Shown piece after piece: positions 1 to 64,000 of a DNA stretch of 64,000 nucleotides; positions within the stretch are counted from its first letter, which is position 1, and each line of letters starts with the position of its first letter. A program made the position numbers and the translations under genes. The notes below the pieces were generated by a model, which ran no database searches, had not been told where the DNA came from, and was given only the letters and a program-made list of their open reading frames with translations. The stretch comes from Salinibacterium sp. SWN248 (GTDB lineage Bacteria > Actinomycetota > Actinomycetes > Actinomycetales > Microbacteriaceae), in the NCBI RefSeq assembly GCF_015864575.1, contig NZ_JADYWW010000001.1:1573719-1637718 (forward strand), written 5' to 3'.

Positions 1-394
1 ATTCGTCGTGCAATCCGAGCACGGTTTCGATTGCCTCATCGCTGAGGGTCTTGCGCACCGGCAGCTCGGGCAGCGCGAGCGAGTTGTAGAGCGGGCCACG
101 CTGCGCGCGTTCGAGAGCGATCTCGAGGGCAGCACGCCGTGACGGTGGCTCTGGGCTCAGCAGTTCATCCACCGAAACGTCGAAGAAGCGGGCGATTTTC
201 TGCAGCTCGCTGAGTTTGAGCTCTCTCTTGCCGTTCTCGATAACGGAGACCTGAGAGGCCGCACGCTCGAGCGCGGCACCGAGGTCATCGAGGGTGAGAC
301 CGCGATCGGTGCGGAGTTGACGGATGCGGCGGCCAACGGTGAGGGAATCGAACATGTCCTCATCGTCTGCCTGCGTACGCGTGCGTGGGGTCAT
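1..394 (-). CDS. XRE-family transcriptional regulator, N-terminal part (RamB-like candidate)
   Basis: Reading the minus strand from an ATG at 394 gives an open frame to the window edge (131 codons seen, C-terminus missing). A perfect AAGGAGG ribosome site lies 8 nt upstream of the ATG and fixes the start. Residues about 20-80 form a Cro/CI helix-turn-helix (VGRRIRQLR, LTLDDLGAAL, SQVSVIENGKREL). The gene is divergent from aceA. In corynebacteria and mycobacteria an XRE-type regulator, RamB, controls glyoxylate-cycle genes, so a RamB-like regulator of aceA is a reasonable inference. The C-terminal domain that would confirm this lies outside the window. Confidence 0.82.
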   Translation of the reverse strand, partial: MTPRTRTQADDEDMFDSLTVGRRIRQLRTDRGLTLDDLGAALERAASQVSVIENGKRELKLSELQKIARFFDVSVDELLSPEPPSRRAALEIALERAQRGPLYNSLALPELPVRKTLSDEAIETVLGLHDE

Positions 395-415
395 CCGAAC
401 ATCCTCCTTGATGGC

Positions 416-435
416 CTTCTGTCGAAAAACAGAAG
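416..435. promoter_or_regulatory. Perfect inverted repeat in the regulator-aceA divergent promoter region
   Basis: CTTCTGT (416-422), a 6-nt spacer, then ACAGAAG (429-435) form a perfect 7-bp inverted repeat in the 142-nt gap between the XRE regulator and aceA. A second A/T-rich element, TTCTGCAACAAA, follows at about 447-458 and loosely resembles the RamB half-site core TTTGCAAA. These are candidate operators for the neighbouring regulator. Assignment is inference from position and symmetry. Confidence 0.4.
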
Positions 436-536
436 AATCATGACAATTCTGCAACAAATCGTGGTGAAGAACTAGTGCAGGGGCACCAGAGTCGAAGAAA
501 CGAAGTACCGATGAACCACTGACGAAGGAGCCAGCA

Positions 537-1838
537 ATGACGAACAACCGCCCCGGCGACCAAAACCAGACCGCAGCCGAACTCGAAACCGAGTGGAAGA
601 CGGATGCGCGCTGGAACGGAATCGAACGCGATTTCAGCGCCGAAGACGTCATCGCCCTCCGCGGAAGTGTTCGGGAAGACCGCACGCTTGCTCGTCGCGG
701 CGCCGAGAACCTCTGGAATCTCCTGCAGCGCGACAACACCGAATGGGTCGCCGCGCTGGGAGCGCTCACCGGCAACCAGGCCGTGCAGCAAGTGCGCGCC
801 GGGCTCGAAGCGATCTACCTCAGCGGTTGGCAGGTTGCCGCCGACGCCAACCTCTCCGGCCAGACCTACCCCGACCAGAGCCTCTACCCGGCCAACAGCG
901 TGCCGGCCGTTGTGCGCCGCATCAACAACGCGCTGATGCGGGCCGACCAAATCGAGACCGCCGAGGACGGCGCTCCGCGGATCGATTGGATGGCACCGAT
1001 CGTTGCCGATGCGGAAGCCGGCTTTGGCGGGCCCCTGAACTCCTACGAGCTCATGTCATCCATGATCGAAGCCGGAGCGGCCGGCGTGCACTGGGAAGAC
1101 CAGCTCGCATCAGAGAAGAAGTGTGGCCACATGGGCGGAAAGGTTCTCATCCCGACCGCGCAGCACGTTCGCACTCTCAACGCGGCTCGACTCGCCGCCG
1201 ATGTTGCGGGTGTCTCGAGCATCATCATTGCTCGCACCGACTCTCTTGCTGCCGACCTCATTACCAACGATGTGGATGACCGCGACAAGCCATTCTTGAC
1301 AGGGGAGCGCACGAGTGACGGCTTCTACCGCACTACTCCGGGCATCGAAACGGTCCTCAGTCGCGGCCACGCCTACGCGCCCTACGCAGATCTGCTCTGG
1401 GTGGAGAGCGCGAAGCCTGATCTTGAGTTGGCGCGCACCTTTGCGGAAAGCATCCACAAGGAGTTCCCTGGCAAGAAGCTCGCCTACAACTGCTCGCCGT
1501 CGTTCAACTGGAAGCGTCACCTTGACGACGACCAGATCGCGAGCTTCCAGCGCGAGTTGGCCGCCATGGGTTACGCCTTCCAGTTCATCACCCTTGCCGG
1601 GTTCCACGCCCTCAACCACTCGATGTACACCCTGGCTCGGGGCTACAGCGAGCGTCACATGAGTGCGTATGTGGAACTGCAAGAGGCAGAGTTCGCGTCT
1701 GAAGCAGACGGCTACACGGCAACGCGCCACCAGCGCGAGGTCGGAACAGGGTACTTCGATCGCATCGCGACGGCCCTCAACCCCACGAGCGAAACCCTCG
1801 CCCTCGTCGGCAGCACCGAAACGGCGCAATTTCATTAA
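537..1838 (+). CDS. aceA: Isocitrate lyase
   Basis: Cleaves isocitrate to glyoxylate and succinate, the first step of the glyoxylate shunt, in the cytoplasm. The 433-residue length is normal for the family. The catalytic signature KKCGHM is at residues 194-199, with the active-site cysteine at 196. [13 protein letters not shown] near the N-terminus and [10 protein letters not shown] (Mg binding) at 156-165 are also typical. GAAGGAG lies 8 nt before the ATG. It is followed 80 nt later by aceB on the same strand, which completes the shunt, and is probably controlled by the divergent XRE regulator. Confidence 0.97.
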
Positions 1839-1886
1839 ACCGGCACCACCACTAAGCCGGCACCGCCACTAAGCCGGCAACACCAC
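1836..1886 (+). repeat. Three tandem 17-bp repeats overlapping the aceA stop codon
   Basis: Units at 1836-1852, 1853-1869 and 1870-1886 share the pattern TAARCCGGCAMCRCCAC with one to three differences. Each unit begins with TAA, the first being the aceA stop codon. Because 17 is not a multiple of three, the three TAA triplets fall in three different reading frames. The array fills most of the 80-nt aceA-aceB gap. Confidence 0.85.
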
Positions 1887-1918
1887 CCCTCGACTACACA
1901 ATTTTCTAAGGACAGATC

Positions 1919-3538
1919 ATGACTACTCGCAGAATGGAACCGATCGCTGAATCGGAGGAACGATTCGACGACATCCTCACTCCGGATGCACTGCATTTCC
2001 TTACGCGGCTGCACGACCAGTTCGCTGGTCGCCGCCATGACCGCCTCGCGGCTCGCATGGAGTCGCGCAAGCACATCACCAACGGACGCAACTTGCGCTT
2101 CTTGCCCGAGACCGCTGCGATTCGCGAGGACGACAGCTGGCGTGTTGCCGGCGCAGGTCCTGGACTCGATGACCGGCGGGTTGAGATCACCGGGCCGACC
2201 GATCGCAAGATGACCGTCAACGCCATGAACTCGGGTGCGAAGGTATGGCTTGCCGATCAGGAAGACGCGACAAGTCCGACGTGGCACAACGTCATCGGTG
2301 GGCAAATCAATTTGCACGACGCGATCCGTCGTCAGATCGACTTCACGACCCCCGAGGGCAAGACCTACGCTCTCGGCGAGGAGACGCCCACAATCGTGAT
2401 GCGACCACGTGGGTGGCACCTGGTAGAAAAGCACCTCCGGTACACCGACCGGGCAGGGTTGCGCACGCCGGCATCCGGCTCGCTCGTTGACTTCGGGCTC
2501 TACATATTCCATAACGCGCACGAACTCATCGAGCGCGGCAGTGGCCCGTACTTTTACATCGCCAAAATTGAGAATCACCTCGAAGCGCGCCTGTGGGACG
2601 ACGTGTTCACGTTCGCCGAGAACGCTCTCAACATTCCCCACGGAACCATTCGCGCGACGGTGCTGATCGAGACGATTCCTGCGGCGTTCGAGATGGAAGA
2701 GATCCTGTACGAGCTGCGCGAACACTGTGCTGGCCTCAATGCTGGTCGCTGGGATTACATCTTCTCGATCATCAAGAACTTCCGCGGTCGTGGGGCGAGC
2801 TTTGTGCTCCCAGACCGCTCGGCGATCACGATGACGGTGCCGTTCATGCGGGCCTACACCGAGCTGCTCGTTGCGACCTGCCACAAGCGGGGAGCACATG
2901 CCATCGGCGGCATGAGCGCGTTCATTCCGAACCGTCGAGACCCTGAAGTGACCGCTCGTGCCCTCGACGCCGTGACGCGCGACAAGCGCCGCGAGGCCAC
3001 CGATGGCTTCGATGGCACCTGGGTCGCGCATCCCGACCTCATCCCCACCGCTAGGGCCGAGTTTGACGCGGTACTGGGGGAGCGCCCGAACCAGGTTGAT
3101 CGCCTGCGCGACGATGTTCACGTGACGGCGGATGACCTGCTCGACCTACGCATCGATGGTGCGGTAACGGATGCCGGAGTGCGCTCCAACGTCTCTATTG
3201 CGCTGCGCTACATCGAGAGCTGGCTCCGCGGAGTCGGCGCCGCTGCGATCGACAACCTGATGGAGGACGCCGCGACCGCTGAGATCAGCCGCAGCCAACT
3301 CTGGCAGTGGATGCACCAGCACGTGGTGACGGCGGAGGGCACTCCCATCACACACCGCAGCATCGAGGAGGAGCTCGCCCACGTGTTCGCCACGATCGAG
3401 CGCACACCAGGAGATCGTTTTGATGAGGCCGCTGCGGTCTTCCGCGAAGTAACGCTGGAAGAGGAGTTCCCGACCTTCCTCACCCTCAGCGCCTACAGCA
3501 GCTACCTCGTAGAACAGCCCCGCGAGAACGCCGCCTGA
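1919..3538 (+). CDS. aceB: Malate synthase A
   Basis: Condenses glyoxylate with acetyl-CoA to give malate, the second step of the glyoxylate shunt. The 539-residue length fits the A-type enzyme (type G enzymes are near 720). The family signature is visible as [13 protein letters not shown] from residue 276, with [15 protein letters not shown] just before it in the TIM barrel. The C-terminal domain carries [18 protein letters not shown] lies shortly before the ATG. It sits directly downstream of aceA and is probably co-transcribed or co-regulated for growth on acetate or fatty acids. Confidence 0.96.
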
Positions 3539-3547
3539 CCCGCCCAT

Positions 3548-3606
3548 GGGCTAGCCGCGCGATGCTTTCGGCTGATCAATGAGGATCACGAAAGCGCGGC
3601 TAGCCC
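3548..3606. terminator. Long stem-loop after aceB
   Basis: GGGCTAGCCGCG (3548-3559) pairs perfectly with CGCGGCTAGCCC (3595-3606). The stem continues after a 5-nt bulge with CTTTCG (3565-3570) against CGAAAG (3589-3594), giving 18 base pairs in all. There is no U-tract. The position just behind aceB suggests a transcript end or a 3' stabilising structure. Confidence 0.6.
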
Positions 3607-3663
3607 GTGACTCGCGCGAGCAGATAAGCGGCCGCTGTCGGCGCAGCACGGCAGACTAGTCAC

Positions 3664-5346
3664 GTGTACCTCGTGCTCGCGACTAGCGGCCGCACCCTCA
3701 CCGCCACACGCGTGGATGCTGCGGGAGCGGTTGTTGGCGAACCCGCTGTCGAGAATCTGGCGGCGTTTGTCGCGCAGACGCAAGCTGCGCAGCCTGACAC
3801 TCGGTGGGTGTGGCATGACACGGCGGCGTGGTATCCGTCGCTGCTCGAGGCTCGCGTGCGCGTCAATCGCTGTTTCGACCTGCGGTTGTGTCACGCCATT
3901 CTGCGCAATTCGGTGTTCACTCGGGAATCCACCCTGGCGCGGGCCCGAGCAGGCAGCTGGGACGCCCTCGCTCAGGCTGGGCATGCGGCCCCGGTGGATC
4001 CGCTCAGGCCGCAGCATTCAACACTGTTCGACTTCGACGATGACGCTCAGAAGGTAGCCGATGGCGAGCTCGATGTTCTGGCCGAATTTCTTCGGCAGCT
4101 GGATGCGGTAGCAACGTCGCGCGAGGCCGGGCGGCTGCAACGGCTTCTTTCGGCAGAGTCGGCGGGTGCGCTCATTGCCGCCGAGATGCGATTCGCTGGG
4201 CTCCCATGGAGTGCCCAAGCCCACGATGAAATTCTAACCGAGATGCTTGGACCGCGACCGAGCGTAGACGGCGAGCGGCCAGCAAAGCTTCAGGCGCTCG
4301 TCGACGAGGTCCGCCTCAGGCTCGACTCGCCACGTTTGGCCCCGGAATCTCCCGCTGAACTCCTGAGGGCATTGAGCGTCGCAGGCATTCAGGCGACCAC
4401 GACCCGGTCGTGGGAGCTCAAACAGTTGAAGCATCCGGTGATCGCACCGCTGCTCGAGTTCAAGAAGCTGCAACGTCTCATGACGGCCAACGGATGGTCG
4501 TGGCTCGACTCGTGGGTTGTCGACGGGCGCTTTCGCCCCGACTATGTTCCCGGCGGTGTCGTGACCGGCCGTTGGGCGACCAGCGGTGGTGGGGCCTTGC
4601 AGCTTCCGCATCTCATTCGCGGGGCGGTCAGGGCCGATCCGGGCTGGAAATTTGTCGTCGCGGATGCCTCGCAACTCGAGCCCCGCATCCTCGCGGCAAT
4701 GGCCGGTGACCGCGGAATGGTCGCAGCCGGAGCATCCGGTGATCTCTACGAAGGCATCGTGGCGAGTGGAGCTGTCGACACCCGCGCCCACGCCAAACTC
4801 GCGATGCTCGGCGCAATGTATGGTGCCACCTCGGGGGAGAGCGGCCGATTGATGCCGCGGCTCGCTCGGGCTTACCCGCAGGCGATTGCTCTCGTCGAGC
4901 AGGCAGCTCGAGCCGGTGAGCGAGGCGAAGTCGTGAGCACGCAACTTGGCCGCAGTTCACCGCCAGGGAAACATGCCGCAGCGTATGACGACTCTCAGTC
5001 TCCGGCGCAACGAGCTGCCTCGCAAGAACGGGGGCGGTCGTGGGGCCGCTTTACGCGAAACTTTATCGTGCAGGGAACCGCTGCCGAGTGGGCGCTCTGC
5101 TGGATGGCGAGCATCCGTAATCGACTCAGTCAGCTTTCGGATAACGCCTGGCTTACCGACGCGCCACACCTCGTGTTTTTCCTGCACGACGAGGTCGTTG
5201 TGCATGCTCCGGCCGAGCTGGCAGACAGCGTCGCCGAGCACGTGACCGCAGCGGCGGCGGATGCTGGCCGCCTCATATTTGGCGACATCCCCGTCACGTT
5301 CCCGCTCACGACCGCTATCGTCGATCGCTACGATCACGCCAAATAG
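3664..5346 (+). CDS. A-family DNA polymerase (bifunctional 3'-5' exonuclease/polymerase family), exonuclease site not visible
   Basis: A 560-residue protein with the polymerase fold of DNA polymerase I but no 5' nuclease domain. Motif A is DASQLEPR from Asp334. Motif B has Arg374, Lys378, Tyr386-Gly387. Motif C is HDE at 508-510. The N-terminal ~170 residues match the place of a 3'-5' exonuclease domain, but no DxE metal-binding motif is seen, so that activity is doubtful. At the motif B position equivalent to E. coli Phe762 there is Leu382. Start is GTG with no strong ribosome site. A role in repair synthesis is inferred from the family; it is not the main PolA. Confidence 0.85.
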   Translation: MYLVLATSGRTLTATRVDAAGAVVGEPAVENLAAFVAQTQAAQPDTRWVWHDTAAWYPSLLEARVRVNRCFDLRLCHAILRNSVFTRESTLARARAGSWDALAQAGHAAPVDPLRPQHSTLFDFDDDAQKVADGELDVLAEFLRQLDAVATSREAGRLQRLLSAESAGALIAAEMRFAGLPWSAQAHDEILTEMLGPRPSVDGERPAKLQALVDEVRLRLDSPRLAPESPAELLRALSVAGIQATTTRSWELKQLKHPVIAPLLEFKKLQRLMTANGWSWLDSWVVDGRFRPDYVPGGVVTGRWATSGGGALQLPHLIRGAVRADPGWKFVVADASQLEPRILAAMAGDRGMVAAGASGDLYEGIVASGAVDTRAHAKLAMLGAMYGATSGESGRLMPRLARAYPQAIALVEQAARAGERGEVVSTQLGRSSPPGKHAAAYDDSQSPAQRAASQERGRSWGRFTRNFIVQGTAAEWALCWMASIRNRLSQLSDNAWLTDAPHLVFFLHDEVVVHAPAELADSVAEHVTAAAADAGRLIFGDIPVTFPLTTAIVDRYDHAK

Positions 5347-5396
5347 CGGCGCGCACGGAGCCGCGAAATTCTAGCGGGAAGCATCGTTCGGAGCGG

Positions 5397-6035
5397 TTAG
5401 GCGATCGCCGCTTCGTTCGTCGGGGCAGTCGTCGCCGGGCGACCCCGTTTGGGCTTGGTGAGGTTCAGGGGAAACGCTTCAACGAGGCCATGTGATTGGG
5501 CGGTCGTCAGAGTCGCCTCGACACGATCAAGCCACAGCAGCTCTGCTTCGGCGTGCGCACAGAGTGAATCAGTGACGAGTTGCTCGGCAAACTGGCTGGC
5601 ATCGCGAGCGTCTTCCCGTACCTCAACGGTGAGGGAGAGAGCGTCGATGGCGCCCCGTGTTGCCTGACGCTGGTGCTCGATCACGGTGTGCGCGTCAACG
5701 TCGGGCAGTGTGACGGCGATAGCGAGTTTGATGGCGAGTTCATCGCGACTGACGGAGTAGCTGTCGACGGGGCTGTTGAGCCAGTGCTCGGCTTCGATCT
5801 TTCCCGCGTCCGTAATCGTGTAGTAGGTCTGTTGCGTAGCATCAGGTCCCGAGTCAACGGGTGCGCTTGTCTTCGTCACGAGGCCATCCCGCACGAGTCG
5901 GTCGAGCGTGTTGTAAATCTGCCCAACATTGAGCGGCCAAGTTGATCCGGTTCGCCGGTCGAATTCGGAACGCAACTGATAGCCGTAGCAGGGGCCTTGC
6001 GCCAAGATTGAGAGCAAACTGTGGCGGATTGACAT
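5397..6035 (-). CDS. PadR-family transcriptional regulator
   Basis: A 212-residue DNA-binding protein. Residues 1-90 form the PadR winged helix (SIRHSLLSILAQGPCYGYQL, then QIYNTLDRLVRDGLV and the wing QQTYYTITDAG). The C-terminal half is the helical dimerisation region seen in long PadR (Vir-like) proteins, followed by a basic tail KPKRGRP. The longest frame begins 16 codons earlier, but the ATG at 6035 has GGAAGG 8 nt upstream and starts exactly at the family's usual N-terminus, so it is preferred. The inducing ligand and targets are unknown; autoregulation is likely because a palindrome sits just upstream. Confidence 0.88.
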   Translation of the reverse strand: MSIRHSLLSILAQGPCYGYQLRSEFDRRTGSTWPLNVGQIYNTLDRLVRDGLVTKTSAPVDSGPDATQQTYYTITDAGKIEAEHWLNSPVDSYSVSRDELAIKLAIAVTLPDVDAHTVIEHQRQATRGAIDALSLTVEVREDARDASQFAEQLVTDSLCAHAEAELLWLDRVEATLTTAQSHGLVEAFPLNLTKPKRGRPATTAPTNEAAIA

Positions 6036-6057
6036 GCCAGACCTTCCGGGTAAGTCG

Positions 6058-6068
6058 ATACTGAGTAT
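6058..6068. promoter_or_regulatory. Small palindrome upstream of padR
   Basis: ATACT-G-AGTAT is a perfect 5-bp inverted repeat about 23-33 nt upstream of the padR start codon, where a promoter or autoregulatory operator would sit. Nothing else identifiable is seen in the rest of the 275-nt gap (6036-6310). Confidence 0.35.
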
Positions 6069-6310
6069 GTAGTAACTGACCATAGCGACGGGGTGGATGC
6101 TCGGCCGCTACTGCCCGGTGTGTCGGTTTCTTCGCGCCGAGGTAGTGCCGCCATTGTGGTGTCGGGGCCGATATTTCAGGATGGATTAACGGAGCCCAAC
6201 ACGGCGGATTTGCTTACAGAACGTCCACGCCGGCGCGGTGTGCGCTGGATGAACTGGACTCTTCGCCGCGGATTTCGTGCAGACCGACTTGTAGCCCCAT
6301 ACTCATCTGC

Positions 6311-7060
6311 GTGAGTGATGCCCCCGTAGCCGCCGCAGCGGCCCAGCCTGTTCCTGAGTCGATCAACGATCGCGAATTCATCTTGACCTCGTCATCGGGA
6401 AGCGCCGTCTCTACGACTTCTCCTACGCGATTCCGCTACCACCAAGACGGCCAGATGGTCTGGGGTGAGTACTACGGAGACACCGTCGCTCTCGGGCGCT
6501 TCGTCGGTCGTCGCGATGGCGATGTTGTGTCGATTCGCTTTGCTCACCGCCTGGCCGCAAGCGACGACGTCGTGCTCGGAATGGCCTCAAGCACCATCCG
6601 TTGGAACGCCGACGGCAAGCTTGAGCTGTTCGAAGAATTCGAGAAAAACGGCGAAGCTCAGGTCAGCATTTGCGTCGAGGCAGATCGCCGTGGCGCGTGG
6701 CCAGAGCTTGACCCTGCTCAGCGCAGCAGTCCTCAGCTTGACGGCACCACCTTCATCCTCGAAGAGTCGACGGCGAGCACTGTCAGTGCTGAGCCAACCC
6801 AGTTCGAGTTCGACGAGAACTCCGGCGTTGTCTGGGGTTTCTACTTCGGTGACACCGTGACGGCTGGTCGGTGCGTCGGTCGTTACCGCGACGGTGTGCT
6901 CGATGAGTTCTTCGTTCACCACGTCATCGCGAGCGACGCGACCCTGCTGGGCGACAGCAGCACGACTCTCGGGTCACGTGCTGATGGCCGCCTTGAGCTC
7001 GTCGAGGAGTTCGTGCTCGATGGCGTGCCTGGCAAGAGCGTGTGCGTTCAGGTCGTCTAG
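6311..7060 (+). CDS. Two-copy small-domain protein (N-acetylglutamate-synthase-like fold family)
   Basis: A 249-residue soluble protein made of two copies of one domain. Copy 1 (about residues 20-125) and copy 2 (about 145-249) share the order F-x-x-x-x-G-x-(M/V)-VWG-x-Y-x-GDTV-x-x-GR-x-VGR, then ADGxLELxEEF and a final SxCV. This pattern resembles the small beta-rich proteins often auto-annotated as n-acetylglutamate synthase in Bacteroidetes, normally one domain of about 110 residues. No catalytic residues can be named and the function is unknown. GTG is the only canonical start before an upstream in-frame TAG. There is no ribosome site, so a leaderless mRNA is possible. Confidence 0.75.
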   Translation: MSDAPVAAAAAQPVPESINDREFILTSSSGSAVSTTSPTRFRYHQDGQMVWGEYYGDTVALGRFVGRRDGDVVSIRFAHRLAASDDVVLGMASSTIRWNADGKLELFEEFEKNGEAQVSICVEADRRGAWPELDPAQRSSPQLDGTTFILEESTASTVSAEPTQFEFDENSGVVWGFYFGDTVTAGRCVGRYRDGVLDEFFVHHVIASDATLLGDSSTTLGSRADGRLELVEEFVLDGVPGKSVCVQVV

Positions 7061-7064
7061 CGAG

Positions 7065-7652
7065 CTAGTTGTTGAGCCCCGCGCGGTTGGGATCTGCCCG
7101 CGTAAAGCGGGTGAGGCCCAGCTGTGCCGGCTCTTGCGGCCGCTCGGGCAGGTCCGAGGGCAGCAGGTAGGGCCGTTGGAAGACCTCATCGAGTACCAGC
7201 ACGGTCTCGAGTGACTTCACTTCGGGGAGCACGGAGAGAACTCCCACGATGAAGTCGTGAATCGCGCCGACCTCGTGTCCGCGAATCAACAGCATTGCGT
7301 CGTGTTCGCCCGTCGTAATGCGGCAGGACTCGATTTCAGTCATGTTGGTGATGCGGTCGCGAAAGCTCGCCCAGGTTTGCGGATGCACCGAGAGAAACAC
7401 GAGTGCGCAGATGCCGAGCCCCGCTTTAGCGGGATCAATTTGGGCGCTGAAGCCGGTAATGACGCCGTCTGTCATCAGCTGCTCAACGCGCGTGTACACA
7501 TTGGCGCGGGAGACATTTACCTTCTCTGCGAGAGCCGACATTGATATTCGTCCGTTATAGCGGAGTTCACTCAATATCTTCAGGTTGATCTCGTCCAATT
7601 CCGACGGAGATTGTCCAGCGGTGGGTGAGCCGTTAGTGCCTTTACTGGACAT
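7065..7652 (-). CDS. Lrp/AsnC-family transcriptional regulator
   Basis: A 195-residue regulator. An N-terminal helix-turn-helix (LDEINLKILSELRYNGRISM, then SALAEKVNVSRANVYTRV) is followed by an AsnC/Lrp ligand-sensing RAM domain (about residues 75-160: CALVFLSVH, CRITTGEHDAMLLI). The frame is open upstream, but the ATG at 7652 has GAGGGAG about 13 nt before it and begins nearest the family start; an ATG at 7673 lacks a ribosome site. It is divergent from the peptide ABC importer, which it probably controls in response to an amino acid or peptide-derived ligand (inference). Confidence 0.9.
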   Translation of the reverse strand: MSSKGTNGSPTAGQSPSELDEINLKILSELRYNGRISMSALAEKVNVSRANVYTRVEQLMTDGVITGFSAQIDPAKAGLGICALVFLSVHPQTWASFRDRITNMTEIESCRITTGEHDAMLLIRGHEVGAIHDFIVGVLSVLPEVKSLETVLVLDEVFQRPYLLPSDLPERPQEPAQLGLTRFTRADPNRAGLNN

Positions 7653-7705
7653 ATTGTGTGAAATCTCCCTCATGTTTAACTCATGGTCTGAATGATTGCG
7701 CCTTT

Positions 7706-7737
7706 GATTGGACAGACTAGCGGGAATTGTGCCAATC
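7706..7737. promoter_or_regulatory. Inverted repeat between the Lrp gene and the importer operon
   Basis: GATTGG (7706-7711) and CCAATC (7732-7737) form a spaced inverted repeat with flanking TT/AA extending the symmetry. It lies in the divergent control region between the Lrp-type gene and the substrate-binding protein gene, a plausible site for an Lrp dimer or octamer. Confidence 0.35.
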
Positions 7738-7786
7738 TCAAGCACAGCCGTCCAGAGGCTGTTCTATAACCACCAAGGAGTTCCCT

Positions 7787-9349
7787 TTGCGCACTAAGTT
7801 CCGCTACGTAGCGGCCGCATTCGGGCTAACTGCATCACTGGCACTCGCCGGTTGCGCTGCAGCAGCACCCGAAGCAAGCGACAGCATCGTTATTGACACC
7901 GCTTTCACGCTCGAGACCAGCGACCCTGGTCGCAACTACGTGCCCACCGGGTACATGGTGTCGAAGGCTCTCTACGAGACGCTCCTCGACTTCGCCGGCT
8001 CCGACGAGTCGACCCCCGTTGATGGCCTCGCCTCCTATGAGTCGAACGAAGACGCAACAGCCTTCACCTTCACGCTCAAAGATGGTCGCGTCTTCTCCGA
8101 CGGTTCAGCAATCACCGCTGAAGACGTTGTCTTCTCGCTCAACCGCGTCGCCGGTATGACCGAGAGCAAGGCGAACTTCTTGATGAACGGCATCACCGTC
8201 ACCAAGATCGACGACATGACCGTTGAGCTCAGCACGGAGACCCCGTCGCTCAAGCTCCCCGCCCTCATGACTAACCCGTCGCTCGCCATCCTGAATTCCG
8301 CTCTCGTTATTGAAAACGGCGGAACGACCGATGATTCGGATGCTGCTGAAGCATTCTTGAACGAGACGTCGGCGGGTTCCGGCCCGTACATCCTCGACAC
8401 GGTTAACTTCGAGTCGCAGGTTGTTCTCACTGAGAACGAGAACTACAACGGTGACGAAGACATCGACTTCACTCGCGTTGTCATCCGTAACGTTTCTGAG
8501 GCTGCAACCCAGAAGATCAACCTTGAGGGCGACGACTCGCAGGTAGCCGTTGACCTCAGCGGTGACCAGGTCGCCAGCTTGAGCGATGGCATCAACGTGT
8601 TCTCGACTCCGTCGGCACAGACCATCTTCTTGCTGATCAACCAGAGCGAAGAAGTGGGTGGAGTTACCTCCAACCCCGACTTCGCTAACGCCGTTCGCTA
8701 CGCCCTCGACTACCCGGCTCTCCTTGAGCTTGCTGGTGCAGGTTCCGAGCAGGCAACTGGCGTAATCCCGCCGTCGTTCCTCGGCGCGCTGGAGAGCGGT
8801 GTTGAGCAGGACCTCGACGCTGCAGCAGCATCGCTCGACGCATCCGGCTACGACGGTGAGAGCATCACCCTCGAGTACCCGAACGACTACCCGGTTGGTG
8901 GCGTGAGCTTCACCCCGCTCGCTGAGCGCATTCAGTCGCAGCTTGCGGATGCTGGAATCACTATCGAGCTCGCTCCGGCACCGTTCACGACTCAGATCGA
9001 CAGCTACGTCAACGGAACCGAAGCTTTCAGCATCTGGTTCTGGGGCCCTGACTACGCCGACTCGGCCAACTTCCTGCCGTTCTCGGCCGGACAGAAGGTC
9101 GGACTGCGCGCTGGTTGGACTGCCGAGCAGGACAGCGACGTTGTGAACCTCGCTGCAGCAGCAGAGAACGCCACGAACTTCGACGAGCGCGAGACTGCCT
9201 TCAGCAACTTCGCTGAAGCGCTGCAGCAGCGTGGCCCGTTCGTTCCGTTGATCGTTCCTGGCTCGAACATTGCGACCGCCTCGTACATTGATGGAGTTGC
9301 CTACAACTCCACATGGACGATGGACATCGCTGAACTGCAAGCTAAGTAG
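7787..9349 (+). CDS. ABC transporter substrate-binding lipoprotein, family 5 (peptide/nickel type)
   Basis: A 520-residue extracytoplasmic solute-binding lipoprotein. The TTG at 7787 is chosen because AAGGAG lies 6 nt upstream and the resulting N-terminus is a proper lipoprotein signal peptide (basic MRTKFR, hydrophobic core, lipobox LAGC with lipidated Cys23); the longer frame from 7727 would bury it. SBP_bac_5 features follow: YETLLDFAG, an F-x-LKDGRVFSDGSAITAEDVVFS segment, and SGPYILD. It delivers a peptide-like substrate to the permeases encoded next. Exact substrate cannot be read from sequence. First gene of a five-gene importer operon. Confidence 0.93.
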   Translation: MRTKFRYVAAAFGLTASLALAGCAAAAPEASDSIVIDTAFTLETSDPGRNYVPTGYMVSKALYETLLDFAGSDESTPVDGLASYESNEDATAFTFTLKDGRVFSDGSAITAEDVVFSLNRVAGMTESKANFLMNGITVTKIDDMTVELSTETPSLKLPALMTNPSLAILNSALVIENGGTTDDSDAAEAFLNETSAGSGPYILDTVNFESQVVLTENENYNGDEDIDFTRVVIRNVSEAATQKINLEGDDSQVAVDLSGDQVASLSDGINVFSTPSAQTIFLLINQSEEVGGVTSNPDFANAVRYALDYPALLELAGAGSEQATGVIPPSFLGALESGVEQDLDAAAASLDASGYDGESITLEYPNDYPVGGVSFTPLAERIQSQLADAGITIELAPAPFTTQIDSYVNGTEAFSIWFWGPDYADSANFLPFSAGQKVGLRAGWTAEQDSDVVNLAAAAENATNFDERETAFSNFAEALQQRGPFVPLIVPGSNIATASYIDGVAYNSTWTMDIAELQAK

Positions 9350-9363
9350 AAAGAATCTCTAGC

Positions 9364-10425
9364 GTGGGAAATACACCCCGCGCGACTCGCAGGTACTCGG
9401 CCAGATCACCTCTGGTCGGGTACCTGCTTCGTCGCCTCGGAACCTCAGTCCTGCTCCTCTTCGGAGTCACCATCGTCACATTCGCTCTCGCGAACCTTGT
9501 GCCGGGTGACCCCATTGCGGCAGCGCTCGGTGAAGGGGCGGCGAGCAACCCCGCCACTGTTGAGGCTTATATCAAGGAGCGCGGGCTTGATCAGCCGCTT
9601 CCGGTTCAGTACGCCAACTACATTGGTGGACTGTTCCAAGGCGACATGGGTATCTCGTTGCGTACGACCCAGCCTGTGGCCGACGATCTGGCCAAGGCCG
9701 TTCCTGCCACTGTGGAGATCGCCCTGCTGGCCATCATCGTGAGCCTCGGCATCGGCGTTGCTCTCGGTTCGCTCGCGGCCTACCGCCGCGGCAAAATCAG
9801 TGACCAACTTGTTCGCGTCTTTTCGTTGATCGGCCTCAGCATCCCTACATTCTGGATGGCACTGGTCAGCTTCAATTTCTTCTTCCTCCAGTTGCGCATC
9901 GCGCCTGGTTCGGGGCGGCTCTCGCCGGCGCTGGCACCGCCGCCCACAGTGACGGGTTTCTACACGGCCGACGCTCTGCTGGCCGGCCAGTGGGTCACGT
10001 TCACTGACGCGCTTGCTCACCTCATGCTTCCGGTCTTCGTGTTGTCGCTCTTCACGATCGGCCTTCTCACGCGCTTCGTGCGAACCTCCGTTCTCGAAGT
10101 GCTGGATGCCGACTATGTTCGTGCCGGGCGCGCCAAGGGCCTCAGCGGCTCACGCTTGCTCTTCGGCTACGTGTTGCGCGGTGCATCGCTGCCCATCCTC
10201 ACTATCGTCGGTCTCGCCTTCGGAACACTCCTGTCGGGCACGGTGCTCGTTGAGGCAGTGTTCGCCTGGCCTGGCCTCGGCAGCTACGCCTATAACTCGG
10301 CAACGAGCCTCGACCTGCCCGGTGTCATGGGCGTCGGTCTCGTCGTCGGTGTTGTCTACCTGTCCATCAACTTCGCCGTCGACCTGCTTTACGGTGTACT
10401 CGACCCGAGGGTGAGGCTCGCATGA
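9364..10425 (+). CDS. ABC transporter permease, DppB/OppB type
   Basis: A 353-residue inner-membrane permease with the N-terminal TM segment typical of DppB (LLRRLGTSVLLLFGVTIVTF), the LVPGDP motif, and the family coupling region DYVRAGRAKGLSG near residue 250. About six membrane segments are seen. GTG start 14 nt after the binding-protein gene. Partners with the DppC-type permease to form the transport channel. Confidence 0.94.
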   Translation: MGNTPRATRRYSARSPLVGYLLRRLGTSVLLLFGVTIVTFALANLVPGDPIAAALGEGAASNPATVEAYIKERGLDQPLPVQYANYIGGLFQGDMGISLRTTQPVADDLAKAVPATVEIALLAIIVSLGIGVALGSLAAYRRGKISDQLVRVFSLIGLSIPTFWMALVSFNFFFLQLRIAPGSGRLSPALAPPPTVTGFYTADALLAGQWVTFTDALAHLMLPVFVLSLFTIGLLTRFVRTSVLEVLDADYVRAGRAKGLSGSRLLFGYVLRGASLPILTIVGLAFGTLLSGTVLVEAVFAWPGLGSYAYNSATSLDLPGVMGVGLVVGVVYLSINFAVDLLYGVLDPRVRLA

Positions 10426-11276
10426 GAACGCGTTGGCTAAAGATTCCTGCCGCGTGGATCACTCCGCTCGGTGTCATTGGCGCTGTAATCGCCATCACGT
10501 GGGTGGGCATTGCCTTCACTGCCCGGTTGTGGGTTCCGTTTGACCCGCTGTCGCAAGATTTGCCTCGACTGCAGGCTCCCGGCATCGACACCCTCATGGG
10601 CACGGATGCTCTCGGTCGCGACATCTTCTCGCGCCTCATGACCGGTGCCAGCGTCACTATCCCGCTGGCCCTCATGCTTGTGCTCATGTCGCTCGCGGTC
10701 GGAACCCTCATCGGCGCGATCGCCGGTTACTTCGGCAAGTGGGTCGACGAGTTGCTGATGCGCCTGACGGACCTCGTGATGGCGTTTCCCACGGTCATCC
10801 TTGCGATGGTCGTTGCAGCAGCCCTTGGCCCGTCGCTCTTCAATGCGGTGATCGCAGCTTTTGTTGTCTCGTGGCCGCAATATGCGCGAATGACACGGAG
10901 CATTGTGTTGGGGCTTCGAACCCAGAACTACGTCATGGCCGGGCGCCTTATGGGCTTCTCGCCATTCAAAACCTTGCGCGTCGACATCGCCCCCAACGTG
11001 GTTGGTCCGATTCTTGTTCTCGCGAGCCTCGATGTGGGAACGGCAATCCTGTTGCTCTCCGGCCTCTCGTTCTTGGGTCTCGGCGCTCAGCCACCAACGG
11101 CCGAGTGGGGCTCAATGATTTCCGCGGCCATCCAGAACTTCGATAGCTGGTGGATCGGGTTGTTCCCCGGTCTCGCCATTCTCACTGTGGTGATGGCCTT
11201 CAACTTCGTGGGCGACTCGCTGCGTGACATTTTCGACCCCACCTCCCAGGTATCGCGAGCGGGGGCTCGGTCATGA
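10422..11276 (+). CDS. ABC transporter permease, DppC/OppC type
   Basis: A 284-residue permease. The DppC hallmarks are present: HPLGTD-type motif as MGTDALGRDIFSRL, multiple hydrophobic segments, and an EAA-like coupling loop (NYVMAGRLMGFSPFK). The ATG overlaps the stop of the preceding permease (ATGA), indicating translational coupling. C-terminal DSLRDIFDP is the usual end of this family. Confidence 0.94.
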   Translation: MRTRWLKIPAAWITPLGVIGAVIAITWVGIAFTARLWVPFDPLSQDLPRLQAPGIDTLMGTDALGRDIFSRLMTGASVTIPLALMLVLMSLAVGTLIGAIAGYFGKWVDELLMRLTDLVMAFPTVILAMVVAAALGPSLFNAVIAAFVVSWPQYARMTRSIVLGLRTQNYVMAGRLMGFSPFKTLRVDIAPNVVGPILVLASLDVGTAILLLSGLSFLGLGAQPPTAEWGSMISAAIQNFDSWWIGLFPGLAILTVVMAFNFVGDSLRDIFDPTSQVSRAGARS

Positions 11277-12127
11277 GCGACATCACAACACCTCAGACTG
11301 CGGATGCCGCAGCGGCAGCCACCGCGCCGGTGCTCACTGTTGACGAGCTCACGATCGGCATCGGCTCCCGTAAGAACCTGAAGTCCATCGTTAAAGGCAT
11401 CAGCCTCACACTCACCCCCGGACGCATTCAGGGTCTCGCGGGGGAGTCGGGCTCGGGCAAGACGGTCACGTCGCTCGCGATGTTGGGCTTGTTGCCGAGC
11501 AATGCGGTTGTTGGCGGGTCTATTCGCTTGAACGACACCGAGCTCGTTGGGATGACTCATCGTCAGCTGAACGAGATTCGTGGTCGCCGCATCGCGATGA
11601 TCTTCCAGGACCCTTCGTCGAGCTTGCACCCGCAGCTCACGGTTGGCGTGCAGTTGACCGATCATGTGACTCGACACCTCAAACTGTCGAAGAAGCAGGC
11701 TCGCGCTCACGCTATCGAGTTGCTCGAGCGCGTGAGGGTGCCGAACCCTGCGGAAGCCCTTGCCCGTTATCCGCACCAGTTCTCGGGCGGGCAACGTCAG
11801 AGGATCGCAATCGCGATTGCGCTGGCCTGCGACCCGATCGTTCTGCTAGCTGACGAACCTACAACGGCGCTCGACGTGACCGTTCAGGCGGGCATCCTGC
11901 ATTTGCTGCGTGACTTGGCCGATGAGCGTCAACTCGCGGTGCTGTTGGTGACCCACGACTTGGGTGTCATGAGCGCCATCGCCGACGACATCGCGGTGAT
12001 GCGGCACGGCGAAGTTGTCGAGTCCGCTGTGCGCCAAGAGATTTTCGCTAACCCACAGCACGCCTACACGCGTGAGCTGCTCGCGTCGCTTCCGGGCGCC
12101 GCCGGCTTCGAGGAGGCAACCGAATGA
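11273..12127 (+). CDS. ABC transporter ATP-binding protein, DppD/OppD type
   Basis: A 284-residue nucleotide-binding subunit that powers the importer. Walker A GESGSGKT, Q-loop IFQDPSSSLHP, signature FSGGQRQR, Walker B VLLADEP and the switch histidine in LLVTHDLG are all intact. Overlaps the upstream permease gene by 4 nt (ATGA). Somewhat short at the C-terminus for DppD; the oligopeptide-type C-terminal region is only partly present. Confidence 0.94.
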   Translation: MSDITTPQTADAAAAATAPVLTVDELTIGIGSRKNLKSIVKGISLTLTPGRIQGLAGESGSGKTVTSLAMLGLLPSNAVVGGSIRLNDTELVGMTHRQLNEIRGRRIAMIFQDPSSSLHPQLTVGVQLTDHVTRHLKLSKKQARAHAIELLERVRVPNPAEALARYPHQFSGGQRQRIAIAIALACDPIVLLADEPTTALDVTVQAGILHLLRDLADERQLAVLLVTHDLGVMSAIADDIAVMRHGEVVESAVRQEIFANPQHAYTRELLASLPGAAGFEEATE

Positions 12128-12966
12128 CCGAACTGCTTGAGGTTTCAGACCTCGTTATCGAGTACCACGGCGCGACCGTAGTGCGCGCTGTCGACGAAGT
12201 GTCGCTCACGATTGCTCCCGGCGAAGTGCTCGCACTCGTGGGGGAGAGCGGTTGCGGCAAATCGAGTCTCGCGCGCGCTGTCGTAGGCATGGAAAAGCCT
12301 CGGGCTGGCGCGGTGACCTACCGTGGTGCCGAGGTCCCTTTGCTTGGAGTGCGTCGTCGTCGTGCGCAGTTCACCTCGATTCAGATGGTCTTTCAAGATC
12401 CGAACTCGTCGCTTAACCCGCGTGTTCGCGTCGGTCAGCAGATTTCTGAGGGTATCCGTGCCGCCGTTGAACGTGGCGATGAAGGCTCGCAGCCCGAAGA
12501 GTGGCTCGAACGCGTCGGACTTCCCACCGAGATGGTGTCCCGCTACGCTCACGAACTGTCGGGCGGGCAACGCCAGCGCGTTGCTATCGCACGTGCTTTG
12601 GCTGCGCGCCCTGATCTCTTGGTCGCCGACGAACCGATTTCTGCTCTGGATGCGTCGAGTCAAGCATCCGTCGCTGACATGATGCGCAAGCTCGCGCTCG
12701 ATGCCGGCGCAGGGCTGCTTTTTATCTCTCACGACCTTGCGATTGTGCGGCTCATTGCCGACCGCACTGTCGTGATGTATCGCGGAAAGGTCGTCGAGTC
12801 CGGAGTCTCCGACCTCATTTGGAATGATCCCAGGCACCCGTACACTCGTGCCCTCATCTCGGCGATCCCGGAACCGGATGGCACCGGCACGTTGCCTGCC
12901 GCTCCGGCTGCAGAGGCTCCAGAAGAGTGGCGGATGACGCTTCCTGAGGCCCTCAACCGCGCCTGA
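12124..12966 (+). CDS. ABC transporter ATP-binding protein, DppF/OppF type
   Basis: The second 280-residue ATPase of the importer. Walker A GESGCGKS, Q-loop VFQDPNSSLNP, signature LSGGQRQR, Walker B LLVADEP and switch histidine in LFISHDLA are intact. Overlaps the previous gene by 4 nt (ATGA), and is the last gene of the operon, followed at once by a GC-rich hairpin. The two ATPases would form the heterodimer driving uptake. Confidence 0.94.
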   Translation: MTELLEVSDLVIEYHGATVVRAVDEVSLTIAPGEVLALVGESGCGKSSLARAVVGMEKPRAGAVTYRGAEVPLLGVRRRRAQFTSIQMVFQDPNSSLNPRVRVGQQISEGIRAAVERGDEGSQPEEWLERVGLPTEMVSRYAHELSGGQRQRVAIARALAARPDLLVADEPISALDASSQASVADMMRKLALDAGAGLLFISHDLAIVRLIADRTVVMYRGKVVESGVSDLIWNDPRHPYTRALISAIPEPDGTGTLPAAPAAEAPEEWRMTLPEALNRA

Positions 12967-12975
12967 TCCACGGCT

Positions 12976-12995
12976 GCCCGTGCTTTCGCGCGGGC
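12976..12995 (+). terminator. GC-rich hairpin after the importer operon
   Basis: GCCCGTGC (12976-12983), loop TTTC, GCGCGGGC (12988-12995) form an 8-bp stem with one G-U pair, 9 nt after the last stop codon. No clear U-tract, as often in actinobacteria. Confidence 0.6.
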
Positions 12996-13161
12996 CCGTT
13001 CGCGTCCAAATCCCGTAAATGTAACTACATGCTTGTGTTTTGGCGGATTCTTCGGGGATAATGTCCCCAAGCGGTTCGCCGCACAATTTAACAGCCATGT
13101 GCCGTCACAGGCACCGTTCGTGGGTCGATGGGGAAGTCGCATCCAACGGAACGGAGATATC

Positions 13162-13665
13162 GTGACTGCACAAAACGCTCGCGGAGTGCTCTATGTGCAC
13201 TCTGCCCCTCGCGCGCTCTGCCCACACATTGAGTGGGCTGCTGGTCGCGCTCTTGAACGTGCCGTGAACTTCAACTGGGACGATCAACCCGTGCTCAGGG
13301 GTTCTCAGCGTGCTGAGTTCTACTGGGAGGGCCCCCAGGGTTCTGGCGCCACGCTCGCTTCGGCATTGCGCGGGTGGGAGCACCTCCGGTTCGAGGTCAC
13401 CGAAGATCCCAGCCCAGGTTCCGACGGCGGACGCTGGATGCACACTCCCGACCTTGGTATTTTCTTCGCGCAGACCGACAGCGTTGGCAACATGGTGATC
13501 CCCGAGGATCGTCTCCGCTACGCCATGGAGGCTGCGGGCTCCGATGCCTTCGATTTGCACCGTGAACTTCGTCTCGCTCTCGGTCAGGCGTGGGATGACG
13601 AACTTGAGTCGTTCCGTCACGCCAGTCAAGATTCTGCAGTTGTGTGGCTTCACAAGGTCGGTTGA
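13162..13665 (+). CDS. DUF3145 family protein
   Basis: A 167-residue cytoplasmic protein of an actinobacterial family of unknown function. The sequence GVLYVHSAPRALCPHIEWA at the N-terminus and RWMHTPDLGIFFAQTDSVGN near the middle are recognisable as DUF3145. The open frame extends upstream to 13033, but a GTG at 13162 with ACGGAG 6 nt before it gives the usual family length and start. A perfect palindrome ATGTAACTACAT at 13019-13030 and a possible -10 (GATAAT, about 13057) lie upstream. Confidence 0.85.
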   Translation: MTAQNARGVLYVHSAPRALCPHIEWAAGRALERAVNFNWDDQPVLRGSQRAEFYWEGPQGSGATLASALRGWEHLRFEVTEDPSPGSDGGRWMHTPDLGIFFAQTDSVGNMVIPEDRLRYAMEAAGSDAFDLHRELRLALGQAWDDELESFRHASQDSAVVWLHKVG

Positions 13666-13667
13666 CG

Positions 13668-13823
13668 ATGATTTCCGAACGTACGACTGTCTCTGAGGTA
13701 GTGGCTGACACACGGATTCCGCTCATCGAATGGCGCGACTGCGTGGACGTCGTGCTCGACTCCGTCGACTCGACGTTCGATGGCGAGTGCACTCTGCACG
13801 ACGGGTGCCGTTCAATCCTTTAG
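13668..13823 (+). CDS. Possible 51-residue protein directly after DUF3145
   Basis: An ATG two bases after the DUF3145 stop opens a 51-codon frame (starts MISERTTVSEV, ends DGCRSIL). It is acidic and has cysteines at three places. The tight spacing argues for translational coupling, but no ribosome site of its own and no recognised family. It may also be a fragment of a decayed gene. Confidence 0.3.
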   Translation: MISERTTVSEVVADTRIPLIEWRDCVDVVLDSVDSTFDGECTLHDGCRSIL

Positions 13824-14026
13824 AACTGGTCGCTGCATCCATCTGCACCTGTGTGTGACTGATGGTTCGCTGCGAGCGTGCCGTTCAGGTCGCGCCCAGC
13901 CGACTCACGGCGTAGCGTTGAGGCGTGGCCGGAAGTATTCGGGCACGGTTGCCACAACGGACCGTCCCCGGGTCCTCGGACCTTGTTCTTCCGGCTGAAA
14001 CTATTTCAGGATTTGGAAGGAACATC

Positions 14027-14764
14027 ATGTCTCGTTTTGACGGAAAAGTAGTTCTCATCAGCGGTGGTGCCCGCGGAATGGGCGAGTCGCACAGCCGTGC
14101 CATCGTCGCCGAGGGTGGCAAGGTTGTCATCACTGACGTTTTGGATGCTGAGGGTCAGACTCTCGCAGACGAACTCGGCGAGAGCGCCGTTTACGCCCAC
14201 CTCGATGTCACGAACGAAGATGAGTGGCTTGCAGCAGTGAAGCTGGCTGTCGACACCTTTGGTGGCCTCAACGTTCTGATCAACAACGCGGGTATCGCTA
14301 ACTTCGGCACCCTCGACACCTATACCGCTAAGGACTGGTCGCTGATCATCGGGATCAACCTCACCGGCGCCTTCCTCGGCATCAAGTCGGCGGCACCGGA
14401 ACTGGTCAAGAACGAGACCTCCTCGATTGTGAACATCTCGTCGACGGCCGGAATGCAGGGCTTCGCCGCCCTCCACGGCTACACTGCCTCCAAGTTTGGC
14501 CTTCGCGGTTTGACGAAATCAGTCGCGATGGAACTCGGCCACCAAGGTGTGCGGGTCAACTCGGTCCACCCGGGAAACATCCGGACTCCGATGACCGACG
14601 GCTTGGAGATCGACGACTCAAGCACACCGATCCCTCGTCTCGGAGAGCCAGAAGAAGTCACCAAAATGGTTCTCTTCCTGGCCAGCGACGACGCCAGTTA
14701 CTCCACCGGCTCCGAGTTCATCATCGACGGTGGTGTTCTCGCCGGAGACGGTGCGGTCAACTAG
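14027..14764 (+). CDS. Short-chain dehydrogenase/reductase (SDR)
   Basis: A 245-residue NAD(P)-dependent oxidoreductase of the classical SDR family. The cofactor motif is seen as SGGARGMGE near residue 12, NNAG at about 85, catalytic Ser in ISSTAG and the YxxxK pair in GYTASKFG. The C-terminal IDGGVLAGDG is also typical. Closest in style to 3-alpha/20-beta-hydroxysteroid dehydrogenase or FabG-like enzymes; the substrate is not determinable. The ATG at 14027 is preferred over the longer frame from 13925 because GGAAGGA lies 6 nt upstream and the family start follows at once. Monocistronic, with a strong hairpin 50 nt downstream. Confidence 0.9.
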   Translation: MSRFDGKVVLISGGARGMGESHSRAIVAEGGKVVITDVLDAEGQTLADELGESAVYAHLDVTNEDEWLAAVKLAVDTFGGLNVLINNAGIANFGTLDTYTAKDWSLIIGINLTGAFLGIKSAAPELVKNETSSIVNISSTAGMQGFAALHGYTASKFGLRGLTKSVAMELGHQGVRVNSVHPGNIRTPMTDGLEIDDSSTPIPRLGEPEEVTKMVLFLASDDASYSTGSEFIIDGGVLAGDGAVN

Positions 14765-14814
14765 CTCACGAACCTCACGGAGCGTGCGCACGCACTAACG
14801 ACGCTCAACGAGAT

Positions 14815-14847
14815 ATCGCCCGCCCGATCAATGATCGGGCGGGCGAT
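14815..14847. terminator. Bidirectional terminator between the SDR gene and fabF
   Basis: ATCGCCCGCCCGATC (14815-14829), loop AAT, then the exact complement at 14833-14847: a perfect 15-bp stem with a 3-nt loop between two convergent genes, followed by TCTTCGTT on the plus strand. Confidence 0.9.
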
Positions 14848-14894
14848 TCTTCGTTAAGGCTCAATTCGCTAGAGCGGCCGAGCTGGCTCCGTGG

Positions 14895-16130
14895 CTAGAC
14901 CGAGCGGAATGCGGCGACAGCGTTGTGTCCGCCGAAGCCGAACGAGTTGCTGATGGCCAACTGCGGGCCGGCGCCGAGGTCGCGAGGCGACGTGACGACA
15001 TCCAGCGGGATCGCAGGGTCCTGGTTGGTGAGGTTGATCGTCGGGGGCGCTGTGCGGTGGTGGAGCGCGAGAACCGTGAAGATCGCCTCGAGTGCCCCCG
15101 TGCCGCCCAGAAGGTGGCCTGTGGCGCCCTTCGTGGCCGAGACGGGAATGTTGGGCAGGTGATCGCCGAAGATGCGCAGGAGCGCTTTGTACTCGGCAAT
15201 GTCGCCGACGGGCGTGCTCGTGGCGTGAGCGTTGATGTGGGTAACGTCGTCTGGCGTTGCTCCGGCGGCGTCGAGGGCGTCGCGCACGGCGCGTGCTGCG
15301 GCGGTTCCCTCGGGGTCGGGAGCGGTGATGTGGAACGAGTCGCTCGTTACAGCGCCACCGGCGAGCTCAGCGTAAATGCGAGCGCCACGGGCGAGAGCGT
15401 GCTCCTCAGTCTCGAGAACGAGCGTCGCCGCTCCTTCGCCGAGAACGAAACCATCGCGGGAGACGTCGTAGGGGCGTGAGGCGGTAGCCGGGTCGTCATT
15501 GCGCTTCGAGAGCGCTTGCATCGACGCGAAGGCGGCGATCGGCAGAGGATGCACGACAGCTTCAGTTCCACCAGCAATGACGACATCCGCGAGTCCGGCC
15601 TGCAGGTGCGCGTAGGCGTTAGCGAGGGCCTCGGTGCTGGAAGCACAGGCGGAAACGTCAGTGCGCGCGTAGGCACGTGAGGGGATAGCCATGCTGATCG
15701 CGGCCGCAGCAGCGTTCGGCATGAGCATGGGGATAGTCATGGGCAGAACGCGACGCGGGCCCTTTTCACGCAGGGTGTCCCAGGCGTCGAGAAGCGTCCA
15801 GAGTCCGCCGATTCCGGTGGAATAGTCAACACCAATACGCTCGGGGTCGACGTCAGGTGAGCCAGCGTCCGCCCAGGCTTCACGAGCCGAGATGAGAGCG
15901 AACTGGCTGGAAGGATCGAGTCGCTTGTACTCGACGCGCTCCAAAACCTCTTCTGGGCGCACTTTTGCCTGCGCCGCAAACGTTACGGGGAGAGAGTACT
16001 TTTCAACCCAGTCCTGCTCGAGTGAGCGGGCTCCGGATTCGCCAGCGAGAAGGGCGTTCCACGACTCGGTCGCGGTTCCGCCGATGGGCGTGGTGGCACC
16101 GATACCGGTGACAACGATCTTTTTGGTCAT
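14895..16130 (-). CDS. fabF: Beta-ketoacyl-ACP synthase II
   Basis: Elongates acyl-ACP chains in type II fatty acid synthesis. The 411-residue length is standard. The Cys-His-His triad is complete: Cys162 (SACASST), His302 (NAHATSTPVGD) and His339 (KGATGHLLG, with Lys334). It ends with the usual NSFGFGGHN. Fourth gene of the fabD-fabH-acpP-fabF cluster, 113 nt after acpP. Confidence 0.97.
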   Translation of the reverse strand: MTKKIVVTGIGATTPIGGTATESWNALLAGESGARSLEQDWVEKYSLPVTFAAQAKVRPEEVLERVEYKRLDPSSQFALISAREAWADAGSPDVDPERIGVDYSTGIGGLWTLLDAWDTLREKGPRRVLPMTIPMLMPNAAAAAISMAIPSRAYARTDVSACASSTEALANAYAHLQAGLADVVIAGGTEAVVHPLPIAAFASMQALSKRNDDPATASRPYDVSRDGFVLGEGAATLVLETEEHALARGARIYAELAGGAVTSDSFHITAPDPEGTAAARAVRDALDAAGATPDDVTHINAHATSTPVGDIAEYKALLRIFGDHLPNIPVSATKGATGHLLGGTGALEAIFTVLALHHRTAPPTINLTNQDPAIPLDVVTSPRDLGAGPQLAISNSFGFGGHNAVAAFRSV

Positions 16131-16243
16131 TTCACGTTCCTTTTGAGTGCATGGCTCAGAAAGCCCACCAACGGCAGACTCCTGGAGTGCTGCGCGGAGG
16201 CCAACCGCAGTGAGTGCGGTTGGCCGTCCACGTCGAGCGGGTG

Positions 16244-16492
16244 TTACGCCTGAGCGTTGGTGATGAAGCTCACTGCGTCACCGACGGTCTTGAGGTTCTT
16301 TACCTCTTCGTCGGGGATCTTGACGTCGAACTTCTCTTCTGCGTTGACAACGATCGTCATCATCGAAATGGAGTCGATGTCGAGGTCATCGGTGAACGAC
16401 TTGCCCATTTCAACGGTGTCGGTCGCGATGCCGGTCTCATCGTTGATGAGCTCAGCCAATCCGGCCATAACTTCTTCAGTGGACAGTGCCAT
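16244..16492 (-). CDS. acpP: Acyl carrier protein
   Basis: An 82-residue acidic carrier protein for fatty acid synthesis. The phosphopantetheine attachment site is Ser41 in DLDIDSISMM, reading DSI rather than the common DSL. AAGGAG lies 6 nt before the ATG at 16492. A longer frame extends upstream to 16918 but that part is antisense to nothing real and overlaps fabH, so it is not coding. Sits between fabH and fabF as in Streptomyces. Confidence 0.96.
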   Translation of the reverse strand: MALSTEEVMAGLAELINDETGIATDTVEMGKSFTDDLDIDSISMMTIVVNAEEKFDVKIPDEEVKNLKTVGDAVSFITNAQA

Positions 16493-16560
16493 GTTTTTCT
16501 CCTTGGGATGTAAATTGACCGTTAGCCAGTGTAGGCCAGCAGCGGTGATTCTTAGGGGTA

Positions 16561-17565
16561 CTACGGCAGAACGATTACTTGCGCGCCGAAGACGAGCCCG
16601 GCACCGAAACCGATTTGAAGGGCGAGGCCGCCACTCAGTTCGGGGTTCTCTTCGAGCAGACGGTGAGTCGCGAGCGGAATGGATGCCGCAGACGAGTTGC
16701 CCATGTCGGCAACATCGCGAGCAATCACGACAGACTCGGGCAGCTTCAGCTGCTTCGCGAACTCGTCGATGATGCGCATGTTGGCCTGGTGGGGGATGAA
16801 CGCAGCGAGGTCGTCTGCGGTGATCCCCGCGACATCCAGTGCTTCCTTCGCTACCTTCGCCATGTCCCAGACAGCCCAACGGAAGACTGTCTGACCCTCT
16901 TGACGGAGCGTCGGCCACGCGGCTTCGCCTTCGCGGAAGTCGACGAGCGTCGCGTTCATCTTGATCGCGTCAGCCTTCGAGCCGTCTGAGCCCCAGACCG
17001 GAGCCGAGATGCCGGGGGTGTCGCTCGGGCCGATAACAACAGCACCGGCGCCATCAGCCAGAAGGAACGAAATGCTGCGGTCGGTGGGATCGACAATGTC
17101 TGAGAGCTTCTCGGCGCCGATCACGAGGGCGTATTTTGCTGCGCCCGCGCGGATCAAAGCATCAGCCTGAGTGACCGCGTAGCTGAAGCCAGCGCAGGCA
17201 GCGTTCACGTCGTACGCCGCGGCAGGGTTGGCTCCCACACGGTCGGCTACAACAGCGGACATCGACGGCGTCTGCAGGACGTTGCTGATCGTCGCGATGA
17301 TGACAAGGTCGATCTCCGACGGGTTAACGCCCGACTTCTCAATCGCTTCGCGAGCGGCATCCGTGGCGAGATCAACCGCGAGGATGCCCGCTGACGCGCG
17401 ACGGCGGGTGACCATGCCCGTGCGCTGCTGAATCCACTCATCGCTCGAGTCGATCGCTTCAACGAGCTGATTGTTGTCCACAATCAGGTCGCCGCGGGCG
17501 GCGCCATAACTGTAAATTTTGGTGAACTGTGACCCGGCGGACTGGGTGAGGGTGGGTGCGGTCAT
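16561..17565 (-). CDS. fabH: Beta-ketoacyl-ACP synthase III
   Basis: Starts fatty acid chains by condensing an acyl-CoA primer with malonyl-ACP. A 334-residue protein with catalytic Cys124 (NAACAGFSYA), His259 (IPHQANMRI) and Asn290 (MGNSSAASIP). Start ATG overlaps the fabD stop by 4 nt, so the two are translationally coupled. In this lineage it probably prefers branched primers, leading to iso/anteiso lipids (inference). Confidence 0.97.
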   Translation of the reverse strand: MTAPTLTQSAGSQFTKIYSYGAARGDLIVDNNQLVEAIDSSDEWIQQRTGMVTRRRASAGILAVDLATDAAREAIEKSGVNPSEIDLVIIATISNVLQTPSMSAVVADRVGANPAAAYDVNAACAGFSYAVTQADALIRAGAAKYALVIGAEKLSDIVDPTDRSISFLLADGAGAVVIGPSDTPGISAPVWGSDGSKADAIKMNATLVDFREGEAAWPTLRQEGQTVFRWAVWDMAKVAKEALDVAGITADDLAAFIPHQANMRIIDEFAKQLKLPESVVIARDVADMGNSSAASIPLATHRLLEENPELSGGLALQIGFGAGLVFGAQVIVLP

Positions 17566-18482
17566 GCGTTGGCCTCCATCAGGTCAAATGCTGCGGATAG
17601 ATCATCAGGTGTCTTCACTGCGACGGCCGGGATGCCCCGGAGTCCGCGTTTTGCGAGGCCAACAAGAGCGCCAGCGGGCGCAAGTTCAATAATTCCGGTG
17701 ACTCCGGCATCCGCCAGGGAATTCATCGTGAGATCCCATCGAACCGGCGATGACACCTGACCAACGAGGAGATCGACGAAGTGTGAGCCGCTCTCGATGA
17801 GCGAACCGTCACGGTTGGTGTAGATCGGTAACGTCGGATCGTTTGCAGTGAGTCCCGCGGCAAACGTCTCGAGGTGAGCGACGGCCGGCTGCATGTAGCG
17901 AGTGTGGAACGCGCCGGCGACCTGAAGCGGAATAACCCGCGTGCCCTTGAGCGGTTCTTCGGACAGTTTCGCGAGAGCATCGAGGGCGCCGGCAACAACA
18001 ATTTGTCCACCGCCGTTGAAGTTGGCTGGTTGAAGCCCCAGCTCGGCAAGGCGTTCGAGCAGTGCCTCTTCGTCTCCGCCGATGACGGCGGACATACCCG
18101 TGGATTCGAGGGCTGCGGCGGAAGCCATTGCCGAGCCACGCTCGACGACAAAGCGCATCGCGTCGCTTTCGGAGAGGATTCCGGATGCCGCAGCGGCGGT
18201 GATTTCTCCAACCGAATGTCCAGCGACAGCGCCGATGTGCTTGCGGCGGTCGCCCGCTGTCAGCGCGCTCAACGTGAGTAGGCCAGCGGCAACGATGAGC
18301 GGCTGAGCCACTGCGGTGTCACGGATGGTGTCGGCATCCGACGTGGTTCCGTGAGCAATCAGATCGATGCCGGCGGCGTCAGAGATCGCGCCGAGCTGGT
18401 CGCGCAGAGAGGAATCTTCGAGCCATGGCTCAAGAAACCCGGGGGTCTGGGAGCCCTGTCCGGGCGCTACTACAACAATCAC
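17562..18482 (-). CDS. fabD: Malonyl-CoA:ACP transacylase
   Basis: Transfers malonyl from CoA to acyl carrier protein. A 306-residue protein starting with GTG. The family start VVVAPGQGSQTPGFL and the nucleophile motif GHSVGE (Ser90) are clear. First gene of the fab cluster; the 93-nt gap between it and the fasR gene upstream is where FasR acts in Streptomyces, and would be the operator region here too. Confidence 0.96.
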   Translation of the reverse strand: MIVVVAPGQGSQTPGFLEPWLEDSSLRDQLGAISDAAGIDLIAHGTTSDADTIRDTAVAQPLIVAAGLLTLSALTAGDRRKHIGAVAGHSVGEITAAAASGILSESDAMRFVVERGSAMASAAALESTGMSAVIGGDEEALLERLAELGLQPANFNGGGQIVVAGALDALAKLSEEPLKGTRVIPLQVAGAFHTRYMQPAVAHLETFAAGLTANDPTLPIYTNRDGSLIESGSHFVDLLVGQVSSPVRWDLTMNSLADAGVTGIIELAPAGALVGLAKRGLRGIPAVAVKTPDDLSAAFDLMEANA

Positions 18483-18575
18483 TTAGCTAGTCTGCCAATC
18501 TTTCGTCGGAATCGCTTGGATAACCCCACCAAAGCTTGGAGGGATCGTTGTGTGAAATCGCCAAAAGCGAGGGTG

Positions 18576-19724
18576 TTAGCGGGCGCGGCCCGGCTCGGGG
18601 TCAGAAATTGAGCCCACGATGAGAGCCGCCTGCAAAATCAACGCTTCGCGCGCGCCAGTGGCATCCCAGCCAATGACCTCGCTAACCCGCTTCAAGCGAT
18701 AGCGCACCGTGTTCGGGTGCACAAAGAGTTCACGAGCAGTTGCTTCAAGAGAGCGCCCATTGTCGAGATAACACCACAGTGTGGTGAGCAGATCGGTCGA
18801 GTGTGCCTGAAGTGGCTTGTAGATCTTGTTGATGAGGGTCGAGCGTGCCAACGGATCACCGGCGAACGCACGCTCCGGCAGCAGGTCGTTGGCGAGCGTC
18901 GGTCGAGGAGCATTGCGCCAGGACCGAGCTACAGCAAAGCCGGCAAGAGCAGCTTTTGCGCTCTTGGAGGCATCGACCAAGCTCGGCACTTCTGGCCCGA
19001 GCACAAGGTGGCCGCTCCCGAATCCCGGCTCGAGCTGTTCGGCGATCGTAATGAACGGCAGGGGCTCAGCATCTTCCGCTTTTTCAGAACGGGGAGCCGC
19101 ACGACCAATTACGAGCACGAGACGACTGCCTTGCACGCCAATGAGAACATCAGCATCAAGATGACGAGCTGTTCGCCGAAGCTGATCGACGTCGAGCTGG
19201 CGGGGGGAGGTGCCGACGAGTACACACACCTCGCCGTGACCATTCCACCCCAGGGCGGCGATACGACTCGGGAGTTCGTTGTCATACTCGCCGCTCAGGA
19301 TCGAGTCGACAACGAGTGCCTCGAGTCGGGCATCCCACAGTCCGCGAGCTTCCGCAGCGCGGGCGTACACATCTGCCGAGGCAAACGCGATTTCGCGGGA
19401 GTACAACAGGATCGCTTCCCGCAATACGTCGTCATCCGCTTTGACACGCGCCTCAACTACTTCAACAGCGATGCGGATGAGTTGAAGCGTTTGCTGGAGC
19501 GAAACGGAACGTAGTAGTTCGCGAGGGGCAGCACCAAACACATCCGCCGCAATCCACGGCGTCGTCGTGGGGTCTTCAAACCAGCTAATAAAACTCGTGA
19601 TGCCGGCCTGAGCAACTAAACCGACCGCGGAACGCCGCCCTGGTGGCATTTCGCTATACCAGGGCAGCGTGTCCTCAAGTCGCTTCAGCGTTGCTGTCGA
19701 AAGTTCGCCCGTGATGACTCGCAA
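18576..19724 (-). CDS. fasR: PucR-type transcriptional regulator of fatty acid synthesis (FasR-like)
   Basis: A 382-residue (or slightly longer) regulator with the PucR C-terminal helix-turn-helix: LEATARELFVHPNTVRYRLKR near residue 340. The rest is a GGDEF-like/CdaR-type region. Its place just upstream of fabD matches Streptomyces FasR, an activator of the fab operon. The start is uncertain. A TTG at 19724 is the first canonical start, but the same frame is open back to the aceE stop codon (TAG at 19776-19778), and the intervening 17 codons include KTKAQTLAWL, which reads like genuine coding sequence. A non-canonical start such as ATT at 19766 is possible. Confidence 0.9.
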   Translation of the reverse strand: MRVITGELSTATLKRLEDTLPWYSEMPPGRRSAVGLVAQAGITSFISWFEDPTTTPWIAADVFGAAPRELLRSVSLQQTLQLIRIAVEVVEARVKADDDVLREAILLYSREIAFASADVYARAAEARGLWDARLEALVVDSILSGEYDNELPSRIAALGWNGHGEVCVLVGTSPRQLDVDQLRRTARHLDADVLIGVQGSRLVLVIGRAAPRSEKAEDAEPLPFITIAEQLEPGFGSGHLVLGPEVPSLVDASKSAKAALAGFAVARSWRNAPRPTLANDLLPERAFAGDPLARSTLINKIYKPLQAHSTDLLTTLWCYLDNGRSLEATARELFVHPNTVRYRLKRVSEVIGWDATGAREALILQAALIVGSISDPEPGRAR

Positions 19725-19775
19725 CCAGGCGAGCGTCTGCGCCTTAGTTTTCTGTACCGGGGGAATGGTTGCGAC

Positions 19776-22502
19776 CTAGCTTTCGCCGCCGGCAGAACCG
19801 GTGGTGCCTTCGTTGACGTCGTGGAGGCTGTACTTCTCAATTGCTTGAGCCGGAACAGCAGGATCCATCTCGCCGCGCTTCACGAGCATCTCCAAGGTGC
19901 GAACAACCAACGAGTGGCTGTCGATCTTGAAGAAGCGGCGTGCAGCAGCTCGCGTGTCGGAGAAGCCGAAGTCATCAGCACCCAACGTCGCGAACTCACC
20001 GGGAACAAAAGCCCGGATCTGATCGGGGACCGCGTGCATGAAGTCGGTGACCGCAACAAACGGGCCCTTGGCGTCCGCGAGCTTTGTCGTGACGTAGGGA
20101 ACGTGAGGTTCTTCGTTGGGGTAGAGGAAGTTGTGCTCTTCAGCAGCAAGTCCATCGCGACGAAGCTCGGTCCAGGACGTGACCGACCAGACGTCGGCGG
20201 CGACTCCCCAGTCCGAGGCCAGAAGCTGCTGGGCCTCGAGAGCCCACGGCACAGCGACACCGGAGGCCATCAGCTGAGCCTTGGGGCCAGTGATCGTCGG
20301 CGACGACAGGTGGTAAATACCCTTGAGCGCACCCTCGACATCGAAGTTCTCCGGCTCAGCAGGCTGAACGTGAGGCTCGTTGTACAGGGTCAAGTAGTAC
20401 ATGACGTTGGGATCTTCGTGCTTGCCGCCGTACATCCGCTCGATACCCGCGCGCACAATGTGGCCGAGCTCGTAACCGAACGCAGCGTCATAGCTGATGA
20501 CCGCAGGGTTCGTGGATGCCAACAGGATCGAGTGTCCGTCAGCGTGCTGCAGTCCCTCACCCGTCAGCGTCGTGCGACCGGCGGTGGCGCCCATGATGAA
20601 ACCACGGGCCATCTGGTCGCCAGCAGCCCACATGGCATCGCCGGTGCGCTGGAACCCGAACATTGAGTAGAAAACGTAGACCGGGATGAGGGGCTCACCG
20701 TTGGTGGCGTACGAGGTGCCGACGGCGGTGAACGCAGCAAATGCTCCTGCTTCGTTGATGCCGACGTGCACGATCTGGCCCTGCGGGCTTTCCTTGTAGG
20801 CCAGCAATTGCTCGCGGTCTACCGAGGTGTAGTGCTGCCCGGCGGGGTTGTAGATCTTCGCCGTGGGGAAGTACGCGTCCATACCGAACGTGCGCGCCTC
20901 ATCCGGGATGATCGGCACAATGCGGTTACCGATGGACTTGTCGCGCAGGAGGTCCTTGAGCAGACGGGCGAAAGCCATGGTGGTGGCGATCTCCTGCTTG
21001 CCGGAGCCCTTCTTGACGACGTCATAGGTTTTTGCTTCGGGAAGCTCAAGCTGCGTGTACTTGGTGCGACGCTCAGGGACGTAGCCGCCAAGCTCGCGGC
21101 GGCGCTCTTGCATGTACTGAATGGCCTCATCGTCTTCACCGGGGTGATAGAACGGGGGCTGGTACGGATCTGCTTCGAGCGCGGCATCCGTAATCGGGAT
21201 GTGCATTTCGTCGCGGAACTTCTTGAGGTTGTCGAGCGTGAGCTTCTTCATCTGGTGGGTCGCGTTGCGGCCCTCGAAGCTGGGACCGAGGCCGTAGCCC
21301 TTGACCGTCTTCGCGAGAATGACGGTTGGCTGGCCCTTGTGCTCACTCGCTGCCTTGAAGGCGGCGTAAACCTTGCGGTAGTCGTGACCACCACGCTTGA
21401 GGTTCCACACGTCGTCGTCCGAGAGGTGTTCAACCATCTTGAGCGTGCGGGGGTCGCGGCCGAAGAAGTTCTCGCGAACGTAGGCGCCAGACTCTGCTTT
21501 GTAGGTCTGGTAGTCGCCGTCGGGGGTTTGGTTCATGAGGTCGCGCAGAGCGCCCTCTGAGTCGTTGGCGAGCAAGTCATCCCACTCGCGGCCCCAGACA
21601 ACCTTGATGACGTTCCAGCCGGCACCGCGGAAGAAGCTCTCGAGCTCCTGGATGATCTTGCCGTTACCGCGAACCGGGCCGTCGAGACGCTGGAGGTTGC
21701 AGTTGATGACGAAGTTGAGGTTGTCGAGCTTCTCGTTGGCTGCCCACTGCAGGGCTCCACGGCTTTCGACCTCGTCCATCTCGCCGTCGCCGAGGAATGC
21801 CCAGACCTGCTTGTCAGACACATCCTTGATGCCACGGTTGCTGATGTACTTGTTGTTCTGGGCCTGATAGATCGCATTGATCGGGCCAAGACCCATTGAC
21901 ACGGTGGGGAACTGCCAAAACTCCGGCATGAGGCGCGGGTGCGGGTAGCTCGAGATGCCATTCGGTGCCTGCGACTTTTCTTGACGGAAGCCCTTCAGCT
22001 GGTCTTCGCTCATGCGACCTTCGAGGAAGGCGCGAGCATACATACCGGGGGAGGCGTGGCCCTGGTAGAAGATTTGGTCTCCGCCAGATTCGTGGTCTGC
22101 ACCACGGAAGAAGTGGTTGTGTCCTACTTCGTAGAGAGCGGCAGATGACGCGTACGTCGAGATGTGGCCGCCAACGCCAACGCCGGGGCGCTGCGCGCGG
22201 TGCACAGTGATTGCGGCATTCCAGCGAATCCACGCACGGTAGCGACGCTCGAGCTTTTCGTCACCGGGGAAGTCGGGTTCATCTTCTTTTGCAATGGTGT
22301 TGATGTAGTCGGTGGTCGGAACCATCGGCACGCCAAGGTGCAAGTCTTTAGAACGCTTGAGAAGGCTGAGCATGATCTCGCGACCGCGCTCGTGGCCTTG
22401 TGCTGCAACGAGGGAGTCGAGTGATTCGTTCCACTCGGCGGTCTCCTCCGGGTCCTTGTCGGTGTTGGTTACCGAGTATGGGTCCTGGTCGTTTACCGTC
22501 AC
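19776..22502 (-). CDS. aceE: Pyruvate dehydrogenase E1 component, homodimeric
   Basis: Decarboxylates pyruvate and passes the acetyl group to the lipoyl E2, feeding acetyl-CoA to the TCA cycle and lipid synthesis. The 908-residue length matches the homodimeric AceE class. Visible: [20 protein letters not shown], the thiamine pyrophosphate motif GDGEMDE followed by NFVINCNLQ, and C-terminal transketolase-like regions. The GTG start at 22502 has AAAGAGG shortly upstream. Directly upstream of fasR and the fab genes, so acetyl-CoA supply and its main consumer are neighbours. The matching E2 and E3 genes are 30 kb away in this window. Confidence 0.97.
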
Positions 22503-22681
22503 CGTTGACCTCTTTCGTGTAGAGAACAGAGTCGTGCGAGTCGAGGCACTACCGGGTTACGGATGTGATGGGATCGACTACGCCCATCGATTCTAGTTGT
22601 CGAATGCGGCAAGATTCGAACCGGGCCAATTTCTCCTGTAATTGTGGGGAATTCGGACGGTTTTCTGGGGGAAGGTTTCGT

Positions 22682-23152
22682 ATGACCATCACGCGAGGGG
22701 CAATTGCGCCCGACTTTGAGCTTCGCAATCAGCACGGACAGACAGTCAGCGGGCAGGAACTGCTTTCACGACGAGCGGTACTCGTCGTTTTCATTCCCCT
22801 CGCGTTTTCTCCCGTGTGTACCGACGAGGTAACTCAGCTCAATGAGTGGCACGACGTTGCCGCCAGTGCCGGGGTCGAAATCGTCGTGATTTCTGTGGAT
22901 TCGACGGCCACTTTGCGGGCATGGTCAGAGGCTGACGGCATCCGTCTCTCGTTGCTTTCTGACTTTTGGCCTCACGGAGCGGTTGCGCAAGCCTTCGGCG
23001 TATTCCTTCACGACAAGGGTTTTGCGAGCCGCACCAGTTTCCTCATCGATAAAGCCGGAATCGTGCGGGATGTTATTAGTTCCGAGCTCGGCGAACCCCG
23101 CCTATTTGCTGATTACGAACGGGCAATCGAACAGCTTTCGTCCGACCGGTAG
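22682..23152 (+). CDS. Peroxiredoxin, AhpE-like
   Basis: A 156-residue thiol peroxidase of the AhpC/TSA superfamily that reduces hydroperoxides. The peroxidatic cysteine is in AFSPVCTDEV about residue 45, in the PxxxTxxC-like context; no obvious resolving cysteine is seen, as in 1-Cys AhpE of mycobacteria. The ATG at 22682 is preceded by GGGGGAAGG and begins at the family start; the longer frame from 22565 is not supported. It is divergent from aceE, sharing a 179-nt control region that contains a small inverted repeat GATGGG/CCCATC (22567-22588). Confidence 0.88.
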   Translation: MTITRGAIAPDFELRNQHGQTVSGQELLSRRAVLVVFIPLAFSPVCTDEVTQLNEWHDVAASAGVEIVVISVDSTATLRAWSEADGIRLSLLSDFWPHGAVAQAFGVFLHDKGFASRTSFLIDKAGIVRDVISSELGEPRLFADYERAIEQLSSDR

Positions 23153-23233
23153 TGACGGTTTTGTGGTGGGTGCGCAACCGGCACCAAAATCCCGTGTAAC
23201 ATTATCGAGCGCTGCTTCGCATTGCGTCGCTGC

Positions 23234-23306
23234 GGGCCTTTAGCTCAGCTGGTAGAGCGCCACGTTTACACCGTGGATGTCATCGGTTCGATCCCGGTAG
23301 GGCCCA
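23234..23306 (+). tRNA. tRNA-Val (anticodon TAC)
   Basis: A 73-nt cloverleaf. Acceptor GGGCCTT pairs with AGGGCCC (one G-U), the D arm is GCTCAGCTGGTAGAGC, the anticodon stem CCACG/CGTGG encloses loop TTTACAC with anticodon TAC, and the T arm holds TTCGATC. Discriminator base A. The terminal CCA is not fully encoded. A perfect terminator follows. Confidence 0.97.
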
Positions 23307-23314
23307 CCGCAACA

Positions 23315-23343
23315 GAAAACCCCCGTCACTGACGGGGGTTTTC
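23315..23343. terminator. Rho-independent terminator after tRNA-Val
   Basis: GAAAACCCCCGTC (23315-23327), loop ACT, GACGGGGGTTTTC (23331-23343): a perfect 13-bp stem ending in a T run, the clearest intrinsic terminator in the window. Confidence 0.95.
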
Positions 23344-23433
23344 TTCGTTTCCAGCGCACATTCGGCGCTATGCTCCCTGCACGACCCGCGGCAGTCCGGT
23401 CGATGCGGTCCCAACCTGACGAGGTGGAGCTCC

Positions 23434-24837
23434 ATGTCGAATGACGTCTCAGATTCTGTGCTCGAGCGCGCGCACGACCTTTCCCAGCGCTATCTTCAGA
23501 GCCTGGCTGCTCGCCATGTCGGTGCGCGCGCGGGGCGCGACGAGATGATGGCGGCGCTGCACGAACCACTGTCGAGGCTCGGGCACGACGACCATGCCGT
23601 GATCGATCTCCTCGCTGGCCAAGCGGAAACAGGGATGACCGACTGCGGCTCTCCGCGGTATTTCGGTTTCGTCATCGGCGGCGCCCACCCTGTTGCTCTT
23701 GCCGCCGATTGGCTGGTGTCGACGTGGGACCAGAATGCGGGCATCCACGCGATATCTCCTTTTGCTGCTGCAGTCGAGGAGATCGCCGCTGAGTGGCTGC
23801 TTGACCTGTTCGGTTTGCCTGATGACGCCTCGGTCGGCTTCGTTACAGGCGGACAAATGGCGAACTTCACGTGCCTTGCGGCAGCCCGTCACAACGTGTT
23901 GAGGCGAGCCGGTTGGGATGTCGAACTCGACGGACTCGCGGGTGCGCCGCGAGTAACTGTCGTGGTCAGCGCCGCAGCTCACGTGACGATCGATGTGGCA
24001 TTGCGGTACCTCGGCTTTGGCACACGTTCGCTCGTGACCGTCGACGCCGATGATCAAGGCCGGATGCGCGCAGACAGCCTGCGCGACGCGCTTGCCACTG
24101 TGCGTGGCCCCGTGATCATTTGTGCTCAAGCCGGAAACGTCAATAGCGGTGCGTGCGATCCTCTGCGCGAGATCGCCGAGATTGCCAACGAGGTGGATGC
24201 GTGGCTCCACGTCGATGGGGCGTTCGGTCTCTGGGCCCGCGCTAGCGCTGAGCTAGCGCCCCTCGTCGACGGCATTGAGAACGCAGATTCATGGTCCACC
24301 GACGCCCATAAGTGGTTGAACGTTCCCTACGACAGTGGCGTCGCGATTGTGAAGCACGCGGCCGACCACCGTGCGGCGATGAGCGCATCAGCGGCCTATC
24401 TCATCCAGACCTCAGGGGCTGAGCGCGACGCAATCGATTGGGTTCCAGAACTCTCACGGCGGGCCAGAGCGATACCGATTTATGCCACATTGCGCACGCT
24501 GGGCCGCAAGGGCGTCGACGACCTGATCGCGCGTAGCTGCAGGCGTGCTCGCCACATGGCGTCGACTCTCCAACGTGAAGACGGTGTAGACGTGCTCAAC
24601 GAGGTTGTGCTCAACCAAGCGCTCGTGCGGTTTGCCGATTCTGACGACGTCACTCGTGCGGTCGTTGCTGGCGTGCAAGCGGAAGGCACCTGCTGGGTCA
24701 GCGGCACAACGTGGAACGGGCACGCGGCAATGCGAGTCTCGGTCACCAATTGGGCGACGACCGAACGAGATATTGATCTCAGCGCTGCCGCAATTCTTGA
24801 GGTCTACAGTGCCGAGCGAAGTCGCGGCATCCAGTGA
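23434..24837 (+). CDS. Pyridoxal-phosphate-dependent group II amino acid decarboxylase
   Basis: A 467-residue decarboxylase of the aromatic-L-amino-acid/glutamate decarboxylase family. The PLP-binding lysine is Lys293 in STDAHKWLNVPYD; Asp261 in HVDGAFG pairs with the cofactor ring nitrogen; VTGGQMANFTCL near 137 forms the phosphate pocket. Probably makes an amine from an amino acid, with CO2 release; substrate not determinable. Ribosome site GGAGCTCC precedes the ATG. It stands alone between a tRNA terminator and a 366-nt gap. Confidence 0.87.
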   Translation: MSNDVSDSVLERAHDLSQRYLQSLAARHVGARAGRDEMMAALHEPLSRLGHDDHAVIDLLAGQAETGMTDCGSPRYFGFVIGGAHPVALAADWLVSTWDQNAGIHAISPFAAAVEEIAAEWLLDLFGLPDDASVGFVTGGQMANFTCLAAARHNVLRRAGWDVELDGLAGAPRVTVVVSAAAHVTIDVALRYLGFGTRSLVTVDADDQGRMRADSLRDALATVRGPVIICAQAGNVNSGACDPLREIAEIANEVDAWLHVDGAFGLWARASAELAPLVDGIENADSWSTDAHKWLNVPYDSGVAIVKHAADHRAAMSASAAYLIQTSGAERDAIDWVPELSRRARAIPIYATLRTLGRKGVDDLIARSCRRARHMASTLQREDGVDVLNEVVLNQALVRFADSDDVTRAVVAGVQAEGTCWVSGTTWNGHAAMRVSVTNWATTERDIDLSAAAILEVYSAERSRGIQ

Positions 24838-25203
24838 TCTAGTAGCGCCGGTGAGCGCGCTCTGGATCGAATGGGCCGGTGAGCGTGCAGGCGCTCCGCG
24901 CTCGGCGTGACGCGTCCCCGGCGCACTGCGCTGTCACCGTGTCGACAGCCGCAGCAATCCGCTTGGGCCCGCTCGCAATCGGAGAGGTCACGATGGCGGG
25001 CGGCGGCGACCCTTTATCGATGCTGAACGTACGCCCCGCTACATGGGGTACTGATGCGCACGCTCTGCGCGCTGACCTCATCGTGGGGGGAGGCGCGTTG
25101 TTCACTCTCGTGGATCGGTCTATCCCTCATATTTGTTGCACTATCTGTTCTGAGTACGGCTCGGCATACCCGCAAAACATTGGTATCGCCTTAGGATTTG
25201 TGC
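24838..25203. other. 366-nt intergenic region without a convincing gene
   Basis: Contains two copies of GCCGGTGAGCG (24847-24857 and 24875-24885), and a hairpin GAGCG/CGCTC (24881-24896) that may end the decarboxylase transcript. Short frames on both strands (24879-25226 plus, 24839-25105 minus) have no recognisable family. The last bases carry TTAGGA, the likely ribosome site of the next gene. The promoter of that large gene should be here. Confidence 0.6.
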
Positions 25204-28200
25204 ATGGCATTCCACGACGACGTTGACGACGCGAACGATGCGAACGACAAAACGTCTTCAGAGCATGAGTTCGAACTACCCTTTCCGAAGCCCGCAACCG
25301 GCACATCTCCCGGTGCGGACTCGGCGAATGACACGACCGCTGACGGTCTTGTCGACCTGAGCGAAGCATCCACTGACGGCATTTTCAATCTGGATGCTGC
25401 GCTCAATGCAGACACGTCCGTGCCGGTTGCGCCGCCCGCAGACTCTGTCGCACCGCCGGCGCCGCCCGTTGGCGCCTCAGGATTTGCGCCCATCGACCTC
25501 AACGAAGAGTTCCAGCGCTCTGACGTCGCAGATGCGCTCGACCAGGGAATGCCTCCTTGGGCCATGGCGCCCGCTCCTGATCCCACCCAGGCTGTTTCGC
25601 AGCTCGATGCTCCGAGTGATGCAGATTCCGAGCACGCCGCCGCACCGTCGGCAGCCGATGACAACGATGACGACGACCCCTACCAAATTCCTGCTGATTA
25701 CACGACGCCAGATTTCTTCGCGTCCCGTATTTCTCGCCGACGCACTCCAGAAGAAATGGAAGCCCACGCTGCGGCAGTAGACGCTGAAAGCGACGCATTG
25801 GCTACTGCTCTTGCCGCTGGCGAGGCGGCAGCTGCCGGTGAGAGCGCAACTGCTCCGACTGAGCCTGCGCCGGTCGAATCCGCAGCCGCTCAATCAGCAG
25901 CCGCTCAGTCCGCACCGGATGATTCCGCAGCAACCGAATCTGCCCCCGTTGAATCTGCGCCGCTCGATGCTGCGCCGCTCGATGCTGCGCCGCTCGATGC
26001 TGCGCCGCTCGATGCTGCGCCAGTCGCACCTGAGCCGCTCGCGTCAGAATCGGTCGAGCCAGCCCCCGTTTCTGCTGACGCCATTGCGCCTGCCGCGGAC
26101 GAGTTCGACGAAGATCTTGGTGCGTTCGATCTTGGCGCTACCGAGGGCGCAGATGACTCCGAAGAGTTCAGCTTCGAATCGCTCTTTGCAACGCAGGAAC
26201 CAGAAGCAGCTGCGCCTCACGCGCCCGCTGAAGACGCACCGTCCGGTGACACACACTGGGCAGAAGTTTCTCCTGTCGCGGGCGACAGCTCCGATTCAAT
26301 TTCAGCCGAATCGGATGCGCCCGCTAACCACATCTGGAAGCTCGGGCCGCTTGAGCCCAACGTTCAGGGCTCCACTCCCGCACCGGCTCCCGTAGAGGAG
26401 CAGGCTGCGGCAGAGGCGCCTCTTCCTGTGGAAGAAGTCATCGACGGTGCCCCCATGTGGAATCTCGACGGCAAGGATGCTCCGCCCGTTGTCGACGCAC
26501 CTAGCCTGAATAGCGACGGTTTCCTTTCGCTCGATGAGGTTCTCGCTCCCGACCCCGACGTTTCGGATACCACGAGCGAGGCTTCTGTGCCCGCAGCTGA
26601 AGAGGTCGCGCCGCAGGAAGACGCGACGGACTCAACTCTTGCCGATGCCGATTCGAGCTCACCTGCTGATGACGACGCTGAAGCAAGCGAACTCGCCAGC
26701 GCCCCGTCCGCAGCGAGCGTTTCGGCTTTCGACCTGGATGCTGCGTTCCGCGAAGCCGCCGTTCCTGAGCCCTCTGCTGAGAACTCCACGAGCGAATACC
26801 TCGCACCGCCCACGCCTGAGTCCGCGATCGAGCCTGAGTATGTTGCGGCGCCAGCGGTTCCGGCAGATTCAGCGGCCGCAGACGAACCAGCGTCGACGAC
26901 GGAGCCCGAGACGATCGAGGCCGTTGAAGACGTGACCGAAGCGGTTGCCGAAGAGCCTCTCGACGTGTTCTTCCCCGCCCCGGCCGCAGAGACTGCTCTC
27001 GACGAACCAGCGGAAGTTGGCGCGGTTGAGTCCGCAGTCGCCGAAGCGGACGACACTGTGGAATCCAGCGGCATCGCAGAACCTAGTGAAGTCTCAGAAG
27101 TCACTGACGCGGCCGAAGCAGATTCACCCTTCGCGCGCCGTCAGTCGTTCATCGCACCGTCTGATGAGGAGCCGGCAGCGAATGCTGCGGACGCCGTCGA
27201 AACTTTCGAGAGTGTGGCACCCACGACTGAATCAGCAGCTCCCGTCGCAGAAATTCCTGATGTCGTTGCTCCCGTAAATTTCGCTGCTGATGCTGTCGAA
27301 CCGGCGTTCGTTTCAGAACCGGAAACAGAAGCGGAACCAGAAGCCCAAGCAGAAACCGAAGCAGCGCCTGAGGCAGCCAGTGCTCCTGAGACTGAGATTG
27401 CTTTTGAGGCTGTGACGCTTCCTGAGGCCCCGATCGCCCCGGAGGCAGCTGGCGTTGTCGCTCCCGCGTTTGAGCTCCCGGCCGAGCCCTTCGTCGAGTC
27501 TGTCGAACCTGCCGAACTTGGCGAACCCGTCCAGTCGAACCCAGTGCAGACCGCGCCGTTCGTTTCGAGTTTTGCACCGGAAGCATCCTTCATCCCGGTC
27601 GCGGAGCCAACTCCCGCAGCAGAAGAAAATCCAGCAGCCCCAAACACTCCCGTTGCGGACGAGTCGGCGACTGCGGAAGCACCGGCAGCGAGCGAAGAAC
27701 AGCCTGCAAGTGCAGAAACTGCGACAGCTAACGACGTCCCGACGCCTCCCACCCGCCGTTCGATGGCGGATGAAGATATTCTGAACTGGGCAGACAGCCC
27801 CGAAAACCAGTCAACGGGAACGCTGAGCGTCATTGAGGTTCTCGAAGCTCAGTTGCGATTGCGCGAAGAAGAAGCCCGTGAGTACCGCGAATGGGAAACT
27901 ACATTCCGGTCCCGAGGCGGCCCCGTCGCCGATCAGGTCATCGAGCAAGTTCGGTCCGAATTCTCGGATGTCGTCGACCAGGATGAAGCGCCCTCTGCGG
28001 CTGCGGAGACTCACACGCCAGTCGAGCCCCAGGCAGAGACCGCGGACGTCGACATTGATCAGGCTGCTTCTCACTCCGCTGGAACCGCCAGCGAGACAGC
28101 GGATGCGCCTCCAGTCGTGCCGGAAGAATCGTCCGCCACAGCTGCACCCGCGCCAGCACCTGCTGCGGCCCAATTGCCGTCGTGGGACGTTCCGCCGCCC

Positions 28201-31140
28201 AGCGAGTCGTGGTCGCCTCCCGCGGACTTCGAAGACGAGATCCCCTTTGCTGCTCACGCAGATCCGACCGGGTCGATCACACTTCCTGTTCTAGGCGACG
28301 ACTCTGAGCAGCCGTCTAATGAGCAGCCGTCTGTCGAGCAGCCTGCTGCTCCGGCAGCGGCTACCGAGCCCATTGCCGACCCCGCAGCTTCTTCGTTCGA
28401 TGCCGAGTCCGGCTTTCTTTCCTTGGGCGATGCTCCGGAAGCTCCCGCGGCCGAAACGCCTGATGCTGCCATCATTCCTGAAGCACCGGTAGTTTCCGAA
28501 TCGTTCGCTGCGCCCGAGTTGCCTTTCGCCACACTGCCAGCAGCTGCGCCCGAGGCGCCCGCCGCGCCCGAAGCGACTGACGAGACCGCAGCTCCGGCCC
28601 CCTCTGACGTTCAGGCTGCTCCTGAATTCCCCGCCGACGAGGATGGCGACTACGACGAGGTCGAATTCGCTCCGCCTGCTCTCGTGGAGCCGGACGTCGC
28701 GCCGAGCATTCCGCGCGCGAACCTCGACGAGCATGTCTCGTTCGGTGATTTCGGATTTGCTCCGCCGCCCGCAGACGGCGCATCGGACGAGGTCAACGCT
28801 GAGGCGGCCTCCGCTGAATTCGCTGTCGACTCGGCCGCTGATGAAAGCGACGCACCCTTCGCGTTCGATCTCCAAGCGGACCTGCCGAGCACCGCAGCAT
28901 CGACGCCTGCTGAGGCGCCGATTGAAACCGAGCAGGACTCCGCAGAAACGACTGCTGTGGCCTCCGAGCCGGTGTCGGAATCTGTTCCCGACGATTCTGC
29001 AGCAGCGACCGCCACAACGGAGGGTGCTGCAGCTTTCAGCTTCGCCTCGACCGAGACTCCGAAGTACGTCGCATCGGAACCGATCAGCTTTGATGACCTG
29101 CTGAAGACCGATGACATCGTGGATGCTGACGTCGATTCCGACGCCGATGAAGCGGATGTTGATCCATTGCAGGCGCTCCTCGCGAACGCCGCACCGCCTC
29201 TCCATGGTGACCCGCTCTCTGAAGTTCAAACTGGCTCGATGCCCATTGCCCAAGCCGCATTTGAAGCGGACGAGTCTGAAACGGATGACGCTGTTGACGA
29301 CAGCGACCGCCTTTCGTACCCGACAGAGCTGTCCACCGCCGCATTCAGCGCCGGAGTGAGCGCTGCGCCAATCGACAACGCTGCGCCAATCGACAACGCT
29401 GGCGCCGAGAACGTTCACGCTGATAACGCCGACGACGAAATTCCCTTTGCCGCCGGGGCGGCAGGTGCTGCGCTTCTTGGTGGCGCTGCCGTTGCTGGTG
29501 CTTCGCTTGCGTCGCAGCCGGCACCAACGGGCGCTCCGGCACCTCTCGCTGCACCACCAATCACTGAATCAAGCGCGGCTGCGCCAGCGCCAATAGATTC
29601 AATGCCTCAGCCAGTTGCTCATTCAACGTCGGTAGTTGCTCAGCAGCCGCTCGGTCTTGATGAGGTCGCTCCTACGGCGCAGCGCGTCTTCAGCCTTGAG
29701 GAGAGTGGCCTGGAGCCGACTCCGGTTGATCGCCGCATCGGTCACGCCGCACGTCTCTTCTGGCTGTGGTTTGCTGCCAACTCGTCCATCGTGAGCCTCG
29801 GTCTCGGTGCAGCGGTGTTCGCTGTGGGGATGAGCCTTCGCCAGTCGATCGTCGCTATCCTCGCGGGTGTCGCGCTGTCCTTCATTCCCTTGGGCCTCAC
29901 GACTCTTGCGGGCAAGCGCAGTGGCCAGCCAACCATGGTTGTCTCGCGGTCGACGTTCGGGCTCCTCGGCAATATCGCTCCGTCGGTGGTTGCCTTAGTG
30001 GCACGACTCTTCTGGGGCGCTGTGCTCTTGTGGGTCTTGGCTTCTTCGGTCGCCATTGTGCTGATCGGCTCCGACCTCAACGGTGGTCTTGGTGACCGAC
30101 AGTTGCTTCTCATCGCATTGGCGCTGTCGTTCCTGATCGCGCTGGTAATCGCTTTCGCCGGTTACCCGCTGTTTGCGCGCATCCAATTGATTCTGAGCAT
30201 CATCTCGGGTGTGCTGATTGTGGGCCTCATCGGCTTCACGGCGCAGTACATCGACGTTTCGCAGGCGCTCACCACTCCCGACGGTTCGTGGCTGCTGACA
30301 GTCACCGGCGCCGTCTTGGTGTTCAGCTTCCTTGGTTTGGTGTGGGCCTATAGCGGTGCAGATATTGCCCGTTACCAGCGCCCGTCCTCGAGCGGTCCAG
30401 CGTCGATGTTGTCTGCCACCTTTGGTGCAGCACTTCCCGCCTTCGTTCTCATCGCCTACGGTGCGCTTCTTGCGGCTTCAGACCCTGCAATTGCTCGCGG
30501 CTTCCTCGCTTCGCCACTCGACACCCTGCTGCTCTTGCTGCCGAGCTGGTACCCGATTCCGTTGCTGCTTGCTGCTGCACTGAGCTTGCTCTCGGGCATC
30601 ACGTTGAGCCTCTACTCCGGTGGTTTCGCCCTCCAGGCAATTGGAGTGCGGGTGCCGCGTCAGTGGTCAATCGTCATCGTTGCGGTCGTGCTCGGTGCTC
30701 TCGGCATCCTCTTCGCCTTCGGCATCGATGGTGGAATCAACGAACTGTTCCGGGATGTCGCAACCACGCTTGCGGTTCCCACCGCTGCGTGGGCGGGCAT
30801 CTTTGCTTCGGAGACGATGATTCGCACTCGCAAGCTCGACAGCGCTGGGCTGCTTGCTCGCGGTGGAGTGTATGCCGATGTCCGCTGGGTCAACCTCGGT
30901 GCCTACATCGTGATCTCGGTGATCGGCTTCGCTCTCACGAGCGCAACGATCAGCTGGCTTTCGTGGCAGGGGTACGGCTTTACGGCACTCGGCATTGATC
31001 TGAGTTCTGACCTCGCCGGCACCGACCTTGGTGTGCTCGTCGCGCTTGGCCTCGGAATCCTGACGCCCCTGGTGGCAGGTATTCCAGCGATTCGTCGTCA
31101 AGAGGCCGAGCAGCCTGAGCGCGCACCGCGTCCCGCCTAG
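25204..31140 (+). CDS. NCS1-type permease fused to a ~1,500-residue acidic disordered N-terminal region
   Basis: A 1978-residue protein. The C-terminal ~480 residues (from about 1497) are a purine/cytosine-type (NCS1) transporter: ESGLEPTPVDRRIGHAARLF followed by WLWFAANSSIVSLGLG is the NCS1 entry motif, and about 11-12 hydrophobic segments follow. Everything before it is Ala/Pro/Glu/Asp/Ser-rich, acidic and low in complexity. Exceptions are a helical, coiled-coil-like island at about 854-925 (LSVIEVLEAQLRLREEEARE) and many short aromatic-acidic motifs (FNLDAAL 61-67, IDLNEEF 97-103, FDLDAAF 509-515, EIPFAA at 1012-1017 and 1412-1417). No stop or frameshift interrupts the frame. ATG at 25204 with TTAGGA 5 nt upstream; a TTG at 25198 is less likely. 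NCS1 proteins are normally 400-550 residues. The substrate is unknown and the tail's role is not established. Confidence 0.85.
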   Translation: MAFHDDVDDANDANDKTSSEHEFELPFPKPATGTSPGADSANDTTADGLVDLSEASTDGIFNLDAALNADTSVPVAPPADSVAPPAPPVGASGFAPIDLNEEFQRSDVADALDQGMPPWAMAPAPDPTQAVSQLDAPSDADSEHAAAPSAADDNDDDDPYQIPADYTTPDFFASRISRRRTPEEMEAHAAAVDAESDALATALAAGEAAAAGESATAPTEPAPVESAAAQSAAAQSAPDDSAATESAPVESAPLDAAPLDAAPLDAAPLDAAPVAPEPLASESVEPAPVSADAIAPAADEFDEDLGAFDLGATEGADDSEEFSFESLFATQEPEAAAPHAPAEDAPSGDTHWAEVSPVAGDSSDSISAESDAPANHIWKLGPLEPNVQGSTPAPAPVEEQAAAEAPLPVEEVIDGAPMWNLDGKDAPPVVDAPSLNSDGFLSLDEVLAPDPDVSDTTSEASVPAAEEVAPQEDATDSTLADADSSSPADDDAEASELASAPSAASVSAFDLDAAFREAAVPEPSAENSTSEYLAPPTPESAIEPEYVAAPAVPADSAAADEPASTTEPETIEAVEDVTEAVAEEPLDVFFPAPAAETALDEPAEVGAVESAVAEADDTVESSGIAEPSEVSEVTDAAEADSPFARRQSFIAPSDEEPAANAADAVETFESVAPTTESAAPVAEIPDVVAPVNFAADAVEPAFVSEPETEAEPEAQAETEAAPEAASAPETEIAFEAVTLPEAPIAPEAAGVVAPAFELPAEPFVESVEPAELGEPVQSNPVQTAPFVSSFAPEASFIPVAEPTPAAEENPAAPNTPVADESATAEAPAASEEQPASAETATANDVPTPPTRRSMADEDILNWADSPENQSTGTLSVIEVLEAQLRLREEEAREYREWETTFRSRGGPVADQVIEQVRSEFSDVVDQDEAPSAAAETHTPVEPQAETADVDIDQAASHSAGTASETADAPPVVPEESSATAAPAPAPAAAQLPSWDVPPPSESWSPPADFEDEIPFAAHADPTGSITLPVLGDDSEQPSNEQPSVEQPAAPAAATEPIADPAASSFDAESGFLSLGDAPEAPAAETPDAAIIPEAPVVSESFAAPELPFATLPAAAPEAPAAPEATDETAAPAPSDVQAAPEFPADEDGDYDEVEFAPPALVEPDVAPSIPRANLDEHVSFGDFGFAPPPADGASDEVNAEAASAEFAVDSAADESDAPFAFDLQADLPSTAASTPAEAPIETEQDSAETTAVASEPVSESVPDDSAAATATTEGAAAFSFASTETPKYVASEPISFDDLLKTDDIVDADVDSDADEADVDPLQALLANAAPPLHGDPLSEVQTGSMPIAQAAFEADESETDDAVDDSDRLSYPTELSTAAFSAGVSAAPIDNAAPIDNAGAENVHADNADDEIPFAAGAAGAALLGGAAVAGASLASQPAPTGAPAPLAAPPITESSAAAPAPIDSMPQPVAHSTSVVAQQPLGLDEVAPTAQRVFSLEESGLEPTPVDRRIGHAARLFWLWFAANSSIVSLGLGAAVFAVGMSLRQSIVAILAGVALSFIPLGLTTLAGKRSGQPTMVVSRSTFGLLGNIAPSVVALVARLFWGAVLLWVLASSVAIVLIGSDLNGGLGDRQLLLIALALSFLIALVIAFAGYPLFARIQLILSIISGVLIVGLIGFTAQYIDVSQALTTPDGSWLLTVTGAVLVFSFLGLVWAYSGADIARYQRPSSSGPASMLSATFGAALPAFVLIAYGALLAASDPAIARGFLASPLDTLLLLLPSWYPIPLLLAAALSLLSGITLSLYSGGFALQAIGVRVPRQWSIVIVAVVLGALGILFAFGIDGGINELFRDVATTLAVPTAAWAGIFASETMIRTRKLDSAGLLARGGVYADVRWVNLGAYIVISVIGFALTSATISWLSWQGYGFTALGIDLSSDLAGTDLGVLVALGLGILTPLVAGIPAIRRQEAEQPERAPRPA
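25957..26016 (+). repeat. Four perfect 15-bp tandem repeats inside the permease gene
   Basis: GCGCCGCTCGATGCT occurs four times without change (25957-25971, 25972-25986, 25987-26001, 26002-26016), encoding repeated APLDA. In-frame units of five codons mean copy-number change would alter tail length without breaking the gene. Confidence 0.95.
29361..29396 (+). repeat. Duplicated 18-bp unit inside the permease gene
   Basis: CGCTGCGCCAATCGACAA occurs at 29361-29378 and again, unchanged, at 29379-29396, encoding two copies of AAPIDN near the end of the disordered region. Confidence 0.95.
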
Positions 31141-31149
31141 ACTGATCGC

Positions 31150-31968
31150 GTGTCTACTACTGTCGCTCATGTCCTTGCCGCGGCCGAACGGCTCTGGCCT
31201 GCATCCGGTGCCGAGTCGTGGGATGCGGTGGGGTTAGTCGCGGGAGACCTCGACGCCCCGGTGTCTACGATCTCTTTCGCGGTCGACGCGGTCATCGACA
31301 CCGTCGACGAGGCTATTGCTGGTGGTGCGGACATGCTCATTACGCACCATCCGTTGCTCCTGCGCGGGGTCACATCCATAGCGAGCGACCGCTACAAAGG
31401 AGCGGTGCTCACCAAGCTTGTGCGTGCTGAGTGCGCTCTGTTGGCCGCACACACGAACGCGGATGTCGTAGAAACCGGAACGTCAGGTCGCTTCGCCTCC
31501 AAGCTGGGCTTGTCGTCGATCGCCCCCATCGTCGCCGGTCAGACTCCCGATCGCGGCATTGGCCGCACGGGGCAACTGCCGGAGCCGATGACCCTCGGTC
31601 GTCTCGCTCGCCTGATCGCGGAGATTCTCCCGCCCACGGCTACCGGCGTTCGTGTTGCTGGTGATTTTGAGCAACTCGTTCAATCGGTGGCGTTGTGTGG
31701 GGGAGCGGGTGACGCATACTTGAACGAGCCTGCCGTGTTGGCGTCGGATGTCTACATCACGAGTGATCTGCGGCATCATCCGGCTTCTGAAGCTCGTGAG
31801 AATGCTCGGCTCCTGAATGGCCCGGCGTTGATCGATGTCTCGCATTGGGCGAGTGAATGGTTGTGGCTCGACGCTGCAGCCGAAGAGTTGCGGGCATTGC
31901 TGCCAGACGTAACGATTACGGTGAGCGAATTGCGCACCGATCCTTGGGATTTTGCGGTTGTGCAGTAA
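31150..31968 (+). CDS. Nif3-like dinuclear metal centre protein
   Basis: A 272-residue member of the NIF3/YqfO family, hexameric proteins with two metal ions per subunit (GTP cyclohydrolase I type 2/NIF3). Metal-binding residues are visible in ITHHPLLL (about residue 60), AHTNAD (about 102) and the C-terminal SHWASEW. SWDAVGLVAGD is the usual start. GTG start 9 nt after the permease gene's stop codon, so it may be co-transcribed with it. The biochemical role of the family remains unclear. Confidence 0.9.
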   Translation: MSTTVAHVLAAAERLWPASGAESWDAVGLVAGDLDAPVSTISFAVDAVIDTVDEAIAGGADMLITHHPLLLRGVTSIASDRYKGAVLTKLVRAECALLAAHTNADVVETGTSGRFASKLGLSSIAPIVAGQTPDRGIGRTGQLPEPMTLGRLARLIAEILPPTATGVRVAGDFEQLVQSVALCGGAGDAYLNEPAVLASDVYITSDLRHHPASEARENARLLNGPALIDVSHWASEWLWLDAAAEELRALLPDVTITVSELRTDPWDFAVVQ

Positions 31969-31992
31969 GCACACCGGTATACAGAGAGAAAC

Positions 31993-32739
31993 ATGACTAT
32001 GGCATTGACCGCTAGCCCCGCTGATCAGGCGCTGCTCCTCGACCTGCAGGCCTTTGACACGAAGATTGCCCAGTTGGAGCACCGTGCCAAGAAGCTTCCT
32101 GAGCACGAGAAACTTACCGAACTGAAGCAGCACCGCGACAAGCTTCAGTTGACGATGCTGGAAGAGCGTGGCATCAAAGAAGACATCGAGCTCGAAATGA
32201 GCCGCGTTGAGTCGGATGTCACGGTGGTTGAGGCTCGCATCGCCCGTGATACTTCGCGCCTTGATGCGAGTTCGTCGGCGAAAGATGTTGCTGCGCTTGA
32301 GCAGGAGCTCGCCGCGCTGCGCACCCGTTTGAGCAACCTCGAAGACATTGAGCTAGCCGTCATGGAGAAGCTTGAAACCCAGCAGAAGGTTGTCGACAAT
32401 CTCGCTGAACAGGCGGACAACCTCCGTACCCAGGCCGCCGAGCTCGAAGGCAGCCGCGATGAAGCCCTCGTCGTCATTGAGACGGAGTTGGGCACGACCC
32501 GTACCGGTCGCTCTGCTTTGCAAGCTACGATCCCGGACGATCTTTTGGCGCTCTACGAACGTCAGCGCGAACGTTACGGTGTTGGCGCTTCGCTGTTGCG
32601 CGGGGGAGTTTCGCTGGCATCCGGCGTGAAGCTCCTCGAGAACGAAATGCAAGAGATTCGGGCCGCAGCACCTGACACCGTGATCATGTGTGCCAGTAGT
32701 GAAGGCATTCTTGTTCGCACCAACGAGTCGGGACTCTAA
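31993..32739 (+). CDS. Coiled-coil protein of the C4-type zinc-ribbon family, cysteines lost
   Basis: A 248-residue protein, nearly all helical coiled coil up to about residue 185 (LLDLQAFDTKIAQLEHRAKKL at the start), then a short C-terminal region. In relatives such as mycobacterial Rv2229c the C-terminal region is a zinc ribbon with two CxxC pairs. Here only one cysteine remains (VIMCASSEG); the first pair is replaced by GVSLASG. So the fold outline is kept but the zinc site is not. It follows nif3 by 24 nt and precedes rnpB, the usual order. ATG at 31993; a second ATG lies two codons on. Confidence 0.85.
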   Translation: MTMALTASPADQALLLDLQAFDTKIAQLEHRAKKLPEHEKLTELKQHRDKLQLTMLEERGIKEDIELEMSRVESDVTVVEARIARDTSRLDASSSAKDVAALEQELAALRTRLSNLEDIELAVMEKLETQQKVVDNLAEQADNLRTQAAELEGSRDEALVVIETELGTTRTGRSALQATIPDDLLALYERQRERYGVGASLLRGGVSLASGVKLLENEMQEIRAAAPDTVIMCASSEGILVRTNESGL

Positions 32740-32768
32740 CCGCTCGCTGAACGCTAAGCTTGGCAGTT

Positions 32769-33143
32769 GAATGGGTCGGCAAGACGGTCGCGTTATCCGC
32801 AAGGGTACCGAGGAACGTCCGGGCTCCGCAGAGCAGGATGGTGGGTAACACCCACCCGGGGCAACCCGCGAGAACAGTGCAACAGAAAGCAGACCGCCAC
32901 AGACTTCGGTCTGGGGTAAGGGTGAAACGGTGGTGTAAGAGACCACCAGCGGCCGCGGTGACTCGGCCGGCTAGGTAAACCTCGTCCGGAGCAAGATCAG
33001 ACAGAAGACGCTAAGGCTGCTCGCCAAGTCTTCGGGTAGATCGCTAGAGGTGTGCGGCAACGTACATCGTAGATAGATGACCGTCCAGCACGAGATTTCG
33101 GTCTCGTGTGAACAGAACCCGGCGTACTAGCCGGCCCATTCCT
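32769..33143 (+). ncRNA. rnpB: RNase P RNA, bacterial class A
   Basis: All hallmark segments of the tRNA-processing ribozyme are present in order: GAGGAACGTCCGGGCTCC (CR-I), the GGGTGAAACGGTGGTGTAAG block, CCACCAGC, AGATAGATGACCGTCC (CR-V side) and ACAGAACCCGGCGTA. The 5' GAATGGGTCGGC pairs with the 3' GCCGGCCCATTC to close P1, which sets the ends to within a few bases. Short open frames over this region are not genes. Confidence 0.96.
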
Positions 33144-33201
33144 CAGTCTGAATGTGAGCGTCAGGCTCAGCCAGACTCGCCCGTGCAATCGCCGAGTGCC
33201 T

Positions 33202-33912
33202 CTAGACGACGCCCGAAGTGCCCAAAAGCGTACCGATGAGGAACGTGGTGGCGAGGGCGAGCGCTCCACCGATCACAATCCGCAGCGTTGGTCGCACCCA
33301 GCTGTTGCCGCCAACACGTGCCGACAGCGCCCCGGTGATCACCAGTGCTGTCAAGACGGCGATGAAGGTCGCTAGGACCCGGATGGGTTCTGGTGCCAGC
33401 AGGATGGCGGCGAGCGGCAGCACTCCACCGATCGTGAACGCGAGCGCAGATGCCCCGGCTGCTTGCCAGGGGCTCACGACGGCATGTTCGGTGATGCCTA
33501 GCTCCGCTTCGAGGTGGGCCGCTAAAACGTCGTGTTCGGTGAGCTCCTCTGCCACGCGTTGCGCTGTTTCTGCGCTGATTCCTTTAGCGCGGTAGATGGC
33601 CGCGAGCTCGGCGAGTTCCTCCTCCGGCATCTCGGCGAGTTCTCGTCGCTCTTTCTCGATGAGTGCCCGCTGGCTATCGCTCTGGCTGCTCACGGAAACA
33701 TATTCTCCCAAGGCCATCGAGATGGCGCCACCGACGAGGCCGGCGACTCCCGCGGTGATCAGGGGAGCGATGGCGGATGTCGCACCAGCGACGCCGACAA
33801 CGATTGCAGCAACAGAGACAATGCCATCGTTCGCGCCAAGAACCCCCGCGCGGAGCCAGTTCAGGCGCCCAGCGATGTCGCCGGAATGGGGTTCATTCGT
33901 GTGAAAGCTCAT
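33202..33912 (-). CDS. VIT1/CCC1-family metal transporter
   Basis: A 236-residue membrane protein of the VIT family, which move Fe2+ or Mn2+ out of the cytosol. The first membrane segment carries GANDGIVSVAAIVVG, the family hallmark, and ALGEYVSVSSQSD follows. A charged helical insert (about 85-150, rich in Glu, the cytosolic metal-binding domain) separates two N-terminal from three C-terminal segments. The gene follows ppgK by 2 nt and is probably in an operon with it. Confidence 0.9.
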   Translation of the reverse strand: MSFHTNEPHSGDIAGRLNWLRAGVLGANDGIVSVAAIVVGVAGATSAIAPLITAGVAGLVGGAISMALGEYVSVSSQSDSQRALIEKERRELAEMPEEELAELAAIYRAKGISAETAQRVAEELTEHDVLAAHLEAELGITEHAVVSPWQAAGASALAFTIGGVLPLAAILLAPEPIRVLATFIAVLTALVITGALSARVGGNSWVRPTLRIVIGGALALATTFLIGTLLGTSGVV

Positions 33913-33914
33913 GG

Positions 33915-34661
33915 CTATTCCTTTACGGCGAGAGCGGCAGCGCCGAGAATGCCAGCGTTGTTGCGAAGTTTGGCTGGCACGATCGGCGTCTTCAACTTCA
34001 GCAGTGGGAGAAACTTTTCGTGGCTTTTTGACACGCCGCCACCGACCAAGAAGAGGTCGGGGGAGAAGAGCAGTTCGAGGTGGGTGTAGTAGCGCTGGAG
34101 GCGCTTAGCCCACGCGTTCCAGCTGAGGCGGCGCCGTTCCTTCGCGGAGAATGACGCGCCTTTTTCGGCATCCTGGCGCCCAATGGTGAGATGACCCAGC
34201 TCTGAATTCGGTACGAGGGTTCCGTTATAGATCAGCGCACTGCCGATGCCGGTGCCGAGCGTTGTGAGCAAAATCAGACCGGGTACGCCTTTAGCCGCGC
34301 CGTAGCGCACTTCGGCAACGCCAGCGGCATCCGCATCATTGACAAAGTGGATATCGCGGCCGAGGGCCTTCTCGAACAACGCTTCGGCCTCGAGACCGAT
34401 CCACTCTTTGGAGATGTTTGCGGCAGACATCGTCTTGCCGTTGCGCACGATTGCGGGGAAACATACGCCAACCGGCATCGACTCGGGAATCCCGCCGAGT
34501 TTTTCGATGAGCTCAACGACGACCGCCACGATCGCATCAGGCTTGCCCGATTTGGGCGTCGCGATCTTCATCCGTTCGCTCACCAGCTTGCCGGTGTCGG
34601 TGTCGACAATGGCCCCCTTGATTCCGGTGCCACCGATGTCGATTCCTAGAGCCTGAGTCAT
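33915..34661 (-). CDS. ppgK: Polyphosphate glucokinase
   Basis: Phosphorylates glucose using polyphosphate (and often ATP). A 248-residue ROK-superfamily protein with the phosphate motif IDIGGTGIKG at the N-terminus, LGTGIGSALI, and the glucose-binding NSELGHL. This length and pattern fit the actinobacterial enzyme rather than the larger ROK glucokinases or NagC repressors. Second phosphate motif VGGGVSKSHEKF is near the C-terminus. Lies directly downstream of map. Confidence 0.93.
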   Translation of the reverse strand: MTQALGIDIGGTGIKGAIVDTDTGKLVSERMKIATPKSGKPDAIVAVVVELIEKLGGIPESMPVGVCFPAIVRNGKTMSAANISKEWIGLEAEALFEKALGRDIHFVNDADAAGVAEVRYGAAKGVPGLILLTTLGTGIGSALIYNGTLVPNSELGHLTIGRQDAEKGASFSAKERRRLSWNAWAKRLQRYYTHLELLFSPDLFLVGGGVSKSHEKFLPLLKLKTPIVPAKLRNNAGILGAAALAVKE

Positions 34662-34699
34662 GCTGTCCTCTTTCGCGTGGTTAGGGGAGCGTCAGATTA

Positions 34700-35566
34700 T
34701 TACGCGAGAGTCAAAATGTCGGTGCCACGTTCGGTGACAACCATGGTGTGCTCGAATTGTGCGGTCAGGCTCTTGTCGCGAGTGGTGACGGTCCAGTCAT
34801 CGGCCCACAAATCCCAATCGTGGGTTCCGAGAGTCAGCATGGGTTCGATTGTGAAGACCATTCCCACCTCGATGACGTCGTCGAACTGCGGTGCAGAGTC
34901 GTAGTGAGGGATGATGAGGCCGGTGTGAAAAGCGCGGCCAACGCCGTGTCCGGTGAAGTCGCGAACCACGCCGTAGCCAAAGCGCTTTGCGTAGGACTCA
35001 ATCGCCCGGCCGATCACGTTGACCTGACGCCCAGGGGCTACGGCCTTGATGCCCCGGTTAAGCGCTTCTTGCGTGCGTTCAACGAGATTGCGAGCGTCGT
35101 CAGAAACGTTGCCGACGAGGAAGGTCTTATTGAGGTCACCGTGCATGCCGTCTTTGTAGGCGGTGATGTCGATGTTGATGATGTCGCCATCGTTGAGCAC
35201 CGTGTCATCCGGAATGCCGTGACAAATTACTTCATTGATGCTCGTGCAACACGACTTCGGGAAGCCACGGTAGCCCAGCGTTGACGGGTAGGCACCGCGG
35301 GACACCATGTACTCGTGCGCGATCTGATCGAGGTGTGCGGTAGTGACTCCGGGGGCAACCGCCGCACCAACTGCTTCGACGGCGCCGGCGGCAATGGTGC
35401 CTGCGGCACGGATGCGGTCTACTTCTTCAGCCGTGTAAACATCTGAACCGGTGAAGGTGCGCGGCGCCTTCTTGCCCACGTATTCGGGGCGGGTAATAGC
35501 CGAGGGGACGGCAAGTTGGGGTGGGATTACTCCCGGAACGAGGTGACCAGAATTATTCCGAGGCAT
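34700..35566 (-). CDS. map: Methionine aminopeptidase, type I
   Basis: Removes initiator methionine from new proteins. A 288-residue enzyme with an N-terminal extension of about 45 residues bearing the PxxPxxI(x)RPEY motif seen in MapB-like proteins. Metal ligands are in [22 protein letters not shown] (two Asp), [10 protein letters not shown] (His) and FTIEPML and EHTMVVTE (two Glu). Forms a possible minus-strand unit with ppgK and the VIT gene. Confidence 0.96.
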
Positions 35567-35615
35567 TTCAGCAGTCTAACCGCGTAGCCTTGCTCTCGAC
35601 GAAGGGACGAACCGC

Positions 35616-35783
35616 ATGGAGCAATGGTGGTACAACCACAAGACCGGCGAAGTCGAAGAAGGACCGCAGTCGCTAGCCGTAGATCGTGATGGCCCATTCG
35701 ATACTCGGGCTCAAGCCGAACACGCCCCGCAAATCATTGCGGAGCGCGCACGCAAGTGGGCAAGCGAAGATTCTGAAGACTAG
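35616..35783 (+). CDS. 55-residue conserved-type small protein (SPOR-like)
   Basis: Short frame with GAAGGGA about 8 nt before the ATG. The protein starts MEQWWYNHKTGEVEEGPQ and ends with a helical ERARKWASEDSED. This form, aromatic start with charged middle, is common next to map in Microbacteriaceae, often labelled SPOR domain-containing. Divergent from map; too short for automatic ORF cut-offs. Function unknown. Confidence 0.7.
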   Translation: MEQWWYNHKTGEVEEGPQSLAVDRDGPFDTRAQAEHAPQIIAERARKWASEDSED

Positions 35784-35825
35784 ACGCTCGGAGCACTCAC
35801 GGGCCGTTCCCGGCCGAGGAGACTC

Positions 35826-36656
35826 CTAGTAGGAGTGCTCCTCTGTCGGGTACGTACCCGCGGCCACATCGGCGCGGTACTGGTCGACAGCGCCCGCGAG
35901 CGTTGCGCGCAAATCGGCGTACTGCTTAACGAACTTCGGGATGCGTCCCTTGGTGAGGCCCGCCCAGTCAGTCCAGACCAGAAGCTGCCCATCAACGTGA
36001 GGGCCGGCACCGACACCGATTGTCGGAATCGACAGTGCTTCGGTGATCTTGGCTGCGGCATCCGCGGGAACCATCTCGAGCACGACGGCAAACGCGCCAG
36101 CCTCTTGAACGGCGAGAGCGTCGGCGAGCAATTGCTCAAACCCTTCTCCGCGACCCTGAATAACGTGGCCGCCGAGACCGTGCTCGCTCTGGGGAGTGAA
36201 CCCGATGTGAGCCATCAACGGGATGCCGGCATCCACGATGCGTCGGATCTGTTCGGCGCTGCGCACACCGCCTTCAAGCTTCACGGCGTGTGCCCCGGTC
36301 TCTTTCATGAAGCGGAACGCGGTATGAAGCGCCTCCTCGGAACCTGTTTCGTAGGATCCGAAGGGCATATCCGCCACGACAAAAGCGCGCGTAACAGCGC
36401 CGGCGACGGCGCGCGTCAGGGGGATCAGGTCATCGATGCTCACCGGCAGAGTGGTGTCGTAGCCATAGACATTGTTGCCAGCGGAGTCGCCGACCAGCAG
36501 GAAGTCGATGCCGGATTCGTCGAAGATTCCGGCAGTCAGTTGGTCGTAACTGGTGAGCCCAACGATCTTGATTCCGTTCTCTTTCGCCGTCTGAAAATGG
36601 CGAGTGCGAACTCGTTTGAGCTTGGCTTGGGCTTCAGCGGCGGCAGAGTCAGTCAT
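35826..36656 (-). CDS. panB: 3-methyl-2-oxobutanoate hydroxymethyltransferase
   Basis: Makes ketopantoate from 2-ketoisovalerate in pantothenate and CoA synthesis. A 276-residue TIM-barrel protein with LTSYDQLTAGIFDESGIDFL, VGDSAGNNVYGYDTT, AVKLEGG and the Mg-site GVGAGPHVDGQ. The frame is open upstream to 36770, but the ATG at 36656 gives the usual length and start. It is divergent from glnA2, matching the mycobacterial panB-glnA2 neighbourhood. Confidence 0.95.
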   Translation of the reverse strand: MTDSAAAEAQAKLKRVRTRHFQTAKENGIKIVGLTSYDQLTAGIFDESGIDFLLVGDSAGNNVYGYDTTLPVSIDDLIPLTRAVAGAVTRAFVVADMPFGSYETGSEEALHTAFRFMKETGAHAVKLEGGVRSAEQIRRIVDAGIPLMAHIGFTPQSEHGLGGHVIQGRGEGFEQLLADALAVQEAGAFAVVLEMVPADAAAKITEALSIPTIGVGAGPHVDGQLLVWTDWAGLTKGRIPKFVKQYADLRATLAGAVDQYRADVAAGTYPTEEHSY

Positions 36657-36801
36657 AGCCGCCAGTCTAACGACACCGGCGCAGAGTTCAATTGGGCTAC
36701 CACGGCGGCGAGTGCGCTGCAGAGATGGCCTAGAGCAAGTACCCTTAGAGCGGCAGAATCGATGTCGCAATCTCGCGGCAAAGCACGGATCGAGGGACTA
36801 T

Positions 36802-38145
36802 ATGTCAATGGACAAGCAGCGCGATTTCGTTCTTCGCACAATTGAAGAACGTGGCATCAAATTCGTTCGACTCTGGTTCACAGATGTTGTGGGAACGCTC
36901 AAGAGCGTTGCTGTTGCGCCCGCCGAGATCGAGGGTGCATTCGCTGAGGGTCTTGGCTTCGACGGTTCTGCCATTGAAGGGTTCACGCGCGCCTATGAAG
37001 CAGACATGCTCGCGCATCCCGATCCCACCACTTTTCAGATCTTGCCGTGGCGTGGAGAGATCGACCCCACCGCACGCATGTTCTGCGACATCACGACGCC
37101 TGATGGCCAGCCCGCAGCATCCGACCCTCGTAACGTGCTCAAGCGCACGCTCGAGAAGGCAGCTGAACGTGGCTTCACGTTCTACACGCATCCCGAAATC
37201 GAGTTCTACCTTCTCAAGTCGAGCAAGCTTAAGAATGGCAGCCCGCAGCCGGTAGATTCCGCTGGTTTCTTTGACAACGTTCCCGGCGGCACGGCACACG
37301 ACTTCCGTCGCCGTTCGGTGCGGATGCTCGAAGACCTCGGCATCTCGGTAGAGTTCAGCCACCACGAGTCCGGCCCCGGCCAAAACGAGATCGACCTTCG
37401 TTACGCCGACGCACTCACCACTGCAGACAACATCATGACGTTCCGCACTGTCATCAAAGAAGTTGCCATTGAGCAGGGCGTGTACGCCACGTTCATGCCG
37501 AAGCCGATGTCTGGCCAGCCAGGCTCGGGAATGCACACCCACATGTCGCTCTTCGAGGGCGACCAGAATGCGTTCTACGACGCCAGCGGGCACTACCAGC
37601 TGTCGAAGGTTGGCCGCCAGTTCATGGCCGGCATTCTCAAGCACGCTCCGGAGATCACGGCTGTCACTAACCAGTTCGTCAACTCCTACAAGCGCTTGTG
37701 GGGCGGAGACGAAGCTCCGAGCTTCGTCACGTGGGGGCACAACAATCGTTCGGCTCTCGTACGAGTTCCGCTGTACAAGCCCGGCAAGGGCCAGAGCGCG
37801 CGCATCGAATACCGTGCTCTCGACTCGGCAGCAAACCCCTACTTGGCTTACTCGCTGTTGCTCGCCGCTGGGCTTAAGGGCATCGAAGAGGGCTACGAGC
37901 TTCCGCTCGAAGCCGAGGATGCCGTTGGCGACCTGTCCGAGCACGAACGCCGTGCCTTGGGTTACGAACAGCTTCCGTCGAACCTGAACCATGCGCTGAG
38001 CATTATGGAAAACTCCGAGCTCGTCGCAGAGACGCTCGGGGAGCAGGTGTTCAACTTCGTGCTGCTCAACAAGCGTCGCGAATGGAAGGCGTACCGCGCT
38101 CAGGTCACTCCCTACGAATTGGAGAGCAGCCTAGAGATCCTCTAG
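36802..38145 (+). CDS. glnA2: Glutamine synthetase, GlnA2 type
   Basis: A 447-residue glutamine synthetase of the shorter GSI type, forming glutamine from glutamate, ammonia and ATP. Active-site signature GFDGSAIEGF (residues about 52-61), EIEFYLLK, SHHESGPGQNEIDL, KPMSGQPGSGMHTH and NRSALVR. It lacks the adenylylation loop of GlnA1 (no NLYxLPPE; here GYELPLE). A ribosome site GAGGGA precedes ATG at 36802; a further ATG lies two codons on, and a long upstream extension of the frame is not supported. Immediately upstream of glnE. Confidence 0.95.
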   Translation: MSMDKQRDFVLRTIEERGIKFVRLWFTDVVGTLKSVAVAPAEIEGAFAEGLGFDGSAIEGFTRAYEADMLAHPDPTTFQILPWRGEIDPTARMFCDITTPDGQPAASDPRNVLKRTLEKAAERGFTFYTHPEIEFYLLKSSKLKNGSPQPVDSAGFFDNVPGGTAHDFRRRSVRMLEDLGISVEFSHHESGPGQNEIDLRYADALTTADNIMTFRTVIKEVAIEQGVYATFMPKPMSGQPGSGMHTHMSLFEGDQNAFYDASGHYQLSKVGRQFMAGILKHAPEITAVTNQFVNSYKRLWGGDEAPSFVTWGHNNRSALVRVPLYKPGKGQSARIEYRALDSAANPYLAYSLLLAAGLKGIEEGYELPLEAEDAVGDLSEHERRALGYEQLPSNLNHALSIMENSELVAETLGEQVFNFVLLNKRREWKAYRAQVTPYELESSLEIL

Positions 38146-38158
38146 ACCCTCCGTCACC

Positions 38159-41092
38159 ATGTCGTCGCCGCCATACACTCTGACCGAACTCGCCAAGCTG
38201 GGTTTCTTGGAACTCAGCGAGGCCCGAGAGCGTCTTGTGGCGCTCGACCGTCCCGAAGTGCCCGCAGCGTTATTCGCGCGCGCAGCAGACCCCGATCAGG
38301 CTCTTCGGCTGCTCGTGGAACTCTCCGAGGGCTCACCGCAGCAACTCACGCCAGTGCTGGCCAACGACGAGGCCGCAGTGCGACTGGTTCGAGTCCTTGG
38401 CGCGTCTTCGGGGCTTGGCGACTTCTTTGTGCGGCATCCGCAAGAACTCGACGCGATGTGTTCGCCCATTGCGCAGCCCTACTCGCCCGAGGAATACGTT
38501 GAGCTTCTCACCGAAGTCACCAACGACCTCGAGGGCGAAGACGCGTGGGTTGCCTTGCGGGTGCGCTATCGGCGAGAGCTCGCGAAGCTGACCGCCTGGG
38601 ATCTCGCGCAGGAAGACCCTCTTGCTGCTGTTGACCGTGTGGCAATGGCGTTGGCTGACCTAGCCGGTGCCGCGCTGGAAGCCTCACTGTCTGTGGCACG
38701 CCGATCGGTGAACTTTCCAGAAGCTGACATCGCCGCTACCCGGATTGCCATCATTGGTATGGGCAAGGCCGGCGCCCGTGAACTGAACTACGTGTCGGAT
38801 GTCGACGTCATTTTCGTCACTGAACCCGACGGTATTAGCGCCGACCGTGCGGTCACGATCGCTACCCCTTTGGCGGTGCAGACGATCCGCGGCATCCAAG
38901 ACCTCACGGTGGAACCCGCACTGTGGGAGGTCGACACCAACCTTCGCCCCGAGGGCAAAGACGGTGCCCTTGTGCGCACGCTTGAATCGCATCTTGCCTA
39001 TTACGATCGCTGGGCAGAGAGCTGGGAGTTCCAAGCACTTCTGAAGGCTCGCCCTCTTGCGGGCGACTGGGAACTCGGTGGTCGCTACATTGAGGGCGTT
39101 TCCCCGCTCGTGTGGTCCAGTGCGTCTCGTGAGAACTTCGTGGCCTCAGTGCAGAGGATGCGCGAGCGTGTCACCGAGAACATCCCACCGCAGGAACGCG
39201 ATGTGCAACTCAAGCTCGGCCCGGGTGGACTTCGCGATATTGAGTTCACGGTTCAGCTGCTGCAGCTCGTTCACGGACAAAGTGACGAAGGGGTGCGTCA
39301 AACGTCCAGCCTGCGCGCTCTCATTGCTCTCGCCGAACACGGTTATATCGGCCGCACTGAAGCTGGCGAGTTCGCTCGGGACTACCGCTTTCTCCGGCTG
39401 CTGGAACACCGCATCCAGCTGTCGAGACTTCGCCGCACCCACCTCATGCCGCGAGATCAAGATGACCTGCGCGTACTCGCTCGTGCGACGGGCATTGCGA
39501 CAAGCGCGAAAGATCTCACGGAGCAGTGGCAGCGCACCAAGATTGCCGTGCGCAGACTTCATGAGCGCCTGTTTTATCGCCCGTTGCTCTCGGCCGTGGC
39601 CGCTTTGCCCGAAGAAGGCCTCGCGCTCTCGAGCGAGCAGGCCGTCGCTCGACTGGCCGCTATCGGCTTCCTCGACCCCAAAGGCGCACTAGCGCACATT
39701 GCGGCGCTCACCGGCGGCGTCTCCCGGCGGGCCACTATCCAGAAGGCTCTGCTGCCCGTGATGTTGCAGTGGTTCTCAGATGGAGCCGATCCTGACTACG
39801 GCCTCCTCGCGTTCCGCCGGCTCAGCGAAGCACTCGGTGAGGCGTACTGGTTCCTGCGCATGCTTCGCGATTCTTCTGGGGCTGCAGAGCGGCTTACTCA
39901 TGTGCTCTCGGCATCCAAATACGTGGGTGGGCTCTTCGAGCGCATCCCCGAAGCTGCAGCGTGGCTGGAGCACGACAAAGAACTCAAGCCGCGCTCTCTT
40001 GCGGTGTTGCAAGACGAAGCTCGGGCCATTGTCGCCAGACACAAAGGGCACGAGGATGCCGCGGCCAAGGCGTTGCGCACAGCCCGTCGCCGCGAGATCT
40101 TACGCTTGGCCATCGGCTCGATCGTCGGAATGACCACGATTCAAGAGCTGGGCCGCGGGCTCAGCGACGTTACAACGATGATGCTCGAAGGAGCGTTGGC
40201 GATTCTCCGGCCAGAACCTGACGGAATCGAGTTCGGGATTATCGCCATGGGGCGTTTTGGGGGAGCCGAAGCAGGTTTCGGTTCCGATACCGATGTCATG
40301 TATGTCTACCGGGCGACGGACGGTACTAACGAAGAGGCTGCCAAACGAGCCGACAAGCTCGCCAAGGGGCTCACTCGCATCACTGAGGACGTCAAGCTTC
40401 CGCTCGATCTCGACCTCGACCTTCGACCCGAAGGCAAGAATGGGGCCATCGTGCGCTCCCTCGAATCGTATGCGGCCTATTACGCCCGCTGGTCGCTCAC
40501 CTGGGAAGCTCAGGCGCTCTTGCGCGCCCGTGGCGTTGCCGGCGACGCCGCGCTGCTCACTGATTTCGAAGCACTCGCGAACCGCGTTCGCTACCCCTCC
40601 CTGATTTCGCCGCAGGACGTGCGTGAAGTCAAAAGAATTAAGGCTCGCGTGGAGTCTGAACGTCTTCCGCAGGCCGCGGATCCGTCCCGCCACCTCAAAC
40701 TAGGCCGCGGTTCGCTCAGCGACGTCGAATGGTTCGTGCAGCTCTTGCAGCTTCAGCACGGAGCTACGGTCGAAGGTTTGCGCACAACCTCAACACTCGA
40801 TGCCTTGAATGCGGCTGTCGCCGAGAAGCTCGTGACAGCCTCCGACGCGGCTCGCCTGCGTGAAGCGTGGGTTCTCGCCTCCCGCGCACGTTCGGCTATC
40901 ACCCTGTGGACCTCAAAGACCTCGGATGTCTTACCCACGGATCGACTTCAACTCGAGGGTGTTGCCCGCATGCTCGAATATCCACCGGGCTCAGCGAGCA
41001 AGCTCGAAGAGGACTATTTGCGCGCCACGCGTCGCGCTCGACGCGTCTTTGAGCGCCGTTTTTATGGCGTCGCTAATGTGCCGAGGTCGTAA
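38159..41092 (+). CDS. glnE: Glutamine synthetase adenylyltransferase/adenylyl-removing enzyme
   Basis: A 977-residue two-headed regulator of glutamine synthetase. Both nucleotidyltransferase domains are complete: the N-terminal deadenylylating head with SDVDVIF (Ser213-Asp214, Asp216) and the C-terminal adenylylating head with SDTDVMYV (Ser709-Asp710, Asp712), each followed by an LRPEGK-type loop and an LKxGxGxLxDxE motif. Its target would be GlnA1 (8 kb away), which carries the modifiable tyrosine. Starts 13 nt after glnA2 and so is probably co-transcribed. Confidence 0.97.
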   Translation: MSSPPYTLTELAKLGFLELSEARERLVALDRPEVPAALFARAADPDQALRLLVELSEGSPQQLTPVLANDEAAVRLVRVLGASSGLGDFFVRHPQELDAMCSPIAQPYSPEEYVELLTEVTNDLEGEDAWVALRVRYRRELAKLTAWDLAQEDPLAAVDRVAMALADLAGAALEASLSVARRSVNFPEADIAATRIAIIGMGKAGARELNYVSDVDVIFVTEPDGISADRAVTIATPLAVQTIRGIQDLTVEPALWEVDTNLRPEGKDGALVRTLESHLAYYDRWAESWEFQALLKARPLAGDWELGGRYIEGVSPLVWSSASRENFVASVQRMRERVTENIPPQERDVQLKLGPGGLRDIEFTVQLLQLVHGQSDEGVRQTSSLRALIALAEHGYIGRTEAGEFARDYRFLRLLEHRIQLSRLRRTHLMPRDQDDLRVLARATGIATSAKDLTEQWQRTKIAVRRLHERLFYRPLLSAVAALPEEGLALSSEQAVARLAAIGFLDPKGALAHIAALTGGVSRRATIQKALLPVMLQWFSDGADPDYGLLAFRRLSEALGEAYWFLRMLRDSSGAAERLTHVLSASKYVGGLFERIPEAAAWLEHDKELKPRSLAVLQDEARAIVARHKGHEDAAAKALRTARRREILRLAIGSIVGMTTIQELGRGLSDVTTMMLEGALAILRPEPDGIEFGIIAMGRFGGAEAGFGSDTDVMYVYRATDGTNEEAAKRADKLAKGLTRITEDVKLPLDLDLDLRPEGKNGAIVRSLESYAAYYARWSLTWEAQALLRARGVAGDAALLTDFEALANRVRYPSLISPQDVREVKRIKARVESERLPQAADPSRHLKLGRGSLSDVEWFVQLLQLQHGATVEGLRTTSTLDALNAAVAEKLVTASDAARLREAWVLASRARSAITLWTSKTSDVLPTDRLQLEGVARMLEYPPGSASKLEEDYLRATRRARRVFERRFYGVANVPRS

Positions 41093-41623
41093 GACTCGAG
41101 GCAAAGTCTGGCTGCTTCTGCCATCGGTTCGGGTTGCCCTGAAACCGCTCCGAATGTTACGGGCATGTTAAACTTGTAACCACTTATGGTGCCAACGAGC
41201 GTCCCCCGGGGGCCTGAAAATCGTGTACCCCATTGTGGGGCAGCAGGTGGGTGCATCCTCGGCAGCCCCTGCTCCGTGCGCCAGGGGCAGACTACTGGTT
41301 CTACCCATAAATGGGGCGTCGAGCTGTGGCCAATAGGGTTCCTGACGTGCACTTTTCCGCCTTCACCCGAGTTCGCTTTCGGCTCCGATTGCGCCGGGAT
41401 TCGAGCGATTCGTTCCCTCCTGGTGGGGTACAAAATTGTGCACAAAATGCGACAGCCTAAGTGCCGACACTCTTGTCGAACTCCTGACCCGGGGGAGACC
41501 ACCTGGAGGCGTAATGCGACGAAATACCCGTATTGCGGTGGGCAAATCCATCGGGCAATAATCAAGCAACTCACCGCTGAGAAGCATCCTCAGCGTCGCG
41601 GATGATCACCTTTCCCATTCACA
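41093..41623 (+). promoter_or_regulatory. 531-nt structured leader upstream of the polysaccharide operon
   Basis: No protein family is seen in this gap. It holds a perfect 9-bp long-range inverted repeat, TGTACCCCA (41224-41232) with TGGGGTACA (41424-41432). Inside are two alternative stems sharing bases: AGCAGG/CCTGCT (41242-41247 with 41268-41273) versus GCCCCTG/CAGGGGC (41265-41271 with 41282-41288). Then comes a 15-codon leader frame (41514-41561) with GGAGG 4 nt upstream, and a hairpin CGCTGAG/CTCAGCG (41575-41595). Upstream, GTTAC-n6-GTTAA at 41156-41171 partly resembles a GlnR box. The layout suggests a cis-regulatory RNA. It matches no riboswitch class I can name. Confidence 0.55.
41514..41561 (+). 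CDS. Putative 15-residue leader peptide
   Basis: ATG with a strong ribosome site (GGAGG, 4-nt spacing) opens 15 codons (MRRNTRIAVGKSIGQ) ending TAA at 41559-41561, shortly before a 7-bp hairpin and 62 nt before the synthase start. Basic composition; no obvious run of one amino acid. May be a regulatory upstream frame for attenuation or coupling. Confidence 0.35.
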   Translation: MRRNTRIAVGKSIGQ

Positions 41624-43132
41624 ATGTCGGGGGCATCCGTGTTCATATTTATTCTGCAACTTCGCCACATGATCGAGGGTCACCCTGAGATCTACATGTT
41701 CGCAATCTATTCGTCGCTCATCTGGGCGCTGTGGTTGCTCAAAGTCGTGTTGTCGTCGCGCTACCGTCCGTATACGGGCACGTTCACCGGAACGACGAGC
41801 GTAGTAGTGCCCGTGCTCGATGAGCCGGAGGATCTCTTTCGGGATGTGCTCGCCCGCATGGTCGAGCAACAACCGTCTGAGATCATCGTCGTCATCAACG
41901 GTGCGCCGAACCCCACGTTGGAACGCATCAGTGAAGAGTTCGCTCCGCTGGTGCGCTGGGTGCACACGCCGATTCCCGGTAAGCGCAATGCCGTGATGAT
42001 CGGTACGGAGCTGTCGACAGGCGACATCACCGTTCTCGTCGACTCCGACACCGTCTGGACCGACAACACCCTTTCGGAGCTGGTGCGGCCGTTCGCTGAT
42101 GCGAAGGTCGGCGGCGTCACAACACGTCAGCGCATCCTTGAACCGGAGCGAAGCTGGATCACTCGCTGGGCTGACTGGCTGGAGAACTCGCGAGCTCTCT
42201 ACTCGATGCCCGCTCAGAGCGTGCTCGGACAGGTCGGTTGCTTACCTGGGCGCACCATTGCGTTCCGTCGCTCGATCATGACGCGCGTCATGGACCGCTT
42301 CATGAACGAACGTTTCATGGGCGTATTTCTTGAAGTAAGCGACGATCGCACTCTCACCAACCTTGCTCTTCAAGAGGGTCACCGCACGGTGTACCAGCAC
42401 ACCTCGCTCGTCTATACCGATGCGCCGCTTGAGGTCAAGAAGCTCTACAAGCAGCAACTGCGCTGGGCTCGTGGCAGCCAATACAACACGCTTCGCATGC
42501 TGCCGTGGATGCTGGGGCACGCACCAGTACTGGCCGTCTTCTTCCTGATGGACATCATCCTGCCGTTCCTTTTGGCTGGAGTGATCGCTGGTTGGATCTA
42601 TCGCGCCATCAGCGGACAGGGATACAACTTCTACGAAGGGTTCCTCTCGGAGTATGGCGTTCAAAGCGGAGTGCTTCTCGTGCTCGCGCTCATGGTGGTG
42701 TCTTCGGTACTGAGCATGGCGATCCGACAGATTCGGCACCTTTCAGAGAAACCGATGGACTTCTTCCGCTTGCCGGCGTTCATCATCGTGTCCACTGCCT
42801 TCCTGATGCCCATCCGCCTTATTGGATTCTTCAGGATGGGGCATGCCAGTGGCTGGGGCACCCGTGCCGGGGCCTATGCCGGAGGCAACTCCAACGACCT
42901 CTTGGTCGGACAGCTCGACCACGACAGTGCGACGATCGCCGACCTGGACTTCGAACCAAGCACTGCTACTGGTGCTGTTGCCGTGCTGGAAGCGCCTCCG
43001 AGGCGGTCAACACGAGCAGCTGCTCCGGCGGCGCCACAGCGACGCCGGCTCAACCCCAAGGCCGCATGGCCTTACGTGATCGGTTTTTCAATCTTTGCAG
43101 TAGAGGCGGTTTCCATTGTTTTCTTCTCGTAG
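41624..43132 (+). CDS. Processive membrane glycosyltransferase, GT2 (hyaluronan/cellulose-synthase-like)
   Basis: A 502-residue membrane synthase that builds and extrudes a polysaccharide. One N-terminal membrane segment (about 20-40), a GT-A domain with VVVPVLDEPEDL, DSD at 140-142 (metal/UDP), SDDR at 239-242 (catalytic base) and QQLRW at 277-281, then about four more segments and an extra C-terminal segment after a basic linker. These are the hallmarks of HasA/BcsA-type enzymes. The start is unsure: ATG at 41624 lacks a ribosome site, while GTG at 41639 has GGGGG 5 nt upstream. First gene of a GT2, GH26, UGD operon. Confidence 0.87.
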   Translation: MSGASVFIFILQLRHMIEGHPEIYMFAIYSSLIWALWLLKVVLSSRYRPYTGTFTGTTSVVVPVLDEPEDLFRDVLARMVEQQPSEIIVVINGAPNPTLERISEEFAPLVRWVHTPIPGKRNAVMIGTELSTGDITVLVDSDTVWTDNTLSELVRPFADAKVGGVTTRQRILEPERSWITRWADWLENSRALYSMPAQSVLGQVGCLPGRTIAFRRSIMTRVMDRFMNERFMGVFLEVSDDRTLTNLALQEGHRTVYQHTSLVYTDAPLEVKKLYKQQLRWARGSQYNTLRMLPWMLGHAPVLAVFFLMDIILPFLLAGVIAGWIYRAISGQGYNFYEGFLSEYGVQSGVLLVLALMVVSSVLSMAIRQIRHLSEKPMDFFRLPAFIIVSTAFLMPIRLIGFFRMGHASGWGTRAGAYAGGNSNDLLVGQLDHDSATIADLDFEPSTATGAVAVLEAPPRRSTRAAAPAAPQRRRLNPKAAWPYVIGFSIFAVEAVSIVFFS

Positions 43133-44582
43133 TTCCCATGTCCGAAACGGTGCAGCAGCCTGGTGGGCTGTCAGCAGCAGCCGAACCCGCTGGACGGGAG
43201 TCGGCAGTGCCGCGCTCGTGCTCACGCTCGGTGCGACAAGCGCATTCGTCTGGATTTCACCCAGCAGCACGGTAAATCAAGCTCTCAGCACGGCAGCCAA
43301 AACGGTTCTCCAAGCGGACACCGTGGCCGAGGAACGCGCTGACTGGGAGGCAGAAAAAGAGAGCCTGCTGTCGGAGATTGATGAACTTGAAGCGTCGATT
43401 GGTGTCGCCAAGAACAACCTGAAAGAAACGAATGCCCAATCAGCAGCGATCCAACAAGAGCTCTGGTCTGTTGAAGGAACACTGAAAGCTCTTCAATCCG
43501 GTCGAGCCGAAAACGCGACGGTGGCGTCACCGTCGAAGTCGAACACGCCCAATACCTCGTCGGGTCCCGCAGCTATTACTGCCCCGTCAAAGGCCGCGAT
43601 CGTGAACCCAGCCTCGACGTATCTCGGGCTCTATACCGAACAAGCACCGTTCAACTGGGCGACGTACGACTCGACCGCTACCAAGGTGGGCAGCAACCCG
43701 AACGTTGTCGGCTACTTTGGCGGCTGGGATGAGGACTTCCGTGCGAATGCGGTCACGCGTTCGTGGGAGAAGGAAACACTTCCGATTCTTACCTGGGAGT
43801 CACGACCAATTGGTTCTGGCAACGATCAGGTAGAAGAGCCTGACTACACGTTGCCGGCTATCATCGGCGATCCTGAAGCGGGCACGCCGGGAACTTTCGA
43901 TGACTATTTGCATCAATACGCGAAAGACATCGTGGCGACAGGACTACCTCTCGGCATCCGACTGGACCACGAGATGAACGGTGTCTGGTATCCATGGTCC
44001 GAGACAGACGGCCAAGGCAATTCGATTAACGAGAACCGCGTTGGTGACTTCGTCTCTATGTGGCAGCACGTCCACGATATCTTCGCCGAGGAGGGGGCCA
44101 ACGATCTCGTGATCTGGATCTGGGCACCCAACATCATCAATAACCTTCCGGCGACGCATCAATCGTCGGACTTCCTCGACGGGTTGTATCCGGGCGACGA
44201 ATACGTGGACTGGGTGGGGCTGTCGGGGTACCTTCGCCCCGCTTACAAGCCGGAGAACGACTTCACCTTCAGCTACACGTTTGACGCCAGTTTGAACGAG
44301 TTGCGCCGGATCACCAACAAGCCAATCTTCCTGACGGAAATCGGAGCATCCGAGACGGGTGGCCACAAAGCCGGCTGGGTGACCAGTCTCTTCGAATCGC
44401 TCGCGAAGCCAGAGAACGACGACATCATCGGGATTTCGTGGTTCAACTTAGCTGTCACGACCTATGTTGAGGGTGAGCGCTCGACCAATGACTGGCGCAT
44501 CGACTCTCGCGCAGATTCTCTAGCCGCCTTCATCGAGGGCTTGGCGCGACCTGACAGCGATTTCACCCTCACCGCACGCTGA
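43116..44582 (+). CDS. Membrane-anchored glycoside hydrolase, GH26-like
   Basis: A 488-residue secreted or anchored protein. A membrane segment (about 28-48) is followed by a predicted coiled coil (about 75-130), a Ser/Thr/Pro-rich linker, then a GH26-type barrel. The acid/base is Glu286 in LDHEMNGVWYPW and the nucleophile Glu408 in FLTEIGASE. GH26 enzymes are typically beta-mannanases; here a role in trimming or releasing the polysaccharide made by the adjacent synthase is inferred. TTG start overlaps the synthase gene's end by 17 nt, with AGAGGCGG a few bases upstream, so the genes are coupled. Confidence 0.82.
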   Translation: MFSSRSSHVRNGAAAWWAVSSSRTRWTGVGSAALVLTLGATSAFVWISPSSTVNQALSTAAKTVLQADTVAEERADWEAEKESLLSEIDELEASIGVAKNNLKETNAQSAAIQQELWSVEGTLKALQSGRAENATVASPSKSNTPNTSSGPAAITAPSKAAIVNPASTYLGLYTEQAPFNWATYDSTATKVGSNPNVVGYFGGWDEDFRANAVTRSWEKETLPILTWESRPIGSGNDQVEEPDYTLPAIIGDPEAGTPGTFDDYLHQYAKDIVATGLPLGIRLDHEMNGVWYPWSETDGQGNSINENRVGDFVSMWQHVHDIFAEEGANDLVIWIWAPNIINNLPATHQSSDFLDGLYPGDEYVDWVGLSGYLRPAYKPENDFTFSYTFDASLNELRRITNKPIFLTEIGASETGGHKAGWVTSLFESLAKPENDDIIGISWFNLAVTTYVEGERSTNDWRIDSRADSLAAFIEGLARPDSDFTLTAR

Positions 44583-44604
44583 ACCGATGAATAAGGAGCA
44601 CAAC

Positions 44605-46053
44605 ATGAACAGCACAGCACCTTCAGCCCAGAACACCATCGGTCAGTATGGAGACGCAGAACGTCCCCGACTGAGCGTCGTCGGCACCGGATATCTTGGT
44701 GCGACTCACGCAGCGGCTATGGCAGAAATGGGGTTCGATGTCATCGGCGTCGACACCGATCCGGCCAAAGTAAAGGAGCTCAGCGAAGGAAGGGTTCCCT
44801 TCTTCGAACCGGGACTTCCGGAGCTCATCCGCACGCACGTTGCGAGCGGGCGACTGCGGTTCACAACCGACCTTGCTGAGGCTACGGCGAATTCCGACAT
44901 CCACTTCATCTGTGTCGGTACGCCCCAGCAGCGGGGGAGTAACGCTGCAAACCTAGATTACGTGGAGGAAGCTACGCGGCAGGTCGCCCGCTATCTGACC
45001 CACGACGGCCTAATTGTCGGCAAGTCGACCGTACCGGTAGGAACGGGAGCCCGCTTGCGTTCGATCATCGCCGATTCTGCCCCGGCAGAGGTGAACGTTG
45101 AGTTGGTGTGGAACCCTGAGTTCCTGCGAGAGGGTAAGGCAGTCGAAGATACGCTGCGCCCCGATCGGATTGTTCTGGGCGGAGTGTCACCGCGTTCTGA
45201 AGCAGCAATGCGCGCGGTCTACGCCATTCCCATCGAGACGGGAACCCCCGTGATCGTGTGCGATCTGCCGACCGCGGAGCTCGTCAAAGTGAGCGCGAAT
45301 GCCTTCTTGGCGACAAAGATCTCCTTCATCAACGCGATCGCCGAAGTGTGTGATGCCTCGGGCGCTGATGTAGCAGTCTTGGCTGACGCACTCGGCCACG
45401 ACGTGCGCATCGGGCGCCAGTTCCTCAACGCAGGGCTGGGGTTCGGGGGCGGATGCCTTCCCAAGGACATCCGGGCGCTCATCCACCGTTCGAGTGAGCT
45501 CGGCGCTACCAAGGCTGCGGCATTGCTGCAGCAGGTCGATGAGATCAACATGTCCCAGCGCTTGCAAGTCATCGGTCTCGCGATCGATGCCTGTGGTGGT
45601 TCGGTTCTCAACCGCAGAATCGGCATCCTCGGCGCGGCCTTCAAGCCACTGACTGACGATGTGCGGGATTCTCCAGCGCTCAACGTTGCGGCCGCGCTGC
45701 ATCTCCGGGGAGCTCAGGTCGTCGTCTACGACCCCGAAGCATCCGAAACGGCTCAGCGGATGTTCCCTACGCTCACCTATGTCGACTCGGTAGACGAAGC
45801 TGCCGCGGGATCGGACGCCCTCTTGGTCTTGACGGAGTGGGATGAGTTCAAGGCCAGCGACCCTGTGGCGCTAGGGCAGATTGTCGGCAGCCGCGTCATG
45901 ATCGATGCCCGCAATTGCCTCGACGCCGCAACGTGGCGTGCAGCTGGTTGGTCGTTCAGCGGGCTAGGGGCGTCGTCGTCACGTGCTCCTGTAATCGATG
46001 GCACCGGACTGGACCTGACTCGTCGCACGCCGCAGCTCGTGAGCGCCTACTAA
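44605..46053 (+). CDS. UDP-glucose 6-dehydrogenase
   Basis: Oxidises UDP-glucose to UDP-glucuronate with two NAD+. A 482-residue protein with the N-terminal Rossmann motif VVGTGYLGATHAA, GKSTVPVGTG, NPEFLREGKAVED and the catalytic Cys284 in GFGGGCLPKD. The ATG at 44605 is chosen over 44587 because AAGGAG is 8 nt upstream. Supplies an acidic sugar nucleotide, which suggests that the GT2 product contains glucuronic acid (inference). Last gene of the operon; a strong terminator follows. Confidence 0.94.
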   Translation: MNSTAPSAQNTIGQYGDAERPRLSVVGTGYLGATHAAAMAEMGFDVIGVDTDPAKVKELSEGRVPFFEPGLPELIRTHVASGRLRFTTDLAEATANSDIHFICVGTPQQRGSNAANLDYVEEATRQVARYLTHDGLIVGKSTVPVGTGARLRSIIADSAPAEVNVELVWNPEFLREGKAVEDTLRPDRIVLGGVSPRSEAAMRAVYAIPIETGTPVIVCDLPTAELVKVSANAFLATKISFINAIAEVCDASGADVAVLADALGHDVRIGRQFLNAGLGFGGGCLPKDIRALIHRSSELGATKAAALLQQVDEINMSQRLQVIGLAIDACGGSVLNRRIGILGAAFKPLTDDVRDSPALNVAAALHLRGAQVVVYDPEASETAQRMFPTLTYVDSVDEAAAGSDALLVLTEWDEFKASDPVALGQIVGSRVMIDARNCLDAATWRAAGWSFSGLGASSSRAPVIDGTGLDLTRRTPQLVSAY

Positions 46054-46076
46054 AACACAACCGGGCTAAATAATAA

Positions 46077-46102
46077 GGGCCGCATCCCGAAGGATGCGGC
46101 CC
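46077..46102. terminator. Bidirectional terminator between the UDP-glucose dehydrogenase gene and glnA1
   Basis: GGGCCGCATCC (46077-46087), tetraloop CGAA, GGATGCGGCCC (46092-46102): a perfect 11-bp stem with a stable UUCG-class-like GNRA-type loop position between convergent genes. Confidence 0.92.
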
Positions 46103-46124
46103 CTATTGTGTGCTGTGTTAGCGC

Positions 46125-47561
46125 TTAGACGCCGAAGTACAGTTCGTACTCGTACGGGTGCGGGCGCTGTGCGAACGGAAGCAGTTCGTTCGTACGCTTG
46201 TAGTCGATCCAGGTTTCGATGAGGTCCTTGGTGAAGACGTTGCCTTCCATCAGGAACTCGTGGTCGGCTTCAAGGGCTACAAGTGCCTCTTCGAGAGAAG
46301 CGGGAACCTGAGGAATCAGGCGTGCTTCCTCGGGTGGCAATTCGTAGAGGTCCTTGTCAACGGGCTCGTGCGGCTCAGTCTTGTTCTTGATGCCGTCGAG
46401 GCCAGCCATGAGCTGAGCAGCAAACGCGAGGTAAGGGTTACCCGATGCGTCTGGTGCGCGGAACTCGATGCGCTTTGCCTTGGGGTTCGTTCCGGTGATC
46501 GGGATACGAATGGAAGCCGAACGGTTTCCAGCCGAGTACACGAGGTTTACGGGAGCTTCGAATCCGGGGATCAGGCGGCGGTACGAGTTGACCGTCGGGT
46601 TGGTGAAGGCGAGCACAGCAGGTGCGTGCTTGAGCAGTCCACCGATGTACCAGCGAGCGGTGTCGCTGAGTCCGCCGTAGCCCTTTTCGTCGTAGAACAA
46701 CGGGGTTCCGTCGTTCCACAGCGACTGGTGCGTGTGCATTCCCGAACCGTTGTCGCCGAAGAGCGGCTTCGGCATGAACGTTGCCGTCTTGCCCCACTCG
46801 TTGGCGGTGTTCTTGACGATGTACTTGAACTTGAGGATGTCGTCACCGGCGTGAACGAGGGTGTCGAACTTGTAGTTGATCTCACCCTGGCCTGCAGTAC
46901 CGACCTCGTGGTGGCTGCGCTCAACCTCGAGTCCAACATCGATGAGCTTCATGACGATGTCGTCACGGATGTCTGCGTGCTGGTCAACGGGGGAGACGGG
47001 GAAGTAGCCGCCCTTGAAGGGCGTCTTGTTGGCGAGGTTTCCGCCGGCTTCGGTGCGTCCGCTGTTCCAAGCGCCTTCGCTGGAGTCAACTTCGTAGAAG
47101 CTCTTGTTGGCGCTTACTTCGTAGCGAACATCGTCGAAGATGTAGAACTCTGCTTCGGAGGCAAAGAACGCGGTGTCGGCGATCCCGGTCGAAGCGAGAT
47201 ACTTTTCGGCCTTCTTGGCAACCTGGCGCGGGTCGCGAGCGTAGATCTCGCCGTTGCGGGGGTTGTAGATGTCGAAGATGATGATGAGGGTGCGCTCGAC
47301 GCGGAAAGGGTCCACGTAGGCGGTCGTGACGTCAGGGATCAGCTGGAGATCCGACTCGTGGATCGACTGGAAGCCACGGATCGATGAACCATCGAAGAGC
47401 TGGCCGACAGCGAAGAAGTCTTCATCAACTGCGGCGGCGGGGATGTTGAAGTGCTGCTGGATACCGGGGAGGTCGGTAAACCGGATGTCGACGAACTTGA
47501 CGTCTGTGTCCTTGATAAAATCAAGAACCTCAGACGAATTGGAAAACTTCGGATGAGACAT
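46125..47561 (-). CDS. glnA: Glutamine synthetase type I, GlnA1
   Basis: The main ammonia-assimilating glutamine synthetase, 478 residues. Signatures: [11 protein letters not shown], the N-terminal latch, [37 protein letters not shown], and the adenylylation site DLYELPPEE, the target of GlnE. The ATG at 47561 has TTGGAG 9 nt upstream and gives the standard length; longer frames from 47585 or 47612 are less likely. A GlnR-type box lies about 95-110 nt upstream in the same orientation. Confidence 0.96.
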
Positions 47562-47655
47562 TGAGTGGAACTCCAAGGGGTTCATTTGATGATCGGCTGT
47601 CGTTACAACCATCTCTTAGGGTACAGAAGAAGGATTTCGCAGTCATCTCCGAATT

Positions 47656-47671
47656 GTTTCCGGCATGTTAC
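47656..47671 (-). promoter_or_regulatory. GlnR-type operator upstream of glnA1
   Basis: On the minus strand, the strand of glnA1, this reads GTAAC-ATGCCG-GAAAC, an exact match to the GlnR consensus GTnAC-n6-GaAAC known from Streptomyces and mycobacteria. Position 95-110 nt upstream of the glnA1 start suits an activator site. The divergent RDD gene begins 28 nt away on the other side. GlnR itself is not in this window. Confidence 0.7.
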
Positions 47672-47698
47672 GGAGCCGCAATTCGTTAGGCTGAACCA

Positions 47699-48103
47699 GT
47701 GAATCAGCATCAAGAAGTTCCCGATGAATGGCCAGGTAAGCGTATTGGGCTCCCAGCGGCAGGCCCGCGTTCGATTGGCCGGCTGGGGCGCAGGCTCATT
47801 GCTCTCGCTATTGACTGGGGCTTTGCCGTCGTCGTATCGATAGCGTTTTTCAACTACGACGCGTTCGCGACTCTCGGTGTTTTCGTCGCAGCCCAGATCG
47901 TCGTGCTGATCACCACTAACGGAAGTTTCGGTCATCTCATCACTGGAATGCGCGTCGTTCCGCTGGCCGGCGGCTACTTGGGTATTTGGCGTCCCGTCGT
48001 GCGCACTCTCCTGATGGCGTTGGTTATCCCCGCTGTTATTTGGGATGGTGATCAGCGAGGCATGCATGATCGCATCGCGGGAACCCTGCTCGTTCGACGC
48101 TAA
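47699..48103 (+). CDS. RDD family membrane protein
   Basis: A 134-residue membrane protein with three hydrophobic segments. RLGRRLIALAIDWGF carries the family's Arg and Asp in and before the first segment, and GMHDRIAGTLLVRR the C-terminal Asp motif. GTG start. Divergent from glnA1 and followed by a convergent DUF4191 gene, the same neighbours as in mycobacteria (Rv2219A region). Function of the family is unknown; some members affect Na+/H+ exchange. Confidence 0.86.
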   Translation: MNQHQEVPDEWPGKRIGLPAAGPRSIGRLGRRLIALAIDWGFAVVVSIAFFNYDAFATLGVFVAAQIVVLITTNGSFGHLITGMRVVPLAGGYLGIWRPVVRTLLMALVIPAVIWDGDQRGMHDRIAGTLLVRR

Positions 48104-48121
48104 CCTCCGGGTTAACGCGAC

Positions 48122-48153
48122 AGAGCCGACGAGCACAGCGGCTCATCGGCTCT
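48122..48153. terminator. Bidirectional hairpin between the RDD and DUF4191 genes
   Basis: AGAGCCGA (48122-48129) pairs with TCGGCTCT (48146-48153); after a single mismatch the stem continues GAGC (48131-48134) with GCTC (48141-48144). Two convergent genes end on either side. Confidence 0.7.
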
Positions 48154-48180
48154 GGAAGCGCGAAAGGGTGATGCGGATTG

Positions 48181-48906
48181 TTAGGCGCGCTGTGAGCGCT
48201 GTGCGCGGGCCTTCATGGGGTCGACTCCCTTAGGAATCGGGAGGCCGTTCTTGTCGAGTGACGTCAGCCGGTTGGAGACTGCGAGAATCTCGGGCTTGCG
48301 AAGAACGTTCTTGAGACGGCCGAGGGTGGGTGCGAGCTTGTGCAACGCAACGGAGTCCGCGTCGGGTCCGACATAGATGAAGTGCACGGGAACATTGGGC
48401 AGGAAGCGATTCATCTTGCGACGCTCATCTTCCAGCATCTTCTGCGTGCGGCTGCGGGGTCCTTCGCCGATGAGTGCGATACCACCCTTGCCGATTGCGC
48501 GGTAGACAGCATCCTGCGTCTTAGGGCTGATCGCAACAGGCATTTCACTCGCGGTCCAACCGCGACGCAGCGAACTTTTGAGCACGGCACCGACAGCACC
48601 GGGCTGGCCGGCAATTTGCGAGTAGGCGGCGCGTTCTGCGCGGCGTCCCAAAACAATGAGGAACGCGAGAAGGCCAGCCATTACACCGGCAATGATGTAA
48701 AGCACAAAGCCGAAAACGTTGTCCCCGGCGAGAAGGAAAGCCAGAACGAGCCCGACCACAATGGGCAAGAGGAAAGCCAAGAGGAAGAACCAGATTGCGA
48801 GGTTGTCGTAGCGCCTCGTCATTTGGAAGACCTGGTACATCTGCTTGATGCGACCGGGTTCTTTTTGAGCCTTCGGAGCCTTCGGAGTCTTTTCGCTGCG
48901 TGCCAT
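48181..48906 (-). CDS. DUF4191 membrane protein
   Basis: A 241-residue actinobacterial protein with two close membrane segments (about 40-90: FFLLAFLLPIVVGLVLAFLL then VLYIIAGVMAGLLAFLIVLG) and a cytoplasmic C-terminal domain (RRGWTASEMPVAISPKTQDAV, ALIGEGPRSRTQKML). Family of unknown function, equivalent in place to Rv2219 next to glnA1. The basic N-terminus is rich in Lys and Pro. Clear ATG start. Confidence 0.88.
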   Translation of the reverse strand: MARSEKTPKAPKAQKEPGRIKQMYQVFQMTRRYDNLAIWFFLLAFLLPIVVGLVLAFLLAGDNVFGFVLYIIAGVMAGLLAFLIVLGRRAERAAYSQIAGQPGAVGAVLKSSLRRGWTASEMPVAISPKTQDAVYRAIGKGGIALIGEGPRSRTQKMLEDERRKMNRFLPNVPVHFIYVGPDADSVALHKLAPTLGRLKNVLRKPEILAVSNRLTSLDKNGLPIPKGVDPMKARAQRSQRA

Positions 48907-49083
48907 GCATCTAGGATACGGCCTCTGACGCCTCTATGGATTCGAAGTTCTCACGCGAGGCGTCCGTCGGCCCGTGGGAGCACTATTCCGAGTCCTGTCC
49001 TGAGTGATTTCGCGCCATGGCGCTTGTCCACATGCGGCTGCTGTCGGCGTCAGCGGGCGCGTGTGAGGCCGAAAGATGGAGCT

Positions 49084-50562
49084 GTGAATGATGACTCGAT
49101 AGCTGGCTACCGCACGGTACGCACCCTCGCAGAGGGCTCATCCTCGCGACTTGTTCTCGCGTGCCCGAGCGGTGATGCCGAACGGGACGAAGCCTCGAGC
49201 GTGCGGGTGATCAAACGCCTGCTTCCCGACAGCAGAGCGTTCGACTTGCTCGCCGAGATCGAGTGTCTGTCTCTAGTGCAGGGCGCTCACGCCGTCGAAC
49301 TGGACGATATCGCGGCGGCCCCTGATGGCTCGCCGGCGCTGATTACGCACTGGCGCACCGCGATAACGCTGAGGCGCGTAATGCGTGAACGACAAGCGCT
49401 GCGCCCCGGAGAGGTAATCACGATTCTTGCGCCGCTCGCTGCGGCATTGGATCGAGTGCATCGTGCCGGCGTCACTCTCGGAAACCTGACAATGGACGCT
49501 GTGCACTTCGATGGCTCCGGAATGCCCTTCTTCGGCGACTTTGGCTCGGCTCGATTGCACGGCAGTATTCCAACACCCGCAGAGCTGTGCGAGGAGCCGG
49601 GGTTCCAGGAAGACCGCTCAGCCTATGCCGTCATGGCAAGCGGCGTCATCGCTGCGATGGCGCTGGAGCATGACCTCCGAGCGCCGATCGCGGAGCTGTT
49701 GGCTTGGCTGTCCAGCGAGGAGCACATGCGCAGTGCTCAGTGGCAGCGGGAATGTGAACGGCGGCTGTTTGCGCTGGGAGCGCCAGAACCGGTGCGCCTG
49801 GGTCCCGTTGAGTCGACGCAGACGTTCGATTCCGTTCAGCTCGCACGGGGTAGCGCGGTGGCACCACATGATCAACCGCGTCCACCACGAACCGAACTCG
49901 ATTCGGTGGTGGCGCTTCCGGAGTGGCTTCAGGGCAGGGTGGGCGAACTGGTTGCCGCGGCGAAGGATCAGGCTGCGCGCGGCAAGACGATTCTTCGGGA
50001 CTGGTGTCGCCCGATCAGAAAGCGCACATGGGCTCTCGCTGCAGTCGGTGCGCTCTGTGTGGCGTTGGCGGTTGTTGTCGCGTCTTTTGGCAGCACAGAA
50101 GCCCCGGCCGCGGTCGCGTTTGCTGATGGCGATTCGTCGGCAGCAGAGTCTCAACCCGAACGCGAGAACGAGGGGGAGGAGATCGCCGTTGGCTCATCAG
50201 AAGAGGGCGCCTCAGAGTCGTGGCGCAACGACCTCCCGGCTGAGCCCAAGGCGGCCCTTGACGCGTTGCTTTCGACTCGAAACGAGTGTCTACGGGATCT
50301 GTCGATCGAATGTCTTGAAGCAGTTTCCCGTTCCGATTCACCTGCATTCGCCGCAGATTCTGCCCACATTCACAATGTGTTGAATGGTGCAGAGTTATCT
50401 TCCGACGTTCTGTTGACTGCCGCGGATGCCGCAGAGATTCAGCGGCTCGGAGACAGTGTGCTGTTCGAGTTCGCTTCTGCCGATGAAAGCAAACCGGCCT
50501 CGCTACTTCTAGTGAAGAGCGAGGCCGGTTGGCGAATCAGGAGCTATACGCTGCCTGAGTGA
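49084..50562 (+). CDS. Membrane-anchored protein-kinase-like protein, catalytic loop lost (pseudokinase)
   Basis: A 492-residue protein. Residues about 1-240 resemble a Ser/Thr kinase: an N-lobe with SSSRLVLA in place of the Gly-rich loop, VIKRLL with a possible ATP lysine, and DFG intact at 152-154. The catalytic loop reads HRAGVTLGNLTMDAV from His126, so the HRD aspartate and nearby Lys are missing. A membrane segment lies near 314-335, with an external Glu/Ser-rich stretch and small C-terminal domain. It probably binds a partner or nucleotide without phosphotransfer (inference). GTG with ATGGAG 3 nt upstream; the much longer upstream frame overlaps the DUF4191 gene on the other strand and is rejected. 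Convergent with the E2 gene. Confidence 0.8.
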   Translation: MNDDSIAGYRTVRTLAEGSSSRLVLACPSGDAERDEASSVRVIKRLLPDSRAFDLLAEIECLSLVQGAHAVELDDIAAAPDGSPALITHWRTAITLRRVMRERQALRPGEVITILAPLAAALDRVHRAGVTLGNLTMDAVHFDGSGMPFFGDFGSARLHGSIPTPAELCEEPGFQEDRSAYAVMASGVIAAMALEHDLRAPIAELLAWLSSEEHMRSAQWQRECERRLFALGAPEPVRLGPVESTQTFDSVQLARGSAVAPHDQPRPPRTELDSVVALPEWLQGRVGELVAAAKDQAARGKTILRDWCRPIRKRTWALAAVGALCVALAVVVASFGSTEAPAAVAFADGDSSAAESQPERENEGEEIAVGSSEEGASESWRNDLPAEPKAALDALLSTRNECLRDLSIECLEAVSRSDSPAFAADSAHIHNVLNGAELSSDVLLTAADAAEIQRLGDSVLFEFASADESKPASLLLVKSEAGWRIRSYTLPE

Positions 50563-50573
50563 ACTGAGATCAG

Positions 50574-52085
50574 TTAAATTCCAAGCTTGTCAGCGAAGTC
50601 TCCGCCTTCGAGGCGGTTCTTCACGTCCACGAGGAAGCCAGCAGCGTCGGCTCCATCAACGATGCGGTGATCGTAGCTGAGCGCGAGGTAAACCATCGAA
50701 CGGATGCCGATGGAATCACCGTTGGCATCGCTGATCACTACGGGCTTCTTGGTCACAATTCCGGTGCCGAGGATTGCCGACTGCGGCAAGAACACGATCG
50801 GAGTGTCGAAGAGAGCGCCACGTGAACCGGTGTTGGTTAGCGTGAACGTTCCGCCCGAAAGCTCGTCAGGGGTCAACTTGTTGTCGCGGGTGCGCTGAGC
50901 AAGATCTGCGATCTCGCCAGCAAGTCCTGCGATGTCGAGTGACGCAGCGTCGCGGATAACGGGCGTAAGCAATCCACGCTCGGTGTCCACGGCGATGCTC
51001 ATGTTCTCCTGGGCGGGGTACACGATGGCATTGTCTTCAATCGTCGCGTTGATGATCGGGTGAACGGTCAACGCTTCTGCGGCAGCAAGGGCAAAGAACG
51101 GCAGGAACGAAAGCTTCGTGCCAGTCTTAGCCAAGAACTCGTCTTTCACAGAGTTGCGGTAGTTAGCAACTGCAGTGACGTCAACTTCAACGACGGAAGT
51201 GAGCTGAGCAGATGACTGCATAGAGAGAACGGCACGCTCGGCGATAACCTTGCGCAGTCGCGACATCGGAACGGTGGTTCCCCGCAGCGGCGAGACTTCC
51301 CGAGCTGCCGGAGCCGCGGCAGCAGGTGCCTCTGATTCAGCATCAGTTGCGGCTTCGCTTGCAGCGAGAACGTCCTGCTTGCGGATGCGACCGCCGACAC
51401 CAGTTCCCGTAAGCGTGCTTACGTCGACGCCGCGCTCGTTTGCGAGCTTGCGCACGAGAGGAGTGAGGTATCCGGCTTGCGAGTCATCGCTGTCAGACGC
51501 TTCCTCGGCGGCGGGAGCAGACGCAGCGGGTGCTGCTTCGGCTGCAGGTGCAGCTTCAGCAGGGGCCTCGGGCGCGGCGACCGGCGCGGCAGCAGCAGCC
51601 GGAGCGGGAGCCGCTGATTCTGCGACGGGCTCGGCAACTGGCGCTTCAGGTGCAGCAGGCGCCTCGACGACGGGAGCGGGCTCGGCCGCGGGGGCGTCAG
51701 CAGCGGGTGCTGCAGCCTCTTCGGCGGGCGCTTCGGCGGGCGCTTCGGCGGCAGGTGCTGCAGCCTCTTCGGCGGGAGCCTCTGCTGCAGCGGGAGCCGC
51801 TTCGGCAGGTGCTTCCTCAGCGGCGGGAGCAGCATCTGCGCCGCCCGATCCGTCGCCGATTTTTACCAGCGCGGTGCCAACTTCTACTGTTTCGTCTTCG
51901 GCAACCAAGATCTCTTCGATGACTCCGGCAACGGGAGAAGGAATCTCCGTGTCGACCTTGTCAGTGGAGACCTCGAGCAGGGGCTCGTCAACCTCTACAC
52001 GCTCGCCGACTTGCTTCAGCCAGCGGGTCACCGTGCCCTCGGTGACACTCTCTCCGAGTGCCGGAAGGTTAACGGATTCGCTCAT
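50574..52085 (-). CDS. sucB: 2-oxoacid dehydrogenase E2, dihydrolipoyl acyltransferase
   Basis: The core acyltransferase of the pyruvate (or 2-oxoglutarate) dehydrogenase complex. A 503-residue protein with one N-terminal lipoyl domain (lipoyl Lys43 in STDKVDTE), a very Ala/Pro/Glu-rich linker (about 85-200), a peripheral subunit-binding domain (about 212-245, [15 protein letters not shown]) and the catalytic domain ending in SYDHRIVDG (His473, Asp477). In mycobacteria the like gene (dlaT, Rv2215) serves both PDH and peroxidase systems; the symbol here follows that uncertainty. Likely partner of AceE and LpdA. Confidence 0.92.
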
Positions 52086-52144
52086 CAGTACTGCTCCTTT
52101 GTGATGCTTGTCATCAATAGCTTAGTTCCGTGGTTAGGCGGAGC

Positions 52145-53518
52145 CTAGACCGCGTGCAGCGGCTTGCCGGCCAGAGCGAGGAATGCCTCGCCGAGAGCCT
52201 CGTTTTGGGTGGGGTGTGCGTGAAGCAACGGGGTGATGTCTTCGGGGTGTGCTTCCCAGTTGACGATCAATTGTGCTTCACCGATCAGTTCGCCAACGCG
52301 AGCTCCGATCATGTGAACTCCGACGACTGGACCGTCGACTACGCGAACGACCTTGATGGAACCGGCAGTGCCGATGATGGCGCTCTTGCCGTTTCCGCTG
52401 AGGTTGTAGTCGTAAGCCTTGACGTTGTCAGCGCCGTGAGCTTCGATAGCCTTTGCTTCGCTCAGGCCGATGGACGCTACCTCGGGGTCGCTGTAGGTGA
52501 CCTTCGGAATGTGGAGGTCATCGATCACGATGGGCTTGAGGCCAGCGATTTCTTCGACAACGAAGATTCCTTGCTGGAATCCACGGTGAGCGAGCTGGAG
52601 GCCAGGAACGATGTCTCCGACGGCATAGACGCCAGGAACGTTGGTGGCGAGGCGCTCGTTCGTGAGAACGAAGCCGCGGTCCATCTCAATGCCGACTTCT
52701 TCGAAGCCGAGTCCAGCGGTCGACGGGCCACGGCCGACGGCAACGAGCAGGAGCTCGGCTTCGACTGTTTCGCCGTTTTCCAAAGTAACGACGACGCCGT
52801 CGTCGTTCTGCTCGACACTCTTGAAGCGAACGCCGGTGTGGAAGTTGATGCCACGACGGCGGAATGCTCGTTCGAACTGCTTGCTGACCGACTCGTCTTC
52901 CATGGGAACGAGGTGGGGGAGACCTTCAATAATGGTGACGTCGGCTCCCCAGCTCTTCCAGACGCTCGAGAATTCGACGCCGATGACGCCACCACCGAGC
53001 ACTGCGACCTTCTTCGGAACGAAGTCGAGTTCAAGTGCCTGTTCGGAGGTGATGACGCGGCCACCGATTTCGAGCCCTGGCAGCGAGCGAGAGTAGGAGC
53101 CAGTCGCCAAAATGACGTTCTTGCCTACTACGGTGTCTTCGCCGACCTGAACGGTGTTGGGCGCGACGAGCTTGCCTTCGCCCTCGATGACGGTGATCCC
53201 GCGCATCTTGATGAGGCCCTGGAGCCCCTTGTACTTGCTCGCGACGATGTCTTGGCGGTACTTGGTTACCGCCGAGATGTCGATGCCGTCGAGCGTGGCG
53301 GTGACACCATATTTCGCTGCTTCGCGCGTCACGTCAGCGACTTCTGCGGAGTGCAAAAGTGCCTTAGTCGGGATGCAGCCCACGTGCAGGCAAGTGCCGC
53401 CGAGCTTGTTCTTCTCGATCAGGCCAACGGTCATCCCGAGTTCGGCGGCGCGCAACGCAGCTGCGTAGCCTCCGCTTCCTCCACCAAGAACGACAAGGTC
53501 AAAATTGTGCTCAGCCAA
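52145..53518 (-). CDS. lpdA: Dihydrolipoyl dehydrogenase (E3)
   Basis: Reoxidises lipoyl groups of E2 using FAD and NAD+. A 457-residue protein. FAD motif LGGGSGG at residues 11-17, redox cysteines Cys43 and Cys48 (GGTCLHVGCIPT), second Rossmann motif VLGGGVIGVEF and the His-Glu pair in HAHPTQNE. The TTG at 53518 is preferred because GAGGAG is 9 nt upstream and the protein then begins AEHNFDLVVLG; the longer ATG frame from 53560 adds an unlikely N-terminus. Sits upstream of the E2 gene on the same strand. Confidence 0.94.
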   Translation of the reverse strand: MAEHNFDLVVLGGGSGGYAAALRAAELGMTVGLIEKNKLGGTCLHVGCIPTKALLHSAEVADVTREAAKYGVTATLDGIDISAVTKYRQDIVASKYKGLQGLIKMRGITVIEGEGKLVAPNTVQVGEDTVVGKNVILATGSYSRSLPGLEIGGRVITSEQALELDFVPKKVAVLGGGVIGVEFSSVWKSWGADVTIIEGLPHLVPMEDESVSKQFERAFRRRGINFHTGVRFKSVEQNDDGVVVTLENGETVEAELLLVAVGRGPSTAGLGFEEVGIEMDRGFVLTNERLATNVPGVYAVGDIVPGLQLAHRGFQQGIFVVEEIAGLKPIVIDDLHIPKVTYSDPEVASIGLSEAKAIEAHGADNVKAYDYNLSGNGKSAIIGTAGSIKVVRVVDGPVVGVHMIGARVGELIGEAQLIVNWEAHPEDITPLLHAHPTQNEALGEAFLALAGKPLHAV

Positions 53519-53617
53519 TACAGCAGCTCCTCTGTAAGGAAATTTTTCGTCGGAACGCACTGTGTGTAGTCAGTGCGACCGGATGGTGCGGAAAGATCCC
53601 GCGTTTAAAAAACCTTA

Positions 53618-55105
53618 CTACGGACGAGAAAATTCCTCGGCCAGTTCAATGAGTGTTCGAACACCGATTCCAGTGGCGCCCTTGCCCACGTAGCCCCAAC
53701 CTCCGCCGCGGTTGTCTGATGGACCAGCGATATCGATGTGAGCCCACGGGATGGTTTCGGTGCTGTTCGGCCGCTTTCCTACGAAGTCTTTGAGGAACGC
53801 AGCGGCGATGAGCATGCCTCCAGCGGTGTTACCTGGTTTGATATTGGCGATATCGGCAATATCGGACGCGAGCAGCGGGCGGAGTTCAGGGCTAATCGGC
53901 ATCGGCCAGAAGGGCTCGCCCACACGGTCCGCAACCGCGACCACTTGGTTGACGAGATCTTTATCGCCCATCGCGCCGGCGTAGCGGTTGCCCAAAGCGA
54001 CAACGGCTGCACCGGTGAGCGTTGCAATGTCCACGATGGCGTCGGGGTTCTCTTCGCTGGCGGCGACCAGACCGTCAGCCATAACGAGTCGACCTTCGGC
54101 ATCCGTGTTGAGAACTTCGACGGTCTTTCCGCCGCGGATTGTCAACACGTCATTCGGCCGGATTGCGCTGCCAGACGGCATGTTCTCGGCGAGGCAGAGC
54201 CACGCGGTCAAACGCACGTTGGTGCCGAGCTTCGCGCACGCTTCGACAACGGCCATGACAGTCGCTGCACCGCTCATGTCAAATTTCATGCCGATCATGC
54301 CGAGTCCAGGCTTGAGGGAGAGCCCGCCCGAATCGAACGTGATTCCCTTGCCAACAAGAGCGAGGTGCTTTGCGGAGTCAGAAGGGGTGTAGCTGATTTT
54401 TACGAGGCGAGGACCGCGAGTGGATCCTTGGCCGACTCCGAGAATTCCACCGAAGCCACCCTCCTCAAGTTCTTTCTCTGCGTAGACCTCGACCTCGACG
54501 TTGTCGAGCGACGCGAGTTCACTCGCACGATCGGCGAAGGTTTCGGGATAGAGCTCTCGGGGGGCCTCGTTGACCATGTCGCGAGTGACGTGCGTGGCAT
54601 AAGCAATTACGGTCGCGCGTTCAATGAGCGCGGCATCCTCAATCGGGCTCACTACGGTGATGTCGGTTGCGAGCTTCTTGCTCGCTTCGGGAGTAGTTGA
54701 GCGGTAGGCATCATAGGAATAAGCGCCGATCGCAGCGCCCTCGAGTACAGCGAGCGTTTCCTCACTCGACTGCGCTCCGAGGGACAGAGTAATGTGCGGT
54801 GCCCCTCGCAATTGGCGAGCGGCTGAACCGGCGGCGTAACGCAAGGATTCGACGGTGGGGGAGGCATCTCCTAGACCGATGAAGGCGACTGCCGGAGCGG
54901 CGATGTCGGTGGCAGGAATGCGGTGAAGTTCGTCAGCGGCACCGGTCGCGCCAATGACGCTCAGGGCCTGCTCGAACGCTGCAAGTTGCGACGACGTGTC
55001 TACAAGCTTCGGCCCGGTGTCGGTTTTCACCACCCCGATAACGAGAACATCGGATTCAACTTCGGAGGCGGGCACGGTGGACAAGTGCAACGTAGCAACG
55101 GTCAT
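53618..55105 (-). CDS. pepA: Leucyl aminopeptidase (cytosol aminopeptidase, M17)
   Basis: A 495-residue dizinc aminopeptidase that trims N-terminal residues from peptides. The C-terminal catalytic half has GKGITFDSGGLSLKP, DMSGAATV, the M17 signature NTDAEGRL and the bicarbonate-binding Arg in it. The N-terminal macro-like domain is less conserved. Places like Rv2213 (pepB) beside the E2 region in mycobacteria. Divergent from the PAC2 gene. Confidence 0.95.
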   Translation of the reverse strand: MTVATLHLSTVPASEVESDVLVIGVVKTDTGPKLVDTSSQLAAFEQALSVIGATGAADELHRIPATDIAAPAVAFIGLGDASPTVESLRYAAGSAARQLRGAPHITLSLGAQSSEETLAVLEGAAIGAYSYDAYRSTTPEASKKLATDITVVSPIEDAALIERATVIAYATHVTRDMVNEAPRELYPETFADRASELASLDNVEVEVYAEKELEEGGFGGILGVGQGSTRGPRLVKISYTPSDSAKHLALVGKGITFDSGGLSLKPGLGMIGMKFDMSGAATVMAVVEACAKLGTNVRLTAWLCLAENMPSGSAIRPNDVLTIRGGKTVEVLNTDAEGRLVMADGLVAASEENPDAIVDIATLTGAAVVALGNRYAGAMGDKDLVNQVVAVADRVGEPFWPMPISPELRPLLASDIADIANIKPGNTAGGMLIAAAFLKDFVGKRPNSTETIPWAHIDIAGPSDNRGGGWGYVGKGATGIGVRTLIELAEEFSRP

Positions 55106-55206
55106 GTCCTCATGATAACCAGCATCCGCCTTCGTGTTCGCTAGGAGCTTGACGCTGTGGAGCCGAAACAGAAGGATGCCATCGCACCCGCGATTAGAGT
55201 GGAGGC

Positions 55207-56142
55207 ATGCGAGATCCAGCCGGTTTATATGACATCGCCACCGATGTTGCTGGGGTGCCGCGCGGTCTTCCTCTTGTAGCGGGACTCACGGGCTTTGCGG
55301 ATGCCGGTGGTGCCGTCAGTCAAGTGAGCCAATATCTGCTCGACACCCTTGAACGCACCGTTGTCGCATCGTTCGACAATGATGCTCTCCTGGATTACCG
55401 AGCGCGTCGTCCCACGATCTATTTTGATCAGGACCATTTGAGTGACTACCGTCCAGCCAAGCTCGAGCTTTACTTGGCGAAGGATGAGCTGGGGCAGCCC
55501 TTCCTGCTTCTCACGGGTTACGAACCTGACTTCCAGTGGGAGCGATTCTCGGCAGCAGTGCTGAGGCTCATTTCGAAGCTCGACGTTAAATCGACCACGT
55601 GGCTGAGTTCCATCCCGATGCCGGTGCCGCACACGCGCAGCATCGGAGTCACCGTGAGTGGCAATCGCTCGGAGCTGATCGACTCACTTTCAGTGTGGAA
55701 GCCCCACACTCAGGTGCCTGCTAACGCAATGCATGTGATTGAGTACCGCTTGCAGGAGATCGGGCATCCCGTCGCCGGTTTCGTGCTTCTCATTCCGCAC
55801 TACCTTGCCGACACCGAATGGCCGACCGCTGCCGTAACGGCGCTCGAGAGTGTGAGTGCTGCAACCGGATTGATCTTCCCCACGGATCGCCTTCGTGAAG
55901 AAGGGCGCGCATTCGTGGCAAAGATTGATGGTCAGGTTGAGAGCAACCAAGAACTTGCTCGCCTAGTAGGAACGTTGGAAGAGCGACACGACAACTACAT
56001 GGAGGAGAACCCCATGCGGTCGCCGTTGACTGATGAGGCGGGTGAGCTGCCTTCAGCAGACGAAATCGCCGCCGAGTTGCAGAAGTTCCTTGCCATCAAA
56101 CGCGCTGGTGACACTGACGGCACCTCTGGTCTCCCTTTGTAG
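55207..56142 (+). CDS. PAC2 family (proteasome assembly chaperone-like) protein
   Basis: A 311-residue protein of the PAC2 family. Seen: VAGLTGFADAGGAVSQVSQYLL at the N-terminus, then DYRARRPTIYFDQD, LLLTGYEPDFQWERF and GIGMELS-type SIPMPVPHTR. The last ~60 residues are a charged helical tail. In actinobacteria this family is found near proteasome or sigA genes; its role here is unknown. Divergent from pepA by about 100 nt. Confidence 0.87.
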   Translation: MRDPAGLYDIATDVAGVPRGLPLVAGLTGFADAGGAVSQVSQYLLDTLERTVVASFDNDALLDYRARRPTIYFDQDHLSDYRPAKLELYLAKDELGQPFLLLTGYEPDFQWERFSAAVLRLISKLDVKSTTWLSSIPMPVPHTRSIGVTVSGNRSELIDSLSVWKPHTQVPANAMHVIEYRLQEIGHPVAGFVLLIPHYLADTEWPTAAVTALESVSAATGLIFPTDRLREEGRAFVAKIDGQVESNQELARLVGTLEERHDNYMEENPMRSPLTDEAGELPSADEIAAELQKFLAIKRAGDTDGTSGLPL

Positions 56143-56240
56143 TACCCGCGGTGTTCCGCATCCGCGACTCTCACCGCGGGGGCTAAGGGCGTTCGCTTTG
56201 CTCCGTCACCCGCATGGTGCGAAGCATGAGAAAAGCGTGG

Positions 56241-56246
56241 CATAAT
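56241..56246 (+). promoter_or_regulatory. Possible -10 element upstream of sigA
   Basis: CATAAT lies in GTGGCATAATAGG, in the 212-nt gap before the sigma factor gene, about 109 nt ahead of its start codon. No convincing -35 is seen at 17 nt, so this is weak. Confidence 0.3.
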
Positions 56247-56354
56247 AGGAGTAAGACCCGGTCTTGTTTCTAGATCTGTTTCGCCATGCGGTGAGATGGG
56301 CGGAGACTTGACATGGGTCTTAGTACTGCCCGAAAACCTCAGAAAGGTGTTCAG

Positions 56355-57695
56355 ATGGCGACCCGAACGAAGGCTGCAGAGTCCGCACCCGCAGCAAAGA
56401 AGGCTCCTGCTAAAGCAGCCACAAAGGCTGGCACGCGCAGTAAAGCTGCCGCTGCAGTCGAAGAAGTAGCCCCCGACGCAGAAGGCGCCGAGAGCACGAC
56501 TACTAAGGCAACGACGAAGAAAGCTGCGACGACGAAGTCGACTGCTGCTGCGTCAACCGCCAAGAAGCCTGCCGCCAAAAAGCCGGCGACGAGGAGCAAA
56601 AAGGCAGCCGCAGCTGCAGCTGCTGAAATCGTTGAGGCAGACGGCGAAGAGGCGAAGGCCGAAGACGAGCAAGAAGAAAAGTCAACGAGTAAAGACGAGG
56701 CGTTGCCCACAGGTGCGCTCGTTCTTTCGCTCGTCGATGACGAAGACGAAGTTCCTGTCTACTCGGCAGCCATTACTGGCGCTACCGCCGACCCTGTCAA
56801 GGATTACCTGAAGCAAATCGGTAAGGTTGCTCTGCTCAACGCCGCTCAAGAAGTTGAGCTCGCGATGCGCATTGAGGCCGGCCTCTTCGCTGAAGACAAG
56901 CTTTCACAAATGGCCCCCGGTGAAGTGCGTTCGACTCTCGGTCGAGAACTTCAGTGGGTAGCTAAAGATGGTCAGCGCGCCAAGAGCCACTTGCTCGGCG
57001 CCAACCTCCGCCTCGTCGTATCGCTCGCTAAGCGTTACACCGGTCGCGGCATGCAGTTCCTTGACCTCATTCAAGAGGGCAACTTGGGCCTGATTCGTGC
57101 AGTCGAGAAGTTTGATTACACCAAGGGCTTCAAGTTCTCGACCTATGCAACGTGGTGGATCCGTCAGGCCATTACACGTGCCATGGCAGACCAGGCTCGC
57201 ACCATTCGTATTCCTGTGCACATGGTCGAGGTCATCAACAAGCTTGCTCGCGTTCAGCGCCAGATGCTTCAGGACCTTGGTCGCGAACCTACCCCCGAAG
57301 AGCTGTCGCGTGAGCTCGACATGACGCCAGAAAAGGTCGTCGAGGTTCAGAAGTACGGCCGCGAGCCCATCTCGCTTCACACACCGCTTGGTGAAGACGG
57401 TGACAGTGAGTTCGGTGACCTTATCGAAGACACTGAAGCAGTTGTTCCGGCGGATGCTGTGGGCTTCACGATGCTGCAGAAGCAGCTTGAAAGCCTTCTC
57501 GATTCCCTTTCGGAGCGCGAAGCCGGGGTTATCCGCATGCGTTTCGGCCTGGGCGACGGAATGCCCAAGACTCTCGACCAGATCGGCGACACGTTCGGCG
57601 TAACTCGCGAACGCATCCGTCAGATCGAGTCCAAGACGATGGCGAAATTGCGCCACCCGTCACGCTCGCAGTCACTGCGCGACTACCTCGAATAG
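56355..57695 (+). CDS. sigA: Principal RNA polymerase sigma factor (RpoD/SigA)
   Basis: A 446-residue sigma-70 protein that directs housekeeping transcription. The N-terminal ~110 residues are a Lys/Ala-rich low-complexity arm ([13 protein letters not shown]) with an acidic patch, normal for actinobacterial SigA/HrdB. Region 1.2 [13 protein letters not shown], region 2 with [20 protein letters not shown] and [10 protein letters not shown], region 3, and region 4.2 [20 protein letters not shown] are intact. ATG at 56355 has GAAAGG 7 nt upstream; a further ATG at 56313 would add 14 residues. Confidence 0.96.
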
Positions 57696-57702
57696 GCCAA
57701 TA

Positions 57703-58401
57703 ATGGGTGCTGAAGCGAACGCTGGAAAGAGTCTCACTGTTGAGGTTGATGGAGCCGTCTATGAACGGCTTCCCATCAAGACTCGATTGGTGGTTCGTGA
57801 AGACGACATCGTTCAGGTCGTATCGGAGTACGCTTCGTCTGTCGTGCAGGATGGCGACCTGCTTTTCGTGACCGAGAAAATCGTGGGCATCACTCAGGGT
57901 CGGGCCTACCCGATCTCTGAGGTCGAGCCACGCAAGCTTGCGACCTTCCTCTCGAAGTACGTTACGAAAACGTCGCACGGTATCGGTCTCGGCATGCCAG
58001 AGACGATGGAGATGGCGTTGAGGGAGTGCGGAACGCCGCGCATCCTGTTCGCGGCTGCTGTCGCAGCGGTGACCAAGCTTGTGGGTCGACGTGGCGACTT
58101 CTATCGCATTGCCGGGCCCAAGGCTCGTGCGATCGATGGTCCGACGAAGAACACCATTCCGCCTTACAACTCGCACGTGGTGCTCGGCCCGGCGCGTCCA
58201 GACGGTGTCGCGAAAGACATCAAGGTCGCTCTCGGTCGCAACATTGAGGTTCTCGTCGTAGATATTAATGACTTCGGTGGCAACATCCTCGGGTCAACGA
58301 CAACCAAGGCCAACAACGCGCTCGCGCTCAAGGTATTGAAAGACAACCCTCTGGGGCAAGATCACCAAAGTACGCCGCTTGGCGTCATCCGTCGGGCTTA
58401 G
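57703..58401 (+). CDS. CofE/FbiB-like gamma-glutamyl ligase family protein
   Basis: A 232-residue protein of the F420-0:gamma-glutamyl ligase (CofE, PF01996) family, which adds glutamate to F420-0 in F420 makers. Seen: LPIKTRLVVREDDI, DGDLLFVTEKIVGITQGRA, and the end VVDINDFGGNILG followed by STTTKANNALALKVLKDNP. It starts 7 nt after sigA and may be co-transcribed with it. No F420 genes are seen in this window, so a different glutamyl acceptor is possible. A gene for an ATP-grasp protein faces it, end to end. Confidence 0.83.
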   Translation: MGAEANAGKSLTVEVDGAVYERLPIKTRLVVREDDIVQVVSEYASSVVQDGDLLFVTEKIVGITQGRAYPISEVEPRKLATFLSKYVTKTSHGIGLGMPETMEMALRECGTPRILFAAAVAAVTKLVGRRGDFYRIAGPKARAIDGPTKNTIPPYNSHVVLGPARPDGVAKDIKVALGRNIEVLVVDINDFGGNILGSTTTKANNALALKVLKDNPLGQDHQSTPLGVIRRA

Positions 58402-58457
58402 CAACACTTCAGCACCAACCAGCCACCGCAAGGTGAACTGGCCGGGGGAGTAATGCC

Positions 58458-59459
58458 CTAGAAGTCGATGACTTCGCGGAACTTGGGCAACAGGCCTGTC
58501 TTGATTCCAGTGAGGCTCGGCTTCATCTGAAAGACGCCAGTGTTGTAGTTGCCCTCGATGATTGCCGGTCCGTTTGGCGTGATCGCGACGTCCCACCCGA
58601 CATAGGGGATTTCTGGGATGATGCGGCTGACCGTGTCGAGCATGGCGAGCACTTCGTCGTACAGCGGAACCTGAAACCCCACGATCGGGGTGCCGGTCTG
58701 GGGATGCACGGTGAAGGTGTTGGCGTACTTGTCGAAGGCGCCGTAGTTCGCAATTCCGGTCTTTTCGTCGAGCACGGTGTACATGCCACCGCGACCATAA
58801 TTGTCAACGTCGGCGCCATTGCCCATTCGCAGCACGGCTTCCATTACGTGCACGTCGGTGCCATCGAAAAAGGTGATCATCCGCAACGAGTTCACGCTGG
58901 TGGGGCAGAGTGCAGACATCCCGGGGTGCTGCTTGAGAAACGCTTCGACCAGGAACTGGCGCTTGTCCATGAGCTCTCGGTACAGAGCATGCGCGTCAGC
59001 GAGATCGTCGCCGCCGTGCTTTTCGATGCCGGCACCGCTCATGCTGTCGACAACCTTCACCATGATGGGGTCATGGTGCGCGACGAACTCGACGAAGTCA
59101 GCTTCGGAAGCCGTTCTCAAGTCGAGCCAGGCTCGACCAAGCCACTTGTCGAAAGTGGTGTTGAAGGTCGGCTTGTCATAGAAACGTTCGCGGTACTCGC
59201 GCTGGTTGTACTTCACAACGATGGAGTTGGCGTTGCCGCTCGTAATCCACGTGCGGCGTTCAGCACGACTGAGAACGTTGAATTCGAACTCTTCGTAGTC
59301 GAGGTAGCCCGCTTGGTAGACAAGGGAACACCACACCATGTCCAGCAGGATCGCAAATACGGGCGTACCGCTGCGTTTACTGATTGCTCGCGCGACGGCG
59401 AGCATGTTTGATACGTCGAGCGAGATAAGTCGCGACACGTAGTGCCGGATGCGCTTCAC
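58458..59459 (-). CDS. Sugar-transfer-associated ATP-grasp family protein
   Basis: A 333-residue ATP-grasp enzyme (ATPgrasp_ST type). ATP-grasp features: KYNQREYRERFYDKPTFN, IMVKVVDSMSGAGIEKH (lysine and small loop), FLVEAFLKQHPGMS, then SLRMITFF, GWDVAITPNGPAIIEGNYN as the Mg-binding end. Such enzymes join a carboxylate to an amine or thiol. The GTG at 59459 has GTAGGAG 5 nt upstream, preferred over the frame's first start at 59489. It converges on a CofE-like ligase, a pairing that hints at a shared glutamylation or peptide-tagging pathway (inference). Confidence 0.83.
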   Translation of the reverse strand: MKRIRHYVSRLISLDVSNMLAVARAISKRSGTPVFAILLDMVWCSLVYQAGYLDYEEFEFNVLSRAERRTWITSGNANSIVVKYNQREYRERFYDKPTFNTTFDKWLGRAWLDLRTASEADFVEFVAHHDPIMVKVVDSMSGAGIEKHGGDDLADAHALYRELMDKRQFLVEAFLKQHPGMSALCPTSVNSLRMITFFDGTDVHVMEAVLRMGNGADVDNYGRGGMYTVLDEKTGIANYGAFDKYANTFTVHPQTGTPIVGFQVPLYDEVLAMLDTVSRIIPEIPYVGWDVAITPNGPAIIEGNYNTGVFQMKPSLTGIKTGLLPKFREVIDF

Positions 59460-59532
59460 AGTTCTCCTACGAAGGTCATACCGACACACGTGTCGGCGGC
59501 GAGCAAACTATCTGATGATGCTCAACGCTACG

Positions 59533-59751
59533 TTACGCATTCAGACGGCTGGACTCGTCGTGCCACTTAATCGCTGTCGGGAACAGCTTGTCTTTGAATT
59601 TGGCGCCGTGGTGGGCGCAAAAGAGAAGATCGCCACTGGCGAGCGTCGCGCGGATATATGCCTGCGCGCCACAACTGTCACAGCGGTCAGCCGCCGTGAG
59701 GGTGTAGTCCATCTCATCGACTGGGGTGTCTTCGGTTGCAATGTTCGACAT
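59533..59751 (-). CDS. Small zinc-ribbon-like protein (DUF7455 type)
   Basis: A 72-residue protein with RCDSCGAQAY and LLFCAHHGAKF, a Cys2-Cys-His arrangement likely to bind zinc. This small actinobacterial protein is regularly found between sigA and the topoisomerase genes. ATG start with GGAGTAGG upstream on its strand. Function unknown. Confidence 0.85.
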   Translation of the reverse strand: MSNIATEDTPVDEMDYTLTAADRCDSCGAQAYIRATLASGDLLFCAHHGAKFKDKLFPTAIKWHDESSRLNA

Positions 59752-59966
59752 GGCCTACTCCTTCTTGCTTGCGGTTGTTATTCCGTACGCCTATACAAGC
59801 ATGGGTGCCTGAAGATTCTTCCTACATTGCGGGCATTTCGCTCAGCGCGTAGCGCGGTTGACGGCTGGCGGTGTGCACGGGGCAGCGGGTGTCGGTGAGC
59901 AGCAATGTCGGGCGGAGAACGTACTCTAGAAGATGGCCTTCCGTCGTCAAACCCTAGGAGATCACT

Positions 59967-62045
59967 ATGGCGAGCTCTGACTACTCAGCCCGTCACCTGT
60001 CCGTACTCGAAGGGCTTGAAGCCGTTCGTAAACGTCCGGGTATGTACATCGGCTCCACCGACTCCCGCGGGCTCATGCATTGCCTGTGGGAGATCATCGA
60101 CAACTCGGTGGACGAGGCGCTCGATGGGCACGGTTCAGAGATCAATGTCATCCTGCACGCCGACGAAAGCGTTGAGGTCCGCGACAAGGCCCGTGGCATC
60201 CCTGTCGATGTTGAGCCCAAGACAGGTCTCACCGGCGTCGAAGTGGTTTTCACCAAGCTGCACGCGGGCGGAAAGTTCGGTTCGGGCTCCTATGCCGCAT
60301 CTGGCGGGCTCCACGGAGTGGGCGCTTCGGTTGTGAATGCCCTTTCGGAGCGACTCGACGTCGAAGTCGACCGCAATGGCAAGACCTACGCGATGTCGTT
60401 CCATCGCGGCGAGCCAGGCACTTTCGCCGATACAGGTGAACCAACTCCGGATGCTCCGTTCAGCCCCTACGTGTCGGGCAGCGAACTGCGCGTTATTGGC
60501 AAGGTTCCCAAGGGGCGTACTGGCACAAGAGTGCGCTACTGGGCTGATCGCCAAATCTTTACGAAGGGCGCGAGTTTCCAGTCTGAGGGGCTGATCGACC
60601 GCCTACGCCAGACCGCGTTTCTGGTTCCTAACCTCACCCTGAATGTGTCAGATGAGCGTGGTGAAGAACCCATCCGCGAATCGTTCTCGTTCGAGGGCGG
60701 CATCTCTGAGTTCGTTGAGCATCTGGCCGTTGATCCACCCATCACCGACATTTGGCGCCTCACAGGATCCGGCGGGTTCACTGAGAGTGTGCCGGTGCTG
60801 CAAGACAATGGCCACATGGTTTCCACCGAGGTCTCCCGCGACTGCGTCGTGGATGTTGCACTGCGCTGGGGCACCGGCTACGACACCGTGATCAAAAGCT
60901 TCGTCAACATTATTGCGACGCCCAAGGGCGGAACGCACCTCGCAGGGTTCGAGCAAAGCCTGCTCAAGTTCTTGCGTGCCGAAACGGAGAAGAACGCTCG
61001 TCGCCTGAAGCTCGGTAACGACAAGCTCGATAAGGATGATGTGCTCGCGGGCCTCACGGTCGTGTTGACCGTTCGTCTTCCTGAGCCGCAGTTCGAGGGG
61101 CAGACCAAAGAGATCCTAGGTACACCCGCGGTACGGGCGATTGTCGCCAAGGTGGTGGCGGCCGCGCTCTCCGTGCGCTTTACGTCAACCAAGCGCGATG
61201 ACAAGTCACAGGCAGCGCTAGTGCTCGACAAGGTCGTCGCCGAAATGAAGTCGCGCATTTCTGCGCGCGCTCACAAGGAAACTCAGCGTCGCAAGAACGC
61301 GCTTGAAAGCTCGAGTCTTCCCGCCAAACTTGTTGACTGCCGCTCCAACGATGTCGCAAACAGCGAATTGTTTATCGTCGAGGGTGACTCGGCGCTCGGC
61401 ACAGCGAAGCTCGGCCGCGATAGCGAATACCAGGCCCTTTTGCCCATTCGAGGCAAGATTCTCAACGTCCAAAAAGCATCCATCAGCGACATGTTGTCGA
61501 ATGCGGAGTGTGCGTCGATCATCCAAGTCATTGGAGCTGGTTCGGGGCGTAGCTTCGATTTGTCGACAGCGCGCTATGGCAAGGTCATCATCATGGCCGA
61601 TGCAGACGTCGACGGCGCTCATATCCGCACGCTGCTGCTTACGCTCTTCTTCCGCTACATGCCCGACATGATTCGCGACGGGCGGGTGTACGCCGCAGTG
61701 CCGCCACTGCACCGCGTCGTCGTAATCAATCCGGGCTCTAAGCCCAACGAGACTATTTACACGTATTCCGAAAAGGAACTCAACGGCGTGCTCGCCGGGC
61801 TCAAGAAATCGGGCAAGCGCTATCAGGATCCTATCCAGCGCTACAAGGGCCTCGGTGAGATGGATGCCGACCAGCTGGCAACCACCACAATGGATCGCAA
61901 TAACCGCGTACTCCGTCGTGTGAATATTTCGGATGCCGAGAGCGCGGGAAGTGTTTTCGAGCTTCTGATGGGCAACGAAGTTGCTCCGCGCAAGGAGTTC
62001 ATCATTCAGGGGCAGGGTCTCGACCGGGACCGCATCGACATTTAG
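59967..62045 (+). CDS. parE: Type IIA DNA topoisomerase B subunit (ParE/GyrB-like)
   Basis: A 692-residue ATPase subunit that controls supercoiling or decatenation. GHKL ATPase: IIDNSVDEALDGH, GRGIPVD-like RGIPVDV, and GLHGVGASVVNALS. Transducer follows, then TOPRIM with EGDSALG and ADADVDGAHI, and C-terminal YKGLGEMDADQL. Length and the paired A subunit at the right edge, in convergent orientation, suggest ParE of topoisomerase IV; GyrB is the alternative. CTAGGAG precedes the ATG. Confidence 0.93.
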   Translation: MASSDYSARHLSVLEGLEAVRKRPGMYIGSTDSRGLMHCLWEIIDNSVDEALDGHGSEINVILHADESVEVRDKARGIPVDVEPKTGLTGVEVVFTKLHAGGKFGSGSYAASGGLHGVGASVVNALSERLDVEVDRNGKTYAMSFHRGEPGTFADTGEPTPDAPFSPYVSGSELRVIGKVPKGRTGTRVRYWADRQIFTKGASFQSEGLIDRLRQTAFLVPNLTLNVSDERGEEPIRESFSFEGGISEFVEHLAVDPPITDIWRLTGSGGFTESVPVLQDNGHMVSTEVSRDCVVDVALRWGTGYDTVIKSFVNIIATPKGGTHLAGFEQSLLKFLRAETEKNARRLKLGNDKLDKDDVLAGLTVVLTVRLPEPQFEGQTKEILGTPAVRAIVAKVVAAALSVRFTSTKRDDKSQAALVLDKVVAEMKSRISARAHKETQRRKNALESSSLPAKLVDCRSNDVANSELFIVEGDSALGTAKLGRDSEYQALLPIRGKILNVQKASISDMLSNAECASIIQVIGAGSGRSFDLSTARYGKVIIMADADVDGAHIRTLLLTLFFRYMPDMIRDGRVYAAVPPLHRVVVINPGSKPNETIYTYSEKELNGVLAGLKKSGKRYQDPIQRYKGLGEMDADQLATTTMDRNNRVLRRVNISDAESAGSVFELLMGNEVAPRKEFIIQGQGLDRDRIDI

Positions 62046-62103
62046 TTGCCAAGCGGATGCGGGGCGTCGTCGACGGCCCGGCACTGATGGTGAACGAAGC
62101 AGC

Positions 62104-62144
62104 GAGAGGGCTGCCCTCTGAATCAATCAGGTGGCAGCCCTCTC
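62104..62144. terminator. Bidirectional hairpin between the topoisomerase B and A genes
   Basis: GAGAGGGCTGCC (62104-62115) pairs exactly with GGCAGCCCTCTC (62133-62144), a perfect 12-bp stem with a 17-nt loop, between convergent genes. Confidence 0.85.
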
Positions 62145-62185
62145 GGACGTGCGGCTGTGTCTGTTGCTGCTCGGAGCCAGCGGTC

Positions 62186-64000
62186 CTACGGCGTAGTGCC
62201 GATGGACCCGATGACGCTGTCGAGTGGCATGCCTGAGCCGTCTCGCTTGGTACGTTCGGTCGGCAGCTGGCGCACGGCACCATCCGGGCCGACCGCCGTT
62301 GCCGGGACTGCTCCGACCCACGCCAGGGTGAGCACATCTTCGCCCTTGAGCAGAGAATGCGCCCGCACTCCGCCGGTGCCGCGGCCTTTTGCTGGGAACT
62401 GGGAAAACTCACTGAGCTTCACCCGGCCCGGATCTGTGCCCGGGATAGTGACGCTTGAGCCTGAGATCGTGACGGCAACGTTTTCGGAGTCAGCATCCAG
62501 TGCGTCGAAGAAGATTACTTCGGCACCAGAACTGACCCGCACACCTGCCATGCCGCCGGCGCTCAGCCCCTGAGGGCGAACAGCGGACGCCGCAAAGTGC
62601 AGCAGTTGAGTGTCGGAGGTGACAAACGTTAGCTCTGCGTCGTCGGCGCTGTGAGCCGCACCCACGAGTTCGTCTCCCGGCTTGAGCGAGATGATCTCGA
62701 AGTCCGGTTTTGACGGCCAGATGCCCGGTGTGACGCGTTTGACGGTGCCTTGGCGAGTAGCGAGAGCAACGGGCTGATCACTCTCTAGCGACACAATCGC
62801 CAACACACGATCTTTCTTGTCGAGCGTCAAGTACTCACTAATCTTGGCACCGGCACCGAGCTGAACAGAACTCGTTGGCACGTTGGGTAGGTCTATTGCA
62901 GTGAAGCGGATGAGTCGGCCGCGGTTCGTGATCGCACCGATCTCAGTGCGGCTTGTCGTTGTCACGCGCGAACGGATTGCGTCGTGCTTCGATCGACGTG
63001 ACCCGGCCAAAACGGTGTCGCCCTCGCTGATTCCGACTCGAATGATTCGACCTGTTGTCGAGAGCAGCACCACGCACGGCTCGTCGGCGATCTCAAGCAC
63101 TGGCTGGTTCTTGCGCGCAGCTGCACGTGATGTTGTGGCGATGGAGGCAGGAGCTTCTGTCAGCAGCGTGCGTCGCGGTGTTCCAAATTTCTCCGCCACG
63201 GCGTCGAGTTCGTTTCCGACGAGTGCTCGGATGAGAGTCTCATCGGCGAGCAAGGCCTGAAGTCGAGCGATCTCGGCTCGAAGTTTCTCTGCCTCGGCTT
63301 CCAGCTCGATGCGGCTGAATTTGGTGAGTCGACGCAGGCGCAGCTCAAGAATGTACTCGGCTTGCAACTCGCTCAGATCAAAGACCTCGCGCAGGCGTGT
63401 GCGAGCTTGATCGCTGTCGTCACTCTGACGAATGACCTGGATCACTTCGTCGATGTCGACGATCGCGATCAGCAAGCCTTCGACCAAGTGCAGGCGTTCG
63501 AGGTGACGAGCAAGGCGATACTTGCTTCGACGAGTGACCACCTGAAGGCGGTGCTTCAAAAAGACTTCCAGCAGGGCTTTCAGCCCGAGCGTCTGCGGGC
63601 GCCCATCGACGAGAGTGACCGCATTGATGCTGAAGTTGTCTTCGAGCGGAGTCAGGCGGTAAAGCTGCTCGAGTACGGCATCCGGACTGAAACCGGTCTT
63701 GATGCCAATGACGAGGCGCAGCCCGTGGTTACGGTCGGTGAGATCTGTGACATCAGAGATGCCGACAATTTTCTTGTTGTTGACGCCATCCTTGATCTTT
63801 TCAATGACGCGTTCGGGGCCAACCAAGTACGGCAGCTCGGTAACGACGAGTCCCATCTTGCGGGCAGTGATTGACTCCACGGTTACGGTGGCACGAGTCT
63901 TGAATGCACCACGACCGTTCGCGTAGGCGTCTTTTACGCCGCTGAGGCCAATGATCCTTCCTCCGGTGGGGAGGTCGGGGCCGGGCACAAACTGCATCAG
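62186..64000 (-). CDS. parC: Type IIA DNA topoisomerase A subunit (ParC/GyrA-like), C-terminal part
   Basis: Partial; the frame runs through the right window edge, so the first part with the active-site tyrosine is not seen. About 605 codons visible. The first residues FVPGPDLPTGG and VTELPYLVGPERVIEKI are from the breakage-reunion domain, then a long coiled-coil arm (FDLSELQAEYILELRLRRLTKF) and a C-terminal beta-pinwheel with repeats such as ATRQGTVKRV and ISEGDTVL. No GyrA box QRRGGKG is apparent, favouring ParC. Convergent with the B-subunit gene. Confidence 0.92.
   Translation of the reverse strand: MMQFVPGPDLPTGGRIIGLSGVKDAYANGRGAFKTRATVTVESITARKMGLVVTELPYLVGPERVIEKIKDGVNNKKIVGISDVTDLTDRNHGLRLVIGIKTGFSPDAVLEQLYRLTPLEDNFSINAVTLVDGRPQTLGLKALLEVFLKHRLQVVTRRSKYRLARHLERLHLVEGLLIAIVDIDEVIQVIRQSDDSDQARTRLREVFDLSELQAEYILELRLRRLTKFSRIELEAEAEKLRAEIARLQALLADETLIRALVGNELDAVAEKFGTPRRTLLTEAPASIATTSRAAARKNQPVLEIADEPCVVLLSTTGRIIRVGISEGDTVLAGSRRSKHDAIRSRVTTTSRTEIGAITNRGRLIRFTAIDLPNVPTSSVQLGAGAKISEYLTLDKKDRVLAIVSLESDQPVALATRQGTVKRVTPGIWPSKPDFEIISLKPGDELVGAAHSADDAELTFVTSDTQLLHFAASAVRPQGLSAGGMAGVRVSSGAEVIFFDALDADSENVAVTISGSSVTIPGTDPGRVKLSEFSQFPAKGRGTGGVRAHSLLKGEDVLTLAWVGAVPATAVGPDGAVRQLPTERTKRDGSGMPLDSVIGSIGTTP

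Follow-up and report, generated by a model that had tools for sequence, protein, structure and literature searches.

An acidic, island-bearing extension on a divergent NCS1-type permease of the Microbacteriaceae: a putative membrane-tethered recruiting arm

Introduction

RNase E-type membrane scaffolds have a long disordered arm with short partner-binding motifs and are held at the membrane by an anchor that differs between lineages. In the NCS1 carrier Mhp1, Trp117, Gln121, Trp220 and Asn318 are presumably the pocket residues. Cytosolic tails of fungal NCS1 carriers alter specificity and turnover, according to the passages on tails in PMC6597760; for the Fur group an N-tail of 38 residues and other motifs are mentioned there, and an N-tail motif of NCS1 carriers, N-X-D/S-hydrophobic-X-P, is placed about ten residues before TM1. 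The same passages describe the tails of prokaryotic transporters as generally shorter than those of eukaryotic ones and as nearly absent in some families (PMC6597760).

A widespread pairing of DUF34/NIF3 and COG1579 has already been described (PMC8469502, PMC3372290), and the passages on this pairing in the two papers make no mention of an extended permease-like third neighbour. A literature search over titles and abstract openings found, among the matches listed, no paper concerning an extended permease-like protein of the kind described here. The gene for this protein lies next to nif3 in the window, the whole stretch of 64,000 nucleotides from Salinibacterium sp. SWN248 that was analysed.

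Results

Gene and distribution

The features of the locus are collected in Table 1. On the + strand a single frame is open from 25198 (TTG) or 25204 (ATG) to the stop at 31140, and the ATG form comprises 1,978 residues. The first 1,494 residues are rich in A (22.8 %), P (12.6 %), E (11.2 %), D (9.9 %) and S (9.4 %) and carry a net charge of −290. From this composition the extension is predicted to be disordered, and it would lie on the cytosolic side of the membrane.

Table 1. Features of the extended permease-like gene and its neighbours (positions in the window)
Feature	Position	Strand	Basis
-10-like box TAGGAT	25192..25197	+	6 nt before ATG 25204; TAnnnT conserved in orthologues
Whole gene: acidic island-bearing extension and NCS1-type membrane domain	25204..31140	+	1,978 aa, open frame
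Acidic A/P/E/D/S-rich extension, residues 1-1494	25204..29685	+	composition, charge, no Pfam match
N-terminal conserved block MAFHDDVDDANDANDKTSSEHEFELPFP	25204..25287	+	mean identity 0.92 over 8 genus members
Conserved blocks APIDLNEEFQRSDVADALDQGMPPWAMAPAPDPTQ...	25486..25617	+	conservation across genus members
Conserved block DDDDPYQIPADYTTPDFFASRISRRRTP	25666..25749	+	conservation across genus members
Island B: PPTRRSMADEDIL...GTLSVIEVLEAQLRLREEEAREYREWETTF...	27712..27993	+	profile in 43/60 orthologues; kept in truncated relatives
Conserved blocks LPSWDVPPPSESWSPPADFEDEIPFAAHADPTGSITLPVL	28165..28293	+	conservation across genus members
Conserved blocks with PPxLVEP motif	28615..28773	+	LVEP in 31/56 extensions vs 3.0 in shuffles
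FDDLL motif block	29074..29121	+	FDx[LIV][LIV] in 16/56 extensions vs 1.1 in shuffles
Acidic DDxVDDxDR-type block (window: DDAVDDSDR)	29278..29319	+	conservation; consensus A6
Block just before membrane domain, into EESGLEPTPVDRRIGHAAR	29635..29697	+	FSLExSGxEPTP in consensus A6
NCS1-type membrane domain (PF02133)	29716..30945	+	Pfam; profile of 19 such domains matches Mhp1
nif3 (DUF34/NIF3)	31150..31968	+	PF01784, E 4.6e-64; 9 nt downstream of gene
CT398-like coiled-coil protein	31993..32739	+	PF24481, E 2.9e-44
RNase P RNA (rnpB)	32772..33142	+	RF00010, 303.7 bits

The membrane domain was matched at 40 % identity or more in 60 of 199 genomes of the family, and the genus search matched all 27 genomes (own genome included in both). 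The best frames in the genus were 967–2,188 residues long in 26 genomes, the one short frame (G454, 503 residues) coming from a fragmented assembly. Independently sequenced named assemblies also carry the gene, and named relatives with it include Salinibacterium, Glaciihabitans, Leifsonia, Galbitalea, Humibacter and Microcella. One locus (L149), in a record titled Acidobacteria bacterium (MAG G2_35), is a typical Microbacteriaceae version with unchanged neighbours and probably comes from a bin that was mislabelled or contaminated. Among the matches outside the family, the stronger ones (E < 1e-50) were about 31–37 % identical, many of them in frames of 490–560 residues. Several non-family NCS1 relatives at 33–35 % identity lie in frames of about 1,000–1,400 residues (up to 1,414; for example in G244, G248 and G338).

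Sixty family loci were fetched: 53 from the 59 genomes that, besides the own one, reach 40 % identity (G022, G023, G044, G054, G183 and G189 were left out), six of lower identity, and L092, which is not an orthologue and was dropped from the counts, leaving 59. L053 was left out of set A1 and L291–L293 were left out of the analysis; L206 and L207 gave no match. All 59 fetched orthologues have a 5' extension in the same frame, and the length before the membrane part varies about tenfold, from about 110 to 1,700 residues. A sequence-only reading of the window had described a single gene joining a long acidic region and an NCS1-like body in one frame. This was confirmed by the frame open from 25204 to 31140 and its presence in 27 of 27 genus genomes; the tail-less homologues with an unconserved 5' frame that could have overturned the description were absent from the 59 fetched orthologues.

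Coding evidence

In 200 random sequences that kept the position-specific composition of the extension, the longest open run was 453 of 1,494 codons, and it was 356 for plain shuffles. Codon usage in the extension correlated with that of the other genes of the window at 0.905 in the sense frame, compared with 0.68 and 0.72 in the other forward frames and 0.26 to 0.78 in the antisense frames. Against the two nearest relatives (L093 and L033; NG86), dN/dS was lowest in the membrane domain (0.01), followed by island B (0.10) and the extension (0.17–0.18); the value for the extension is rough, with 24–26 gap runs and dS above 1, and several of ten comparisons were saturated, often those with more distant relatives. 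The earlier suggestion that the extension is coding and under selection is upheld by the open-run control, the codon usage and, roughly, the dN/dS.

Opposite the extension, the minus strand has an antisense frame of 375 codons (28291–29418), which is likely a by-product of composition, its codon usage fitting worse than that of the sense frame. The roughly 350 bases that separate the start box from the decarboxylase gene (24840–25190) have no Rfam match and no listed ORF of 120 residues or more.

Translation start

A TAnnnT box ends 6–7 nt before the start codon in 51 of the 57 orthologues that begin with ATG (window included), compared with 241 of 10,428 ATGs at the same loci. Leaderless genes of Actinobacteria have such a box directly upstream of the start codon. 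The conserved box makes translation of the extension from a leaderless mRNA probable and places the start at its far N-terminal end. It emerged from the comparison of relatives; a sigma-70 scan detected no promoter there. Ribosome-binding-like 4-mers precede the first start in 8 of 60 orthologues, and 18 of 60 have one before some internal start close to the domain; for 5-mers the counts were one and five of 60. Ribosome-binding sites therefore do not favour the first start, but the -10 box does. The scarcity of such 4-mers at the first start fits a leaderless start but, taken alone, is no argument for one.

The 4-mer counts are also what could be brought forward for an artefact, in which a sequencing or frame error has fused two genes or the 5' part goes untranslated. 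Against this stand the occurrence of the gene in 27 of 27 genus genomes and in independent named assemblies, the 59 of 59 in-frame extensions and the -10 box at the far N-terminal ATG; this explanation was rejected, and its probability is considered negligible. An internal start making the permease alone was likewise rejected, as none was conserved in the 60 orthologues and the -10 box marks the first start. The earlier reading had itself named two separate genes or an internal start as grounds for abandoning it, and neither was found.

Membrane domain

The sole Pfam domain of the protein is PF02133 (Transp_cyt_pur), at residues 1507–1916 of the printed frame (E 4e-28, 98.8 bits against a cut-off of 23.5), with the match covering positions 1–415 of the 440 in the model. 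This score places the body in the NCS1 superfamily; TIGR00800, for NCS1 nucleobase:cation symporters, scored 60.5 bits, below its cut-off of 353.1. A profile of 19 such membrane domains matched Mhp1 (PDB 2jln, 4d1a) over profile positions 19–425 (E 4.7e-9). By this alignment Trp117 alone of the Mhp1 pocket positions is kept, whereas the orthologues have Leu at Gln121, Gly at Trp220 and mostly Ser, Thr or Ala at Asn318. The protein also differs from Mhp1 and other NCS1 carriers in bearing an extension three times the size of its body.

Unextended actinobacterial NCS1 paralogues (33–35 % identity, 15 examined) belong to the same family at the Pfam level, and some genomes carry both forms. Their frames are of 492–741 residues, 13 of 15 being under 540 (L199 gave no match in this comparison). 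All 15 have GWE in TM3, FWPW in TM1 and TGFGLGW in TM6. The TM3 Glu and the TM1 Pro, each present in 15 of 15 paralogues, occur in none of the 60 orthologues, which at the Glu position have Gly (40), Ala (11), Ser (6), Leu (2) or Val (1); the TM8 position is mostly Ser (24), Ala (15) or Thr (14). Three aromatic residues are kept, the TM3 Trp in 125, the TM6 Trp in 128 and the TM8 Tyr in 127 of 130 rows, these rows being drawn from two overlapping collections. Since residues fixed in the paralogues are lost while these three aromatics are kept, the body is, as judged by its sequence, a changed NCS1 domain and not a simply decayed one, and it is tightly constrained within the genus. Its role as an ordinary nucleobase carrier has presumably been lost. 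The N-tail motif N-X-D/S-hydrophobic-X-P was not seen in the window, where inspection by eye found EESGLEPTPVD at that place, with no Asn.

Such a body could be that of a working transporter of another solute whose long cytosolic arm regulates or senses, a transceptor in which substrate occupancy of the NCS1-type body is relayed to the arm or partners of the arm switch transport. A membrane domain with dN/dS of about 0.01 in the genus, a body of complete length in 60 orthologues and the retention, in 125 of 130 rows (of the two overlapping collections), of the Trp that aligns with Mhp1 Trp117 all speak for it, and tails of fungal NCS1 carriers change specificity and turnover, as described in the passages on tails of PMC6597760. 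The loss of the residues fixed in 15 unextended paralogues speaks against it, as do relatives that retain island B with a body of about four, two, one or no helices. This is the main rival to the reading preferred below, and it is regarded as unlikely, though well short of implausible.

Conserved islands in the extension

About 14 % of the window's extension falls in conserved blocks, and the linkers between these islands are very variable in length, which corrects the earlier picture of a plain tail. Profiles of island A (GPRRSTYTPP; RRSxYTPP), island B (about 85 residues) and island C (DDDELAxALxxE...IPII; DDELAxAL) matched 31, 43 and 45 of 60 extensions at a domain E ≤ 1e-3; the profiles were built on these same sequences, and 20 rounds of shuffled extensions gave no match to any of the three. 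The C match overlaps island B in at least five extensions (L043, L056, L063, L076 and L077), and island B also has a DDEL core.

When patterns with four fixed positions were enumerated without preset motifs in 56 of 61 extensions (L033, L034, L069, L073 and L092 were excluded because they were redundant or their start was doubtful), the same motifs ranked first, together with LVEP. FDxLL was tested by pattern expression, separately from the enumeration. As a DNA pattern, motif A had 13 matches in 25 genomes, all within the extended permease-like gene; the reversed control had three. The window's own subclade has no A or C matches and retains island B, the LVEP, FDDLL and DDxVDDxDR-type blocks and blocks of its own; in the window, the blocks marked by APIDLNEEFQRSDVADALDQGMPPWAMAPAPDPTQ may be the local counterpart of the DDELAxAL island.

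Island B is probably helical. It was rejected as a known domain: a Pfam search with 23 members gave no credible domain, the 14 families found each matching one member with a best E of 0.013. Elsewhere in the order (149 genomes, including the own genome and some of the family), five matches were obtained, the own one and four at E 0.0099–0.039 that were taken as chance. In the family, 63 of 199 genomes had a match at E ≤ 0.05, the weak matches above 1e-3 occurring also in other genes.

Much of this region could be a linker produced by largely neutral expansion of Ala/Pro/Glu codons between a few small motifs, with length and mass of no importance. The tenfold range of length among orthologues, the small share of the window's extension in conserved blocks and the short tandem units in the gene (12–18 nt and multiples) agree with such an origin. 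The dN/dS of 0.17–0.18 against the nearest relatives, rough as it is, and the recurrence in the genus of hydrophobic-acidic motifs outside island B, far above that in shuffles, disagree with it. As an account of the extension, neutral expansion is considered improbable; confined to the linkers alone, it is compatible with the recruiting arm proposed below.

Phase separation from aromatic patterning was rejected as a candidate. The coefficient of variation of aromatic spacing in the extension was 1.05 against a shuffled mean of 0.96, with 82 % of shuffles as low or lower. Aromatic residues are no more evenly spaced than in shuffles, this spacing being the sole feature tested, and the earlier proposal of a hydrogel or phase-separating domain gained no support from it.

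Genomic context

The gene is followed directly by nif3 on the same strand in 56 of 60 orthologues (window included) and at 13 of 13 further island-B loci. The CT398-like protein of the window is presumably of the DUF164/COG1579 type. In three orthologues (L073, L086 and L087, of genus g69) a CT398-type gene follows directly instead of nif3, and their genomes (G132, G068 and G185) have no nif3 match; in L065 neither gene follows. Because nif3 is gone in genus g69 and the CT398-type gene then comes directly after the permease, its product is the first candidate for a partner.

An exception to the tight order is L157, in one Leifsonia metagenome bin, where about 4.5 kb separates the gene from nif3. 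In the window's CT398-like protein there is one Cys near the C-terminus (IMCASSEGILV), and a complete C4 zinc ribbon seems absent; loss of zinc-ribbon cysteines in Actinobacteria is reported in the passages on this family in PMC3372290.

Relatives with a reduced permease

The slots surveyed comprised 42 loci at which the membrane-domain search had found no intact orthologue (L204, L205 and L238–L277), 40 survey genomes having been picked upstream of nif3, roughly one per genus and not all; L245 was cut by a contig end, and L274 turned out to be a 12-helix form. Since 30 of the 42 slots contained nothing recognisably related, the family can do without the gene.

Other loci keep island B in the slot upstream of nif3 with a truncated body. 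By helix prediction only about the last four helices are left in L204, L242, L260, L279 and L278 (the last two from the genus of L260); these forms match positions 328–476 of the NCS1 profile at E 4e-14 to 0.0099, L278 being the weakest (0.0099), and the L204 remnant was matched by hhalign at E 1.4e-9. L241, which belongs to the genus of L204 and L242, has two helices that give no match to NCS1 (E 1.3), and L205 ends in a single helix. Helices are absent from L280 and L281, and in L257, of their genus, hydropathy flags one Ala/Pro/Val-rich stretch only; the C-termini of these three are tryptophan- and arginine-rich, for example GWWSRFVARILQAFGRR. Island B was matched at E 9e-35 to 3e-16 in L204, L241, L242, L260, L257 and L278–L281, and at 2.6e-6 in L205. 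The start box precedes an ATG in these ten reduced-permease loci (L204, L205, L241, L242, L257, L260 and L278–L281).

Further helix-less candidates are weaker, with island-B E values of 0.003 (L252), 0.035 (L269), 0.65 (L264) and 0.09 (L270) and no match in L246; better scores were obtained only for island A in L252 (3e-5) and island C in L264 (1e-4). The start box is present in L252 and was not found before an ATG in L246, L264, L269 or L270. At the reduced-genome loci, Pfam recognised no permease in seven of nine (L282–L287 and L290), where island B was matched at E 4e-14 to 8e-8 and the family NCS1 profile found only a fragment, in L285 (E 1.1e-5). The permease is still recognised in L288, L289 and L089. 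L285 and L286 have almost no linker, and among the reduced-genome loci tested, L282–L286 show no start box at the N-terminus. The reduced genome G081 has two island-B genes (L282 and L283) on two contigs, each followed by a nif3-like gene, which may reflect a mixed bin or a duplication.

In a quick nif3 tree, L204, L241, L242, L260 and L257 cluster (SH-aLRT 95) and the other eroded forms lie elsewhere with weak support; parsimony gives five changes between full and eroded forms. The tree was made without the four nif3-less loci and one row of 200 residues or fewer, and L084 and L088, on long branches, were also omitted from the constraint tests. A tree forcing all 11 eroded rows into one clade scored above the free quick tree and was not rejected (p 0.67). 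These sequences show an erosion of the body, but not its repetition: as a single eroded clade is not rejected, repeated independent loss cannot be claimed.

Discussion

The product of this gene is here interpreted, with a slight lean in favour, as a membrane-tethered cytosolic recruiting arm for which a divergent permease is the anchor. The permease body, for which 12 helices are expected in NCS1, would hold the protein in the membrane, and the N-terminal region would form a flexible acidic chain that reaches into the cytosol and bears short docking motifs and a single, probably helical module of about 85 residues, island B. The motifs and island B would bind at least one partner and hold partners near the membrane. 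Length before the membrane part would be free to change, with selection keeping the islands.

What most forms share is the island motifs near the N-terminus, the start box and the locus; what varies is the length of the linker and the anchor. Island B survives at the same slot where the permease is truncated or absent, and the start box is kept in the reduced-permease loci. Since some relatives have a withered or missing permease and still retain patches of the arm, the conserved function of the protein seems to lie in the arm and not in transport. Against a purely passive anchor, no other part of the protein is conserved as strongly within Salinibacterium as the membrane domain (dN/dS about 0.01), which implies that in this genus the body does something beyond passive anchoring.

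A recruiting arm resembles the RNase E-type scaffolds in its conserved short motifs and in its attachment to the membrane, with disorder suggested by composition and a presumably cytosolic position; it differs from them in having no enzyme domain in Pfam and in using a permease body as its anchor. Compared with the fungal Fur-group carriers of PMC6597760, whose tails are described there as functional and cytosolic, it likewise joins an NCS1 body to a cytosolic part, here far exceeding the 38-residue N-tail mentioned for them. Among the roles that the sequence-only reading had offered, a tether or partner-recruiting scaffold is retained as the best one and the hydrogel or phase-separating domain is not. 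That reading was silent on the islands, the leaderless-type start, the adjacency to nif3, the lost paralogue-fixed residues and the relatives that keep islands although their permease is truncated or missing.

A broader evolutionary proposal is more tentative, and we rate it at somewhat less than an even chance: a nucleobase-type permease of the Microbacteriaceae would have lost its usual pocket and become a membrane mount for a cytosolic docking arm, with the mount wearing away in relatives. If this is true, a transporter has been converted to a scaffold in graded steps, from a complete body through the last four helices and one helix to an amphipathic-looking tail, at a locus tied to nif3, to the CT398-type coiled-coil gene and, in the window, to RNase P RNA. 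Many genera of one bacterial family, from soil and water, retain a protein that derives from a transporter and has a soluble arm able to persist where the transporter is lost. Should the arm recruit partners, it would offer a simple bacterial system for the evolution of motif-bearing disordered arms, with an about tenfold change in length around fixed islands, and for how carriers turn into anchors. It would also give a handle on the role of the widespread and poorly understood nif3/DUF164 pair in Actinobacteria.
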